From Rhizophlyctis rosea (taxonomy: Eukaryota > Chytridiomycota > Chytridiomycetes > Rhizophlyctidales > Rhizophlyctidaceae): 64,000 nucleotides of DNA. Below the pieces are notes generated by a model, which saw only the letters and a program-made list of their open reading frames with translations, had not been told where the DNA came from and ran no database searches. Positions 1 to 64,000 of the stretch are shown here, piece after piece (positions within the stretch are counted from its first letter, which is position 1; each line of letters opens with the position of its first letter). The stretch lies in contig JADGJC010000002.1 of assembly GCA_027596075.1 (NCBI GenBank), forward strand, positions 310,001 to 374,000, given 5' to 3'. The position numbers and the translations under genes were made by a program.

Positions 1-496
1 TCCTTCTGGTCGCTGAAGTCGGCAGCTGAGCACGCACTCACTTGTCCCATGTCTTTGCTTCTTTAGGCAAGGTGTGTGCTTGCAAAGCAGAACAGCCTGT
101 CGAATTATCGGAGCTAAGTTCAGCTTAGTACGTCAACGGCCCACAGGAAGCTGGTGCCTTGCTTGGGTCTTTGCACTTGGAGTACCTATTTTTTCGGTAT
201 CTCAAGCCTCTACCGAAGGGCAATAATTGCCCATTTCCCAAAGCGCACCTGGTCAAATTCGACGGTCAGTTTTGGGAGGTGGGTGTGTATGACTACTCGG
301 CATACACGCACTTGCAAGAAGTGATACCAGCAGTTGACGGGTCGTCGAGAGCCCTGAAACGTGTGCAGTTGTTTTTGCAAGGCGAAATTTGGACTGCGGA
401 GGCCGACGAAGTTTGGTAGGTGCAATCCTTTTCGAGCAGTGGGAACAACTTACTGACTGCGTTGGCCATTTCCCATGATAGCTTTCTGTAGTCCAC
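1..496. other. Left-edge region upstream of the zinc-finger gene
   Basis: No gene could be supported here. An open frame at about 159-419 (+) has varied composition but no ATG and no family I recognise, and its apparent splice (GT at 416 to AG at 490-491) does not join it in frame to the ATG at 497. It may be 5' untranslated sequence of the next gene or the tail of a gene entering from the left. Confidence 0.4.
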
Positions 497-2500
497 ATGG
501 TGTTCCCTCCAGATGAGGGCTCCGAAGCCCCAACAAGTGAGGTACAGCCCGCACGACCACAACTTATTGGCAGCAGAGCTGTGAAACACATGCCATCCAA
601 TCCCTCTCTCCTCGACATCTATAATTTCCATCATACCGGCTCACCTGCCCATTCATCCTTTGGAACGTCGCCGTTTTCTCAGCATGCCGGAAGCACGTCC
701 TTACCACCTAGTTCCCTCAACATGTCGACTCTTCCTCCTGGATCACCTATGCAGGGGATGTCCACTGGCCCTCATCCGTCCTTTGCCCAGCCAAGCTCGC
801 CACGCTTTCTTTATCGCATGCCTTCTTTTAACAACTTTGATGGACCAGAAGCCGTACATCCTGGAGGAGGGCTGGTTGGTGGAGCAGAGAATGGGATGAA
901 AGTGGAAAGTGATGTGGGTGATGGTTATGGGCATAATTACTCATGTTGTGGAACACTGTTTGGCACGTACAGCGACTATGTGCGGCATTGGCGGGAATCA
1001 CACGGTGCCCAGGGAGTCCCCCTGACGGAACCACATTTTGGGGAGATTGCGACGGATGTGTTGGGATTTGCAGGATCAGATCCATCATTTGCATCCGATA
1101 GGCTACATCCGGAAGGCGTGTGGAGTGGACAACCGCCAGGAAGTCAGTTTTCCACTGCTTTTGGAGCTACGCCTGCAGCACCCGTTACCTCTATGACGAC
1201 TGCCCTGAACGACCACATTACCAATACCCAGCCGGGGTTGTTTGCAACAGCAACCTCGCATGTAGTTGATCCGGCCTTGGCTAACATCTTCGACGATCAA
1301 CCAACGGAGAATCTTGATGCGGCAACCAAGCGTCGTCTCTCAGCCGCCGCCTTCTCGCTGGGATCTTCTTACAATAAGGGAGAATTGAAGCGGTTTCGGG
1401 AAGATTTCGGGGCACGTGGGGTGAACTTTGCGGATGTCATGACGGGACACGAGCATACGGGAACTGAAGAGGAGATGGATGCTGAGCTAGACGTTCCACA
1501 TGGGGGATTCCCTACAATTCAAGCCGAAACTGCATTGGCGCATGCAGTCCCGAGCCCTGAAGCGATGGGACACCCACGCACTCCCCCCATGGCCATTCCT
1601 ACACCCATGCAAATCCCATCACGTATGCCCCGTCCCGACCTCTTTCCCGAATTGGCATCCTTTCATCAGCAACGTCTCGAGCAACAGATCCGGGACCAGC
1701 AGCAACAACTATATCGGTTGCAGCAACTACAGCAAATCCAGCTAGAGCAACAACGGCAACTACAACTCCTGACGCAACAAACCCAAATTGCACAACAACA
1801 ACTCCACCACGCGACATTACAGCAAAGATATAACCCACCCTTCCAGCATGGAGTCGTCGGCGCAACCCACCTCAACAGCCTCACAAATGGTTTGACCAAC
1901 GGCCTTCCCCACATGGTCAACATGGAAGATCAACTCGACTACGTAATTAAAAATTTCCAACTATCGAAAATCGCCACGCCCCCCATTCCTCCGGTCCCGC
2001 ACCTTCCTTCACCCGGTGGATTACTCTTCGGTAAAACAGAACAAGCGGATGGGATGGAAGATGCCGTTGGAGAGGCGGACGAGAAATCGACAGTGGTCAA
2101 ACCGTACAAATGCCATCATCCAGGATGCACAAAGGCATATAAGAATTCTAGCGGGCTGAAGTACCACCTCCAGCACGGGCACGCGGTCGCGAAGAGGGAG
2201 GTGTTGTTTGGCGGGGAGGGCGGGTTAGGGTCTGACATGGAGTCCCCGACGGTTTTCAAGCCTTATAGATGTCAGGTCGATTCCACCTGCACGAAGAGGT
2301 ATAAGAACCTCAATGGGCTGAAATACCACCTGGTGCATGCGCATCCGGAGGTGGATGTGAAGCAGTTGTTGAGCGAGGCGAAGATTGATGGGGGGATGCA
2401 GGTTGCGGCGTTGACGGGTGGGAGTGGGAGTGGGGAGTTGTATTTGGATGGGGCGGAGGCGTTGGAGTTGTTGGATGAGTTGATGGCGGCGGAGGGGTGA
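497..2500 (+). CDS. Sfp1-like C2H2 zinc-finger transcription factor
   Basis: A single-exon protein of 667 residues, probably a nuclear DNA-binding regulator. Two C2H2 fingers lie near the C-terminus (about residues 536-562 and 588-615). Both share the pattern KPY+C, a C-x4-C-type pair, YKN-x-GLKYHL and a paired histidine, the arrangement seen in fungal Sfp1 proteins. A degenerate N-terminal finger-like patch (CCG then an H-x4-H near residues 149-170) is also seen in that family. Between them a glutamine-rich stretch (about residues 395-460) looks like an activation or coiled-coil segment. Sfp1 in yeast tunes ribosomal-protein and growth genes; that role here is inference. The start is the first ATG of the frame. 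Other C2H2 regulators with paired fingers cannot be excluded. Confidence 0.72.
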   Translation: MVFPPDEGSEAPTSEVQPARPQLIGSRAVKHMPSNPSLLDIYNFHHTGSPAHSSFGTSPFSQHAGSTSLPPSSLNMSTLPPGSPMQGMSTGPHPSFAQPSSPRFLYRMPSFNNFDGPEAVHPGGGLVGGAENGMKVESDVGDGYGHNYSCCGTLFGTYSDYVRHWRESHGAQGVPLTEPHFGEIATDVLGFAGSDPSFASDRLHPEGVWSGQPPGSQFSTAFGATPAAPVTSMTTALNDHITNTQPGLFATATSHVVDPALANIFDDQPTENLDAATKRRLSAAAFSLGSSYNKGELKRFREDFGARGVNFADVMTGHEHTGTEEEMDAELDVPHGGFPTIQAETALAHAVPSPEAMGHPRTPPMAIPTPMQIPSRMPRPDLFPELASFHQQRLEQQIRDQQQQLYRLQQLQQIQLEQQRQLQLLTQQTQIAQQQLHHATLQQRYNPPFQHGVVGATHLNSLTNGLTNGLPHMVNMEDQLDYVIKNFQLSKIATPPIPPVPHLPSPGGLLFGKTEQADGMEDAVGEADEKSTVVKPYKCHHPGCTKAYKNSSGLKYHLQHGHAVAKREVLFGGEGGLGSDMESPTVFKPYRCQVDSTCTKRYKNLNGLKYHLVHAHPEVDVKQLLSEAKIDGGMQVAALTGGSGSGELYLDGAEALELLDELMAAEG

Positions 2501-3946
2501 TTTCGTGGAGGAGGTAGGGTTATTAGGTTCGGGCATGTGGTGGGTTTTAGAGGAGGGGGATGTTTATAGTGATTTCGGTTCTGTAGGTCTATAGATAAAT
2601 AGGCTGTAGACTACCAATGTGATATAGCTCATGTACATTAATTTACATAGATTGGCAGCATTCTAATGCCAGTTGTTCGCACTTTGAATCTTTTCTTGGT
2701 TGATGTATGTGATTTTGCCAATATGGTGCAAAGTCCGAATGCAGGAAAGACGTGACATCGCGTTTGGCATGTCCGTAATTGCGCCAGCTCTCTTGTCGCT
2801 TTACACGTTTTCAAATTCGTTTTACCTCGTGGAAAAATGAAGCCAGCAACGCGTCGGTGGGACATGCTAATGATGCTGTTCTATTACTTGAAAGATGCAA
2901 GAGTGACAATTGAAGTTATAAGGTTACCATCTGTATGTTACTTGGTACGATAAGAGAAAAAAGGTCAGCCTAAGATCACCAAAGCTCGCTTCCCATCAAG
3001 TAGAGTTACGACCTCATTAGAGCCTCGCTTCCGGTTGCTACACAGTCCTTGGATGGATGATAAAAAAACCGCACCTTTTGTCAGATCTGGACAGAGGGCT
3101 CGCTTGGACAACAAACCCGTCATGTAAAGGCTATCGGTGAATTGAGTATTGAATGGAGGAGTCATGTTCCGCAAACCCTCTGAATACTCTCGATTACAGA
3201 CAACCCCTTCTTGCCATAACGAACGACCGTACGGTCCCCCATTGGAAACATATGGGGAACACCTCCGCTGAGCGGAGGTCTAAGCAGAGTGAGTAGTGGG
3301 CGCCCTTTGGTGCGAGGCACTGGATTGGGTCAGAATGGACAGTGCACACCGGCCGAGAATGACTTGTTCTTAGCGTCGTCCAGTACGGCGTTTGCTTGCA
3401 CAAACGGTACTGAAGTTGGGTTGAACAAATCGCACCTCTCCGACGAGGACGTAATTTCAGTGAGTACAGCATGTTTTGCAGATCTGCCCAGGTGAATTAG
3501 GGGAAGAACGAAGAGGGAAAACGAAGTGAGGATGTGCGGCCGTAGATATGTCGGTTGAGAAAAGACGGAGTGCAGAGGTCCAAGAGAGGAGGCGCACCCA
3601 CGCTCCGGAGGGTGCGTTGAGGCAAAACGAAAGAAGGGAGAAGGAGAAAGAAGTTGGGTTGCGAAGAAGATCGTGCATTGACTGTGTTGGTGTGTTGCGT
3701 CACCCCACGGAGCCCACAGGATGATGGAATAGGGAACGTCACACAAGGTCAATCTCTGCGTATGTAAGCATCCTTATCCCCTGGGAGACATCCGGGAATC
3801 TGGCCAATTGCTGATGCCATAAATAGCCTTCACTTGCTCACACACCCCAGTGGCCCCACTATTTACAAATTGAAATAGCCCATTCCAAAAGTACACCAAT
3901 AGGAAGAGAGTGCCGGTCTGTCTGTCTTGCATATTCAATATCTACT
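2501..3946. other. Intergenic, 1.4 kb, no recognised gene
   Basis: This holds the 3' region of the zinc-finger gene and the promoter of MOCS1. Open frames on both strands (for example 3330-3752 on the minus strand) lack any recognisable domain and have shadow-like composition. A short perfect hairpin is at 3261-3279. I recognised no tRNA, snRNA or transposon. Confidence 0.5.
3261..3279. other. Short perfect inverted repeat (8-bp stem, 3-nt loop)
   Basis: The arms ACCTCCGC and GCGGAGGT flank the loop TGA. It sits in a gene-free stretch and could be part of a structured RNA, a protein-binding palindrome or chance; no other RNA-gene feature was recognised around it. Confidence 0.35.
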
Positions 3947-6284
3947 ATGGTTCCTCGTCGTGGACTCATACACTCAGGCGTCCGCCTTGGGTGGTTCCGG
4001 CAGCCAGTTGGGACCAACGTCAGAGCACTCTCTTCATTGGCTGAAGCTGTCCGAGAGGAGCCCCTAGCACACCGGCGTGCGCATGTTAGGGTATGTGAGA
4101 CCACTTCCAGCGAAAATGTGTCTTGTGTAATAGAGAACTCAACAACTACTCCCAGCAAAAACTTCAAGCTCTAGAGTCCCTCCACCCATTCGCAAACCCT
4201 CTTACCGACACTTTCGGCCGAAACCATACCTATTTGCGCATATCGCTCACAGAACGTTGTAATTTACGATGTGAGCAGCTGTGTACCCGTTTATGCCATT
4301 GTTCAGGGTCTTACTTTTGCCACAGGCACGTATTGCATGCCCGAAGAAGGAGTGTCCTTGACACCACATGCAGACCTGTTAAATACCGAGGAGATTCTGA
4401 GAATAGCTCGGCTGTTCGTCGAAGCCGGTGTGACAAAGATTCGTCTTACTGGCGGGGAGCCTACGGTCCGGAAAGATCTCATCGATATCGTTGGTACGTG
4501 ATCGCATGGGTCGTCGTCCATTCCTTCGTAAAGTTGACGCTCATTCCGCTCACTGCCATAGCGGGCTTGAACGAACTTAAACCACTCGGTTTGGAAGGCA
4601 TCGGGATGACATCAAATGGAGTCGCTTTAAAACGCAAGCTGTCAGCCTTACGAGAGAATGGATTGGACAATTTGAACATCAGTTTAGACACCCTGGATAA
4701 ATTCAAGTTTGAACTCATGACACGGCGAAAAGGTGTGATGGCCTCTCGACTATCTTGCATTACGTTCATCGAACCTCAAACATACCATCAGGGTTTGAGC
4801 ATGTTATGGAGTCTATCAACATGGCAGTAGCTATGGGATTTTCGTCCGTCAAATTGAATTCGGTGGTCATTAAGGGGGTCAATGACATCGAGATACTGGA
4901 CTTCATCAAGATGACGGAAGATTTGCCGCTATATGTCCGCTTTATTGAGTATATGCCTTTCGGAGGTTGGTATCTCCCATTTGGGTTCCAAAAGAAACTG
5001 GCGATTGACGACTTGCATAGGTAACCGATGGAATACGGAGAAGTTTGTATCATACAAACAGATGCTTGACCGCATCCAAGTGGAGTTTCCGAACATCCAG
5101 AAGGTGTCAGATACTCCCAATGATACATCTAAGGTATGTGGTTTGCTTTGAAACCGTAATAGGCAGAAGCTCACTTCAGCTGCATCATCAGGCATGGACT
5201 GTCCCTGGCTTCCGGGGGCGATTTGGATTCATCACGTCAATGAGTGATCATTTCTGCGGAACTTGCAACCGATTGCGGGTATTAGCAGATGGTAACATGA
5301 AGGTATGTACAAATTTCATGCAAGAGGCACAAATGATTTTCTGAACCGATGACTCTACAGGTGTGCCTATTTGGCAACAAAGAGGTCAATTTGCGCGATG
5401 CGTTGCGTGGAGGGGCATCTGATGAAGAGTTGATGCATATAGTGGGTCTAGCAGGTGAGGTGCTACAGAAGGATGTCGACTCACTTGGCACAACGTATCT
5501 AAATGCAATTGCGCGTCAGTGCAACGCAAAAAGAAGCAGCATGCAGGTATGTTCGAACTGGCTAAAATGCCAAACCGACCAATGATCCTCATCGGAGGTT
5601 GATATTGCAGGTAAGCTGCCAGATGCCTTCCGTGGCCGCATCTGCAATCTGACTCCCGGATCAACATCAGTCGGCAAAGTCAACATTCCACGTCGGCATG
5701 CAGCTGTTTCATCGATACCCGGAATCCATATACCATTTAACCGACAACTGATCCTGCCATACATGGCCAATCTGGGCACTCAATCATCTCTACGTGCCTA
5801 CTCCACAGGCCCAAACCTAACCCACACAGACTCAACAGGAAAAGCCTCCATGGTCGACGTCAGTTCCAAATCCCCCACCAAACGAACCGCCACCGCCCGT
5901 GGACGCGTCTACCTCGGGCCCAAAGCTTACCCCCTAGTAGAATCCAACAGCATGAAGAAAGGCGACGTCCTAACCGTCGCTCAAATCGCCGGTATAAACG
6001 CAGCAAAGCAAACTGGGCATCTCATCCCACTCTGTCATCCCTTGCTATTATCGCATATCGATGTCAAGCTTTCGTTGAATAAGGAGGTGGAGGGAGTGGA
6101 TGTTGAGGCTACTGTTTCGTGTACGGGGAATACGGGGGTGGAGATGGAAGCGCTGGTGGCGGTTAGTATGGCGTGTTGTACTGTGTATGATATGTGTAAG
6201 GCTGTGGAGCATGGGATTAGGATTGGGGATGTTAGGGTTGTTAGGAAGTCTGGAGGTAGGAGTGGGGAGTATGTAGGGGAGTAG
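3947..6284 (+). CDS. MOCS1: MOCS1: fused MoaA-MoaC molybdenum cofactor enzyme
   Basis: Catalyses the first step of molybdenum cofactor synthesis, GTP to cyclic pyranopterin monophosphate. Ten exons fit in phase: 3947-4090, 4156-4270, 4326-4493, 4562-4732, 4792-4965, 5021-5133, 5192-5302, 5361-5454, 5520-5546 and 5611-6284 (596 residues). The N-terminus is arginine-rich and acid-poor, like a mitochondrial presequence. The radical-SAM motif CNLRCTYC is rebuilt exactly across the intron at 4271-4325. The C-terminal 4Fe-4S cysteines of MoaA (FCGTC and the later KVC) are present. The MoaC half starts around position 5850 and carries the typical [20 protein letters not shown] and TGVEMEAL segments. 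If the last intron is retained, translation stops at 5600 and gives a 390-residue MOCS1A ending in Gly-Gly. Confidence 0.95.
5547..5610 (+). promoter_or_regulatory. Retainable intron that switches MOCS1A and fused MOCS1A-MOCS1B
   Basis: Good splice signals (GTATGT donor at 5547, TTGCAG acceptor ending at 5610) bound 64 nt. Spliced, the frame runs from the MoaA end straight into the MoaC half. Unspliced, the frame continues through the conserved MoaA C-terminal segment NRPMILIGG and stops at TGA 5600-5602. Thus the Gly-Gly tail needed by MoaA-type enzymes is coded only inside the intron. Human MOCS1 makes the same choice by alternative splicing. Confidence 0.75.
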
Positions 6285-6419
6285 ATTTTAGGTTGTAAAT
6301 AGAGTGGTTGGTTAGGACGATTGTGAATTGGATCTTTCCGGTATATGTAACATTGTTAAAAGACAACACTTGGAATGTCATTTTCCGTTAGAGAGGACTC
6401 GCTCAGTATGTACATTGAT

Positions 6420-7174
6420 TTATTGTGCCATCGTTGATGTTTTTGGTTTAGAGGGCTGGGGTTGAGCGGACGCAGGAGGTGTTTGTTGGGGTGGAGTTTG
6501 GATGAGTTGGGAGAATCGCCATTTTAGGAAGTCTTGTAGCTGGTCTTTCTCTCCATATTCCGGATGGCTCATCAGAGCGGACAACTCTTGCATGATGTTT
6601 GGAAGCGGTTCTTGACCTGGAGCTGGTTCTGAATGGCAGGACAATGAGAATGAAGAGACTGCGATGATGATGAAGTTTGAAGGGGTACGTACTCGGCATA
6701 TTTTCGTTCAAACACTCCATGACTTCCGGAATGCCCGATTCTCCCAAGTACTGCAAGTCGAGATGTTAGCTACTTCAATGCCGCACATCACTATGCATCG
6801 TCCATCGAGGAAGCCTTACCTGAACCATTTTGATAGCCGTCACCCTAACCTCGCTATCAGGATCTCGCCAATGCTGTACAAATATCCGTAGAATATTGAT
6901 ACGCTCCGTTCGAGATTTGACATGAGGCACCAGTTGTGCAAGGAGGTTGATGATATCGGCTTTCTGATGCAATCAAAAAAAATCGGTCAGATCACGCTCA
7001 GTGAATGTGCCACATTGTCAACAACTATATGGCTGATGGTGAAACGTATGTACATACTCGTCGGTAAAGTGTGGTCTGTTCCGAAACCAATCGGGAAGCG
7101 AAAGATTGAACGATGCTTTGGATCTTGGCAGTGAAAGCTGGATGTTGAGGGGGAGTTTCGGGTGCTGGTGGCAT
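6420..7174 (-). CDS. Small helical-repeat (HEAT-like) protein, function unknown
   Basis: Four exons fit in phase (7058-7174, 6820-6963, 6693-6750, 6420-6628) and give 175 residues. The middle part (residues 40-110) is made of amphipathic helices with a HEAT/ARM flavour: DPDSEVRVTAIKMVQ followed by a helix and a short loop. The C-terminal 25 residues are rich in proline, glutamine and serine and probably disordered. I do not recognise the family. It starts 321 bp from CFAP418 on the opposite strand, so the two may share a promoter. The start is the first ATG in frame and lies in a purine-rich AACAATG context. Confidence 0.72.
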
Positions 7175-7495
7175 TGTTGTTGGCGGCTTCGTGAAAAGGC
7201 GGCCTTAATATGGAGCAGTTTGTTTATGCTCGAAATTAAGGAGATGTAATGGTAGTGAGCCGGAAAAGAAAGGAGCTGGACGAATGCAGACGAGGAGGAG
7301 GAGGAGAAGAACTGGAATAACGCGCGTTCGCGTAAGCCCGACACGCTGATCATTCCACCGATCAAATTGCGCAGAGGACCCTTGCTTCCCACCTGGAGAA
7401 GGTCTTTCACTCCGAAGCATTGAACGCCTTCACTTTGCACTTGATTGTCGTAGCTATTGAAAGCGCAGAAATTGACCGAAATCATTGTCATGATA

Positions 7496-8287
7496 ATGGA
7501 CGACGACATCGACGCTCTGCTTGAAGAAGTCGAGTCAGGTTTGCCTTCTAAGATTGCTCCCACATCCCAAAAAACTTCCAAAGCGGCTCCACCCGCTGCG
7601 CTCAGATCGCAGAATAACAGTGGGAAAGAGGTCAGCCCATATGATACTTTGCATGCTTACCTCATGCATGTAGGATTGATCTTAAGTAGTCCATCCATTC
7701 TGCAGGTAACATCTCTGGATGACCTCTTGGCGGAAATCGATGTGCATCACGATGAGGGGGATTTGAAGAATGGACGGAAGTCTGCCGATTCCCTATCCAT
7801 CGGTGGACAACGTAGTACCGCTAGTCCAGCACCAGAAGGACCAAATAGTTCAAAAATCAAATCGAAGTGAGTCACCAATGGGAGGAGTACATTGTACTCG
7901 TTAACCCATTAATATCCCCATCAGATGCAGTTCCCATTCACTAAATCCCTCCAACCTCGGTGCATCAAACACCCTCCCATGCTCCAACATCCGTTGCGTG
8001 AGCTGCGATTTCCGCTGCGAAGTCTTTGACGACATGGCATGGAGCTCACAAGTGGATCATCTGTTTTTGCGAAATAACATGCCAGATAGAGATAAACTAA
8101 AAGCGATGCTGCTCAAGTCCAGAGGTAACAGTGCATATGCGACCGCATTATCTCTTTTGGCGGAGATTGATCTTTTTGACTAGGGTCCAAGGCAATATGC
8201 TGTCAATGCTCATGGCGGACTATCCCCGATTCGAGCGAAGGTCCTTCGTCAGGAGGGAAGTTGAAGTGGGTTTGTGGCGGACATTAA
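7496..8287 (+). CDS. CFAP418: CFAP418 (C8orf37) ciliary/flagellar protein
   Basis: Matches animal CFAP418, a small protein of the ciliary base and photoreceptors. The N-terminus is the family's acidic MDDDIDALLEEVES. Exons 7925-8124 and 8184-8287 carry the C-terminal domain: CVSCDF, FLRNNMPD, then CQCSWRT and the final KWVCGGH. The junction 8124/8184 is required to restore CQCSW; reading through the intron gives a false end. The first coding block is 7496-7866, with an internal 75-nt segment (7631-7705) that is in frame both ways and has a weak GTCAGC donor, so the protein is 199 or 224 residues (human 207). The presence of this gene suggests flagellated zoospores. Confidence 0.92.
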
Positions 8288-8396
8288 AGATGATAGATCA
8301 TAGATACGGCGGGTATCGGGGCACCAAAATTGAAATCTATGTACATATTAGGAGCTACAAAATCAAACTGTTATGATACTGAGGTCAGGTTACTGT

Positions 8397-9560
8397 TCAA
8401 TCGCGATCCACCAAATGCGCAGCAGCCCGCTGGACATCATTATTTGCTACCCGCAAGGCCTCCAGTACCCGGTCTCTGCTGAAGCCCATTCCCTCCAACA
8501 AAGTGATCATCTCCTCAGTAGGCTCAGGCACAAGGTTCTGAGCGGTGACTGGCGTCTCCCGGACCGGTTGTCCGTCAACAGACGGACTAATGGGCCGCGG
8601 TCCAGCCGGGCTGGATTCGACAAGTGGTAGGATGTATGTACGTGCGAAAGTGCGGACAAAGGAAGGAAGCCGCCACTTCTTTAACCCCAAAGAACTCGAA
8701 ACTATAGCTCCCGCAATGAGCCCACATGCGCCCGCGACTATGGAATTGGGGTAGTATGCCATCATTGCCTACATGAGGAAAGGGACACTCAATCAGTAAG
8801 AACTTGCCAATCGCCTTCTCATCCGTCACTAACCTGGAATCCCAAAAGATACACAAACACATGCTCTCCAAAAGTAACACCCAGTATACGGAACTTCAGC
8901 GTCTCTGGTATGCTCAACCTATACTGCCAAAGAACCGCAAAGAGGAAGGCATAAGGTCCACTGGGCACCCGTGCTAGCCCCACCGATCGCCCAACAAGAA
9001 GCACAAGAAGCTCAAGCAGCGTGGCGATCGTCGACGTGAGAACGAAGAAAGAGGCGTATTTTGCAGAGCCCCATTGCCGTTCTATGAGTCGAAACTGGTA
9101 TATGAGCAAGCTTCCAAAAAGAATTTCACTGGAGGTGCTGAAGACTGGAAACTAAGATGGTTAGGTTGAGTGTCACGCTCCCCTACAAGTAAGGTTATGA
9201 AGCGTACCAAAGTGTGTCGTTACTAATCGCCAAAGCTGCGGAAAGGTCAATGTGAGTGGGCGTTACCAATAGATCACCGCTGTTCACAAACCTGGTGATG
9301 CTTGACAATATGAGGAAACAGCTGTAGGTGCCATGTATTCCTGTTATCTAGTATAGCAGAGACGAGACTATTTATCCCTATGGATAGGAATAGCGACTTC
9401 GACACAGGAGCGTTGTCTGAAAGGTGTGTTGGTATAATGTCTGCACTGGCTTCAAAGGAGAACACACTCACAAAAACCTGCAAAGGAAGCCGATGAGTGC
9501 GAAGTGGGCGTAATTCGAATAAGATGGTCAGTGCATACCCGCTGGACCCGAGCCGAACAT
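8397..9560 (-). CDS. UBAC2: UBAC2/Dsc2-type rhomboid pseudoprotease with UBA domain
   Basis: An endoplasmic-reticulum membrane protein that brings ubiquitin-binding capacity to ER quality-control ligases (gp78 in animals, the Dsc complex in fungi). Five exons fit in phase: 9539-9560, 9292-9416, 9208-9235, 8834-9144, 8397-8768, giving 285 residues (human 344). The rhomboid-like core includes LLIYQFRLIERQWGSAKYAS, matching the equivalent UBAC2 segment, and several hydrophobic helices. No catalytic Ser/His pair of active rhomboids is evident, as expected for this family. The C-terminal 45 residues form a UBA domain (LLEGMGFSRDRVLEALRVA). The first exon codes only seven full residues. Confidence 0.93.
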
Positions 9561-9928
9561 AGTTGGAACAACTTCGATCCAGGTAGGCTCGGTGCAAATA
9601 CTAGTGTTGTGCTGTCGGTGTGCTGTTTTAGCGTGGTTGCTGTGGGCAGATGCCAGTGGAGAAGGGTCAAAACTTGGTGGTTGGAGGCGGGGTTGGAGGT
9701 TGGGAAGGGTTGATGGCCCATGGGTCCCAACAGGCCCCAAACGGCCACGTCACATTAGCCCCCGCTTCAGGGTCCTATTACAATCCATCAGTGAAGTGAT
9801 CAATTGACAGATTCCATTCAAATATCGTACAAAATTTATATGCAATAATGTGTGCACTATAGTACAATGCTTACATCCATTGATATGTACAATGGGTCGA
9901 CCGCAACATTTATGATATTAGGGCTGTG
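9561..9928. other. Intergenic between UBAC2 start and DET1 end
   Basis: About 370 bp between two minus-strand genes: promoter of UBAC2 and 3' untranslated region of DET1. AT-rich near 9820-9870. Nothing else was recognised. Confidence 0.5.
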
Positions 9929-12518
9929 TTACCGGTTCGAGCTGTAAGCATGGAAATTTACGCAGGTGATGTCCTGACCGCCAACCAGTTGGATGGAAAT
10001 GATGAATGGATCCGTGGGATGAAAGATGTAGTGCACATGCTTTCTGCATCGCGGAAGGAATGAGTGCCCCATTTGCAAAAAGAATCGTCAATGGTGATTA
10101 CCGCAGGCCCCTGGACAGGGTAGATGATGCGGATGTTGTTTTCGGACCAACATCGAGCTTGAACTTCAGCGCACCAGATTTCCTATCGTAGAATTTAACA
10201 GGATACTCTGGGCTGGGCCGGATCCTGTTGTTTTGTACAATCAGTCAACTGCGTACTTTATTAACGCATTCTGATGGGCAACCTACCTGTCGGAGCTATT
10301 GATCATCTTATCGTCATAACTGAAAAGAGTATGGTCCAAAAAGGGGGTGTCCACGAAAGACTGCGTATTAACGGGCAATGAGCTGAGTGCGCGTTTGACC
10401 GCTTGAGCAGCCCTGCATCATATTTGTTGGCGCACATCGTCACTCTTCCACTACAAATTGTGCGACTACTCACCCTCCATTCTTGGCTTTCTTGAATGCG
10501 TTCATTTGCTTCAGCATCGCCTCACTCGCAAAGAGATTGTTTGTCGAACAGCTGATGGATTGTATCGGACCGGAGTATGCTGGTCCCAGGAATCCGCCTG
10601 AGTTCGACCATATTTCAAAGAGTTCCGTGGACGAGTTTTCGTAAACCCCGAGTACTTGCGTTGTCACAAGTGAGTAAATCACAAAGAAAGCGGGATGGAG
10701 GCCGGACATGTCCCCGTTCTGATACAACAGAGTTCAGCCCACCTGACCGTTCGAATTGGGATTCCAACTTACGCGTCCGAGTATGTAATCAATGCTTCCA
10801 AATTTGATGAAAATATGGTCATCGTCCAAAAATTGCATTCGCCACATGACGAGGGATGTGAAGTGGTCAAATGTCAAATGAAAGTGATTCAAGGCACTAT
10901 GAAGAATCAGTTAGTTTGAGTAATTAAGAGCTTTGAATACAACGATTACTTTGGTTCTTTTTGCATATATGCTTTTTTGAACAGATGAGCCATGATGCGA
11001 TGCTTCAATCCGCTCAAAGGCGGATGGCCATCCTGCAAACCAGGTCAGACTTCGCTATCCCTCTCCTGCATGTATCCAGCGACGTGGATTACCTGATCAA
11101 CCTCAGGCTGAGCGCTTGGAGTTTGTATGCGGGGGCGACCACTTCTGGCGGCGCGGCGCACATGGCCCATAACTCGGGGCATACCATTCCCGTCCAACGC
11201 CGAGGCAGTGGTCCACCCATAGCCATGGGAGGCGGTTCGTGCTCCACTCGTTTCCGCGATCACTGGCTCATTGAAGGACGTTGTGATCTTTCGACGCTTG
11301 ATTCGTCGTGTTTCTTCTGACATCTGGAACTGCTTTTCCGCTTCCCGATATCTGCTCAGCTCAAGCTCGTCGTCCTCGTAGTTCATCCAGCCGATGGTGC
11401 GGTACTCCACGAAGGAACCCTCATCCTTCCCCATTACTTTGAATCTCGGTTTGACAAGAAAACAGAACTCGACGCACCTTACCTTGATATGCAACATGTA
11501 TATGACCTGGTTTTGTACCGATGTAATGGCCAGTGTATGATGATGGAGGTGAACACCAGCATGATTTGTTAGATAGAAGTATTCGCCTTTGTATGTTTTC
11601 TTGTCCAACGTCTGGAAGCAAACGTAAGGCATTCATGCGATGTTTTCGCAACCTTCCCATTTATTCCGTACTTGTCCGGTTTCCACATCAATCAACCAAA
11701 AGGTAACATCATCGAAAGAGTTCAGACCTCGCAATGAAGATGGGAAGCGTCGGATCAAAGGAGCACCCAATGGCGAATGAACGGCGGAGGCAAGAATCAT
11801 CTACGTTCAAAGTTCATCGATGACACATAATAATCATGGATAGGATTGGATACTTACATGACGTCTGTTCCAAGTGAAAAGGCAAAAGTCCTTACATAAC
11901 ACTTCATTGCCGGCGGTGAGTGTTCTTTCGTAGTGCACCGTGAAGAAGTGGTCAAAAGTCCCATCCGAGCAACCGTCCGCAGCTGTTATTGGCCCACGAT
12001 ATCGGAGCAGACGTATTCCATGCTGTCCTTGCGAAAAACAGACCAGATGCTACAATGGGTAGGTTAGCTGTCCATCCTGAGCCCGAAAGGGTGGTATCGC
12101 TCACTCTTCCATCCGGTGTGAACTTCCGGGGATGAATATCTTTCAAGGGAACATCGTATATGGTTGTATTCGGGTGAACAAAAGTGTGAATCTGACGAGC
12201 GCGTGCCGCCGTCTTTCCGGGTTTGTGTCCCCCCAATTCCCGCGAAAACAGCAACCTGTGAAGGGTCATTTGGATAAAGTTGCGGGTCAAGGTTCAGAAA
12301 CGGGCGGGTAAAACATCCCAGCGACGCGTCGCGAGTTTCAAGAGTGCATACTCGTCTTCTGGTGTCGACTGATTGTGCGTACCGGTAATAATGGAGTGAA
12401 GGTAGAGTCTGAGCTCTCCTAGTTCTCACCACAGTCTGTGTCCCTTGGACCGTGGTGCGCGTTTTTGAAGGGTTGCAGATCCAGATTCCGCAGCAGTGGG
12501 GCAAATTCCAAGCCACAT
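9929..12518 (-). CDS. DET1: DET1 homologue, DDB1-CUL4 ubiquitin ligase component
   Basis: DET1 binds DDB1 and, with COP1 in animals or COP10 in plants, directs CUL4 ubiquitin ligases in the nucleus. A twelve-exon model fits phase throughout (12430-12518, 12105-12255, 11858-12049, 11672-11800, 11483-11611, 11093-11425, 10950-11032, 10773-10896, 10474-10718, 10287-10412, 10102-10224, 9929-10043) and codes 612 residues (human 550). Diagnostic stretches line up in order: RKFTPDGR, GVHLHHHTLAITSVQ, YRTIGWMNYEDDE, GLKHR, MWRMQFLDDDHIFIKF, FFVIYSLVTTQVLGVYENSS, LFSYDDK, KFYDRKSGALKF and FHPTDPFIISIQ. The exon 11093-11425 carries a basic, low-complexity insertion of roughly 70 residues after YEDDE. 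The 5' exon is the least certain part. It is divergent from APC4, 130 bp away. Confidence 0.93.
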
Positions 12519-12648
12519 CTGGTCAGAGACGCTTTGGATGCGGCCCACAGGGGTTTCCCAACTTTCTCAAGGGTATCGTGTGATCTACTGATCACTACCG
12601 TGTCTATTTTCCCACCAACTCGAATATCAAGGGTTCAACCTCTCCAAC
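12519..12648. promoter_or_regulatory. 130-bp shared promoter of DET1 and APC4
   Basis: The two start codons are back to back only 130 bp apart, so both 5' regions must lie here. No TATA box stands out. Both genes code ubiquitin-ligase subunits. Confidence 0.5.
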
Positions 12649-15577
12649 ATGAAGGACCTCGAAAAGGGGTTCGGGTTGTTCGAGGAAGTCAATTGGCACG
12701 ATGCTGTCAGCAACTTGGAGTGGTGCCCTGATAAAGACCTTCTTGCTGTTCTTCACGTATCTGGCGCTGTCAACATATATCGTTTGAACAAAAAAGTGCT
12801 ATGCTTGGTGGACGGGAGAGACCCTGGATCAAAGGTGACCGCTGTGTGCTGGCGGCCAGATGGTATGACGTTGAATTGTGTGTTACGTAGACATTGCATA
12901 ACAAGCTTTTTCGTAGGCCAAGTGGTCGCCTTGGGGTGGTCGAATGGGATAGTGAAGATATATGATGTCGAAACAGGGGATGTCTTACAAACACACAAAA
13001 AAGGCGAAGCTGCAATCACATGCTTGCATTGGGCTGTTGATACTTCTCATCGTGAAAAGGAAAAGGTGTGCATATGTGCTTGGCCGCAGAGAGAGTCGAA
13101 GTTGAACTCATGAGTCGTTTATCCCATCAGGTGGAGGATTATCGGTATGCACCGGGTTTGACGGCGGTATGGAGCAAGCTTGCCCAACTGAGTCCCATCC
13201 CCAATGGACAGCCGAGGTGCAGCACCGTCTCTTGATGCGTAAGAAGTTTTGAGACTAATGGCAGGTTGCAGGAAACCTATGAGTGGGCTGTTCAAAATTG
13301 ATCCTACTGATACATCTCTCAATGCGTTGATTGCTGGAGATGCGGACAACTGGCTCTATGTCAGGTACGCCATCTTGCAGCCGAAACTGGAGCTCCAACT
13401 CACGCGGAAAGTTTGAAGTCTCTTTGGATTGTTCCACCTTGAGCGACAATACATACCAACCCCGGACGCCAAATCGGTACGTACTTCAACACGGCAGATT
13501 CGAAATTTTATCTGATCAGTGATGTGAGTAGAGCTCTAGTCCCACAGCAATCATGGCCTCCCCCGATTTGACGGCGCTCTCCGTTGTTGTGAGCTTTGTT
13601 CCTGGCTCGATGGACAGGGACGAGCGCGGAGACGCGATACACCAAATCGTTGTGACCTACGACTTGGGATTGATGTCGTCCCTCAAAGCCGACATGCGCG
13701 TATTGGGATGGCGAGAAACGCAGATGAAGTTTCTCCTCGACTATCTGGAGGACTCTGTGAAGGCTTTGAATCGTGAACATCGTTCACTGCATACGCAAGC
13801 TAGTAACCAGATGCGTATGTACAAGGCTGTCGCGGACGAACTCAATGGTAAGCGCGGCATTGCCATCAAGCAGTACTTTCACTCATGCCGCGGCAATTCT
13901 ACAAGTTGAAAGCGACCCAGCCGCTGAATTTCTGGCATTGGCGGCTCTTGGAGCGGCAGGACAAGTACTGCTTTCGTACTTGACCCAACAACTCAGGTTT
14001 GAGGTTGGTTGGACGGATATGGGAGCAAATTCATCGTCAGCTTAAGCTGACGCGTCTCTGAAAGGGTATCGGCAGATGGGAGAAAGCTGTGAGACATGCA
14101 TACTCCAACATTTCAAGGATTATCTTCATGCATCTTCTGCCGGTATGCGAACAGCTCGTGATGCATCTAAGTGATATCATCGGATCCGCTCGATGGTATG
14201 TGGTCTGTGTTTGCAGCTTACTGTTGGAGGTATGCTGATGTTTTTTCAGGTACAAGCAAATGGGCTACATGGACTGGGACGAATTACAACTTAAGCGTTA
14301 TCTTGAGCTCGTCGAGTTGGTCGTATTGCAATCGCAACGGTTGCATGTGCAAGTTGAACGTGAGCTGAAGGACATGGAAGTATTTTTCCCTTGGTTGAAA
14401 GCTGGTAGGTGAATATGTTTATACATGTTCCGTTGAGATTATTTTTAATTCTCAGATTAGTCTGGAAAATCGTTGCGAATGAACATGACCATGACGATGA
14501 CTCTTTTTCGATTGCCACGCTGGATCATCGTTCCGTTCGCAACTTCATCCGCGAAGTTCTCTTCAACGACTCACTCGAGGATTTTTTCGTCACTGCAGCA
14601 ATGGACGAAGACGTCAAAATTGAACGGGACGCATCGCCACCCCCGCCAAGTGACTCATTGGAGAAAATGTGTGACGGCGTCAAAGTCGCTTGTTCCGGAA
14701 TTCTGGAAACGCCAGCGTTCGCGCTTGGCAATTCGATCTCGTGTATCCACTGGGCAGGAACAGCCCTATGTCAGCCCGGACTGGGATCCGCCAGGATGTT
14801 GAGCAGCGGTCATTTTGGCCAACCACAGGTGGCTACAGCTCTTGACGTATCGACCTCAATGCCATTCTTAATGACAATTGCCAGCTACATCACGACACAT
14901 ATGTGGTTTTCCCTTCGCGAGACCGTCAATGCTGTAAGTATGGGAGCATTTATTCTGAGAGGAATGTCACTAACATCTGCTTTGATCAACGCAGTCTGGA
15001 TCCTCAGAAATTGCACACATGGTTCGATCAGCTCCCAAGCATTACAAGATTGGAAAGGAGGAGCATTTTATGGTCGGCCTATGACGGTTGGGAACAAGCC
15101 GGTGCAATTTCGTGACGTCCAATTCTTCGACAAAGGGCTTGTTGTTCTGCTGGTGGATGTGCTCAATGAAGATGGTAAACATAGCATTTCCAAAGGTGCA
15201 CGTGGACTTCAAGTTAATTCCAGTTTTGAAGGTGAACCGATAAGCCATCTTGCGACGGCGCGACTACAAGATCTTGAGTATCAGCAGCTCCAAATATCAG
15301 TCCAATCTCCTGGTGACAGTCTCGACAATGCACTCTTGAACGGAATGGTGAGCATTGATCTAAAGCTGTGTCTATTCCTTAGTCTTCTGTCCGTCGCACC
15401 TTCTAATTGACATGGACGACCGTTCAGATTGAACTCCGTTCGATGACGGTCGAGATGATTCCCAACATCCACCTCCCCACAGATTCACAAAAATTGAGCA
15501 TCAACCCAACGAAGAAAACGATTGGTGTGATGAATTCTACCAACAAGCGCATGACGATATTTGCGTCAGACAAATGA
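12649..15577 (+). CDS. APC4: Anaphase-promoting complex subunit 4 (APC4)
   Basis: APC4 is a scaffold subunit of the APC/C ubiquitin ligase that drives mitotic exit. The N-terminal WD40 propeller starts EEVNWHDAVSNLEWCPDKDL and contains VTAVCWRPDG, completed by VVALGWSNGIVKIYDVETG across the intron near 12863-12916. After about 14,080 come the long helical-bundle segments typical of APC4, including SARWYKQMGYMDWDELQLKRYLELVELVV and FFPWLKA, then VRNFIREVLFND. The gene has many short introns; only some were placed exactly. The last exon runs from about 15,428 to TGA 15575-15577. It converges on the F-box gene with 43 bp between the stop codons. Confidence 0.88.
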
Positions 15578-15620
15578 ATGGCATTCGCCAAAACTTGTAC
15601 ATACTGCGGCTCTCATCATA

Positions 15621-16421
15621 TTACATTACTGTACATTTACTCTTCTGCGGCCCACTTTCCTCTGTGGGGAGATTAGGGGTCAAGAATGGCACAAACTGAC
15701 GGAGTGGTTCATGTTCACTCTTCAACCTCTCTATACTCTTCGCCAAGGCACGACGTTGCCAATAGGTCATGCTCTCCACTGCCTTCTGATGGTGCACGAC
15801 AACCGAAAAGCACTGAAGGTCTCGCTCAGTTTGTCTATCTAGAATGATTATGCTATGTAGTATATTGTTTATCACCCGACCCGGCCCGTTGTACCAGCCG
15901 GATCCACCTTGCGCTATCGGTATGGTATGCAGTTCTAACTCCGCTCCTTCCAAAAAACCCCAGTCCACCGTGTTGAGGAGGAAGGGCAAGAGCTCCCATA
16001 CTCCGTTTAGCACCGCCATTTCTACAACAAGACCGTCAACTTTACTTTCAGGAACTGCCCCCCTTTCACCATATCGGTGGTAACCTAGTCGTATAAGCTC
16101 CTTCAAAGCAAGCTCAATAATTTCGAGAGGTGCAGCGCGGAAGAAGAGGAATTCTAGTGTGTGGGCGAGCAGGGAAACGGAGAGGGCGTAGAATGGTGCG
16201 CGGGGTCCGTGCGGGTGATGTGGGTCAGGCGGAGTAGGTTGGGAAGTGTCTGCTATTGCGATATCATATTGTTGGATGGTCTTTTTTGCGAATATTTTGA
16301 CTAGTTCCGCGGGTGTTATGAGTTTCATAGTCAGTTTACTTGTTCGTCTGAATCGTGCGCATGACTGGAGGTCGGAGGATGTGGTGATGATTTCGAGGAG
16401 GAGCTCGGTTGGGAGGTTCAT
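15621..16421 (-). CDS. F-box-like protein ending in a CaaX prenylation box
   Basis: A single-exon gene of 266 residues. Residues 1-40 (MNLPTELLLEIITTSSDLQS, then RRTSKL) have the F-box pattern that binds Skp1 in SCF ubiquitin ligases. The rest is a mixed helical region without a family I recognise. The last residues are KSKCTVM: a cysteine four from the end, a basic run before it, and methionine last, which fits a farnesyl-transferase CaaX box. That would anchor the F-box protein to membranes, as in animal FBXL2. Prenylation is inferred from the motif only. It may be a clade-specific gene. Confidence 0.7.
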   Translation of the reverse strand: MNLPTELLLEIITTSSDLQSCARFRRTSKLTMKLITPAELVKIFAKKTIQQYDIAIADTSQPTPPDPHHPHGPRAPFYALSVSLLAHTLEFLFFRAAPLEIIELALKELIRLGYHRYGERGAVPESKVDGLVVEMAVLNGVWELLPFLLNTVDWGFLEGAELELHTIPIAQGGSGWYNGPGRVINNILHSIIILDRQTERDLQCFSVVVHHQKAVESMTYWQRRALAKSIERLKSEHEPLRQFVPFLTPNLPTEESGPQKSKCTVM

Positions 16422-17172
16422 TGTCGAAGGCAGTTTAGGTAGGCTCCTGGCAAGAATTGGAGAGGTTTGAAGGGGTTGTTCAAGGTTGTAAGCAAATACG
16501 TGAGCTCCCTGAGATTGTTGATGCTGTAGAAGAAGAATTTGTCAAGGTTGGGTGACGGGGTAGGGAAGTGAGATGGGTGGCACTGGTTACCATCTGACAG
16601 ACCCTGTGTAACACGGCGCAGCACACGCGTTGTGTGTAGAGGTGACAATGACTTTTTGCTCAGTTGCTCGATGCGCGGGCGAAACTCATGAGCCGGAATT
16701 GATCGGAATTTGCTCAGGCAAATGTCCTCCGATACTTCTCCTCACGTATGATGATACAAAAAGCAATCAGTTGTGAGATGTTGGGACGGTTTGCTTTTGG
16801 AAATGGTTTGCTATTGGAAATCGGACCATCAACTCTTTCCACTGATTGCAGGCTACCACCTGGTTGGCGGCTGTGTCAGCAATGATCATATCACGACAGG
16901 TGCAATTCATCCATTTCCTCGATTGCTCCGATCTGGTCCGTAGCGCCCGTGGTGGGAAGCCAGACCACCTGTAAATACAGCTGCGAAGATCGACGTGATC
17001 GACATGGTCTCCGGTTCCGATGTGAATGACTTGCGGGCAATATTTGCGTGAATTCTGGACAAGAAGTACAAGACTCAAGCCATGCATTTTCGACCATCGT
17101 ATTTCCTCCTTATTCTAGCTGGAGACAAAAACCTCCCAACCTGACAAGTGGACACAATCACCAACGTACACA
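16422..17172. other. Intergenic, 750 bp, divergent promoters
   Basis: Lies between the starts of the F-box gene (minus) and the glycosyltransferase gene (plus). Open frames on the minus strand (16767-17097) look like noise. Nothing else was recognised. Confidence 0.5.
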
Positions 17173-18523
17173 ATGTGTAAGTCTAGAATGCCCACTGGTA
17201 TCGCGACTGCCGCAACTCCCCAATGCATAATAAGCTAACCATCATCCATGTTGCTTGCGTCCATAGGGAGTCTCTCGCACAAATCGCACTGGGTGACCAG
17301 AGCCATTCTGCTGGCACTCATCGGCACATGCGTGCTGTTGATAGGGTGGCATACCTACTCGGCTGCAAAAGGCGTCCTTCCCTTCCTCGGCGCTACTGGT
17401 CCATATGAGGTCGCTTCACGGACGTCGCAATCGCAGATACCATCTATACCGCCGTCGTCGGCACAGCCGGCGAAAACCTCTGAGCTTGACCTGAGCAATT
17501 TCAATGATTTGCTGAAAGAACCGACGCCAAACGTTGTCCACTACGTCTTTGGAATGGCTGAAGATTTGGGGGGGATGGATTTTGGGATGGCACATTACCT
17601 CAGCGTCATGGTATGCCTTGGATGGTTGATTGAAACTTCTCTGTGCATTCCTTCTGACTGATGCATCCTCTTCGCGGCTGCGTTTGTGATCAGTCGGTGG
17701 TTGAAAACCTCAAGCCAGACAAGATTCTATGGCACTATTGCCATCTTCCCACCGACAACTTTTGGTGGAAGGCAGCTGCCATCCATCTGACATTGAATCA
17801 GGTCGAGCCGATAACGCACGTTTTCGGCAACAACATTGTACATGAAGCTCATAAAGCTGATGTGGTCAGTATTTGGCGCCAAATAACAAAAGACTTCCTT
17901 CATAACCAGCTAAACTTCCTATATAGATTCGACTTCAGATGATCAAGGAACACGGCGGCGTCTACCTGGATGCCGATATGCTGATTCTCCACCCTTTCCC
18001 ACCTTCCTTTTACCGTTCCGGGACCGTCATGGCAATTGAAGGTCACGCCCCTAACCACATCGTGGGCCTCTGCAATGCCTTTATCATGGCGCCGCCGAAC
18101 GATACCTTCATTTTGAGGTGGAACGACCGCTACCAGGACTTCAACTCCGGCAATTGGAATTACCACTCCGTCCAATTGCCCGCTCAGTTGTGGAGGACAT
18201 ACCCAGACGAGATCAGAGTTTTGGATCACCGGAAACTATTCTGGCCTATGTGGTGGGCGAAGCACCTCAAGGCGGTTTTCACGAAGGAGAGGGGAATGAT
18301 ATGGAATTTCGAAAGCGGCAAAGACGAGGTCATGAGATGGGACTTTGAAAAGAGCGGACAGTTGGGTTGGCACATGTGGGCACATGTATCCCACGAGCCA
18401 TACCTCAAAAATTTGAACGCCAGGGATGTGATGCGTGTCGATACGGGGTTCAACAAAGCAGTGAGGAGATTTTTGGTGCCGCTGTGTGGGGAGGATGGAT
18501 CGAAATGCCCAAGTGGGACATGA
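17173..18523 (+). CDS. Type II membrane glycosyltransferase with DXD motif (GT32-like)
   Basis: Probably a Golgi sugar transferase. Exons 17173-17176, 17267-17610, 17694-17864 and 17927-18523 fit in phase and give 371 residues. A hydrophobic helix (AILLALIGTCVLLIGW) lies near residues 12-30, as in a signal anchor. The lumenal part has NVVHYVFGM at the start of the catalytic fold, then IKEHGGVYLDADMLILHPF, where DAD is the metal and sugar-nucleotide binding DXD. The motif order matches the glycosyltransferase-DXD family (PF04488). Donor and acceptor sugars cannot be told. The initiator ATG plus one base form a four-base coding exon; an in-frame alternative start inside the intron (17248) would add a few residues instead. 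Confidence 0.85.
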
Positions 18524-18654
18524 TCATCATGTATAAATACAACAACAGGAGATCAACCCAACCCAGTTCACATCGATCCTGTATCCCACATCGCAATGGC
18601 TCCGGGCACACTCGTATAGCACTGCAGTCACGTTGCTTTTAGCGCTTTTAATAT

Positions 18655-19719
18655 TTATCCGTTCAATAGCTCCTGAACCCAACTACTCGCATGCCTCACA
18701 ATCGTCTCTTCATTTCCAAACCAGAAGTGATTGCCGCCTTCAACAACTTCCAACCTCTTCGGTTCGCGCACAGACTCGTAAAAATTAATGAAACCGGCAT
18801 GTGAGGTGAAGTTGTCTGCGTTTCCGCTGATGAACAGCTTCGGAAGTTTCATCTCAGTAAGCGGAGCGAGAAACTTCGTGCTGTTGAACATTGTCAGGAA
18901 CCACAGGACTCCGCTGTTGCATACAGCGTCCATTGAGTGAACAACTTTGTTTGTTCGAGCAAATGATTCGACGAGAAGCGTCCTACCTTGGGTAACTTAT
19001 GGAAATGATTCCAATGACATTCTTCAAGCTCGGCGCCGCGGCACAAGTTGCGATTGAGCCGTACGAATAGCCCTGGTTGGAAGTGTCAGGCCATGGGCAA
19101 ATTTTGTAAAAACAATTGACGGACACAAAGAATTATTTGCTTTGGTCGGGTCTCTCCAAGGGTCTCAACATAGTCATAGACGGACTCGACATCCTCCATC
19201 TCGCCAGATCCTTGTGAGAACTACGATAAATGACTGTATGTTGCTTATCAGAGCAGGTGAACGATACCTCGTAAGGAAGTCCACCCCGTTGATTTACCTA
19301 CACCTCTGGTGCATGGATTTTAAAAAGAGCGCAGATTGGTCTCATTGTGAAGGAGTCTACCTGAAGTTAAAGCGAATTGTTTGGAACCCTTCGGAAGTGA
19401 AGTGCTCGGTCAAGGCTACTACAACATTATTCCACAAATTACCGCCAAGCTGTGACTTGCTTTAGGTTACGTCTCATACACAGGTTACTCAAAAACTTAC
19501 AGGACCGTAGGGATGCGACAGTATTATGCAACTGTTTTTGACAGGTGTATGTGGTGAGTGGTTTGGGTTTGAACTAAGTGCACGGACGGCATGATATTAC
19601 GTGTCGGCGCGCGGACCATGGCCGGCAAAGTGATAAGCTTCAAGCACAACGTTATTTGTAGACGGTATGGATACGTGGCGTTCAGCTATTTCGGAAACGT
19701 TGGCAGGGTGTTGTGACAT
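18655..19719 (-). CDS. Alpha/beta hydrolase with GYSYGS nucleophile elbow
   Basis: A serine-hydrolase-fold protein of unknown substrate. The pieces, in order: exon 1 from ATG 19719 with EAYHFAGHGPRAD; a strand SCIILSHPYGP (about 19,500-19,540); LGGNLWNNVVVALTEHF with GFQTIRFNFR (about 19,365-19,460); GSGEMEDVESVYDYVETLG (about 19,150-19,220); the nucleophile elbow GYSYGS (about 19,060); and the last exon 18655-18933, with KLFISGNADNFTS (acid region) and EGGNHFWFG (catalytic His). This is the layout of the small fungal/bacterial hydrolases that contain HPHPxxGG and RFNFRGxGxSxG segments. Splice sites between the middle pieces were not all fixed. It diverges from WDR83 with 188 bp between starts. 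Confidence 0.78.
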
Positions 19720-19907
19720 CTGTCTGACTGTTCTGTGAGCACCAACGTTGGAAAGTGGAAAGTAATGGACATGGGAAGATGGAATCTTACAAAAGTGTAA
19801 GGGAGTATGACCAAGAATGCACCAACTGCGCAGCGGCAGCGCGTCACCGTCAGCCACACCCAAAAAACCTCAACCGTTTTGAACCATTCTGTTTGCCTCA
19901 CCGAACA

Positions 19908-21153
19908 ATGAGCAAAGATCTGCCCATACCCACCCTCGAACATAAAGCACTAAGAGGGCACGAAGGACCAGTCAACTGTGCCAAATACAGCGCAGACGGG
20001 AACTACGTCCTCACTGCTAGTGCTGATCGAACTGTCCGACTATGGAATCCTTCAACTGGGCTGTGTATCAAAAAGTATGAAGCGCATGGCAAGGACGTGT
20101 ACGGCATAGCAGTGTAAGGATCACCTCTCTGAGGCCCACAGCCCGCACGCAGCAACTGACTATCCCGTCATATGTCCAGTCCAACCGCACCGGGTGCCAA
20201 TTCGAAGTTTGCTTCCTGTGGAGCTGACCGCTCAATTATCCAGTGGGACGTTGGGACTGGTCGTCCAGCTCGGCGGTTCACAGGCCATCACCAACGTATC
20301 AACGCTATCAGTTACAATGAAGACGCTACAGTCATTGTATCGGGCTCGTACGATGCCACAGTTCGTGCCTGGGACTGTAGGTGAGCACAATTGCATTTGA
20401 ATAGTCTACGAAAGTGGATGTCACAACTGACGTCCAATGAAAACAAAGAGCACAAACGAAGGCGCCCATACAAGTTTTGGATCAAGCGAAAGATAGCGTC
20501 GAATCCGTGCAAATTGTGGGTCATGAGATACTGACTGGGTATGGCTATATTACCGATCAGCCTGCTCTCGAATGAAGATTAATGTCATTCAAACAGTTCA
20601 GTTGACGGATACGTACGAGTGTACGATGTGCGTATGGGATGTATTACTCAAGACCGCGTTGGGCATGCAGTTACGTCGGCATGTTTTTCCGGCGACCGTA
20701 ATTGCATACTAGTGGCAAGTTTGGACAGTACAATCCGTCTTTTTGACAAAGAAAGTGGCGAAATGTTGAGCGAGTAAGTATCATGGAACCACGGCGGCGA
20801 TTGTAAACAAAACTGACCTCCTTGCCACGCAGCTATAAAGGACACAAAAATCGAGAGTACAGGAGCATAGCCACGCTATCGAACACTGATGCATATGTCA
20901 TTGGAGGATCTGAAGATGGAGCGATTCATATGTGGGATCTAGTGGAGGTGAATAATGATCCTGCATCTTGCGAATAGTACGGTCGTTCTAACCGCTGTGA
21001 CAGGGGAAACAAGTTCACTTGGCTGCTCGAGCTCATACACGTGCCGTGACTTGTGTTGCATATCACCCTCAACGCGTGTTGATGATTTCCACAGGACAAG
21101 ATGGTGTTGTGAAATGTTGGGGCAGTAAAGAAGAACTTGCAGATCTTTCGTAG
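19908..21153 (+). CDS. WDR83: WDR83/MORG1-like WD40 protein
   Basis: A seven-bladed WD40 protein, about 300 residues over several exons. Blades start ALRGHEGPVNCAKYSADG, then VLTASADRTVRLWN, FASCGADRSIIQWDVGTG, IVSGSYDATVRAWD, ILTGSVDGYVRVYDVRMG, VASLDSTIRLFD, YVIGGSEDGAIHMWD and STGQDGVVKCW. The blade order and the phrase GHKNREYR are those of WDR83, which in animals is a MAPK scaffold and a spliceosome-associated factor. Its role here is inferred from the family. It ends 176 bp before the convergent UBC-F-box-TerD gene. Confidence 0.87.
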
Positions 21154-21329
21154 CGCATCATGAGTTGTAGAAGTTTGTACATATGTAAAGTGGTGTAAAT
21201 AGGAAGCTCATACGGTCAGAAGAATACTATCAGCACTCCAAATGGTACTTTGATAACCAATAATTCCACTACTACTTTTGATAACCAATTATTTTAACTA
21301 TTGTATTATTCTACGACATTAAGTACATC

Positions 21330-24307
21330 CTACAGCTTTTTGATAGCCGCTCCCATGCCCGTTTCCAAAGGCGCTATGTGAGCAACATCACCATCCCCCA
21401 ACTCGCCCACCGCCTTACATTCCCAACGGGCACCCACTTCCTTTCGCCACAGCACGCACATCAAAATACTCTTCTTTGTGCCGACATCCCCTTTGAACAC
21501 GTACTTGCAGAGCTCTACGTCTTCTATCGCGCTGATAAGGCGAACGTAAGGATGTCTGATATCCCTAAGCAGGCACTGCCAAGCGGACATGCAGAAAACA
21601 AGTGCCCGAACCGTCTTCGGCAAACTCGGAATGTCGATGGTGACGGTATGCTTTCCTTCTTTCGTCTCGTAATTGATGACGTCCCCCGAGTGGATGATGG
21701 CGTTGTTTGTTTCCGCCGATTGCTGGTTGCAATAGGTGATGTGTCCACCAAGGAGCTTGTTCTGGAAGTCGTAGACGGATACGCTGGCATCGAGGAACTT
21801 GGTGTCTGTACCATAGCGCCACGCTTCCTCCATGACGATTTTTTGCAGGTTCGGGGGTGCCGAGAAGGATTCGCCGCGCAGGAGGATTTTGGACACACCA
21901 CGGGATTGGACGCGGGAGAAGTCCATGCCCTTCTTGTGGTAGCCTTTGCGGAGAGAGTTTCGGACGGCTTGTTCCAGTTTTGCGGTGAGGAGTTGCGGGG
22001 AGGGAGGAGTGACGTAACAGGCACGGTAGAAGTCCGGCCATTTGTCGACCGCTAGGATGCGCTTTACCACCGTCTATGGTGAATTGAAAAGTGTAAGTTC
22101 TTGAGTTCTTCAATGCCTGAACAAAGTGAACGATGAATCACATACCTGAAAATCATCAACAACTCTTTTTGGTGGCCGCCCAAACAACTGATCACTCGCA
22201 TCCTTCAAGTCCTGCTCCGTCACACCACCACTCTTGCGGCACATATAAAGGGCGTAACAGTGGAACATCAAAAGTCTCCGAGAAACCTTCCCGCTATCCC
22301 AGCTCTTTCTCAATCTTTCCAAATCCACCTTGACGGACTCCTTCGCCACCACCGACACCTTTGCCAACTCCGGATGGTCCCGACACATCCACAGAACGGC
22401 ACGATCTGCCGTCTCGTCCAATACGGCATTATGAACACGTGGATCGACCCAGGAGAAGGAGGAAAAGGAAAGGAGAGGGAGGAAGTCGCCAAGGGATGGC
22501 ATGGCTTCTTTGGTGCGATTGTTTTCGGAACGGATGAAGGTGGCAACTTGGGTTTCGATCTTGGTGCGTAGGATGGGGTAGACGTCGAAAAAGCCCATTA
22601 GGAGGCGGTGGAGAAGGAAGTAGCATTCAACCGCCCGCGCAGATACGGCCATTCCATGATCGCAAAGAAGGACAATCAGCGTGTTCATCATCTTCGGGAT
22701 AACCTCAAGGACCATATCGGGGGCAAACACCTTCGACCCTCGATGCGACGACATCTTGACCATGAATGCCTGTGCATCCGGAAGACCCCGGCGGAAATGG
22801 TCCTCACTAATGTACACCGGCAACCAATCCGTAAAAGGTGCATTCCAGACTGTTCTCCGAACCTTATCCTCCAAGAACGCCGCCCGACTGATCAACTCCG
22901 CCTCGCACGCGATGTAATCCACCTTGCCCGTCTTGGGATTTTTAGTCCACACGATGGGCATGCCCAACACATCCTCCTCCCACGATGCTTTGGTGATGAA
23001 GCAGCGCATTTCATCTGCGGCATGGTTGGATTCCAGAGCGAAGGCGAGCTTCCAGTCTTGCATCCGAGAAGCAGTGAGTTGTGACCGTGGGTGCCGTCGT
23101 TGCAGGAGTCGGCGCCAGAGAGTCCCGTCCTGGCAGATGGCATTCAAGTGGCGGTTAACGAGAGACAGGGATAGAATGTCGCGAGGGGTTAGTGATGGAA
23201 GGGAGATGATGTGGATGAGGAGTTCGTACGGGATGGTGCCGAAATGCCCAGACTTGGAAACATCAACAGGCTTCTTAGGGGCGGGGTCGATTCGTGTGAT
23301 ATTGGAAGGGTACTTGCCGGTGGAGGGAACGGCGGATGGTGAAGGTGCAATGTGAAGCTTCTGCAGCTCACTAACGGATACGATTTGAGGCGCTATCCGC
23401 ATGGTTTTGGCGGGTTTGGTTAATTTCGGTGGTGATGGTGGGATGGGTTTAGCAACAACCGCTTTTGGTTTCGATTTGGGCTCCGGTGATCCATACTTCT
23501 TTCGCCGTTTGTTCACCACCTCCACCCACTCACCCTCCGCATCTGCAACCTCTACCGGTCTCACTGCAGGCTGCTTCCACGCTGTGGTGGACCAAGCCTT
23601 TGCCTCACTCTGACCGGATGCCGCCTTTCCCTCATTTGGACTCGAATTCATCCCCATCAACGGCCTCACCACAATCCGGACCTCCTGTGCCTTTCGGATC
23701 TCAGCTTCTGTCGGGAATGCTGGCTGAGGCTTCTTGAAGGTATGCCCACAACTCTCCTTGCACTTGAAGAGCTTAGCCTCCCGGAACGCCTCTTCCATAC
23801 CCTCGTTGTCAGCCGCAAACTTCATTGCCGGGTCAAATATGAAGGCTAATCGGAGTAGAAGTATGTTTGGTCAGTGAAAAGTCCAATGTCTGTACAGATA
23901 TGGGATGGCAACACGATCAAATACACACCTTGCAACTGAACCAAAACACTCCTAACCGAATAACTCCCCGACCACCCCTCATACGGCTTCACCTTCCCGT
24001 CCTCAAGCATATCCAAACAAACCCTCGGACCCTCCAAAGTCCTCACAACATTTTCATGCGGCACATACGTCGTCAAAATGAGTTTCGGTGGGTTTAAGGG
24101 GTAAGTTGTCGGGAATACCAAAACCAGATGGATCAAGAACCCCGTATCCGGATTCCGGAGGTTCGCATGCCATTCATAAATGTTTTCGGGGAGGGGCGCG
24201 GCGGATATGTTGGTGTCGATAGGGTTGGTGGTGAGTTCGGTGAGGTCGCGAAGGAGACGGCGGGTGGAGGCGGGGAGGGGGACGATTGTGGTGGTTGCGC
24301 CTAGCAT
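21330..24307 (-). CDS. UBC (E2) - F-box - TerD fusion protein
   Basis: Three exons fit in phase (23929-24307, 22146-23845, 21330-22073) and code 940 residues. Residues 1-150 are a ubiquitin-conjugating (UBC) fold: YEWHANLRNPDTGFLIHLVLVFP, PLNPPKL, then VCLDML with the catalytic-position Cys, and WSGSYSVRSVLVQLQ continuing across the first intron. The usual HPN triad reads HEN. A Pro/Lys-rich linker follows. An F-box lies near residues 330-375 (TIPYELLIHIISLPSLTPRD, LVNRHLNAICQDGTLWRRL). A helical region of about 350 residues leads to a C-terminal TerD domain (about 785-925), recognised by KFLDASVSVYD, NNAIIHSGDVIN and VLWRKEVGARWECKAVGEL. TerD proteins are calcium-binding stress proteins best known in bacteria. 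The UBC-to-rest junction lies inside the UBC fold itself, so this is one gene. Confidence 0.85.
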
Positions 24308-24897
24308 AATATTGATGATGAACGGATTGGATTGGTGTAGAGGATAGCAAGTGAGAAGCACTCGATATACCAGGCGCTTGGAGGGATGTCGGGGAATGGC
24401 GAGGACACTGGGCTGTATTTATGTGCGATAAACGATGGCTGCTCCCGGACCCCATTTGGACGGGAGCGGCGGCACAGTCGCTGCAAAGGCACAGCACAAA
24501 CGCGTGGTGGTGTGGAGTGCTTTGCTGTGCTGCCTGTGCAGGTGCATTGTGCACACGCCTGGACTGCTGTGCAGCTGCAGGCAATGGGCAACAAAATATT
24601 GACATTCTGGACTGATAAGATAATCTGGACCACACTCGAACATCAGGAACTGGTGGATGCGATCAATTTTCCAATCAACTCCGCAAATGATGAAACGATG
24701 CAGCATATGAGAAGATGCAAATCAAGCACTGTCTGATTTTCAAGATTTTTATTCCCTGTTAAGAAAAGGGAACTTGAAACGCCTCTCTCATAGTGCAGAA
24801 AAGGAACTCCGTTTGCAGAGCTTACAAGCTCTGGAATTCATAAATGCCACAAGCCAGAATAGAAATTCCATGTTGGCTAAATGGGGCAACTGCATAT
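24308..24897. other. Intergenic, 590 bp
   Basis: Holds the promoter of the UBC-F-box-TerD gene and the 3' region of GPATCH1. Open frames on both strands at 24,380-24,740 are cysteine-rich shadows without a recognisable domain. Confidence 0.5.
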
Positions 24898-27800
24898 TTA
24901 CATGAAGTCAGCAGCCGATGCCCGACCCCGCTTGCTCGGCACCACCCTATCAACCAGCGGTTGGGATGATGGTACCGCAATTGGCACCTGTTCCCCCTCC
25001 TCCCGCCTTCCAACACCCACCTTCCCACTCGACCCTTCCAACGGCAACAAGAACCCCTCCCCAACCCCAACTCCCACATCAATTGACTGCCGCTTCCGTT
25101 TCCTCCGATCATTATACCCATCCCGTGCATCACCACTCCCCCTATCACGCCATTCCTCCTCCCCTTCTTCCACCGATGAACCCCTATCCCCACCACTCCT
25201 CTTCTTCTTCCTACTCTCCCTCCCCTCCTTCTTCCGCTTCTTCTTATCCTTCTTCCGTTTCTTCTTCTCCTCACTCTTCTTCTTCTTTTTCTTATGTGAC
25301 CGGCTACTATTACTATCTTTCCTTTTCCGTTTCCTCGCCTCCCGCTCACTGTCCGAATCATCGTCTGACGAAGAGGACGTCACGGATGAGCCCTGCGATT
25401 CTGCATCGGATACGACATCGTGGCGCCTCCGCTTTTGCGAGCGGACGTCATGCAAGGAGGAAGTGGTGGGTGAAGGTTGAGTCAAATCGGCAGGCTGTTG
25501 TGGTGGACGATATGCTGTTGGTGATGCTGCAGGTTTGTCGAGGGATGGCACATCTCCTAGTGGTTGCTGAGGGTCTGAGAAAGCGGGTGGCGATCCGACT
25601 TTTATGACCTGGCGCTCCCCTTCTCCTTCAGGTTGCTTCGCCTCCCCCGCTTGAGATGGAAGATTACTTGGCATTTCCACAGTTGTAGCTTCTACCTTAG
25701 CAGCAGACTTGACAGTCAGATCCTTCCCACGGTCTTCTTTCCGTCGAAATAGAGGCCGGAATGTGGGCGGGGGCAACGGTGCATTCGACGTGACCTTTGC
25801 CTTCGCCTCCGGGACTGCTTTTGCGATTGCGACAGGCATGCCGGGAAGGGATGGTGCGGGTGGCTGAAGACACAATACAAGAGGTCACTATGACATTGTG
25901 ATGCAACACTGCAAAGCTTTTCCCACCTTCTGATCCTCCTCCTCTTCACTCTCCTCCTCAGATTCAGAATCCGCAAAGATCGCCTTGAAAATGTCCATCG
26001 GAGGTCGTTGGGGCTCATCCACTGTATCCTCCACAACAGACCCCTCCACCTCACCCGCAACCGAGTCCCTGCCCAGCATCTCCGTAACGGGCGCCACTTC
26101 CGCTTTACTTTCACGAACGCCAGCAAACTCCGTGCCCGCAAATCGTTTGTCCCGTTCCATGATCAGCTCCTCCATGGCAGATCTGTTCAACACGTCTTTC
26201 TCAGCCGCCAACTCCGCAGCAGTAGGCGTTTCCTCCTTTTCCCCCTTCTTTTTGGCATACGGATCAGGTACATTGAAACGCTTGCACAGTAATGCCACCG
26301 GTTTCCATTCCACAGTGCTTCGGGTCAATCGTCCATACATATTGGATGCCGCGGCATGGGTTGCATGCTGTAAGATGTACAGGTTCAGTTTCCATTTCGT
26401 AAGAGCACGAAAACTGTTGTCAGCAGTACCTCGCGCGCTTCATCCGCTGTTGACAATCCTCCCTTGTCCGGTGCCAATTCAGATGATGATGTGAATCGTG
26501 ATGCCATCATGGTTGACAGTGGTCTATATAGCATTGCGGCCTTTGCAAACTCGGTGGGCTCATGGTCTCTGTCTCTTGCACTCAGGTGCTGTGATAGGAT
26601 GCGCTTAATACCAATTCTTTGAGCGAATAAGCTCATCGAACCCTTTTTAACCTACCATAGGAGGGTCAATATAATCAATAGCCACGCCCGCTTGAACTTC
26701 CAAGAACCTCTTGTAACGGCGCTGTTTCTCAATATCATTGCCAAAAGGCATGAAGCCCTTCAAAGCCGCCTCCGCAACATCCTTGCCGACCAAAGGTGGA
26801 CCCTCCTTCTTAGCAGCTGATTCCTCTTTCTTTTCCTTCTGCGCCGTCGCTCTTTCGATGAACTGCTGCAGACGATCCTGTTCTTTGATCGGCAAGAAGG
26901 AAAACACAGAACGCGTGGGTCCTTTCAAAGCTTCTTCTCCGAGAATATCTCGTCTCTGATCCGCCGTCAGCTGGGGTTGTTGTTGACCTGGCTGTGCCGC
27001 TGGCACACGTGCAGGTGGCGGCGCGTCCTCTGCGAATTTATGAAGAGGAATGAAATCTGCTGGTACTTCTGGCGGGGGGTATCTGGCCAGGAAGAAGTTA
27101 TTTCACCCATCCAAATGCTGCAGCGATCTCATTGTACCCACCCCTTGGAAATGACCAACGGGGTTCGTGCCAGCACAAATCCTCGTAGTGGGGGGCGCCC
27201 ATCACTGCAGAATTGGGCCTCCCGAGTCTGGACGGGCTGGGCCGGACGTTACTAAGGCTCTTACCAAGAAACTGACGCTCTTACTAAGAAACTGATCGGT
27301 AAACCCACCTGCATGCTGCCAACGGGCTGGGCCTGCGGCTTGCTTGCTCGACCATGAAGTCGTTCCGCAAAAGGGCGCTCGTCGTCCTCATCATCAATCA
27401 CAGTACCAAATCCTCCCGCGCCCCCACCGTATACGTCCTCGTCATCGTCGTCTTCAAATATACCAACACCGAACCCTCCTGCACAGTCATGATCAAAGTA
27501 AGTTGGCAAGAACTTCAAGCCTTCGAGTCACCAAAATCTACCTCTGTTGTCCTTCTTGGCCATTTGAGCGGCTCCCTTCTTCTGCCGCCCGTCACCTGAT
27601 ATGGTGGGTAGAAGTCAATGTCTTTAATTGTTCGACGATATCGTCAGCTTCAAAGGCATCATTGCGAGCTGATTGTCTCAATCAGACATGAATACATACT
27701 TGAGCCATCCACTGTTTTCCTCCCCACGAATTCAGGAGCGTCCTTGAAAGGATTGAAGCCAATCCCGTACACATCAGATTTCGCTACCAAGCGTACAACT

Positions 27801-28885
27801 GTTGTGTTCTTCGGGGCAAACAAGTGTTCTGCGGCATGAATATCTTCCTCTTCACCTGATCATGATGTAAATGAGCAAGAAGGGAATACCCTCCAAGTAC
27901 AGACGCGAGCTACACACCTTCTGTACGTTTACGTTTTGCTCTAGGACCGACACCGTGGCCTTCTCTCCAGCCCATTTGACGAAGAAGCTTGACACCCACT
28001 GGATCCTTTGGGGGCCCAATCAGATCCTCCACCAATCGTCCAGGCAAAGGTCCAACCGCGCTGTCGCAAAACACGGTTAAGGCAGCTGCAGATCAAAGAC
28101 TCCACTTCGGACTTGAGGAGCTTATTCATATATACCTTGTTTCAGCTTCCATTGTTTTGGACGCCGCTTTCTTTCGAGCCAATTCACGCTCTGTACCTCC
28201 CAATATGTCAAATTCATCGGTTGCCGCGACCTGCTTCGTGCTGGCCAAATCCTGTTGACAAATTTCAAAATTAGCCGGATTCAGTTCATAGTATGACACC
28301 AAGTCCTTACCGCCAGATCTTCCTCATCCATGAAATCTTCTGGTCGTGCACCTGATTGTACACCTGATTGACCGGATCGTGACGAACGCGACGAAACAAA
28401 CTGTGATGGTTGCCACCCTGAAGAATAAGGGTGAGCCCACTGTAAATTCAACGTCCACAGACAAACAAAGCCCGAGCTACCTTCTTTGGACCCGACGGTA
28501 TTGAAATATCCTGCCGAGAAACCACCAGTGAACGCGCCGTGCAGACGCTTTCGTCCTTTTTCATCACGGACCTGGAAGGTATAGTCAAGAGGAACACCAA
28601 TGAACGAACAGTTTTCGACAGCTTCATCCAATTCTGCGAGCAAAGACTGACCTCTTGAAGATGTAATGGCAGAAACTTGTTTCTAACCCGGGCGCGAACA
28701 TCGCCAGCACTGGCAGGTTGTTCGGTACCCATTTGCACGAAGGAGGATGGAGTATTCCTGCCTAACCCCGCACCTCCACCACCACCTCCACCTTGACTTG
28801 AGTGTCCGACTTTCCCTTTGCTCCTCCAACTATCCTCCTCTTCGTCCTCATCTTGGAAAGACAGGTTGTACGTCCTTTTCGACAT
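24898..28885 (-). CDS. GPATCH1: GPATCH1, G-patch spliceosomal protein
   Basis: A nuclear protein of catalytically active spliceosomes; the G-patch usually activates a DEAH helicase. Multi-exon. Family landmarks in order: [20 protein letters not shown] and [10 protein letters not shown] with [10 protein letters not shown] (about 28,320-28,590, the DUF1604 region); the G-patch [20 protein letters not shown] (about 27,930-27,990); [19 protein letters not shown] (27,450-27,500); [10 protein letters not shown] (about 27,070); [15 protein letters not shown] [32 protein letters not shown] with [12 protein letters not shown] (26,230-26,340); [19 protein letters not shown]; and a very lysine-rich tail ending at 24898. 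The start ATG at 28885 begins [11 protein letters not shown]; an upstream in-frame ATG exists at 28954. One intron (about 27,090-27,310) is unusually long and contains a small duplication. Confidence 0.92.
27257..27295. repeat. Near-perfect 20-bp tandem duplication in a GPATCH1 intron
   Basis: GCTCTTACCAAGAAACTGA at 27257-27275 is repeated at 27277-27295 with one mismatch. It falls in the one long intron of GPATCH1 (about 220 nt against the usual 60-80), so the duplication may have lengthened the intron. Confidence 0.7.
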
Positions 28886-28990
28886 TGTGGGGTGATGGGA
28901 AGACAATGATGAGACAGGCGACCACAGCAACCACACCCGAACTTTGGCCTGCAAGGAGCAGCTGCGGAATGATCACAGGCATGATGTGGG

Positions 28991-28997
28991 TGAGTCA
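28991..28997. promoter_or_regulatory. Gcn4/AP-1-type site TGAGTCA
   Basis: Matches the Gcn4 response element of fungal general amino-acid control. It lies about 720 bp upstream of ILV2 and 106 bp upstream of GPATCH1. Confidence 0.45.
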
Positions 28998-29055
28998 TGA
29001 TGGCTCACGCGTCAAAGAACCCTGAGTTTTGTCCCAGGGTCCATGTTGACAGGGG

Positions 29056-29062
29056 TGACTCA
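29056..29062. promoter_or_regulatory. Gcn4/AP-1-type site TGACTCA
   Basis: A second copy of the core, 65 bp from the first. Paired sites near an amino-acid biosynthetic gene fit Gcn4 control of ILV2, although the distance to ILV2 is long. Confidence 0.45.
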
Positions 29063-29712
29063 CCCAACCAACCCCCCACACAGACCCACTCCCCGATCGC
29101 GTATAACCCCTTTGGGCATATCGATGATAAGATGAGATTGATGCATCTGATTGGTTGACAGCAATGACAATTCATCAAGCCCCATTTTGCAATGGATCCA
29201 AGCCACCCACAGTGGGGTGTGCACCACCACCATCCATCCCAGTTGGCACCCCCACCTGCAAATTTCCCGAGGACACAAACATTTGGAGCTGATGCTCATA
29301 AATATTTTACCTACAAGTTCCTGGCTGCTCTCATTCCCAAGAACTGAGAACACGGAACGGGATACCCACTCCTCAAACCACCACATAGTATCCCCGGCTT
29401 GTTTTTGTATTGGTCAAGGTACGCTACCGCCACCTTCCCCGCTGGATCCGCGTTTGTTTACTCATGGCTCATATGGTTATTTTTATCCTCTCCAGCAGCC
29501 GCGCATATTGCTGAAGACGAGAGGAACTCCTGTTTTCTTTGCAACCAGCAGGACTTAGACACTCACTAGATCTCCATTTTCACCTCGTAAGTAATGTTTG
29601 AAGTCTTGTATCTTCTGTGCGAGTGGTTCTCTGGGTTATTGTTGTGCTCTGTCTAATGCATACCCGACCAACTCATTATCGGCACCTATTACACAGCTCC
29701 CAAAAAGCTGTC

Positions 29713-32184
29713 ATGTTCACCGTAAGATCATGCGCACGGATCGCTCCGCGCCGCAACCCTCTTGCAAATCCCTCATCATCTCCCCTTCTCGCTGCTCAAC
29801 GAAGATGTCAAGCTTCTGCAGCAAGGTTAGTCTCGAATTCACATTAACAGGAGTCCGTGCGGGCCATGGATGTATTAAATCATTCTACCACAGTGCTGCG
29901 GCACAAGTACATGCCGCTCCCGAACCAGCAAAGAAGGCATCCAAAGCACCAGCAACACCCAAACCACAAGCTGCGCAAGCAGCCAAACCCGCTCCCCTCG
30001 CTGACTCCCAATTCGTCGGAATGACTGGAGGAGAAATCTTCCACGAAATGATGCTTAGACAAGGCGTTAAAGTGGTGTTCGGTTACCCTGGTGGTGCCAT
30101 TCTCCCCGTTTACGATGCCATTTACAACAGTGACTACTTTGACTTTGTCCTTCCTCGGCATGAGCAAGGAGCAGGTCACATGGCTGAGGGTTATGCGCGT
30201 GTCACGTAAGTTCCGGTATCTCCACGTGCTGTCCTATTGGGGACTTTGCTGACGTACGGGTTCGCACTTCTTCCCAGTGGAAAGCCTGGTGTTGTCCTTG
30301 TCACGTCTGGTCCTGGCGCAACCAACGTCATCACTCCCATGCAGGATGCCTTGATGGACGGTCTTCCCATGGTCGTTTTCTCTGGACAGGTCGCCACGGG
30401 TGCCATTGGTACCGATGCTTTCCAGGAAGCTGACGTTGTGGGCATCAGTCGCTCCTGCACAAAGTGGAACGTTTTGGTCAGGGATATCTCTGAGTTGCCC
30501 CGTCGCATCAACGAAGCTTTCGAAATCGCCACATCCGGCCGACCTGGACCCGTGTTGGTTGACCTCCCCAAAGACGTCACTGCTGCGATTTTGAAGAACC
30601 CTATCCCTGGCGGCATCAACCCAGCCATCCCTGGCCGTAAGGTCACTGTTAAGTCCAACGAACCCTCCCCCGCAACCATGGCAGCCATCGAGAAGGTCGC
30701 GAAGGCTGTGAACAAGGCCCAAAAGCCCATCATGCTTGTCGGTGCCGGTGTCTTGGCTTCGCCCGAAGGTCCCGCCGTCGTTAAGGAGCTCGCGAAGAAG
30801 GCCAACATCCCTGTCACTACCACCCTCCAAGGTCTTGGAGCCTTTGACGAACTTGACGAACTCAGTCTGCACATGCTTGGAATGCACGGAGCCGCATACG
30901 CCAACCTTGCCATGCAAAGCGCTGACGCCATCATCACTCTTGGAGCTCGCTTCGATGACCGTATCACCGGAACCTTGAAGAGTGAGTTTTTCATCATCAG
31001 TTTGCGACTTGCGTTAGGAGGAGGAGAGTATTGACTGCTTATTATGCAGCATTCGCTCCGGCCGCCAAGAAGGCCGCTATGAGTGGACGGGGTGGTATCT
31101 TCCACTTTGAAATCATGCCGAAGAACATCAACAAGGTTGTCGAGGTTACGCAGGCTGTGGAGGGAGACGTCACCAGCAACCTCAAGCATTTGTTGCCTCT
31201 CATCAACGAGCGGCCAAAGGGAGCATGGATCAAGCAGCTTGCCGAGTGGAAGTTCAAGTACCCGTTCTCGTTCGAGCCATCAAAGGCTGGAGCACCGTTG
31301 AAGCCTCAGGAAGTCATTCAGGAGTTGAACAGGCAGACTGAGCACATGAAGGACAAGGTTATCATTTCCACTGGTGTGGGACAACATCAGATGTGGGCTG
31401 CTCAGTACTTCAGGTATGTCAATCTCCACTGATTTGAACTCCAGTTTGCCTGCCGAGTTGACATTGAACTTTTAATTTCATAAGATGGCGCCACCCCCGC
31501 ACGATGGTCACTTCCGGTGGTTTGGGTACGATGGGTTTCGGTCTTCCATCAGCTATTGGGGCCAAGGTTGGCGCACCCGACAAGATCGTTGTGGACATTG
31601 ACGGTGACGCATCCTTCTCCATGACGGCCATGGAGTTGCAAACCGCGCGGCAGTTCAACATTGGTGTCAAGGCTTTGGTTTTGAACAATGATTTCCAGGG
31701 GATGGTGGGTTTCTGGTCATGAGTTTGAACTGGATCAATTGAAATGGCCGCACGCTTATATATGCACTCTTTCACTCACCAACAGGTGAAACAATGGCAA
31801 GACCTCTTCTACGACAAGCGGTATTCAGCAACCGCCATGCGGAATCCGGACTTTGTGAAGTTGGCTGAGTCCATGGGATGTAAGGCTCTTCGTGTGCGGA
31901 CTAAGGAGGAGTTGCCGGAGGTTATGGCGGAATTCTTGGAGACGGAGGAGCCGGTGCTTTTGGAGGCTGTTGTGGAGAAGCATGAACATGTGTACCCTAT
32001 GGTGCCGGCTGGACGGGCTTTGCATGAGGTGGGTGATTGTGGTCATCTTGATTGCTGGGAACGTTTCTGTTTGTGTGGGATGCGTGTCTAATGATGGCTT
32101 TTGTTTTCCTCCCAGATGGAGCTTGGCACTATGCAAATCGACGAGCCACACCATAAATTCACAAATAGCTATATGGCCCCCTAA
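29713..32184 (+). CDS. ILV2: Acetolactate synthase catalytic subunit (ILV2)
   Basis: Thiamine-diphosphate enzyme of mitochondrial valine, leucine and isoleucine synthesis (pyruvate to acetolactate). Exon ends placed: 29713-29825, 29894-30205, 30278-30981, then further exons to TAA 32182-32184. The N-terminus is Arg/Ser/Ala-rich, a mitochondrial presequence. Conserved segments: FGYPGGAILPVYDAI, LPRHEQGAGHMAEGYAR, VTSGPGATN, GTDAFQEADVVGISRSCTKW, GDASFSMTAMELQTA (the GDG-type metal motif region) and QGMVKQWQDLFY with the herbicide-site Trp. The residue equal to yeast Pro192 (QVPTS) is Ala here (QVATG). C-terminal exon is MELGTMQIDEPHH after the intron near 32,028-32,115. Divergent from GPATCH1. 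Confidence 0.96.
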
Positions 32185-32477
32185 ATTCGTGTAGCCTAGG
32201 GTAGGATCACGAGGATTTATGATCAGGAGGATTTATGAAAGCAGTGCTTTCTAGATATTTGGTCTTGCGATTCAGCAAGTCATGCTTTGTTTATCTAAAC
32301 CGTCGTTATGTAAATACATATTCTAGAATTTTTGTGTGAGTGAGAAAGAGGTGTCTCCTGCGATGGTAGAAGCATGGAGAGTTGACATGGAGATGAACCA
32401 GCATCCGTGAAGCATGCGTATTTACATGTTGTACGACTTTGCTGGGCACCTGCTTCCAATCAAACCTTGTTCCACCA

Positions 32478-35400
32478 TCAGCCCTCTAACCGTAAAGCTC
32501 CCAGCAAGTGATCTTCCCTTGGATCGAAAGCGTATTCCTCACTTTCATCCAGCAAGCTGCCAGTTCCCATTCCCACAATCCCAAGTGACCGGCCCTCTCC
32601 ATAAAACTCGACCTCCCCAAGACTGGTGGTGGTGTGGACCTCCCGGCCTTTGCGTTGTAGCGGCACCTCCTCCTTCTCCTCCTCAATCTCGCCACCCTCT
32701 TCCTCCTTCGAAGACTCCCGCAAATCTACATACATTTCCATCACATCCGGCGATTCCCCCCTTGCCGGACCTTCAAGCTCCTCTGCTTGACTGTCTTCCA
32801 CCCGCCGTCCTTCTTCATCCCTCTCTACCACAACTCCCAAGTCCTCCCGTCCATGATCCTTCTCCTCCTCTTCATCGATGACAACGGTGCGTCTCACTCG
32901 ATGTGTCGTCGTTGACACTATCGGCCCCGGAGAGTCTGATATTATGGAGGAAAGACTAAGAGTGCGACTTCTGGGGCGAGCAGCCACGGTCATGGTCACT
33001 TCCTCCTCATCGATAACCTCAGCCGATAGTCTGATATCTGGTGAGGTCAGCTTGTGTAGGCGCTTCCGAACTTCTTCAATTGACGACTCGACATCAGGTG
33101 TTTCGCTCGCGATGCGTCTTCTTTTTCGAGGAGAGCTGGTGGCACCTTCTACGCTCGCCGACGGTTGGGGTGTTTGCGCTTCCCGGCCGTGCTTTGTGTT
33201 TGCGTTTGATGTTGCCTCTGCTGACTGCTGCGAGCTTCGGTTTCGCTTCAGCTGCACCTTGAACAGCTGTCCCAACGAACGGGAAAAGTAGCTCAGGATT
33301 TTGTTTTTCAATTGGAACATGGTCTTCTCCAATGAGTGATCTTCGTTGCCTAAAATACGAGAGTTTGAGTACAATATTTTGAACCAAGCATTTGGTGAGA
33401 CAACATTACCTGCCGAGTAACAATCCCCAAAAACAAGTGACGGATAACTCACTCTCGAATCCACTGTTTGCGTCGATTTCACATATACGCGAGAATGCTA
33501 AGATCATGGTCAATTCAACGATTTAGCAGAAACCTTGTAAGACGAGGCCGGTAACGTACCTGCGAATACCATTTGGCCATGTTGGAGTGTACGCGCGGCG
33601 GTGCAGTACCCTGAACGACATTGGCAATGGCCGTCACCCGATCGTGGAACTCGGGTGAGTCGCCTGAATATATACATCAATTTGGATAAGGACGCTGAAA
33701 CCTGCACGAAATGGAGAAGGCTTCCACGGTACCTCTCGCGGTAACCAGCCCAGCAACCACATCAGCGCCTACTCCGCTGCCCACAAAGAAGAGGTGACCA
33801 GATGATGAGTTCCTGCGGTGGTGTAATCATCAATAACCCGGTCATTACAAACTGAACTCCCAAACACTACGCACTGAATGTGATTATCCCACAGCCATTT
33901 CAGGGTTTCTCGAGCGATGTGGACAACTTCAGACTGTCCCCAAATCGACATGCATTAGCGAATGATGATTTTTGGATAAGTCGATAGACATTGGCATACC
34001 TTCTCCATCTCATTCACATCAAAGGTTACATCCAAAACGGCATGGCCCTCACACAAAAGGTCAGCCGCAAATTCGGTCATCAAGTCGGACTGTATTGAAA
34101 ATTAACTTTCGCGCCTGAACCATAAGAAGCAATCACTTACATCACCGGAGCGGTCCGCTTGAGACGGTATCGTCCACGAATTGCTGAATTCTAGTCAACA
34201 TACCGAAAACAAAATTCATTTCTCAAAGATCAGTCCATACCAGTTCTCATTCGCGCTGGAAGCACTAAGCATCGGTTACGAATCATGCAAGGAACGATCA
34301 AACTCATGAAATACCTACCATGGATGCACCAGAATGAACAGAAACTTCGAATGCTCTTCGAATTTCTGGCTAAGATGGCAATGAGTATATTGCTACTGAT
34401 CTGAAAGAAGCTATCAATCACCTCGCAAATATTGCTCCAACAAATCTCTCTTGTAGAAATTCATCATTCACAGAGATTTTGGACATTCGCAACGATTTTT
34501 GAAGTATATCTTCTCTGTAATGCCGCAAAGCCGCTATTACAGGAGATGTGAGGGACAAGTCTTAGGTACGACTCGATGAATGAACCCACCTTTCAATGAA
34601 CTTTCGTTTGTGCCCGTATCTGGAATGTCGTGAAATCGGTCATCAAATTCTCAGTGTTGGCAGAAAGATAGATACATACGAAGTGGATAACGGGGTCCAG
34701 CCCCCAAGCACTTCCAAAATGGCGAATGCACCTTTGCGACTTGCTCCACTGTTTCAACACAAGATAGACTTGGTCCCTTGGTCAAGTCCAATGGCTGGGG
34801 GGAACGTCCAAGTAGCACTGCGGTAGTGGCGGCAATCGATGCCGATACCGCTTCGATGCTATAACCGCCCTTTGAAATATTGATGAATGTTGTGGCAGGC
34901 GGGCGAATTTGCAGACATGCCGTCATTATACCTCCAGGCACACCACCAACTTTCCACCCGCAAGACTCTTCAACATATGCGTCATATGGGCGTAGCCCAC
35001 CGGAGATACATGACATTGTCCAATATGGTCTCCATCCGCAGCATCGTAACCGGCGGAAACTGCACACGCGCCGATCAGTAAATCTGCCACTTTCTGTAAG
35101 AATTCGGGTATTACCTATCACCAGATCAGGATTGAACTCCATCGCGACTGGCATGATCAGTCGATTGAACGCGTACATATAGTCCGCATCGCCCATTCCA
35201 GGGCATGGCCATGGAATGTTTATGTTTCTGTTGACTCCCCGTTAGCCAGCATTCCGCAAAGCCAAACCGACGTTTAGATGACAACCTTCCCTCCGCACCA
35301 GCTCCGCCAGCATAATCAGCGCCCGAAGCCCACATGTAAGGGAAGAACGTGGCGGACTCGTATCGATGCAGGCTGATGTACATGACGTTGGGATCATCGT

Positions 35401-36487
35401 AAAACTGTTTCTGTGTTCCATTCCCTGAATTGTATCAGGATTGATCAGACCGTGCGAAAAACATGTGCGGGTTCCAAATACCAGTACCATGGTGGATGTC
35501 CCAGTCGACAATGAGTATTCGCTTCACACGGTGCCGTTGCTTCATCACACTCGCTGCAACTGCCACGTTGTTGAAGAGACAGAAACCCCTGTAAAGGTGT
35601 AAGCGCACAAGAAGGATTCAATCTGATGAAACATGAAATGTCTTACATCGGCTAGAGTGGGGGTGTGGTCGCCAGGGGGTTCAAACAGCGGGCCCGTTAG
35701 ATCCAACATATGGCAGCATGTCCAGATCACCTAGGTTACCTTTCGATGCTCTGCGTGATGTCCAGGTGGTCTGTTGAGAATTGTGTGCATATCAGTCAGC
35801 GGCGTTCTCAAGTCACAAATTGTTTGCTCCTGTATACTTACCGGATGAGTGCGATACCATTGGTGACTTTGTTGGTCCAAACTGCTTCGGACACGGCGAT
35901 GGCCCCAGCACATGCTACTTTGGCGCATTCGGGAGAGTCGTTGGAGAAGTACACATCCACATATTCCTCTTCCCACCTTTTCAGTTCGTCCCGGCGGAGA
36001 CCTTTGAAGTGATCTGTCAAACGTGGGTTCACCAGAAACCTCATGACACTTCTCGAAGCGTACCCGCCAAACTTTCCATCTTCTTCACATGCTGATCCGC
36101 GTGAGCCAGTCTCAGATCCTTTTCGCTGAAAGTTGTGCCGGTTATCTTTATTCTCTGGCACTGATTCTCAAGCCCCAGGTCGATCAGCATCTCATATGCA
36201 CATTTTATTCTCTCGGGAACTTCCGGGTAGTTGCTTTTCCCAGTTTCGAAAAGATTGACATGCTTCAGCATAAGCGGATCGTAGAACAGGCCGGTGGTTT
36301 TGCCAGTATGAGGAGGCTTGAAAGGCAGCGTGAAAGGGAGTTTCGGTGGGCTAGATTGAACGGATCGACTGGGTGAAGATAGGGCGCTCGGGGATGGTAC
36401 AAAGGAAGCGCCATGATAACTGTGCGGATGAGCCGAAGAGCTCCCGGCACGCATTCCCTCGAAAAAGAGATCGTCGTCCAGCTCCAT
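32478..36487 (-). CDS. HDA1: HDA1-type class II histone deacetylase
   Basis: Removes acetyl groups from histone tails in the nucleus. Multi-exon. The deacetylase domain shows [49 protein letters not shown] (zinc-ligand region), [25 protein letters not shown] and LEGGYN, all in the expected order, so catalysis looks intact. The downstream exons (about 33,540-34,500) fit the Arb2-like domain found at the C-terminus of fungal Hda1 ([39 protein letters not shown]). The tail from about 33,340 down to 32478 is a low-complexity, Arg/Ser/Glu-rich extension of some 280 residues, longer than I expect. Start ATG 36487 begins [11 protein letters not shown]. Confidence 0.9.
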
Positions 36488-36666
36488 CCTCGCAGCGCTT
36501 GAAACTGCTTACATACACTTATATTTTTGAGAATGTTATTTACAAATGCAAGTGGTGCGCAAAGGTCCGACACCCTGACCTTGTGTGTGTGTGCTGACGG
36601 ACAGTCCGGCAAGCCACATGCCATATTTACAGACAAACGCGAGGGTTCTATCCGGGCTGTGTCGCT

Positions 36667-39600
36667 TCAGTTTTCTCCAATTTGGGTCCCAGCAGCGGCA
36701 CCTTCAGACAACCGGTGATATAGCCCCCGGAAGTATCGCGATTGCATCCTCCACCGGAACCTATTCACCGTTTCCTCCGTCGCCTCGTGAGATAGTTCAT
36801 CTCTTCTCAAAGCTTGGGACACCAATGAAACGAGTTCAGGATTCCCGCGTCTGCGAAACTGGTCTAAGGAGCAAAAATCGATAATTCGTCACAGATTTCC
36901 CCTTCAACGATACGGATGATTTCAAGACTTACCAGCTAGGAATTCAAGGATAGAGAGATCCCAAAAGCAGGATGCGGGCTTCCCTTCTTCATCCAAGAAG
37001 ATCGCGTCCGTAACTGCAGTCAATGAAACACGTCCACCTCCCCATGCTTTAGTAAGAGCTTCAAAGGCTTGCGCACGGTCTCCATCAGGGTATAGAAGCT
37101 GCGCCATGAACGTAACCGTCACGTAATCTGTCCATACAAAGTCAGATCCTCAACATCGCCAATGTCTAAAGGTTGATTTACCTTCATAGACCATAGCAAT
37201 CTGCATTACTCTGTGTTGCACCAGACTGGTTACAATTTTCCAGTTGCTCCAATCCGTGAAATGTCGTGTCAAGAGAGAAAATGCTTAAGAGCGTGTTACA
37301 ATTCGTTAGGCAACCACGAAAAGCGAACAAAAGATGCGCCTCACCTTCAAAGTACCTCCAATATGCAGTTTTCCACTGCCCTAACGCATGCTCGATATCA
37401 GCAAGCCCCAAAACCAACTGCGCGTGCTCTTCCGTCGATTGCTGGACTGCCTTATTGTATAGCTTTCTCAAGAAGTCGAGGAGAAGTGGAAGGCTGGATG
37501 ACTGAAGGGTTGTTGAGGGCGTGGCTGACGTTTCTAAAGTGGAAGCCAGCGTCTTGCAACGTTCGGATTGTGGCCAAAAGGCTGCAACGCATTTTGGATC
37601 AAAAAATATGGCAAAAGCTCCATGCGAAGTCGGCAAGAGCTGTAAGCATTGCATGAGTGCGGAGTCAAAAAGTGAGGCGGCACAACAAAATACCATGCTT
37701 TCATCCAGGGTGGTGACCATCCCCGCCAGCATGCCGCATACGTTCCGAATCCAACCGAGTCGCTCAACAACGAATAAAACGTCAATTGCGGCATCCCAAG
37801 CCTCGGGTGCCACCGAAAGGGAATCTGCCAATGTAGAGCCTACACTGCGGACGACCGTGTGCATTACTTCGGAGGAGACAAGATCCTCCGGCAACATGTC
37901 GGGGTGGGCGATCCATTGCGCTTCCACCTTGTTCGGCGGGAAAAAGTACCGCGAAGCATTGAGATTTTGGATGACGAATCTACAAAATACTGCTTGGGTC
38001 CTCCAAGTGGCTGTATCTAGGTTGCGAACGAATCAGCAACATGCTTGATTTGCATTCCATCTAAAGGCGCTATACCCTTGGTGGTCTTATCATTTATTTT
38101 CAACTCCAGCACTTTCCCCAACTCTTCACCGCATTTCATATGTTCATCATTTACCGATGAAAGTATTAAAAAGCGTTTCACAAGAAATATAGGGAGAGGA
38201 ACGGGCTGTTTCAATGGTATCAGGTGAGATGTGCATATTTCCAATCAATTTCCGCGCTGCTTACCAATTGTTTGATGATTTGAAGGACCAGTTGCAACAC
38301 CTGGGCACCATTCGCTGCGGACGCGTTCTTCATCGCACTGCCCAATTGAATGGGTGTTCGAAGATTGCGACATATAATCAGCGTTTCTTGAGGCGGCTCA
38401 GAAAGTTGCGCGAGGTGCAGAAGCGCAGCCTCGTTTGCTTCATTTGCTTTGCTGTACTTCTCTTCGTTCAACAATGCCAACGCCTTCTGTTGCAGCTTCA
38501 CGGCCAGCAATCGCGACGTCTCTGGATGAGTAGGTGGAGTCATGCCTTGCGCTTCGAAGCTCTGATTGATGCGGAATGCTTGCATGTCGGTTTCGCTGCT
38601 GGTCAACACGGGTTTGCTCGCACCGCGCCTTAGTGTACGATTCCGAGCTTCCCAAACTTCCGGCGAGATATCTTTCAGCCGTGTGGTCGATTCTGCCAGC
38701 GCCCAACACTCATGGTCACCCAGTGTTAGGCACACATCTAGAATGAACTGAAGGACTTGCAACTTCTTTCGCCTGATGTCGCCGTCATATACTTGCTCGA
38801 TTGTCATCAAGTACACATCGACCATTTCCAGGACTTGCCGCATGGCGTCTATTTTTGGAACGGAACGAGCTAGCAAAGTCATCGCAGGCTTGAAGACCTT
38901 GTGCATTTCGCCTGTACTCTCTATGTAAGGAATTGATGCATACGAAACGTGGGGTTTGACATGCACATACCATTTGCGTTCTGACATAGGGCCAAATATG
39001 TGTAAATTCGAAAGGCAGCCATTGCATAGGGTTCTCTGTCGCTCATATCGATCACTTGTTCCGCAACAGCTCGCAAGAGTTCCGGCAGGAAGCGCCCGTC
39101 GATAAGGACTTCGCATGTCGTCACTGAATACACATCGGCTTCTTGTCCTTTGAGAATACGATGAAGCGCTTCCCGTTCATGAATCAAATCATGGAGTGAC
39201 GAAGGGATGACTTTGCCCCTCATGCTTGCACAAGCTTGGGCGAGCGCGTGCACTTGATCCTCTTTGTATGTCCTATTACCCCATAATGAGGAATTTTCCA
39301 CCGAAAAGTATCTTCCTGAATACAAGGCATACTCACGCGACCCTGCTGTCTGCTCCAGATATGTGCCTCTTTGCGATTTCAAGATGCTTAATCGCACTGT
39401 CGAAATCGCCTTGCGTTGTTTCGCATTCCCCCAACTCGAATGCAATCTGTCCAACCATGCCAATTTGAATGGAATCTTTCTGCATAGTGCGTATCATCCG
39501 TGTCAGCCATGTGACGTGCTAAGCTCGGTAATGTTGCCCTACATTGCTCAAACGCTCGAAGTCGTCCAACACCTCAGAAAGAAAAGCTATGTGGCGGCCC

Positions 39601-40155
39601 AACTGCTCGGCGGCGTCAAGTAACGATGAAGAGTGTTGATTGAAGTAGCGAATGGCAAACCGATGATAGAGCAGGACTGAGTTCTGCAAAGGCTTCCGGA
39701 GAAGCGGTTGGGTATCGCTGAGATAAGGCTATGAATAGTTGGTTCCTTCTCGAAGCCATCCAAAAGGCAACTTACGGCTCAATGGAAAGAATGACATATG
39801 GGACATGATGAATGGGAACAATGGTTTCAAGCTCTTGAAGTGTCATTTGAGCAGCAGCAAACACCTTCAAAACTCATTCAATGAGAATATTCAATATGTG
39901 GAAACAGAAAGTATCATCCACCTGCGCAGCGGCCTGTAGAAGAAGCTCCTGCCGGTCAACAAGGCTTGGGAATCGACATTTTGTTTGGTCCGGAGAGAGC
40001 AGGATAGAAGCTAATGACGTGGAATGGCTTTCCGGCTTCAAGGCGGCCAGTTGAACGAGGTGACTGATCAAGGAATGAGGGCCTATGGCGTTGACATGGT
40101 CTGTCAGAAACGTTGGGGAAGAGTGCAGTTGAAGTAAAGTGGCTACGGGGTCCAT
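36667..40155 (-). CDS. INTS8: Integrator complex subunit 8 (INTS8)-like protein
   Basis: INTS8 is a helical-repeat scaffold that holds PP2A on the Integrator complex, which cleaves nascent RNAs at RNA polymerase II. The match rests on several spaced segments: NSVLLYHRFAIRYFNQ (human VLLYNRWAIR), QIAFELGECETTQGDFDSAI in the TPR-like region (about 39,400-39,470), LGQWKTAYWRYFEGEAHLLFA (about 37,330-37,390), and the C-terminal CFWDLSILEFLA followed by an Arg-rich DQFRRRGNPELVSLVSQALR (human IWDVTILEYLTYLHHKRGETDKR). The last exon ends at TGA 36667-36669. The gene has many short introns, only partly placed. The start is uncertain: ATG 40155 is used, but coding sequence up to about 40,380 is possible. 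Confidence 0.72.
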
Positions 40156-40480
40156 GGTCGGGTGATAAGCAGACTGACAGCGAATAAAGCTGTGGGCACA
40201 CTTTCGGCAATATGTAAGCATGCAGTTTGGTGGTGTTGGAAGTTGTACTTTGGAGCTGCCCTCCGATGAGTGAAGCAAAGTCGGGGACGGCGCGGCGACA
40301 AGGTTCCTCATAGGGCTCGAGAGTCAAAAGTCGAGTCAACTGCTGCGGAAATGCGTGGCTTGGTGGGTCCACGAGATGCATGCACCCTGCTAAGTGCTCA
40401 CACACATCTCTAATTCCACGTGGACCACATTGTTCAATTTTGAACTCCGTTGAACCACTTCCCAATTCAATACAGCAATA
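40156..40480. promoter_or_regulatory. Divergent promoter of INTS8 and the enoyl-CoA isomerase
   Basis: 325 bp between the two chosen starts. An open minus-strand frame crosses part of it and may code extra N-terminal INTS8 residues. No clear regulatory motif was seen. Confidence 0.45.
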
Positions 40481-41874
40481 ATGAGTGCCGACTTTGTGGA
40501 CCTCACTTACACCGCGGCGGAAGGAATAGGTATTGTCCACACTGTGCACATTTTATGACCACCTCACGAACCTCCCTCCCACCCTGCGACGCGTCAGCTT
40601 CAATCGTCATCAACCGTCCCAAACAGTTGAATGCTTTTTTACTCAGGACATATCGCGAACTTGCTGCTGCCCTAAGACTAGCAGGTGCGAGATGTGAACT
40701 GGCGAAGTTGTCATTCCAACTGAAGTACACCAATCCCAATAACCGTGTGTTGTGATGACAGCCGAAGATTCCAGCATTGCAATTACGGTCCTCACTGGAA
40801 ACGGGAGATTTTTCAGCAGGTACAATTTCAGCTTTTTAATCTACATACAAATCCGCCGCTTTTTGATAGCTCAATCTTGGGGCTTAGTGGGGCAGATGTC
40901 ACGGACGAACCTTTGAACCCCTCTGATAGGGAAGAGCGACGCGTGGCCTTTCGTGCTCGCTTTGATAAATCCATTGCCGCTGTAGCCCGTGCGCTGGCCG
41001 AACATCCCAAAGTACTCGTGATGGGGTTCAACGGGCCAGCAGTTGGCTATGCCGCTGGTACGGTGTGAATGGAACTTGCAGTAGGGTCAAAGTGGCACAT
41101 CGTCATCCTGACTATTCAAATCCTTAGCCATTATTGCCCACGGTGATTTGATTGTTGCATCGGAGTCGGCAACGCTGCACGCTCCCTTCACGTCACTTGC
41201 CATCTCACCTGAGGGAGGAACCAGTTTTACATTAATTCAAAGGATGGGCATGGGAAAAGCAATGGAAGCATTGGTAATTATCAGAGAAGATGCCAAAGTG
41301 CCTGATCTTATTTGCATTCCTGCACTGACCCAAATACAGCTCTTCGGAAGGAAGTTCAATGCACGCGAGCTGCTTGAAATAGGTTTTGTGAAGTTTGTAA
41401 TCCTCGCACAAGCGGTTGAGATGTACATTTGGCTGACTGACATCAATTGCCTTCAGCACCATCCTGCCGGATTCGGAGTTTCATGTTGCACTGCTTTCTG
41501 ATGTCAAAGCATTGCTCTCAACTGTGTCAGCCTCGTCTCTCATTGCTACAAAAGCATTGATCAAAGAGAATTACAAGCGCGAGCTGCTGGCTGCTATCAA
41601 TGCGGAGGTCGGGGTTTTGACGGAAAGGTAGGTCAGAAATCAAAGGGTGAGAAATCTTATGTGGACGTTGACATTCCAATGGTGCTCGTTTGTTTTGCCA
41701 GATTTGTTGGAGGAGAACCGCAGAAGGTCTTTGCGAAGCTTGCAGGTATGGCAACATTGGCGTTCAAAATCGATTCGTCACTTGTGGGTTGATTGAAAAA
41801 TTCACCCAAATCATCTGAACTCATCGTCTGAACCTCCAGCAAAACATAGTGCCAAAGTCAAGAGCAAATTGTAG
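40481..41874 (+). CDS. Peroxisomal delta3-delta2-enoyl-CoA isomerase (ECI2-like)
   Basis: A crotonase-fold enzyme that moves double bonds so unsaturated fatty acids can enter beta-oxidation. Exon 1 is 40481-40529 and exon 2 begins at 40598 (EGIASIVINRPKQLNAF spans the junction). Later pieces are SIAITVLTGNGRFFSSGADVT (oxyanion region), KVLVMGFNGPAVG, LIVASESATLHAPF and ISPEGGTS, where the Glu after Pro matches the isomerase catalytic site. The protein ends KVKSKL; Ser-Lys-Leu is a canonical peroxisomal targeting signal (PTS1). Hydratase activity is less likely because the second glutamate of hydratases was not seen, but this needs alignment. Confidence 0.88.
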
Positions 41875-42059
41875 AAAGTGCGATCATACATTCCTCAATC
41901 ACAGTTGCAGCAGTTTTGAATTGCTAAGAGGATGACACACTATATTCTTACACAATATCTACACAACAGCTATTAAAAAGATCATAGATTCCAAATCATC
42001 ATGCAACCCCCTTCCCAAATTAGGTCCCACAATTATATACAGCACTACACACTACCTAA

Positions 42060-43896
42060 TCAATGTTTAGCTCTTGGACCACTTCCGCCGCCAGCAGCTT
42101 GGTGGCCAAGTCCGTAAACCGACACCCCCGAGTCACTCCTCTTTGACTTCTCCACTGGAGCCCCACCTTCCTCATATATCACACTAGCTCTGGATGAAGA
42201 AGTTGAATGAGTTTTCAGGGATCGACCGGAGGAGGACGATCGGCCTGATGATGTATGTGACCAACGAGCCATTGGACGTATAGGGGATGGAGGTGCAGCA
42301 TTTGTTGGTGCGTAAGGGTTTGGTGGTGGTGCTTTCGGTTGCAAAAACTGGACTTCGGATGGGTAGAATGTGTCAAGGTAGTCTGCGGCGGCGGTATGAC
42401 GTTTGGAGGGATCCATGGTTGCCGTAGGTCGCGGGGAGGGTGTTGAAGAGGTCAACTTGATTGCGGGTGGTAATGGTCGATGTATGTCCATTCCGGAACG
42501 TGGATGAGATTTACCGTGTTTGGTAGCTGCGCTGTGCATGATCTCAATGCTCTGATGGGTATATGGCGAACTCAACAAACTTGGTCGTCGTTCCTCCCTA
42601 ATCCCCGGCAGTCCATCAGAACTAATAGACGATCGATTATCTATCTGCTGATCCAATATACCCCTCTCGTTGTAGAATTGCCTGTAAGGTCCATCATAAA
42701 GTCCCTCCAACGCAGCCGACACCGCAGCATCAAAGATGGTCGTCCGTAAAGGTCGTTCATGGATGCCCTTATCCAGCCGCCATCGGCATGAAGGTGTGAA
42801 GTAATGGGATGCAACTGAGGATGTAAAATCAAACTGCGAATGTGGGCCAAAGTAGCTGACGTATATGCGAAGGAAGTGCGGTACCAACTGGCTGGGGACA
42901 TCTAGTTCTATGGAAGGTCTGCCGGAACGGTTGAACGCAGCCGTCTGCTGAAGTTGATGAGAAGTGGTTGTGCGAAGGGAGGAGACAGAGGAGTTTGTTT
43001 GTGCGTAGAATGACGGGAGAGGTGCGGCACTGTGGGAGCGCTTTCTTCCGGCAGGATTCTGGGAAGGGATGGATAAGGTTTGTGGGAGGGCCGGGTGTAT
43101 GGATGATGTGTTGTTCCCCAAGAAACGTTCCAAGGCATATGTTCGCGATCGAGGACGGTTCAGCCTGTACTCTGGAAGCATTTCTGCCAATCGTTCTTCC
43201 AGATGCTCAATGGCCTCGTAAAAGAATACGGCGGTAGAGGCACCAGGTATGGTCTGTCCCAGCAATTGTTAGTAAACAAACATTGTTTCAAGGGTGGTAA
43301 CGAGCCTGATATCCTACCTCACAAAATTCCACAAACTCATTATGCAGGAACTCCTGATCCGTCATCACCCGTGCAAACCCCTTCCGCGAATACGTCAATG
43401 GCAAATCCCTCGCCAGCCTCCCACTCAGCACACTACTACTCCTACGGTCATCATCATAATTCTCCATCAAAAGCTCCGGCACCGACGAAGTCCGACCACC
43501 CCGCTGCGGACTATGGGGTCTGTCCCACCGGTTCTCCCGAATTGCCCTATCACTCTTCGTCGTAGCAGCAGCCGCTTCCTCCGCAACTTCCCTAACTAGA
43601 TGCAAATTCCCAACTCCATCTCTGGCAGACCACACTAATCCCGCATGACGCGGTAGAGGTTTGGATTGTTGGCCTAGGGAGTAGCTTCGTGCAGGCCTGG
43701 TTTGAAGTTTTGGCGGACTTATGGAGGAACGGGTGTGGTTGGAGGAGAGAGGAGATATCTCGGCAGCGGGATGGAAAGGTCGCGAATTGTCAAGGACAGG
43801 TGGAGAGGGAAGAGCTTCGATCTGCTCAGACTCGTCCTCTATAAAGTTCAGTAATTCGCTCAACCTCTTTGCAGCACTAGGATGAGATGCAGTCAT
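42060..43896 (-). CDS. RGS-domain-like protein with long disordered flanks
   Basis: Two exons (43318-43896 and 42060-43253) give 590 residues. Three segments resemble the helices of a regulator of G-protein signalling (RGS) domain, in order: FARVMTDQEFLHNEFVEFCE with STAVFFYEAIEHLEERLAEM (residues about 170-225); LVPHFLRIYVSYFGPHSQFDF (about 315-335); and TTIFDAAVSAALEGLYDGPYRQFYNERG (about 360-390). A Ser/Pro-rich insertion of roughly 80 residues separates the first two. RGS proteins speed GTP hydrolysis by G-alpha. The N- and C-terminal thirds are serine/proline-rich and probably disordered. The family call is by pattern only. Confidence 0.55.
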
Positions 43897-45790
43897 GACA
43901 GCGAGAGAATGGTTGATCTAACAGCCTGTCAAATGTCTGTCAGATTGATATATTGTTTTGAGGGATCAATGCGCGGAGAGCGCGGGAAACTGCGCGACGC
44001 GTAAGTGGAGGAAGAAGCAAGGAGAGGAGAGGAGGAATTGAGATTGGGATTGAATCACAGCTTCGTTATTTTGAGATCGTAATGCTGTGCTGTTGAGGGT
44101 TCGCGCTTTGCGAATGCCAAGACGATTTAGGAGTGGATCTCGGAGGCTGATGGGCAGGAAGGTTTGTTATGTGATTGGCTTGTCAGAAAAATGAAAAGGT
44201 CTCAGGAGTTGTTTGTCCTTCGTGTAGACTCATCTTCCTCTTCTCAATGCTGCGCAAGGTGATGGTATCCACGATATGTTGAGGTCGAAAACCCCAAGAT
44301 TTCGTCTCACCACAACCAAGCGCATGTCCACAAAAAGTGTCCCACCACCCACGTCATTCCCGGACAGGGAAGTTAAGTGCGGAGTTTCTGTCACAGACCT
44401 CCAGAACGAAGTTTGTGTAACGGGACTGTTTGTGGGGCAGTGCCGCAGTGCCAGGCTTTTGAAATTTAGGATCAATTTCACCACCACACAGACTCACCAC
44501 CGATCCATCGACTGGCGAACTACCAACCACCGCATTCGTCATTCCTATTTACTTCATATAGTAAACACCATCATTGTCATGCCCATATTTATGCAGGCTG
44601 CTTAACATGCCATTCCACTCCACGCTAGCATTCCGTTGAGCCAGCATACACCACTAGAAGCTTTTGGAAAGGCCAACGGAATCTGTCACATATTTCACAG
44701 TCCCGCTCTCAAGTTTCAAATCCTGCCGATTATGCGTCGTGGACATTCTCCACTCCAAGAACCCAACCCACCAGAACACAACTCCTGAATGCATGACCGA
44801 CGAATTGGGTCATGGGTTTGGCTTCGTACGACCACCGGGATCCCGTCGGGCCGAACACCAACGTGACACCATTCTGAAGCCCAGGCGGAACGTGGCTTTG
44901 ACTACCTCTTTCGTTTGTTTCGTCGAGAGCCTCTAAATCAGTGATGCCATCATTGCGATGCCACACAGGGAGGGGAACACTTTCAGAATGGAGTGGACGC
45001 GCACGGTTGCCCTCCTGATACAGAGCTTGACCTCTTGTGCATCACTCCAATGCCATCTTGAAATCGAATAATAGGACCCTGGCCCTGGCAGGAAAGGCCA
45101 ACGCGTTGGCACACATTGATGCCACCATCTCAATCGAGGTCATGTCCCGGGAGTGAAAGGAACCTGAAGTATGAAACCTGTGGCCCTTGCTTATTGCCTG
45201 GACTGAGTCTGACCACCGTGTTTAGCCAACCGGCATTGTCAGGTGGCCAAGGGAAAGGATAGAGATAATGGTCAGGAAAGTACCGGTTGTCATATACGAG
45301 TTCCAGTTCAGATAACCATTATCAACATCCCCTCTGAAGACTTGCTCACCGCACAGAAATTTTGAGGTCGATAATCTTCACTGCCAGCCGATGTGCAAAC
45401 TTTTACTACTGTATCCATCGACAAAATTTGTAAGAACTCAAAAGATATCTTTGCACACTCGGTCAAGCTCCTCAAGTTTCAACCATGTGATTTGACAGTT
45501 CTGAAAGTTGGTGGTATAATTCATCAATTTGAAATTTCAGGCTGTTGTTCCCTTAGACTTGTTCCTGAAATTCGAGAGAGCGGATACCGTCTTCATCATG
45601 CAGCTTCCTAACAATAGTATAACACAATAAAAATTATTTAACAACTACAACTAAGTATCTACAGTGACTTTTGTACAAAACTACTCAAACTAACTATGGA
45701 CTAGCACCTCCTATACCGGTGCCCATTCGCCATCCGTTTTCCCGCAACAACCTCCGCCCTCATCCGATTCCGGCAATACTACATACGTAA
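43897..45790. other. Gene-poor stretch, 1.9 kb
   Basis: Open frames on both strands (44230-44605, 44664-44936, 45393-45611) are short, without domains and without a consistent codon pattern. No tRNA, transposase or long repeat was recognised. It holds the promoter of the RGS-like gene and the 3' region of the next minus-strand gene. Confidence 0.5.
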
Positions 45791-48357
45791 CTACGACCCA
45801 TCAAATGCGAAAAGATCCGTCATCCCACCGCTCGCACTCCCAAATGTGCGGGTAACCGTCCCATCGTCCGGAATGCCCAACGTCTTCCTAGCCTCCCTAA
45901 AACTACCCCTGCTAACACGAATCGACTTCGCCATTCGCCCAACCGATTGTGCCGCGACGATATCAGCACTTGTCGGCTCCGTACTCTTTAGACAAGCATG
46001 CAACTGTTGACGAATTGACACCGGACCAGAAGTCCTTTGTTGGAGCATCTGAGCATCTGCTGCTGACTTAAGGGACACGGAAGTGGCTTTCCTACACGAG
46101 CGTACACTGCGACGCTTCCCGTCTGTCGGTTGCTCCGGTTCAAGCGCAATGTCTTTCGCGAGGGGTTCGCAGTTAGCGGTGCTGGCAATTTCATTGGCAC
46201 CCGATTGGCGCGGGACAGGTTGCGGTGTACCCTATCAGCAAATTTGACAATTTTAGAAACGGATGATACTTGACATATGCTGATTATGAGTAGCGTCTAC
46301 CGCTTCAATTGCGTACATATGGATGGCATAATATTTCAGCTCCAGTGCCTTGTCAACCATGATTTTCACCCATTGATCTTCGGCCCCCGCAAAGCACAGA
46401 AGGAAAGAATAACATTCAAACGCACCTTTCGAGACGTATCATCCGTTGTCCCCGACATTGGTCTCCTCGATCGCCCGCCTTGCGCAACAATGCTTACAGC
46501 CACATGCTTCCCCTTCGTCATCATCCGCCCAATACGTCTTTCAGCAGAATCCACAATGGATGTCTTCTCATCATCATTCATGGAGCGTAGGATGGTGGAG
46601 CCGGTGAATTTGACTGTCTTTTTCCCACTTGACGCCGGCACGCTACCGTCGGGTAAAGGCATCCGGACGCTTGGTTTCATAGGCGTCTTCAACACCCCCA
46701 CGATGGGCGTCTTGGAGTTAGTGCTGTTCTTTTGTATTGGCGTATTGACACATGATTGCTCGCGGTGATCGATTGGGGCAGGGTCGGACACGTTGGAGTT
46801 CCCGCCATCGGAAAGGATTTGAACATGGATGGTTGTTTGTACAATGGAACAACGACGTTTGAAGCATCCACCGGAAGTTACAGGTGAAGGAAGTTCGCAT
46901 GTCGGTGGTATGTCGATCTGCGTTTCAGAAGATTCGCCGGACGTTATGGGTGAAGGAAGCTCGCCTGTCGGTGGTATATCGATCTGCGTTCCAGAGTGTT
47001 CACCGGACATTAGGGGTGAAGGAAGTTTGTATGCGGGTGGTTCAACCGTCCTTCGGTCCAACAAGGATGGTAGTTTCATGGAGACCCACGCCATTCGTCG
47101 TCGCTGCGGCGTTTGAAGGATATTCATGCATGGATCTGTGAGGCCCAGGTGTCCCTCCTCTCTTTCGATTCCTGTCTCGCTCGCGCCAGCACTATCTAAG
47201 CTAGCGTCCACAACGTCCTCCGTCTCCACAATTGGTTCTGGGCACCCGAATGCTGGCGGATCAACACAAGCAGGTTGCACCGTGTCGTCCAAAAGCTCTT
47301 CCAGCTGTGGATGCCCGTGATTCCCATCATCAATATTACTAGCTGGTATTTGAGCGTCGCCGTCAGATGGCAGGACACTATCTATCGCGACTATGCTGAA
47401 GTTGAGATTCGCAGGAGTTTCGCAAGGCAAAGGTTTTCCTTCTGATGACGATGATGCTGATGATACGAGCTGTGATTCGTTCACACGTTCTCTGGTCGCT
47501 GCTGATGACTCGGAGAAATTATTCTCATCTCCGGACATTCTTCTGCTGTCCATCACGCGCTTTTGATGCGATGTGGGGGATACGAAGGAGAGTTTACGAG
47601 GAGGAGCAGACGATGAGGCAGGCGCTTTGTGAGGAGTTTTCGGCGATTTACGAGTGCCTTTCAAAAAAACGCCGGAAGCATCAATGGGTGACGTGGTTGC
47701 AGACGTATGTTTAGGAAATTTCACATGGTGATCTGACTCGTTTACGGGAAAATCGAAGATTGCTGACCCCTGTCTCATCGTCGGTTGCTCTGTCTCTTCA
47801 CAATCCGATGACCTCCTCGGTGCAGATTTGCGACTAGTTTCCTGCCGCTTCCTTGTCTTCTTTGGTTGAACATTCCCACCTACAGACTTATCTATCTTCT
47901 GAGAAACTTTTCTGTTCCTATGCGATCGTTCACTGCGGTCCGCCGGGTTTCTCTTAAGTGGATCAGAGAGTAGTGTCCTTCCACGTAGTTGCTTCACGTC
48001 TGCTGCAACTGGATCGGGCTGCGGTGTGACGTTGTTTTCCTCCCCATGAGTGACAGGAAGCGAGACATCTTCGTCGTTTGTCTTCCGTGAAGTCAACATC
48101 TGTGCTGCGCGTGCACCGACACACGGCGGAGGGTTTTCGGTGTCGCCTTGAGCAAGACTGGACTTTGTAGGCGTACATATTTTCGATCGTCTTTTGTCTT
48201 CAGTAGGAACATCAATGGAGACCCGCGGTTTCTGCCGGCGATCTAGTGCGGTGACAAGTTGGGGAGGATTAGGCGGCAGGGAGGCTGGTGTTTGGGAACG
48301 TGTGCGACTTTTGTATGTAACAAGGCGCTTCTTGGGAGTTGGTGTTGAAGACCACAT
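45791..48357 (-). CDS. Disordered basic protein with tandem repeats, unknown function
   Basis: Two exons (46426-48357 and 45791-46231) in phase give 790 residues. The sequence is rich in Ser, Thr, Pro, Lys and Arg, with many Ser/Thr-Pro sites, as in proteins phosphorylated by cell-cycle kinases. A KKTVKFTG segment near residue 590 fits the RVxF docking motif for protein phosphatase 1, and RKLSF occurs near residue 257. Three imperfect 22-residue repeats with core LPSPxTSGExSxTQIDIPPT lie near residues 440-500. A more ordered C-terminal 80 residues includes SIRVSRGSFREARKTLGIPD. A nuclear or chromosomal role is a guess. The intron (194 nt) is longer than usual. Confidence 0.72.
46883..47045. 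repeat. 66-bp tandem repeat, about 2.5 copies, inside a coding region
   Basis: Units begin GGTGAAGGAAG at 46883, 46949 and 47015, exactly 66 bp apart, so the frame is kept. They code the LPSP/TQIDIPPT repeat of the disordered protein on the minus strand. The third copy is partial and more diverged. Confidence 0.85.
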
Positions 48358-49013
48358 CTACTGAAACGTGAAGAATAGGGTCCGGAATGGCTTGTCAAAA
48401 AACCTCAAAGGTCTTTCACATATTTCTACCCTCTCACCTCACTAGGCCAAGCAAGTCTTGTTATCAGATGTCCCCTGAAGGCGTCCAACTGATCGCGACT
48501 CTCGAGCGTGGGAAAATCTGGAGAAGGAGAATCTTTGCATGCTGTGCTGCGTCTCTGGCTCTCTGCGTGCAATGATTCGACCGCGATTTAGCATGTTGCG
48601 GCTTGTGTGACATGTGACACGCTCGACGTGAATCTGTGTGACATCAACCGGGGGGCTTGTTCATATCTGGAGACGCTGCTTGAACGCAATCCGTCCTGCT
48701 GATCAGTCTCACCGAGGACTCGAGCCAGGCAAAGTCATTGAAAAGTCACACAACTCACTTCCACTGTTGAGCTGTTGAGCAGCTCTTTCACCTTCGAATT
48801 TTTCACATCCTCAACTACTCAACTCGATACCCCAAGCTTCCTAAATTGGAGACTCCAATCTTTGAAAGCAAAGAAGAGCGTAAGTCGGCAGCGTCTGCTT
48901 TACCACAACTGCCCTACCCTGATCGCTCTCGCACAGTCTATTCTTATACCCCGTCTCCACCCCTTCTCCGCCGCGCATACTCAAAACCTTCGTGGTCAGC
49001 ACAAGGTCCCACC
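48358..49013. other. Divergent promoter region, 650 bp
   Basis: Lies between the starts of the disordered protein (minus) and the MATH-BTB gene (plus). The plus-strand frame is open upstream of 49014 from about 48846 but has no ATG, so it is probably 5' untranslated sequence. Confidence 0.5.
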
Positions 49014-50353
49014 ATGCTTCAAGAATCGCTTGCAACCCTGACCTGGTCAATACCAAACTTTCGCCGTCAAACGACGAAGCTTACCTCCCCGCAGTTTGGA
49101 CCCCTTACCTGCTTGTGGGAGCTTTCCTTGTATCCGGAAGGGCACGGCCAGACCCTGAATACGCACATGGGCTTGTTCCTGGACGTTGTAAAGACTGACG
49201 CTGAAAAGGCGTTGGGCGAGTCCTGGTCGAGACCACTTGTGTTTTTTAGACTATCCGTTTTGAAGAAGAATACCCGGGAACACGTGGCGCGGAAGGAAAG
49301 GGAACCTGCCAACGCGGAGGGTTTCGGGCATGGGTTTTCGCATCCGAGATCGTGGGGTTGGGCATCCATGTTACCTTTGGCAAGACTGCAAGAAGCATTG
49401 ACTGCGGACGGGACACTCAATATTCACGCTGAGGTAAGCGTCAATGAGTCGATTTTGAATGTCAAGGGTCATTTCAGTCTCACACTTCCTTTTTGATTAG
49501 GTTTGCTGGCAACAACGGGCAGAATTGGTTGGTCTCCTAAACACTGCGGCACGCACATGCCCAACATCCGGCGGATTACTCTTCAGTCAAACACTGGCGG
49601 ATGTACAATTCAGGGTCATGGAGCGGGTACCAGGGTCGGATGACGGTCTTGATCTCGACGCAGCAGAGGAGCTTTCGGAGCGGTCGCCGTCAGAGTCATC
49701 GGGCGCGGAGGACGATGATATGGAAGCTCGCGCACCAGTCATCAAACGGCGGAGCAAAAATGGATTGCCAACATTGCTGAGAACTACCGGTTTCGCAACT
49801 GGTACAACCGTGAACATTCCGGCCCATCGTGCCATTCTGTAAGTGCAATATTTCGCGGATGTTCCTGCTTGTTTGCGCATGTTGTTAATATTCGATCCAT
49901 CGCAGCGCCTCCCGTTCAGATTACTTCGCCGCCATGTTCTCATCTGGCCTCCGAGAAGGCCAATCCCACGAATCCGTCGTCGACATCACCGACTTCAGCG
50001 CCTCCGCCGTCCGCGCCATGCTCGAATACCTCTACACCGGCCGTCTCAGCAGTATGCCCCCGGACCGTGCCTCCCGCGCCGAACTCATCCGTCTTTCCGA
50101 CCGTTACCAGCTTTCCGGCCTACACAACTACGTGGGCGCAATGATGATGGAAAAGGATTTGTCCCTGGATTCGGCGGTGGAGCTGTTGGAGTTGGCGGAT
50201 ATCTATTCAGGAGCGAGCGGGGAGTTGAAGTCGGCGTGTTTGGGTTTTGTGAAGGAGAATATTTCGAAGTTGAAGAGTCGGGAGACGTTTAAGGAGTGGG
50301 TTAGGGCGACGGATCGGAGGGATTTGATTGTGGAGTTATTTGCTTTGATGTAG
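49014..50353 (+). CDS. MATH-BTB protein, probable CUL3 ubiquitin-ligase adaptor
   Basis: Exons 49014-49433, 49501-49838 and 49906-50353 fit in phase and give 401 residues. Residues about 1-150 resemble a MATH domain (LTWSIPNF, SPQFG, WELSLYP, HMGLFLDV). The C-terminal BTB/POZ domain reads LADVQFRV, then IPAHRAILASRSDYFAAMF, ITDFSASAVRAMLEYLYTG and the 3-box/BACK-like helices to the end. An acidic then basic insertion of about 55 residues splits the BTB strand from IPAHRAIL. Animal SPOP and plant BPM proteins share this layout and link substrates to CUL3. The start ATG has an ACC context; no upstream ATG is in frame. Confidence 0.85.
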
Positions 50354-50823
50354 ATGTGGGTGTAGATGGAGTGGGGAAATATGCGGTGCACGCATTGCGG
50401 TTCATTTGTCTTTGGGCGGGACTTCTGATGAAGGTCGCTACTTCATCGTTGCTATGGTCGGATGCAAGGGATTGAAAGAGCAGCATGCATTTCTGGGCCC
50501 TGGCGTATTTTGCCTTTGTGTAGGAGATGGGGCCCTTTTGTGTACAGAATTCGGGCGATATCTCAGAGATTAATTTGTTTATATCAATGATCAGCAGTAT
50601 TTTGTTTCCAATGGCTTCTTTGTTTACTTATCAGGCAGTAATGACTTTCATAGCGAAATGGCTGTGAACTCACATTTGAGTGTTGGGAAGAGTGGATTGT
50701 CCAACCTCCGGGTCTCCGAAGTGGCGGAGCCTTGCTGCGGGGGTTTGGAGGGTGGAGCACTGTCTTGCAACAATTCAAGTCATCTTCAACTCCCATCTCT
50801 CAATCAACAAAACAACATCAAAC
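50354..50823. other. Intergenic, 470 bp
   Basis: 3' region of the MATH-BTB gene and promoter of the UPF0145 gene. Nothing recognised. Confidence 0.5.
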
Positions 50824-51553
50824 ATGGCATCGTCCTCCCACGCTCCTATCATGGTCGACCGCAGGTTCGCCACCACCGCGAACGACATTCCGAACTTCAG
50901 GATCATCCAAAATTTAGGGATCACACGTGGGCTGACGGTAAATATAACACTACCTCTTTGAAGTTGCCACACAGCCGCATGCTCACGCTCACTTTTCAGG
51001 TCCGGAACCCCAACGTCGGAAAAGCCGTCTTCGGTAAGAACAATCTATTTTGAGTCGGTTGTTGAGCTACAGTGTTTGGTCAGGAACATTCCCACTGAAG
51101 ATAATTTCTGTTTACAAACAGCTGGATTCGCGGCCATTGGTGGAGGGGAGTCCAGCGTCTATATGGAGATGGCTGAGAAAGCCCGTGAGACTGCTATGAT
51201 CAGAATGCTTGAACACGCGGCCAGGATTGGCGGTAATGCGGTCGTCGCGGTTCGTTATGATACCCAGGTTTGTTTGCATACCGTCATTCCGTCTAAGAAG
51301 AACGGACTCTCACTCATGGTATTCGGCATGAATATAGGAAATCGTTCAAGGCATGACCGAAGTATTGTGTTACGGAACCGCTGTCGTCATTGCCCCTCTT
51401 CAAGGTGGTCCCGCCATGCCACCGCCTCAAACATATGCCCCGCCGGCTCAGCAGGCTTACCCTCAACAAGGGTATGCTCCACCATCTCCGGCCTCAACTC
51501 AACCGCCAAACTACGCGCCTGGCGGATTCACGCAGCCGTCCGATCCCAAATAG
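50824..51553 (+). CDS. UPF0145 (YbjQ-like) domain protein
   Basis: Exons 50824-50937, 51000-51033, 51122-51267 and 51338-51553 give 169 residues. Residues about 20-125 form the YbjQ/UPF0145 domain (PF01906): ITRGLTVRNPNVGK, a glycine-rich turn, ARETAMIRMLEHAARIGGNAVVAVRYDT and a final strand TEVLCYGTAVVI. The C-terminal 45 residues are a Pro/Gln/Tyr-rich tail. The bacterial members form pentamers; their function is not settled. The match is clear, the role is not. Confidence 0.9.
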
Positions 51554-51864
51554 ATGGCTCCATACAATACCATTGGTTATCTGTCTTTTCTGGTCGAACA
51601 TCCGTGTTTGCACAGTCCTTTGTATATTTTACTTTGTGAATGAGTCACTAAGTCAATAAGATGTACATCTGTAAGAGTGAAAGTGTGAAGGTTGTCCGCG
51701 CAGCACGTCAATCAACTCCAAATCGACACAGTAAATAATGACTGCAAGAAATATTATTTACATGTACTGCATATGTACTTCAAACCGTCAGCACTTTCTT
51801 TGAACCATGCATCCTTCAATTGTTGGTGACATGCACACGATGTCGACCGGCCCGACACGTGAAA
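51554..51864. other. Convergent 3' region, 310 bp
   Basis: Between the ends of the UPF0145 gene (plus) and the DUF7918 gene (minus). AT-rich around 51,720-51,780. Nothing else recognised. Confidence 0.5.
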
Positions 51865-53014
51865 TCATTCATCAACCATGTCCGGCTCTTCATCATCTTC
51901 CTTCGAGAAGCGGATCTTTCTGGGCTTCACAGAACCATCTTCACCCTCGTCGCCATCGTCTGAACCTTTGAAGAGGCCAATCCCGTCAAAGAGCTTTGTG
52001 CGTTTCTTGGGCGATGAGAGCGCCTGGCCCGAGAATCGAGGGACTGAAGGTGACTGAGTTCGTGTCGCCTCCGGTTGTAGTTCCTCTGCCTGGAATGCAA
52101 AGGCGGTCAGATGGACTGCCCTAGTAAGAACGCAACCATCGAACTCACCTCTTCGTCGTCACCTGTGCCCATGAACCGGCGTTTGCCTTTGCCCTTGAAG
52201 TCATCTGGATCGGTCTCTGCATATGCAGGCTTTGCAGCTGGAATGATGCTCTGTGCCTCGAGAAGTTCTGTACATATGTTGGTCGAACATACCCAGCAAA
52301 TTTGGCAAATGTGACCAAAGTGCTTACCGCGACTTCCATACTTGAAGATGAAAGTGCAAATATCGTCAATGTCAGTCACATCGACGACCCTCTGCGTTCC
52401 CTTGCTGTACCCGCCAGTTGATGGAACGGGGCATAGGCTAGTAGATTATATCAGAAAAAGGGAAAGGAAAATATCGCACCGCCCATTGCCTGATACATTG
52501 TGTTCGTGTCAATCCCGCCAATTCGTCCACATTGCTTCACTGATTTCTCATCGACGGTTGTGGGTGTGCTGATTGCGGAAACCCTTTCCCCCGTGTCCCA
52601 ACGGGCATCGCCTTCCCTAGCCTTCACGATCTCCACGCGCACTGAAGAGAATTGCTTGGGATCACCAGACAGAACCTTTTGATCGCCTTTGACTTTCCAG
52701 AGCAAGCGGTTGAATGCAAGACGCTGAAGTGCGTTGCCTCGCGTCCGGCGCCCTGCCAGCACCGCCTTGTCGAAGTGGTCCAGGCAATGACCGCACACTT
52801 TGGTGTCTTCACCGTCGATGTAGAGACGAGCCACGAAAGTCTCCAACCTTTTCAGAGGTTTTGTGTCACTTGTGACCACCACTTCGTAGATCTTGCCTTC
52901 CTCGGCCGCGATCCAGCAGGTTGCTGTGTTCCCTGTGATCTCCATCTTGTACTCGTTGAGCGGCCGATGGTCAACGACGACCTCGCACTGGAAACCTTTC
53001 GTTTCGAAACGCAT
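51865..53014 (-). CDS. DUF7918-type fungal protein
   Basis: Starts at ATG 53014 with MRFETKGFQCEVVVDHRPL, then ATCWIAAEEGKIYEVVV, a beta-rich domain of about 180 residues seen in many fungal proteins with conserved W-I/V-P/A-S/A-E-E-G near residue 35 (DUF7918). Later exons give VTDIDDICTFIFKYGSRELL and an acidic/basic tail ending EPDMVDE with stop at 51865-51867. A KKRTKLFDG stretch could act as a nuclear signal. Function unknown. It diverges from the F-box/XPA gene across 492 bp. Confidence 0.75.
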
Positions 53015-53506
53015 TCTGATGACTCGTGAGCTTCAAGGCTGAAAGGAAGACGTATATAGCGACTTGCAAAACGCGTGCTCGAGATAGTGATGGTTTTTTT
53101 AAGTGTTTGTGTTTTGATTTACAGATGGGACACGAGAATCGCGAAGAGTAAACTTTCCCACACCTGGGTGACACCCAACATCTAGGATCAATATGATGAT
53201 CAGCTGATTGGTCAAGCCACTTTCTCCCAGGGCCCAATGAGTCAATGACCGACCCCAGGACCCAAGCACACCTGTCAAACCTGCTGTCAAACCTGCTGCC
53301 AAACCCCTTCCCGCCATCTTCGTTGCAAAATAGACATTCCCACGCGTTTTTGATGCACTGACGCCCCCTAAAGCATTCAACTTTGATACTTGAGCCTTGT
53401 ATATCACGCTGCTACTCTTCAAAGGTTGGTTTGGTCCAGATGCTTTGTATATATTCCCGACAAAACCTCCTCTCGCTCGTTTTAACTGTATACAACTCCT
53501 TCTTAG
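53015..53506. promoter_or_regulatory. Divergent promoter, 492 bp, with a 12-bp tandem repeat
   Basis: Between the DUF7918 and F-box/XPA start codons. CTGTCAAACCTG is tandemly repeated at 53272-53305 (2.8 copies). A TTCTTAG directly before ATG 53507 could be a splice acceptor of an untranslated first exon. Confidence 0.4.
53272..53305. repeat. 12-bp tandem repeat, about 2.8 copies
   Basis: Units CTGTCAAACCTG at 53272, 53284 and 53296 (last one partial, one mismatch) lie about 230 bp upstream of ATG 53507. Confidence 0.75.
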
Positions 53507-54801
53507 ATGGCAGACGCAAACCCTTCCGAGCACCAGTGCGTCTGCGGCAAAGTCTGCAAAAGCAAAGGTGGCCTCACTCGTCACAAAAGAGCTTGTCCCA
53601 CTACGAAGGCAGACTCCGCTTGCGACATGACTGCTGCAAGTGCAGCGCCGGCAATGGAGGCTCCAGAGGTGATAAAAGCAGTGGAGCCCACGCTCGAAGG
53701 CATATCCACTGAGACAAAGCAAAGGTTGCTGCTCTTCGTGCGGCCTGAAGGTAGCTGCACATCGTTGGTATCTTTTGTCAGACGATGTATGTTCTAATTC
53801 AGGTCTTATTCCAAACTCCAGAGGTTCTGCCCCTCTCAGAAGTTTGTCGAAGCTGGAGAGACGCCGCTTCAGATGACAGCTGGTGGAAACGTCTTTACCG
53901 CAGCAAGTTTCCGACAAACGAGCAAGGCAACAACAAGAGGCAAAAATACGCGGAAGGCTACATCTCAAAGGACGCTCACGACGGCTCCTGGAAGCGTCAA
54001 TACCTCATGGATGTGGGACACCTTTGCATCGGCTGCCACGACATCACCAAAGACAAATGCTCGTTGTCTGGAGACCGCGTCTGCCGCTCATGCCAAAAAA
54101 ACCTACCATCCTACAAAAGAATGGCCGTCAGCCACGCAAAGTCCGCATTCTGCCTCACGGAGAAAGACGTCAGATCCCTACCGTCCTTGATCGTCGATAA
54201 CCCCCACTATCGCTCCTCCGCCCCTATGCGCCTGTACCTCGTCAAACATCTCCGAGCTGCCAGCTATGCTAAGCACGGTGGGGCTGAGGGTCTCGAAAAG
54301 AAGAAAGAGAAGAACCGTGTGGCGGCTGAGAAGCGGCGAAACACCAAAAAGGATAACAAGGTGAACAGGAGGGAAGATCTAGAGGCTGCTCTTGCTGCGA
54401 AGGGGTTGGAGCTCCGTTCAGACTCGCAGCGCTGTGCTAACTACATCGAGGGAAAGGGACGGCTCTCCTTGGAACAAGTGGTAGAAATCATGTATCGCAT
54501 GCACATCATCCATGAGCATTCAGTCTATACAGAGCTCCTCGACAACGAGTACGACAACGGCCACGACGAGTTCTATGAGTCGGATTACGATGATCGTACG
54601 TTCGAGCGAAGGAGGTATTTCAATGCTGGAGCGTTTCGTGAATGGTGGGAGGAGACGAAGGATGAGCAGGAGGGGAAAGCGGTGGATCTGTTCAATAAGG
54701 CATTGACGAAGTATCGTGCGTTGCCGAAGAAGGAGCAGACTGCCAAGAAGTGCGAGTGTGGTATGCCGCACATCAAAGACTTGGTGCGCGAACAAATGTA
54801 G
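53507..54801 (+). CDS. F-box protein with XPA/Rad14-like DNA-binding fold
   Basis: Exons 53507-53750 and 53822-54801 give 407 residues. An N-terminal zinc-finger-like patch (CVCGKVCKSKGGLTRHKRAC) is followed by an F-box completed across the intron: LLLFVRPEEVLPLSEVCRSW, ASDDSWWKRLY. Then comes CIGC-x15-CRSC and SHAKSAFCLTEKDVRSL, NPHYRSSAPMRLYLVKHLRA and a basic helix. This matches the XPA zinc finger plus C-terminal DNA-binding segment (TKTEAKQEYLLKDCDLEK, NPHHSQWGDMKLYLKLQI). An Asp/Glu/Arg-rich C-terminal third ends KCECGMPHIKDLVREQM. XPA proteins recognise damaged DNA in excision repair; joining that fold to an F-box suggests a chromatin- or damage-linked SCF adaptor, which is inference. 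Confidence 0.82.
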
Positions 54802-55068
54802 ATAGGGTAGGGTTAGGCAGTGTTAGTTCGGTATGTCGATGCAGTTAATAAAGTTGTTCAGCTTCTATTAGATAGGTTCTGCGAGTGTACAAAGTGTTTA
54901 TAGTAAATAGTTTCAGTGCAAGCCTTTTTTGTTGTGAAGGCCTTCAAACGAGTTGTTCACACGCAACGGACTGTTCTGGCTCCACCGCGCTCGTTCACTG
55001 TTAAGAACTAAAAACTAACAATATTATCGTTTCAATATACACACATGTACAACGGGTAAGTCCAATCA

Positions 55069-57645
55069 TCAAGTCCGCCTATGCACACCAAACTTCCCCA
55101 AGATCTCGCCCCCCTCCACCAAACTCCTCCTCCCCCCTCCAGCACCGCCATACCCAGAGTCACTTCCCGTCAAAGAGTCCATAGACTCCTTAGTCTTCAA
55201 CTCCTCCCGAATGATCTGCATTGACCCCCTCTTCCACTCCCTTAGCTCTCGTCGTCGTCGTCTGGTGACAATATACTCCATCCACAACCCTGCGGCAGCG
55301 CCACACGCAACCGGCACACCCACCCCAACCAACGCCATCGCATCCCCATAACTCGCATGCATCCCAAATGACTGTGCGCTGTTCTTGATAGTAGTGTAAT
55401 GCACCATACAGACTGCGAAGGAGATGCACGCGAACATTGCGGACACTGTGGCAGTTGTGGGTGCCACGACGTCGACGGATCCGCGTAGGGCGGAGAGTGA
55501 AACGGCGAGGAGGCGTGAGAAGATGGCGAGGCCCATGAAGACGACGGCGGTCAGGAGGAGTGTGAAGGCGACGGGGTTTGACTTTTGATTTAGGACGCTG
55601 GCGTCCAACGTATTCATGGTTGTGTCGGTTTTAAAGTTGCCTATACCAACATAAGTATGATTTGGCTGATGTGACCAGGCTTTGTGTAGTCCTTACCAAA
55701 GACGTGTGGAATGTTCATGTCGTCACAGTTATACTTCCTGTTGATCATTAAACGACAATAACCCTACGTATTCCAAAAATATCAGCTCAACGCGCTTTAT
55801 CATCTCCTCTCCTACAGTAAACAAAACATACCCAAAGCCCCAATCCAACTTCCGCAGCATTCGTAGCATTCCCATCATTCACGACCAGGAAATGCACAGA
55901 AGTCGCCACCTTGCTTCCTCCAACATTCGCAGCAGCCAGCATGATAAATGCCGCGATTCCAAGAACAATACTCAACACCGACACCGTCGTCAATGGCAGT
56001 GTGGTCTTTTGTTTCTTCTGCGGCATCACCAGTCCTCCTGTCGGCATATCCATATCTGCAACTCCCAAAGGGGTGGTGTCAAGATATTCAGTAAGGAAGA
56101 ACCGCAAGCGTGCGGCTTCGGTATCTTCAACGGGCTGGTATTTTGCGATAGTGGCGCTCGGGAACATCCGGTGCATGAGACCTGCGCTGTGTGTTAGTGC
56201 TCATGGCAGGTTGCGTTCGCAATTGGAGTGTTCACTTCTTCCTTACCGTAAGGATTGAATTTGCCAGGTCCGAAGAGGAAAACGAGTCCGGTAAGTAGGA
56301 GCAGCTGGAAAGCAGCTGCAATGCTGTGTGGGGCGTCAATAGTCGAATAACAAGATGACAACAGTAATAGTTACAATACATACGCCGCGACGGTTGAGCC
56401 CAATGTGATCGTCTGCACCTCCTGATACACTGTTGTCCAGGTGGTTCCGAGCGTGAATGTGAGATAGACTTCGCTTACACTGGTAGTAGCTGAACCTCTC
56501 TTGGCCACCTCTGATGCATATGGTTTAGGCCTCCGTCACCACCGTGATCCCGAGATGAACCAACAACTCACCATAATAGTATTCCTCACTCCCGTTCAAG
56601 TAGACATACTTGTACGGCTTGATCGAGTACATATTAGTTTGTCCCGGTGTCCCTTCCCACACGACGGCGTTGACATCTCTTGCGTTCTTGACGGCATTGA
56701 GCATATCGCTCTCAATGTTGAAATTATTCGCAAAGTTGCTCAAATTAAGATCCATAAAGGAGTTGAAGAAGTTGCGCTCGTCCGTAAGTCGTGAGCCCAT
56801 GATGTAGCATGTGGCAAACGAGATGTTCCCACTGGTGTCAGCGATATTAGCGGGGAGCGTCCATTCACGATCGTAAAACACGGATATCTGCGCTGTGTTT
56901 GCGTTTCCTTTTAGCATACATGAATCAGATTTGCAGATGGTTTGAGTGACATACTGTTTGATTCTGGCCAATACGGTTGAGGTTTGATGCCCGGTGGCGG
57001 ATTCTGGTTCAATATTCGCGGCTTCATGACATAGACTGTGTGGTTTGGAGCTAGAGGACTGCCTGCCTCATTGTTACTCTGAGGGGTATCCCAACTCCGA
57101 TGGGTAATGTCGAAGAGTGATTCAGGTTTCATGTCTCCTGACCCCGCATCATTCGTCGATGAAATCTGCCTTGCAGCATGCTGCAGTATCACGAAGGGAA
57201 CGCTCAGGTTGGCAAGTTGATTTTGCGCCGGGATGAACGTGTTTGCAACAACGGATCCGTACGGTAAGACACATGTAAAGACTGTAACAATTTCAGGTTA
57301 TCATCACGCGAGTTGCAGCAGAATGTGGCAAACATACCAGGAAGGATTGGCGAAGGAGAATCGGTCAAACTTAAAGATACCGCTGGTATTTGCACTAAGT
57401 ACTCATACACCATGTATCCCTGTTGAAACAGGAAGATCCAATGTTTGCAGTTAGAACTGGTGTTTCGTTGACCCTTCTCTTTATGACAGCGTAGGGGACA
57501 AAGTGGGGTCTGGCAGAGGTGGGCGGGAAAGGAGGATACCTAAATGAGATAAATACACACTCACCGAATAAATGAAGAAAATTGCGATAATAATGGGAAC
57601 AAGTACATATTTGGCCGTTGATATTGAAAACTTGAGCCTAGCCAT
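55069..57645 (-). CDS. Multi-pass membrane protein with claudin/SUR7-like C-terminal half
   Basis: Multi-exon. ATG 57645 begins an N-terminal signal anchor (YVLVPIIIAIFFIYS). A large, probably external domain follows with several N-x-S/T sites and cysteines (for example QYVTQTICKSDSCMLKG). A second membrane helix (FQLLLLTGLVFLFG, near 56,290) leads to a cytosolic segment (FLTEYLDTTPLGV). The C-terminal half has four predicted helices: LTTVSVLSIVLGIAAFIML, PVAFTLLLTAVVFMGLAIF, TTATVSAMFACISFAVCMV and DAMALVGVGVPVACGAAAGL. Between the first two is GLGLWGYCRLMINRKYNCDD, the GLW-C-C signature of claudin-like and SUR7/PalI proteins. No stop separates the two halves, but an unrecognised gene boundary near 56,170 is possible. 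Confidence 0.65.
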
Positions 57646-59603
57646 GGTGAATTCAGTTGCGTGTGCTGAGAAACTGCTGAAGACTCAATGAGTGTCGTGT
57701 TCACATATGATGCTGCCCCTTGCCCATGGAAGACTTGCAAAACACAAACGGTGCGACACCGTACAGATCGATACTGACCAGCGATGGCCTCTCCCTAGCA
57801 GTTGACGGCTTGTTTGTGTTTGTAAATAAAGGTGAGAGGGCGCGTCCAACGCTTTGCTTGTGAGCCTGTTGGCTCGTGGAACGACAGTATAAGGGGCAGT
57901 CACAGAAACAGATCTCCCGCCTCGAATATGGTTGGTCTGCTCAAGCACTAATGATGGACGGTGTGGGTATTGCGCAGCTGTGTGAGTGTTGTTCAGTTTA
58001 CCTATCGTTTTCGTTTCCACTGCCACTCCCGGGCTGGCAGACAAGGCTGGTAGCCTGGTACCCGTATCATTTGGATGAACCAAAATTCATTCATGCTCAC
58101 AGCCCCCATCTTGGCTGTGGCGTTCTTACACCCACAATCTCAACACCAAGCCAGCCGCAGCCTCCGATGAACTGAACACAAAGTGGACACAAATTTCACA
58201 AAGATTTGACAGGTTGAGATTTGGGACAACTATCCACTGGTTGCATCGCGGATGTACAAAACTGCATCCTGCAGATTCACAGCGATCATCACCAATGCAA
58301 AAAGGGTTGTTAGCCTTTGAACCATATGCATTGGGCATTTCACAATTTTGATCCCTAAATCTTATCAGATTGTCTCTTCGCACTCTCAGCTATACTTTCC
58401 GTATATGTAGCGCGGGCCTGTAATTTGATCAGGCAATGTATCTATATGTTTAACAGGAGATGGGTGTGAGAGTTTTCCCTCGTAGAATACCCGTCTCTGT
58501 CGCGCCAAATGCAGCGGTGTCATTGTTCATTATTTTTGCATTTTATCATTCTTTGCCCAGTAGGCAGTCCGTCAGTGATTTCATTGTCATTTCCGGCGTC
58601 CATATAATCCAGACTATGTGTTGTACAATCAAAGTGTCCAGTCAGGTGTTGGTTGCCGACTACCGGCGCAGAGCATGTTAGATGAAAAAGGTGAGAGAGT
58701 GCGGAAGTGCCTTAAAAAGGGACCAGTTGGCCAGTTGGCGACTTCGGCGAGTCCAACCGTCCGGACTCTCAACCTCTTCCCCACTTTCACATGCTATTGT
58801 GGCTTGTATGTGAAGGTCCTTGACCTCCAGTGGCTGCAGGCATGTGATCGACATTGCATTTGCATTTTTGAGGCGCGACGCGCATGACAGACGTCACGAC
58901 TCACAAACACCCACGAGAACGGTCGAAACAAAGGGGTTTCCATTTGTGGAGTGACAAGGTTTTCATCCATTGGCTGACACGTTTCTGAGAATTGGTAGTA
59001 AACTATTCATTCCATCCAGTGGGCAACCTAGAACCCCTTTTGCGTCCTCCGATACATGGAAAGTTGGAAACTCTCCTGGTCTTTACCCCACTTTCACGTT
59101 CACCTGTAGTGCCACCAAAGTTGTCAGGTGTCCATTTGTCTCTCTTCCCACACCACAGAAAGCTGCAATTTACTTTGATGAGCGTGTGATCCGGCAATAG
59201 ACGGGTGGGTGAAAGGTGGTCTTTTCGGAAGAAGTTGGAACATGGCGACTCATTTGTGACCCGCCGTTGAACATATATGTATCTTGCTCCCATCAAACAC
59301 CTCACCTGCGCTTCCGTTCAACCCTGTCCCGGCAACCCCACTCGCAATACCCCTCCTCCTCTTGCACTGCTGTCTCATTCCCAATAATCGCATGATAACA
59401 GATACAGCAGCATTGGTGTATGACCTTGTTTGAACCGTAAATACCGTTGTACCCAAGCCTCCATTATCAAGTCCAGGTACATGCTCATTTGCTTCAGGTC
59501 CAGCGACATATGTGGGGCCAACTAAACAATCATTGCATCCTCCTAGGAAACTCCAGCATCCCGCAGACATAATATTTCTTTCATATTTGCAATCCCCGGC
59601 ACT
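57646..59603. other. Gene-poor stretch, 2.0 kb
   Basis: No credible gene. The longest frames (57685-58083 and 59250-59570 on the minus strand) have no recognisable domain. The second ends close to the SFC1 start and could be a small divergent gene, but I cannot support it. No repeats or tRNA recognised. Confidence 0.45.
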
Positions 59604-60893
59604 ATGACGTCAAATAGGAAGAAAAACTCTGCCATTCACCTTTTCGCGGGCGGCGCGGCGGGTTTTTGCGAAGCGCTCACATGTCATCCGCTGGATACAA
59701 TCAAAGTGCGGTTGCAGCTGAGAGGGGAGAGGATGGGCGCGAAGAAGCAGCCAGTGTTGTCCGTCGCGGGCCATGTTCAAAACGGCATTGCAGCAGAGGT
59801 GGCAAAGGTATGGTGTTCCTATGCCGCATGGAGTGTTTGGGAACGGCCCCATCTGAATACTCATTCGAACGCATTCTTAGCCAAAGCGGCAAACCTTCAT
59901 CAACGTCGGAGTACAAATCGTTCAGAAGGAAGGGTTCTTGTCCTTGTACAAGGGTCTCGGTGCGGTCGTGTCGGGAATCGTACCCAAAATGGCAATTCGG
60001 TTTTCGTCGTTCGAGTGGTTCAAGGAACAGCTAGCAGATAAGCAAACAGGGAAGGTTAGCGCAATGGGAAATTTCATTGGTAGGTAGCAATTCATCGAGC
60101 ACTTACAGCGTCGCGTGCGAGCTCTCAATTTATCAAATTTGTTTATAGCTGGGTTGGCGGCGGGAACAACGGAGGCCGTCACGGTTGTCACACCTATGGA
60201 CGTGATCAAGATTCGTCTGCAAGCACAGCGGCATTCCATGTCAGATCCCCTTGACATCCCGAAATATCGAAACGCTGCACATTGCGCGTATCTTATGGTT
60301 CGGGAGGAGGGACTTGGCTCGCTGTACAAGGGTGTTGCATTGACGGCCATTCGGCAAGGTATGTGACACGACCAATTATTTAGCAGTATATTTCAATGCA
60401 CTTCCAAGGCTGATACCATCCGTATAACACCACAGCAACGAATCAGGCCGCCAACTTTACAGTCTATCAATACCTGAAGCAGAAAATGCACGAACTTCAG
60501 CCTGACCGCGCCGGCTCCCTCCCCGCATACCAACACATGGCCATGGGTTTCATTTCCGGAGCCTGCGGCCCGCTGTTCAATGCGCCCATCGACACCATCA
60601 AGACGCGCATTCAGAAGAACCCGTCCTCTGAGAAGGGATACAAGCGCTTTGTGAATGTGACGAAGGGCATCATTCAAAACGAGGGCTTCACTGCTTTCTA
60701 CAAGGGTTTGACACCTCGTGTGCTGAGAGTCGCGCCTGGACAGGCGATCACGTTCATGGTGAGTGCATGCTGCTGAAGGAGTTTCATTGCGCTGGGTGTC
60801 TAATTGTTTGCATGATGACAGGTTTACGAGCGTGTTTATAAATGGATGGTTGCTGTTAGCGAGAGCATTGCCATTGAAGACCATGCGCGCTGA
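59604..60893 (+). CDS. SFC1: Mitochondrial succinate-fumarate carrier (Sfc1/Acr1)
   Basis: Inner-membrane antiporter that brings cytosolic succinate into mitochondria in exchange for fumarate, needed for growth on acetate or ethanol. Three carrier repeats are visible, each with a Px[DE]xx[KR] motif: HPLDTIKVRLQ, TPMDVIKIRLQAQ and APIDTIKTRIQ. Segments that mark Sfc1 rather than other carriers include GFLSLYKGLGAVVSGIVPKMAIRFSS-like (across the intron near 59,900-60,000), RQATNQAANFTVY, and GLTPRVLRVAPGQAITFMVYE. Five exons or so, with introns near 59,810-59,885, 60,082-60,150, 60,360-60,435 and 60,759-60,820. TGA is at 60891-60893. Confidence 0.93.
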
Positions 60894-61496
60894 TTTTTGC
60901 TAACAATGTCGTAGCCTATGACGATGAATTGTGTCAAGTTCTTAACTTTGATGTATTGTATCCGACACTATCATATTGTAATTTATATAGTCATCTATGC
61001 CGTCTCAAGAGGGAAGACTGTCATTCGCTGCTTGGCGGGAACTGTGCCGAATTGATTGTTAGAGAAGTAGCAAAGGGAGGCGGCCGTGCTCGAAAAAGCC
61101 CAATATCCTGCCAAGTCCGCACTATTGTTGGCTGGGAAATGGAAGGAGGTGATTACCGCACATCATACATTCAATCGAGGAAGACAACCGCGTCGATGCC
61201 CAAAGATCCTGCCGATGTATTGAATTTTGCAATGTTTGGGGTGTTGCAAGAGGACCCCTGAGAGGACCCTGACCCGCTGGAAGCTGCCAAGTTGCCAACC
61301 TGCTGCGGCGAAGTTGGATGAGACAGATTATGTCATATGACTGTGCCACCGGATGGTTGATGTGGTCAAAGCTTACTGAGGAAGGGGTTTCTGCAATAAA
61401 AGGTTGATCCCCCAGTCCTTTCGTCTCTTCCTCCCGTCTCACAAAGCATTCATCAGCAGCCGAAACGCATATTCCACCAATGCAGGCTCGCTAAGT
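60894..61496. other. Intergenic, 600 bp
   Basis: Between SFC1 and the H15/SP-RING gene, both plus strand. The plus-strand frame near 61,404 is open but has no ATG before 61497. Nothing else recognised. Confidence 0.5.
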
Positions 61497-64000
61497 ATGC
61501 AGACATTCTACATCCTCGGTGTCGTCCCTCCCAGCGGCGACTCGCCACCCTCGGGGTCTTCTGCTCCAGCAGCAGAAGCCTCCAACACCGAGTCTGCAAG
61601 TCTGCCGACAGGAACAACAATCAAAACAGAACCAAAACTTTCGGTCGGAGCTGTCCTCAAAAAAATCCAAGCAGCAAAGAAGGCAAAGAAGATCAAAAAG
61701 ATCAAAGTGAAACCACCACAGCTCCCGAACAACAATCATCCTGCCTATGGGAAAATGGTGACAGCTGCGATACTTGCGATGGTAAGAGGTGCAATGCGTG
61801 CGCACTTGGAGTTTGAGAACGCTCATTCCCTCGCCTAACAACAATTTTGCCTCGCGCGTTCACAATTTACAAAAGGGTAAGAATGGATCCTCTCATGACG
61901 CTATCGTGGGGTATATCCGGGCAAATTGGAACGTGAAGTCCGACACAGACCGTCGTACGCGAGTTGCCAATGCTATCAAAGCCGGAGTCCGGAACGGTAT
62001 CTATGTTCGAAGCAGGCGCAGAATTAAACTGGCACCGGCTGCTGCAGAGCATCTTGCTGCTCCTACGAGAAGAGCCGCTGCAGCGCGTGGTGCAACCTCA
62101 ATGAGCCGCGGTATCAAAGTGGAACGGACTACTGCTGACCATGCCACCGCACAATTGGACCACGGTATAAAACCGGAACCGGCTACTGCTGAACATCCTG
62201 CTGGACAACCGACACAACGCGGACCACCCACTACCCCAAAACGAGAGAAGAATGACAAATCGATGAAGACTGACTTGGCTTTCGTGGCTCCCCGTTCCTT
62301 CCGTGGACTATATCTGCCGGGATACGCACACATGGCCGGACTCATTGAGGGGAATGCGGACACGCGTGATTTGGTCTGGCGAGAGGAGAATCAGCAACCA
62401 ATCCCCTACGCGCCACATGCGAACTTCAATCAAGAACAATGCATCCGAGCATATCAGTGAGTCATGCTGATATTTGATAACAACCTCTGTGCCATCAATT
62501 GATCATAAATTATCTATGCCGCCACTAGAGCCTTGAAGTTGATCTTCCAATTCTTTGGTCGCATACACCCGCCCGTCCGTCCCTACTGGGCTCCTCCCGG
62601 CCCAGAAAAGTTGCAAGTCAGTCCACTTCGCGCACTTCACCTCCCCAGATACGGGCATGTGGCCGAGTTCGTTGAGGCAGATCCCGATACAATGGATGTG
62701 ATGTGGAAAGAGCAGAATGGCGTTGCTGTTCCGCATCTTGAGCAGATGAAGCCGCTGGAGAAGAGAAAGCGTGCGAATCAGTACGTTGAACATTTCCATG
62801 CTATACTGGGTTTTATACTGATCGATTCTCCGTGTGGCTGCTCCTATTTCAGCGTCCTAAAGGACATCTTAGCCGTTTGTGACCTACCCTATCGTCAAGA
62901 GTGGTTTCCTGTACTGGAAAATGGTCAGGGCTTGGAAACTTCGGCAAACAAGATGACAGATCATCAGGTGGAGATCAGGAGAGAAGTGAACGAACAGAAT
63001 CGGGAAGGGCGGGGCAAAGGAAGTCAGGAACCGAACCACAACGGCAACGGGAAGGGAAATCCAAAAGCGAAGAGCAAAAAGACGCAGGTTCAGGACGGGA
63101 GGGGGGACGAGCGGGAGCACATGAACTTCTACCCGCTGTGCGCACTCCAACTGGGGAAATACAAAGATGTTGCCCCGATCATCGAAAGTCATGCCGACAC
63201 ATGCACGCTACTTTGGCGGCGTACGAATTTGAAACCCTATGAAGCCGTGCCACACTTCCTGTGTGAAGATGCTACTGAGGAGCAGGAAGTCCGAGCCAAC
63301 CAGTAAGGACCAACTTTCTGCACGTTGAGCTATGATACAATGCACATCTGTTCCTATTTACTGATGATTTGGGCTAGTGCGATCGAGGTGGCATTCAGAA
63401 GTTGCAATCTCAATCTCAAGGCTGAAAACCGAGTTCGTTCGTTCCCGAAGAATCGTGGGTTGCAAGAACGGTGGTTCCCGTTGGTGGTGCAGCAACGGGA
63501 TGAGGAAGTACGACTTGCCGAAGCTCACAGAGCCAAAAGAACTGCAGTCAAGTCGAAAACGGATCGTATTGTGTTCTTTGACATTGACACTTCCATGGTA
63601 AGGTACTCGTGTAATGTAGAGTGCGTTGTCGCCTTTAATGACGCACAATGTCTTTCAGGAGGAGCATCGTGCGCAGAATTCAAAGTACGCCTGCGATCCT
63701 GATCCAAAATGGAAGAGGGACACGCATGAATTGGAGAGCCAAAGCAGCAAGCGTGCCCGCATCGATGTTGAGCAATCTGACATTGATGAAGTTGTGAATC
63801 ATCTGATCTGGTCCACCATCGCCGGCGAAGGAGACGACATCGAGGATGACGGTATCCACGTTGGGCCGCAGCGGGTCAGTCTCCGGGACCCGCTGTCAAT
63901 GCTGCGCATCCGCACGCCTGTGAAGGGGAGGGGATGTCGTCATCTCGGCTGCTTTGACCTCGATACGTACGTCCGTTTGAACGAAAGTCTTCCGAAATTC
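61497..64000 (+). CDS. Linker-histone (H15) / triple-module / SP-RING protein, partial
   Basis: Probable chromatin-bound SUMO E3 ligase, cut by the window end. Exons 61497-61781, 61876-62456, 62529-62780, 62853-63302, 63378-63597 and 63659-64000 fit in phase: 710 residues seen. Residues about 80-150 form an H15 linker-histone globular domain (HPAYGKMVTAAILAM, GSSHDAIVGYIRANW, TRVANAIKAGVRNGIYV). Three copies of an unrecognised ~80-residue module span 235-318, 319-401 and 463-563. From residue 669, VSLRDPLSMLRIRTPVKGRG then CRHLGCFDLDTYVRLN match the first half of the PIAS/Siz SP-RING, with the Cys-x-His zinc ligands. Three psi-K-x-E SUMO-acceptor sites (residues 42, 175, 193) and a SUMO-interacting-type IVFFDID (587-593) fit. 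The remaining SP-RING cysteines lie beyond the edge. Confidence 0.85.
62293..62616 (+). repeat. Module copy 1 in the H15/SP-RING gene
   Basis: Coding repeat with core LYLPGYAHMAGLIEGNADTR, a tryptophan-basic-Glu-Asn turn, then AYQ|ALKLIF across a phase-2 intron and PYWAPP at the end. Aligns with the copies at 62617-62937 and 63121-63498. Confidence 0.75.
62617..62937 (+). repeat. Module copy 2 in the H15/SP-RING gene
   Basis: Coding repeat with core LHLPRYGHVAEFVEADPDTM, then ANH|VLKDIL across a phase-2 intron and QEWFPV at the end. Confidence 0.75.
63121..63498 (+). repeat. Module copy 3 in the H15/SP-RING gene
   Basis: Coding repeat with core LQLGKYKDVAPIIESHADTC, then ANH|AIEVAF across a phase-2 intron and QERWFPL at the end. 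This copy is longer, with an inserted loop before the closing tryptophan. Confidence 0.75.

Follow-up and report, generated by a model that had tools for sequence, protein, structure and literature searches.

A Rhizophlyctis rosea gene that encodes a linker-histone globular domain together with an SP-RING

Gene structure and the H15 domain

The 64,000-nucleotide stretch of Rhizophlyctis rosea DNA analysed here (the window) ends within a forward-strand gene that encodes a linker-histone globular (H15) domain, three internal repeats, and an SP-RING. Because the gene runs past the window end, it was completed with contig sequence from the same assembly (C112:370501-380500, whose first 3500 bases equal window positions 60501-64000). 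The finished gene comprises seven exons joined in phase, separated by six GT-AG introns of 61-106 nt, with its stop at 64304 in running coordinates that continue past the window end. Its spliced product of 775 residues matches a database protein (P0001) at 100% identity over 100% of its length. An upstream open reading frame of four codons (ATGCAGGCTCGCTAA) occupies window positions 61481-61495 and stops just before the start codon at 61497. The features of the gene are as follows.

61497..61781, + strand: exon 1, residues 1-95; begins at the first in-frame ATG; covers the acidic, serine-containing start, a basic stretch and the beginning of H15; donor GTAAGA
61620..61631, + strand: IKTE motif around K43, from a motif search of the protein
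61737..62037, interrupted by the intron at 61782-61875, + strand: H15 globular domain, residues 81-149, from PF00538 and PDB histone H5/H1.0 chains
61782-61875, + strand: intron 1, 94 nt, phase 0, interrupting H15
61876..62456, + strand: exon 2, a single open frame with most of H15, the linker and the first half of repeat 1
62016..62208, + strand: 49-nt unit in three copies starting at 62016, 62106 and 62160, 61% and 76% identical to the reference copy
62296..62610, + strand: repeat 1, about residues 236-316, split by the phase-2 intron 62457-62528
62529..62780, + strand: exon 3 of the spliced model
62617..62931, + strand: repeat 2, about residues 319-399, split by the phase-2 intron 62781-62852
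62853..63302, + strand: exon 4 of the spliced model
63127..63501, + strand: repeat 3, about residues 465-564, split by the phase-2 intron 63303-63377
63378..63597, + strand: exon 5 of the spliced model, 88% identical to a truncated copy on C601
63659..64042 (window part 63659..64000), + strand: exon 6, acidic linker and SP-RING
63875..64021 (window part 63875..64000), + strand: SP-RING, residues 669-717, from PF02891; C112:373875-374021 in the genome scan
64149-64304 in running coordinates (outside the window), + strand: exon 7, the last exon

A first-pass annotation of the window had proposed a six-exon, in-phase model joining H15 to the SP-RING. The single in-phase model stands, with the exon count corrected to seven and the last exon placed outside the window. 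Its central claim, that one gene encodes both domains, was borne out once the contig was extended and the gene finished: Pfam places PF00538 (Linker_histone) at residues 81-140 (2.9e-9, 37.5 bits against a cut-off of 22.4) and PF02891 (zf-MIZ) at residues 669-717 (1.9e-15, 56.8 bits against 33.5), and both places also exceed the cut-off in a six-frame scan of the genome.

When the H15 piece alone was searched against the PDB, all 13 matches at E<=1 were to H5 or H1.0 (best 1.1e-4), one of them in a fusion with ADAR. The genome scan found two PF00538 places, both above cut-off, namely the fusion gene and an ordinary H1 of 207 residues with a lysine-rich tail (C484). The two H15 domains are 35% identical and are interrupted at the same aligned place by a phase 0 intron, which follows AAILAM in the fusion (intron 1) and NAIATL in the H1. 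Since both the place and the phase of this intron are common to the two genes, the module was likely derived from an H1 gene.

At the DNA-contact positions of GH5, which we take to be 40, 42, 52, 69, 73, 85 and 94, the fusion H15 has a basic residue in four of seven cases (42, 73, 85 and 94) compared with six of seven in the H1 of this genome, and the alignment with that H1 reveals that the wing loop is missing from the fusion. Both the lost loop and the fewer basic contacts favour a reading in which the domain binds DNA like a winged helix of general or sequence-selective kind rather than as a dyad-bound linker histone, and brings a SUMO E3 to particular genes, for which WH1 of MORF/MOZ on unmethylated CpG offers a precedent in a passage of PMC9908889. 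We consider this somewhat unlikely, given H5/H1.0 chains as the only PDB matches and the intron place of an H1, although these speak to the origin of the domain and are not proof of H1-like binding. Placement at the nucleosome dyad is plausible by analogy with WH2 of MORF, which according to a passage of the same paper (PMC9908889) binds the nucleosome dyad and is superimposed on H5. We infer that the H15 could be seated on the dyad or compete with H1, as had first been suggested.

Central repeats and related SP-RING loci

Between H15 and the SP-RING lie three repeats, 81-100 residues long, of a domain unknown to Pfam; an NCBIfam search also returned no match. When aligned, the second and third repeats are 34% and 30% identical to the first, with 16 invariant columns, and a phase-2 intron cuts each of the three at the same place. 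A further copy (E 6.1e-4) was detected on C124 (G000:C124:61105-61260 and downstream, L065), where a local profile reached 1e-7 in a search over selected loci only and where the genome scan found no SP-RING match. By eye, this copy too is interrupted at the corresponding point by an intron in phase 2, a position shared by three genes. The third of these is C179 (G000:C179:205881-202817, - strand, L015), the closest of the SP-RING paralogues whose frame is open, modelled from a start methionine of our choice, in which two repeats with the same phase-2 introns are followed by an SP-RING. Pfam found neither PF00538 nor a named N-terminal family in C179. Four RanBP2-like finger motifs of the pattern W-x-C-x4-C-x3-N-x6-C-x2-C were recognised there by eye only, and neither Pfam nor the genome scan called RanBP2 fingers.

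These introns bear on whether gene prediction has mis-joined two adjacent genes, one for an H15 protein and one for an SP-RING protein. Exon 2 left unspliced would indeed meet a stop at 62460, but the same exon is common to H15 and repeat 1, in three genes the introns interrupt the repeats at one common place, and the order of repeat then SP-RING is seen again in C179. The 61-106 nt between exons are also too short to leave room for a promoter. With H15 and repeat 1 in one exon and no intron above 106 bases, two genes are very unlikely, and we give this reading hardly any weight. Chance domain matches were likewise considered, and were rejected because the scores lie well above cut-off.

SP-RINGs occur at twelve places in the genome scan, each of them above cut-off, and Pfam was run on open reading frames at seven of the eleven other loci (all but C14:53k, C521, C10 and C601). 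One (C288) carries SAP, PINIT and SP-RING, the standard Siz/PIAS set, with Asp at the position of the PIAS Cys, while another (C136) encodes a PF00641 finger and an SP-RING in one open frame. At C112:11k a CCCH-like finger that falls under the Pfam cut-off (18.4 against 20.5 bits) lies near the SP-RING, a joint gene being putative. An N-terminal Pfam family was found at none of C179, C485, C334 and C14:102k, and PINIT was detected in the genome scan only at C288 and C250. The H15 has the look of a targeting module that can be exchanged. In a weak SP-RING tree, with two of twelve inner branches well supported, the Asp-type SP-RINGs do not form one clade (two changes are needed; 0% of 200 bootstrap trees get by with one), and the tree carries no weight in the readings given here. 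PF11976 has 39 matches in this genome, ubiquitin included, and eight partial matches to this ubiquitin/SUMO family lie within 2.6 kb (G000:C442:243096-245693) in a possible cluster or split gene.

The SP-RING, coding constraint and SUMO-consensus motifs

The first-pass annotation had named loss of the SP-RING on completion of the C-terminus as the outcome that would count against it. The domain was found complete, and the alignment to PIAS2 (residues 661-752, E 1.6e-10) continues beyond the SP-RING into the C-terminal stretch. PIAS2, PIAS3, SIZ1 and SIZ2 are the PDB matches of this part of the protein, and zf-Nse over the same domain falls slightly under its Pfam cut-off (26.4 against 27). The protein terminates in EFIILDDD, of which FIILDDD is hydrophobic-acidic and SIM-like, a candidate by pattern that we take to fit the SIM consensus; two other SP-RING loci, on C14, end by eye in VVVVDD and VVVVVDE. 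Together, the SP-RING, the PIAS-like C-terminal stretch and the SIM-like motif fit the proposed function as a SUMO E3.

PDB alignments place Asp673 at the position of the Cys in the PIAS 'CPL' motif, as might be expected if the fused gene were expressed and its SP-RING were no SUMO E3 but a pseudo-ligase or scaffold. This is improbable in our view: the zinc-ligand pattern is retained (C-x-H at 689/691, C-x2-C at 712/715), the SIM-like C-terminal end is present, and Asp occupies the same position in the SAP-PINIT SP-RING of C288 and in the SIZ1 of entry 5jne, in the latter presumably as an engineered change.

A truncated copy of the gene, spanning the last part of exon 4 through the first part of intron 6, lies at G000:C601:121231-121960 (- strand, L018). 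It is frameshifted by 2 bases immediately ahead of the SP-RING and is a pseudogene fragment. Identity between gene and fragment is 181/205 (88%) in exon 5 and 328/377 (87%) in exon 6, and 41/57 (72%) in intron 4 and 42/59 (71%) in intron 5, with 22/195, 14/193 and 37/194 mismatches at codon positions 1, 2 and 3. This comparison fits the predicted exon borders and constraint at the protein level. Among the short aligned ends (exon 4, 10/11; intron 6, 24/27), intron 6 points the opposite way, over few bases.

The H15 is flanked by three SUMO-acceptor-like motifs, IKTE (K43), IKVE (K176) and IKPE (K194). The last two are encoded by copies 2 and 3 of a 49-nt unit that derives from the last H15 strand; the units are absent from TRF output. 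Three [VI]KxE motifs within residues 1-235 were reached in 0 of 10000 shuffles, a count in which IKVE and IKPE are not independent because both sit in copies of the unit, and three over the whole protein were reached in 77 of 10000. The C124 product has four such motifs in 355 residues (0/10000 shuffles) and that of C179 has one, which is within chance expectation (25% of shuffles). AlphaFold run on the single sequence gave a mean pLDDT of 35.1, with 0 residues above 70.

Relation to known systems and a possible chromatin-held SUMO ligase

Siz/PIAS proteins (PIAS1-4, yeast Siz1/Siz2, plant SIZ1) have in common with the fusion the SP-RING, the C-terminal stretch that follows it and, as a candidate only, a SIM-like C-terminal motif. 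The fusion differs in carrying H15 and three unnamed repeats in place of SAP and PINIT, neither of which (PF02037, PF14324) Pfam found in it at E<=1, and a separate SAP/PINIT/SP-RING locus (C288) exists in the genome. Plant SIZ1, which retains SAP and PINIT, is likewise an SP-RING E3 with a chromatin-reading module, in its case a PHD finger, but what it reads is a histone tail. That finger recognises H3K4me3 according to PMC6954211.

Linker histones H1/H5 share the H15 domain, with the intron place and phase noted above for the C484 H1. In contrast to them, the fusion has repeats and an SP-RING attached, a missing wing loop and no lysine-rich C-terminal tail: residues 151-235 contain 14 K/R alongside 9 D/E and continue into repeat 1. 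H15 is described as rarely combined with other domains, and as selective in four of five organisms, in a passage of PMC2993927. MOZ/MORF (KAT6A/B) are also chromatin enzymes with an N-terminal winged helix, but they are acetyltransferases with two winged helices in tandem and without an SP-RING. Tetrahymena Miz1 is a MIZ/SP-RING protein, a Chd3 partner, tied to chromatin and likely sumoylated, in passages of PMC6562869 that mention no H15 for it. During meiosis in yeast, SUMO targets include H1 and the core histones, as a passage of PMC7924959 states.

Among the candidates scored in homologue searches with the whole protein (capped at 8000), the repeats (1073) and the SP-RING part (113), the fusion protein itself was the only one returned. 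PIAS, too, went unreturned by the SP-RING part, so these searches say little about eukaryotes. Scans of viral and prokaryote contigs gave no relative, and no H15/SP-RING fusion turned up among the open-licence full-text papers looked at. That literature does not contradict the earlier suggestion of an undescribed architecture, which is compatibility rather than demonstration. Proteins like the fusion would escape a published survey that, according to a passage of PMC4327156, admitted zf-MIZ proteins only if they had PINIT and/or SAP. New in the present analysis are the three central repeats of a domain unknown to Pfam, the duplicated SUMO-motif units and exon 7.

We favour, with moderate confidence, the reading that the gene product is one protein, probably a nuclear, Siz/PIAS-type SUMO E3 held on chromatin via its H15. 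The proposed mechanism builds on the domains in one gene, the constraint and the shared introns, all observed, and we infer the binding, activity, substrates and self-modification. The H15 winged helix, taken from the organism's own H1, would tether the enzyme to linker or nucleosomal DNA, and the repeats would bind partners or substrates. The SP-RING would recruit the E2 charged with SUMO, and the candidate SIM at the C-terminus would hold SUMO, leading to modification of nearby chromatin proteins. Self-modification at IKTE, IKVE and IKPE beside the H15 may loosen or regulate DNA binding. The H15 would be one of several N-terminal targeting modules on related SP-RINGs of this genome.

More tentatively, and as a possibility that we hold with low confidence, the fusion may belong to a lineage-specific class of SUMO E3s that share a chassis (the new repeat domain, SP-RING and SIM) and exchange the N-terminal module. 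Here that module would be the globular domain of the organism's own H1, giving SUMOylation on nucleosomal linker DNA, and auto-SUMO sites arising from duplicated H15 codons would act as a release switch. If a chromatin-held ligase is the right reading, SP-RINGs would have diversified via module exchange, and a SUMO E3 would be tied directly to the nucleosome via a domain of H1 type. No such way of targeting SP-RING proteins turned up in the open-licence papers looked at. The fusion would then offer a clean natural experiment on whether a linker-histone fold suffices to steer SUMOylation towards H1, core histones or linker-bound factors.
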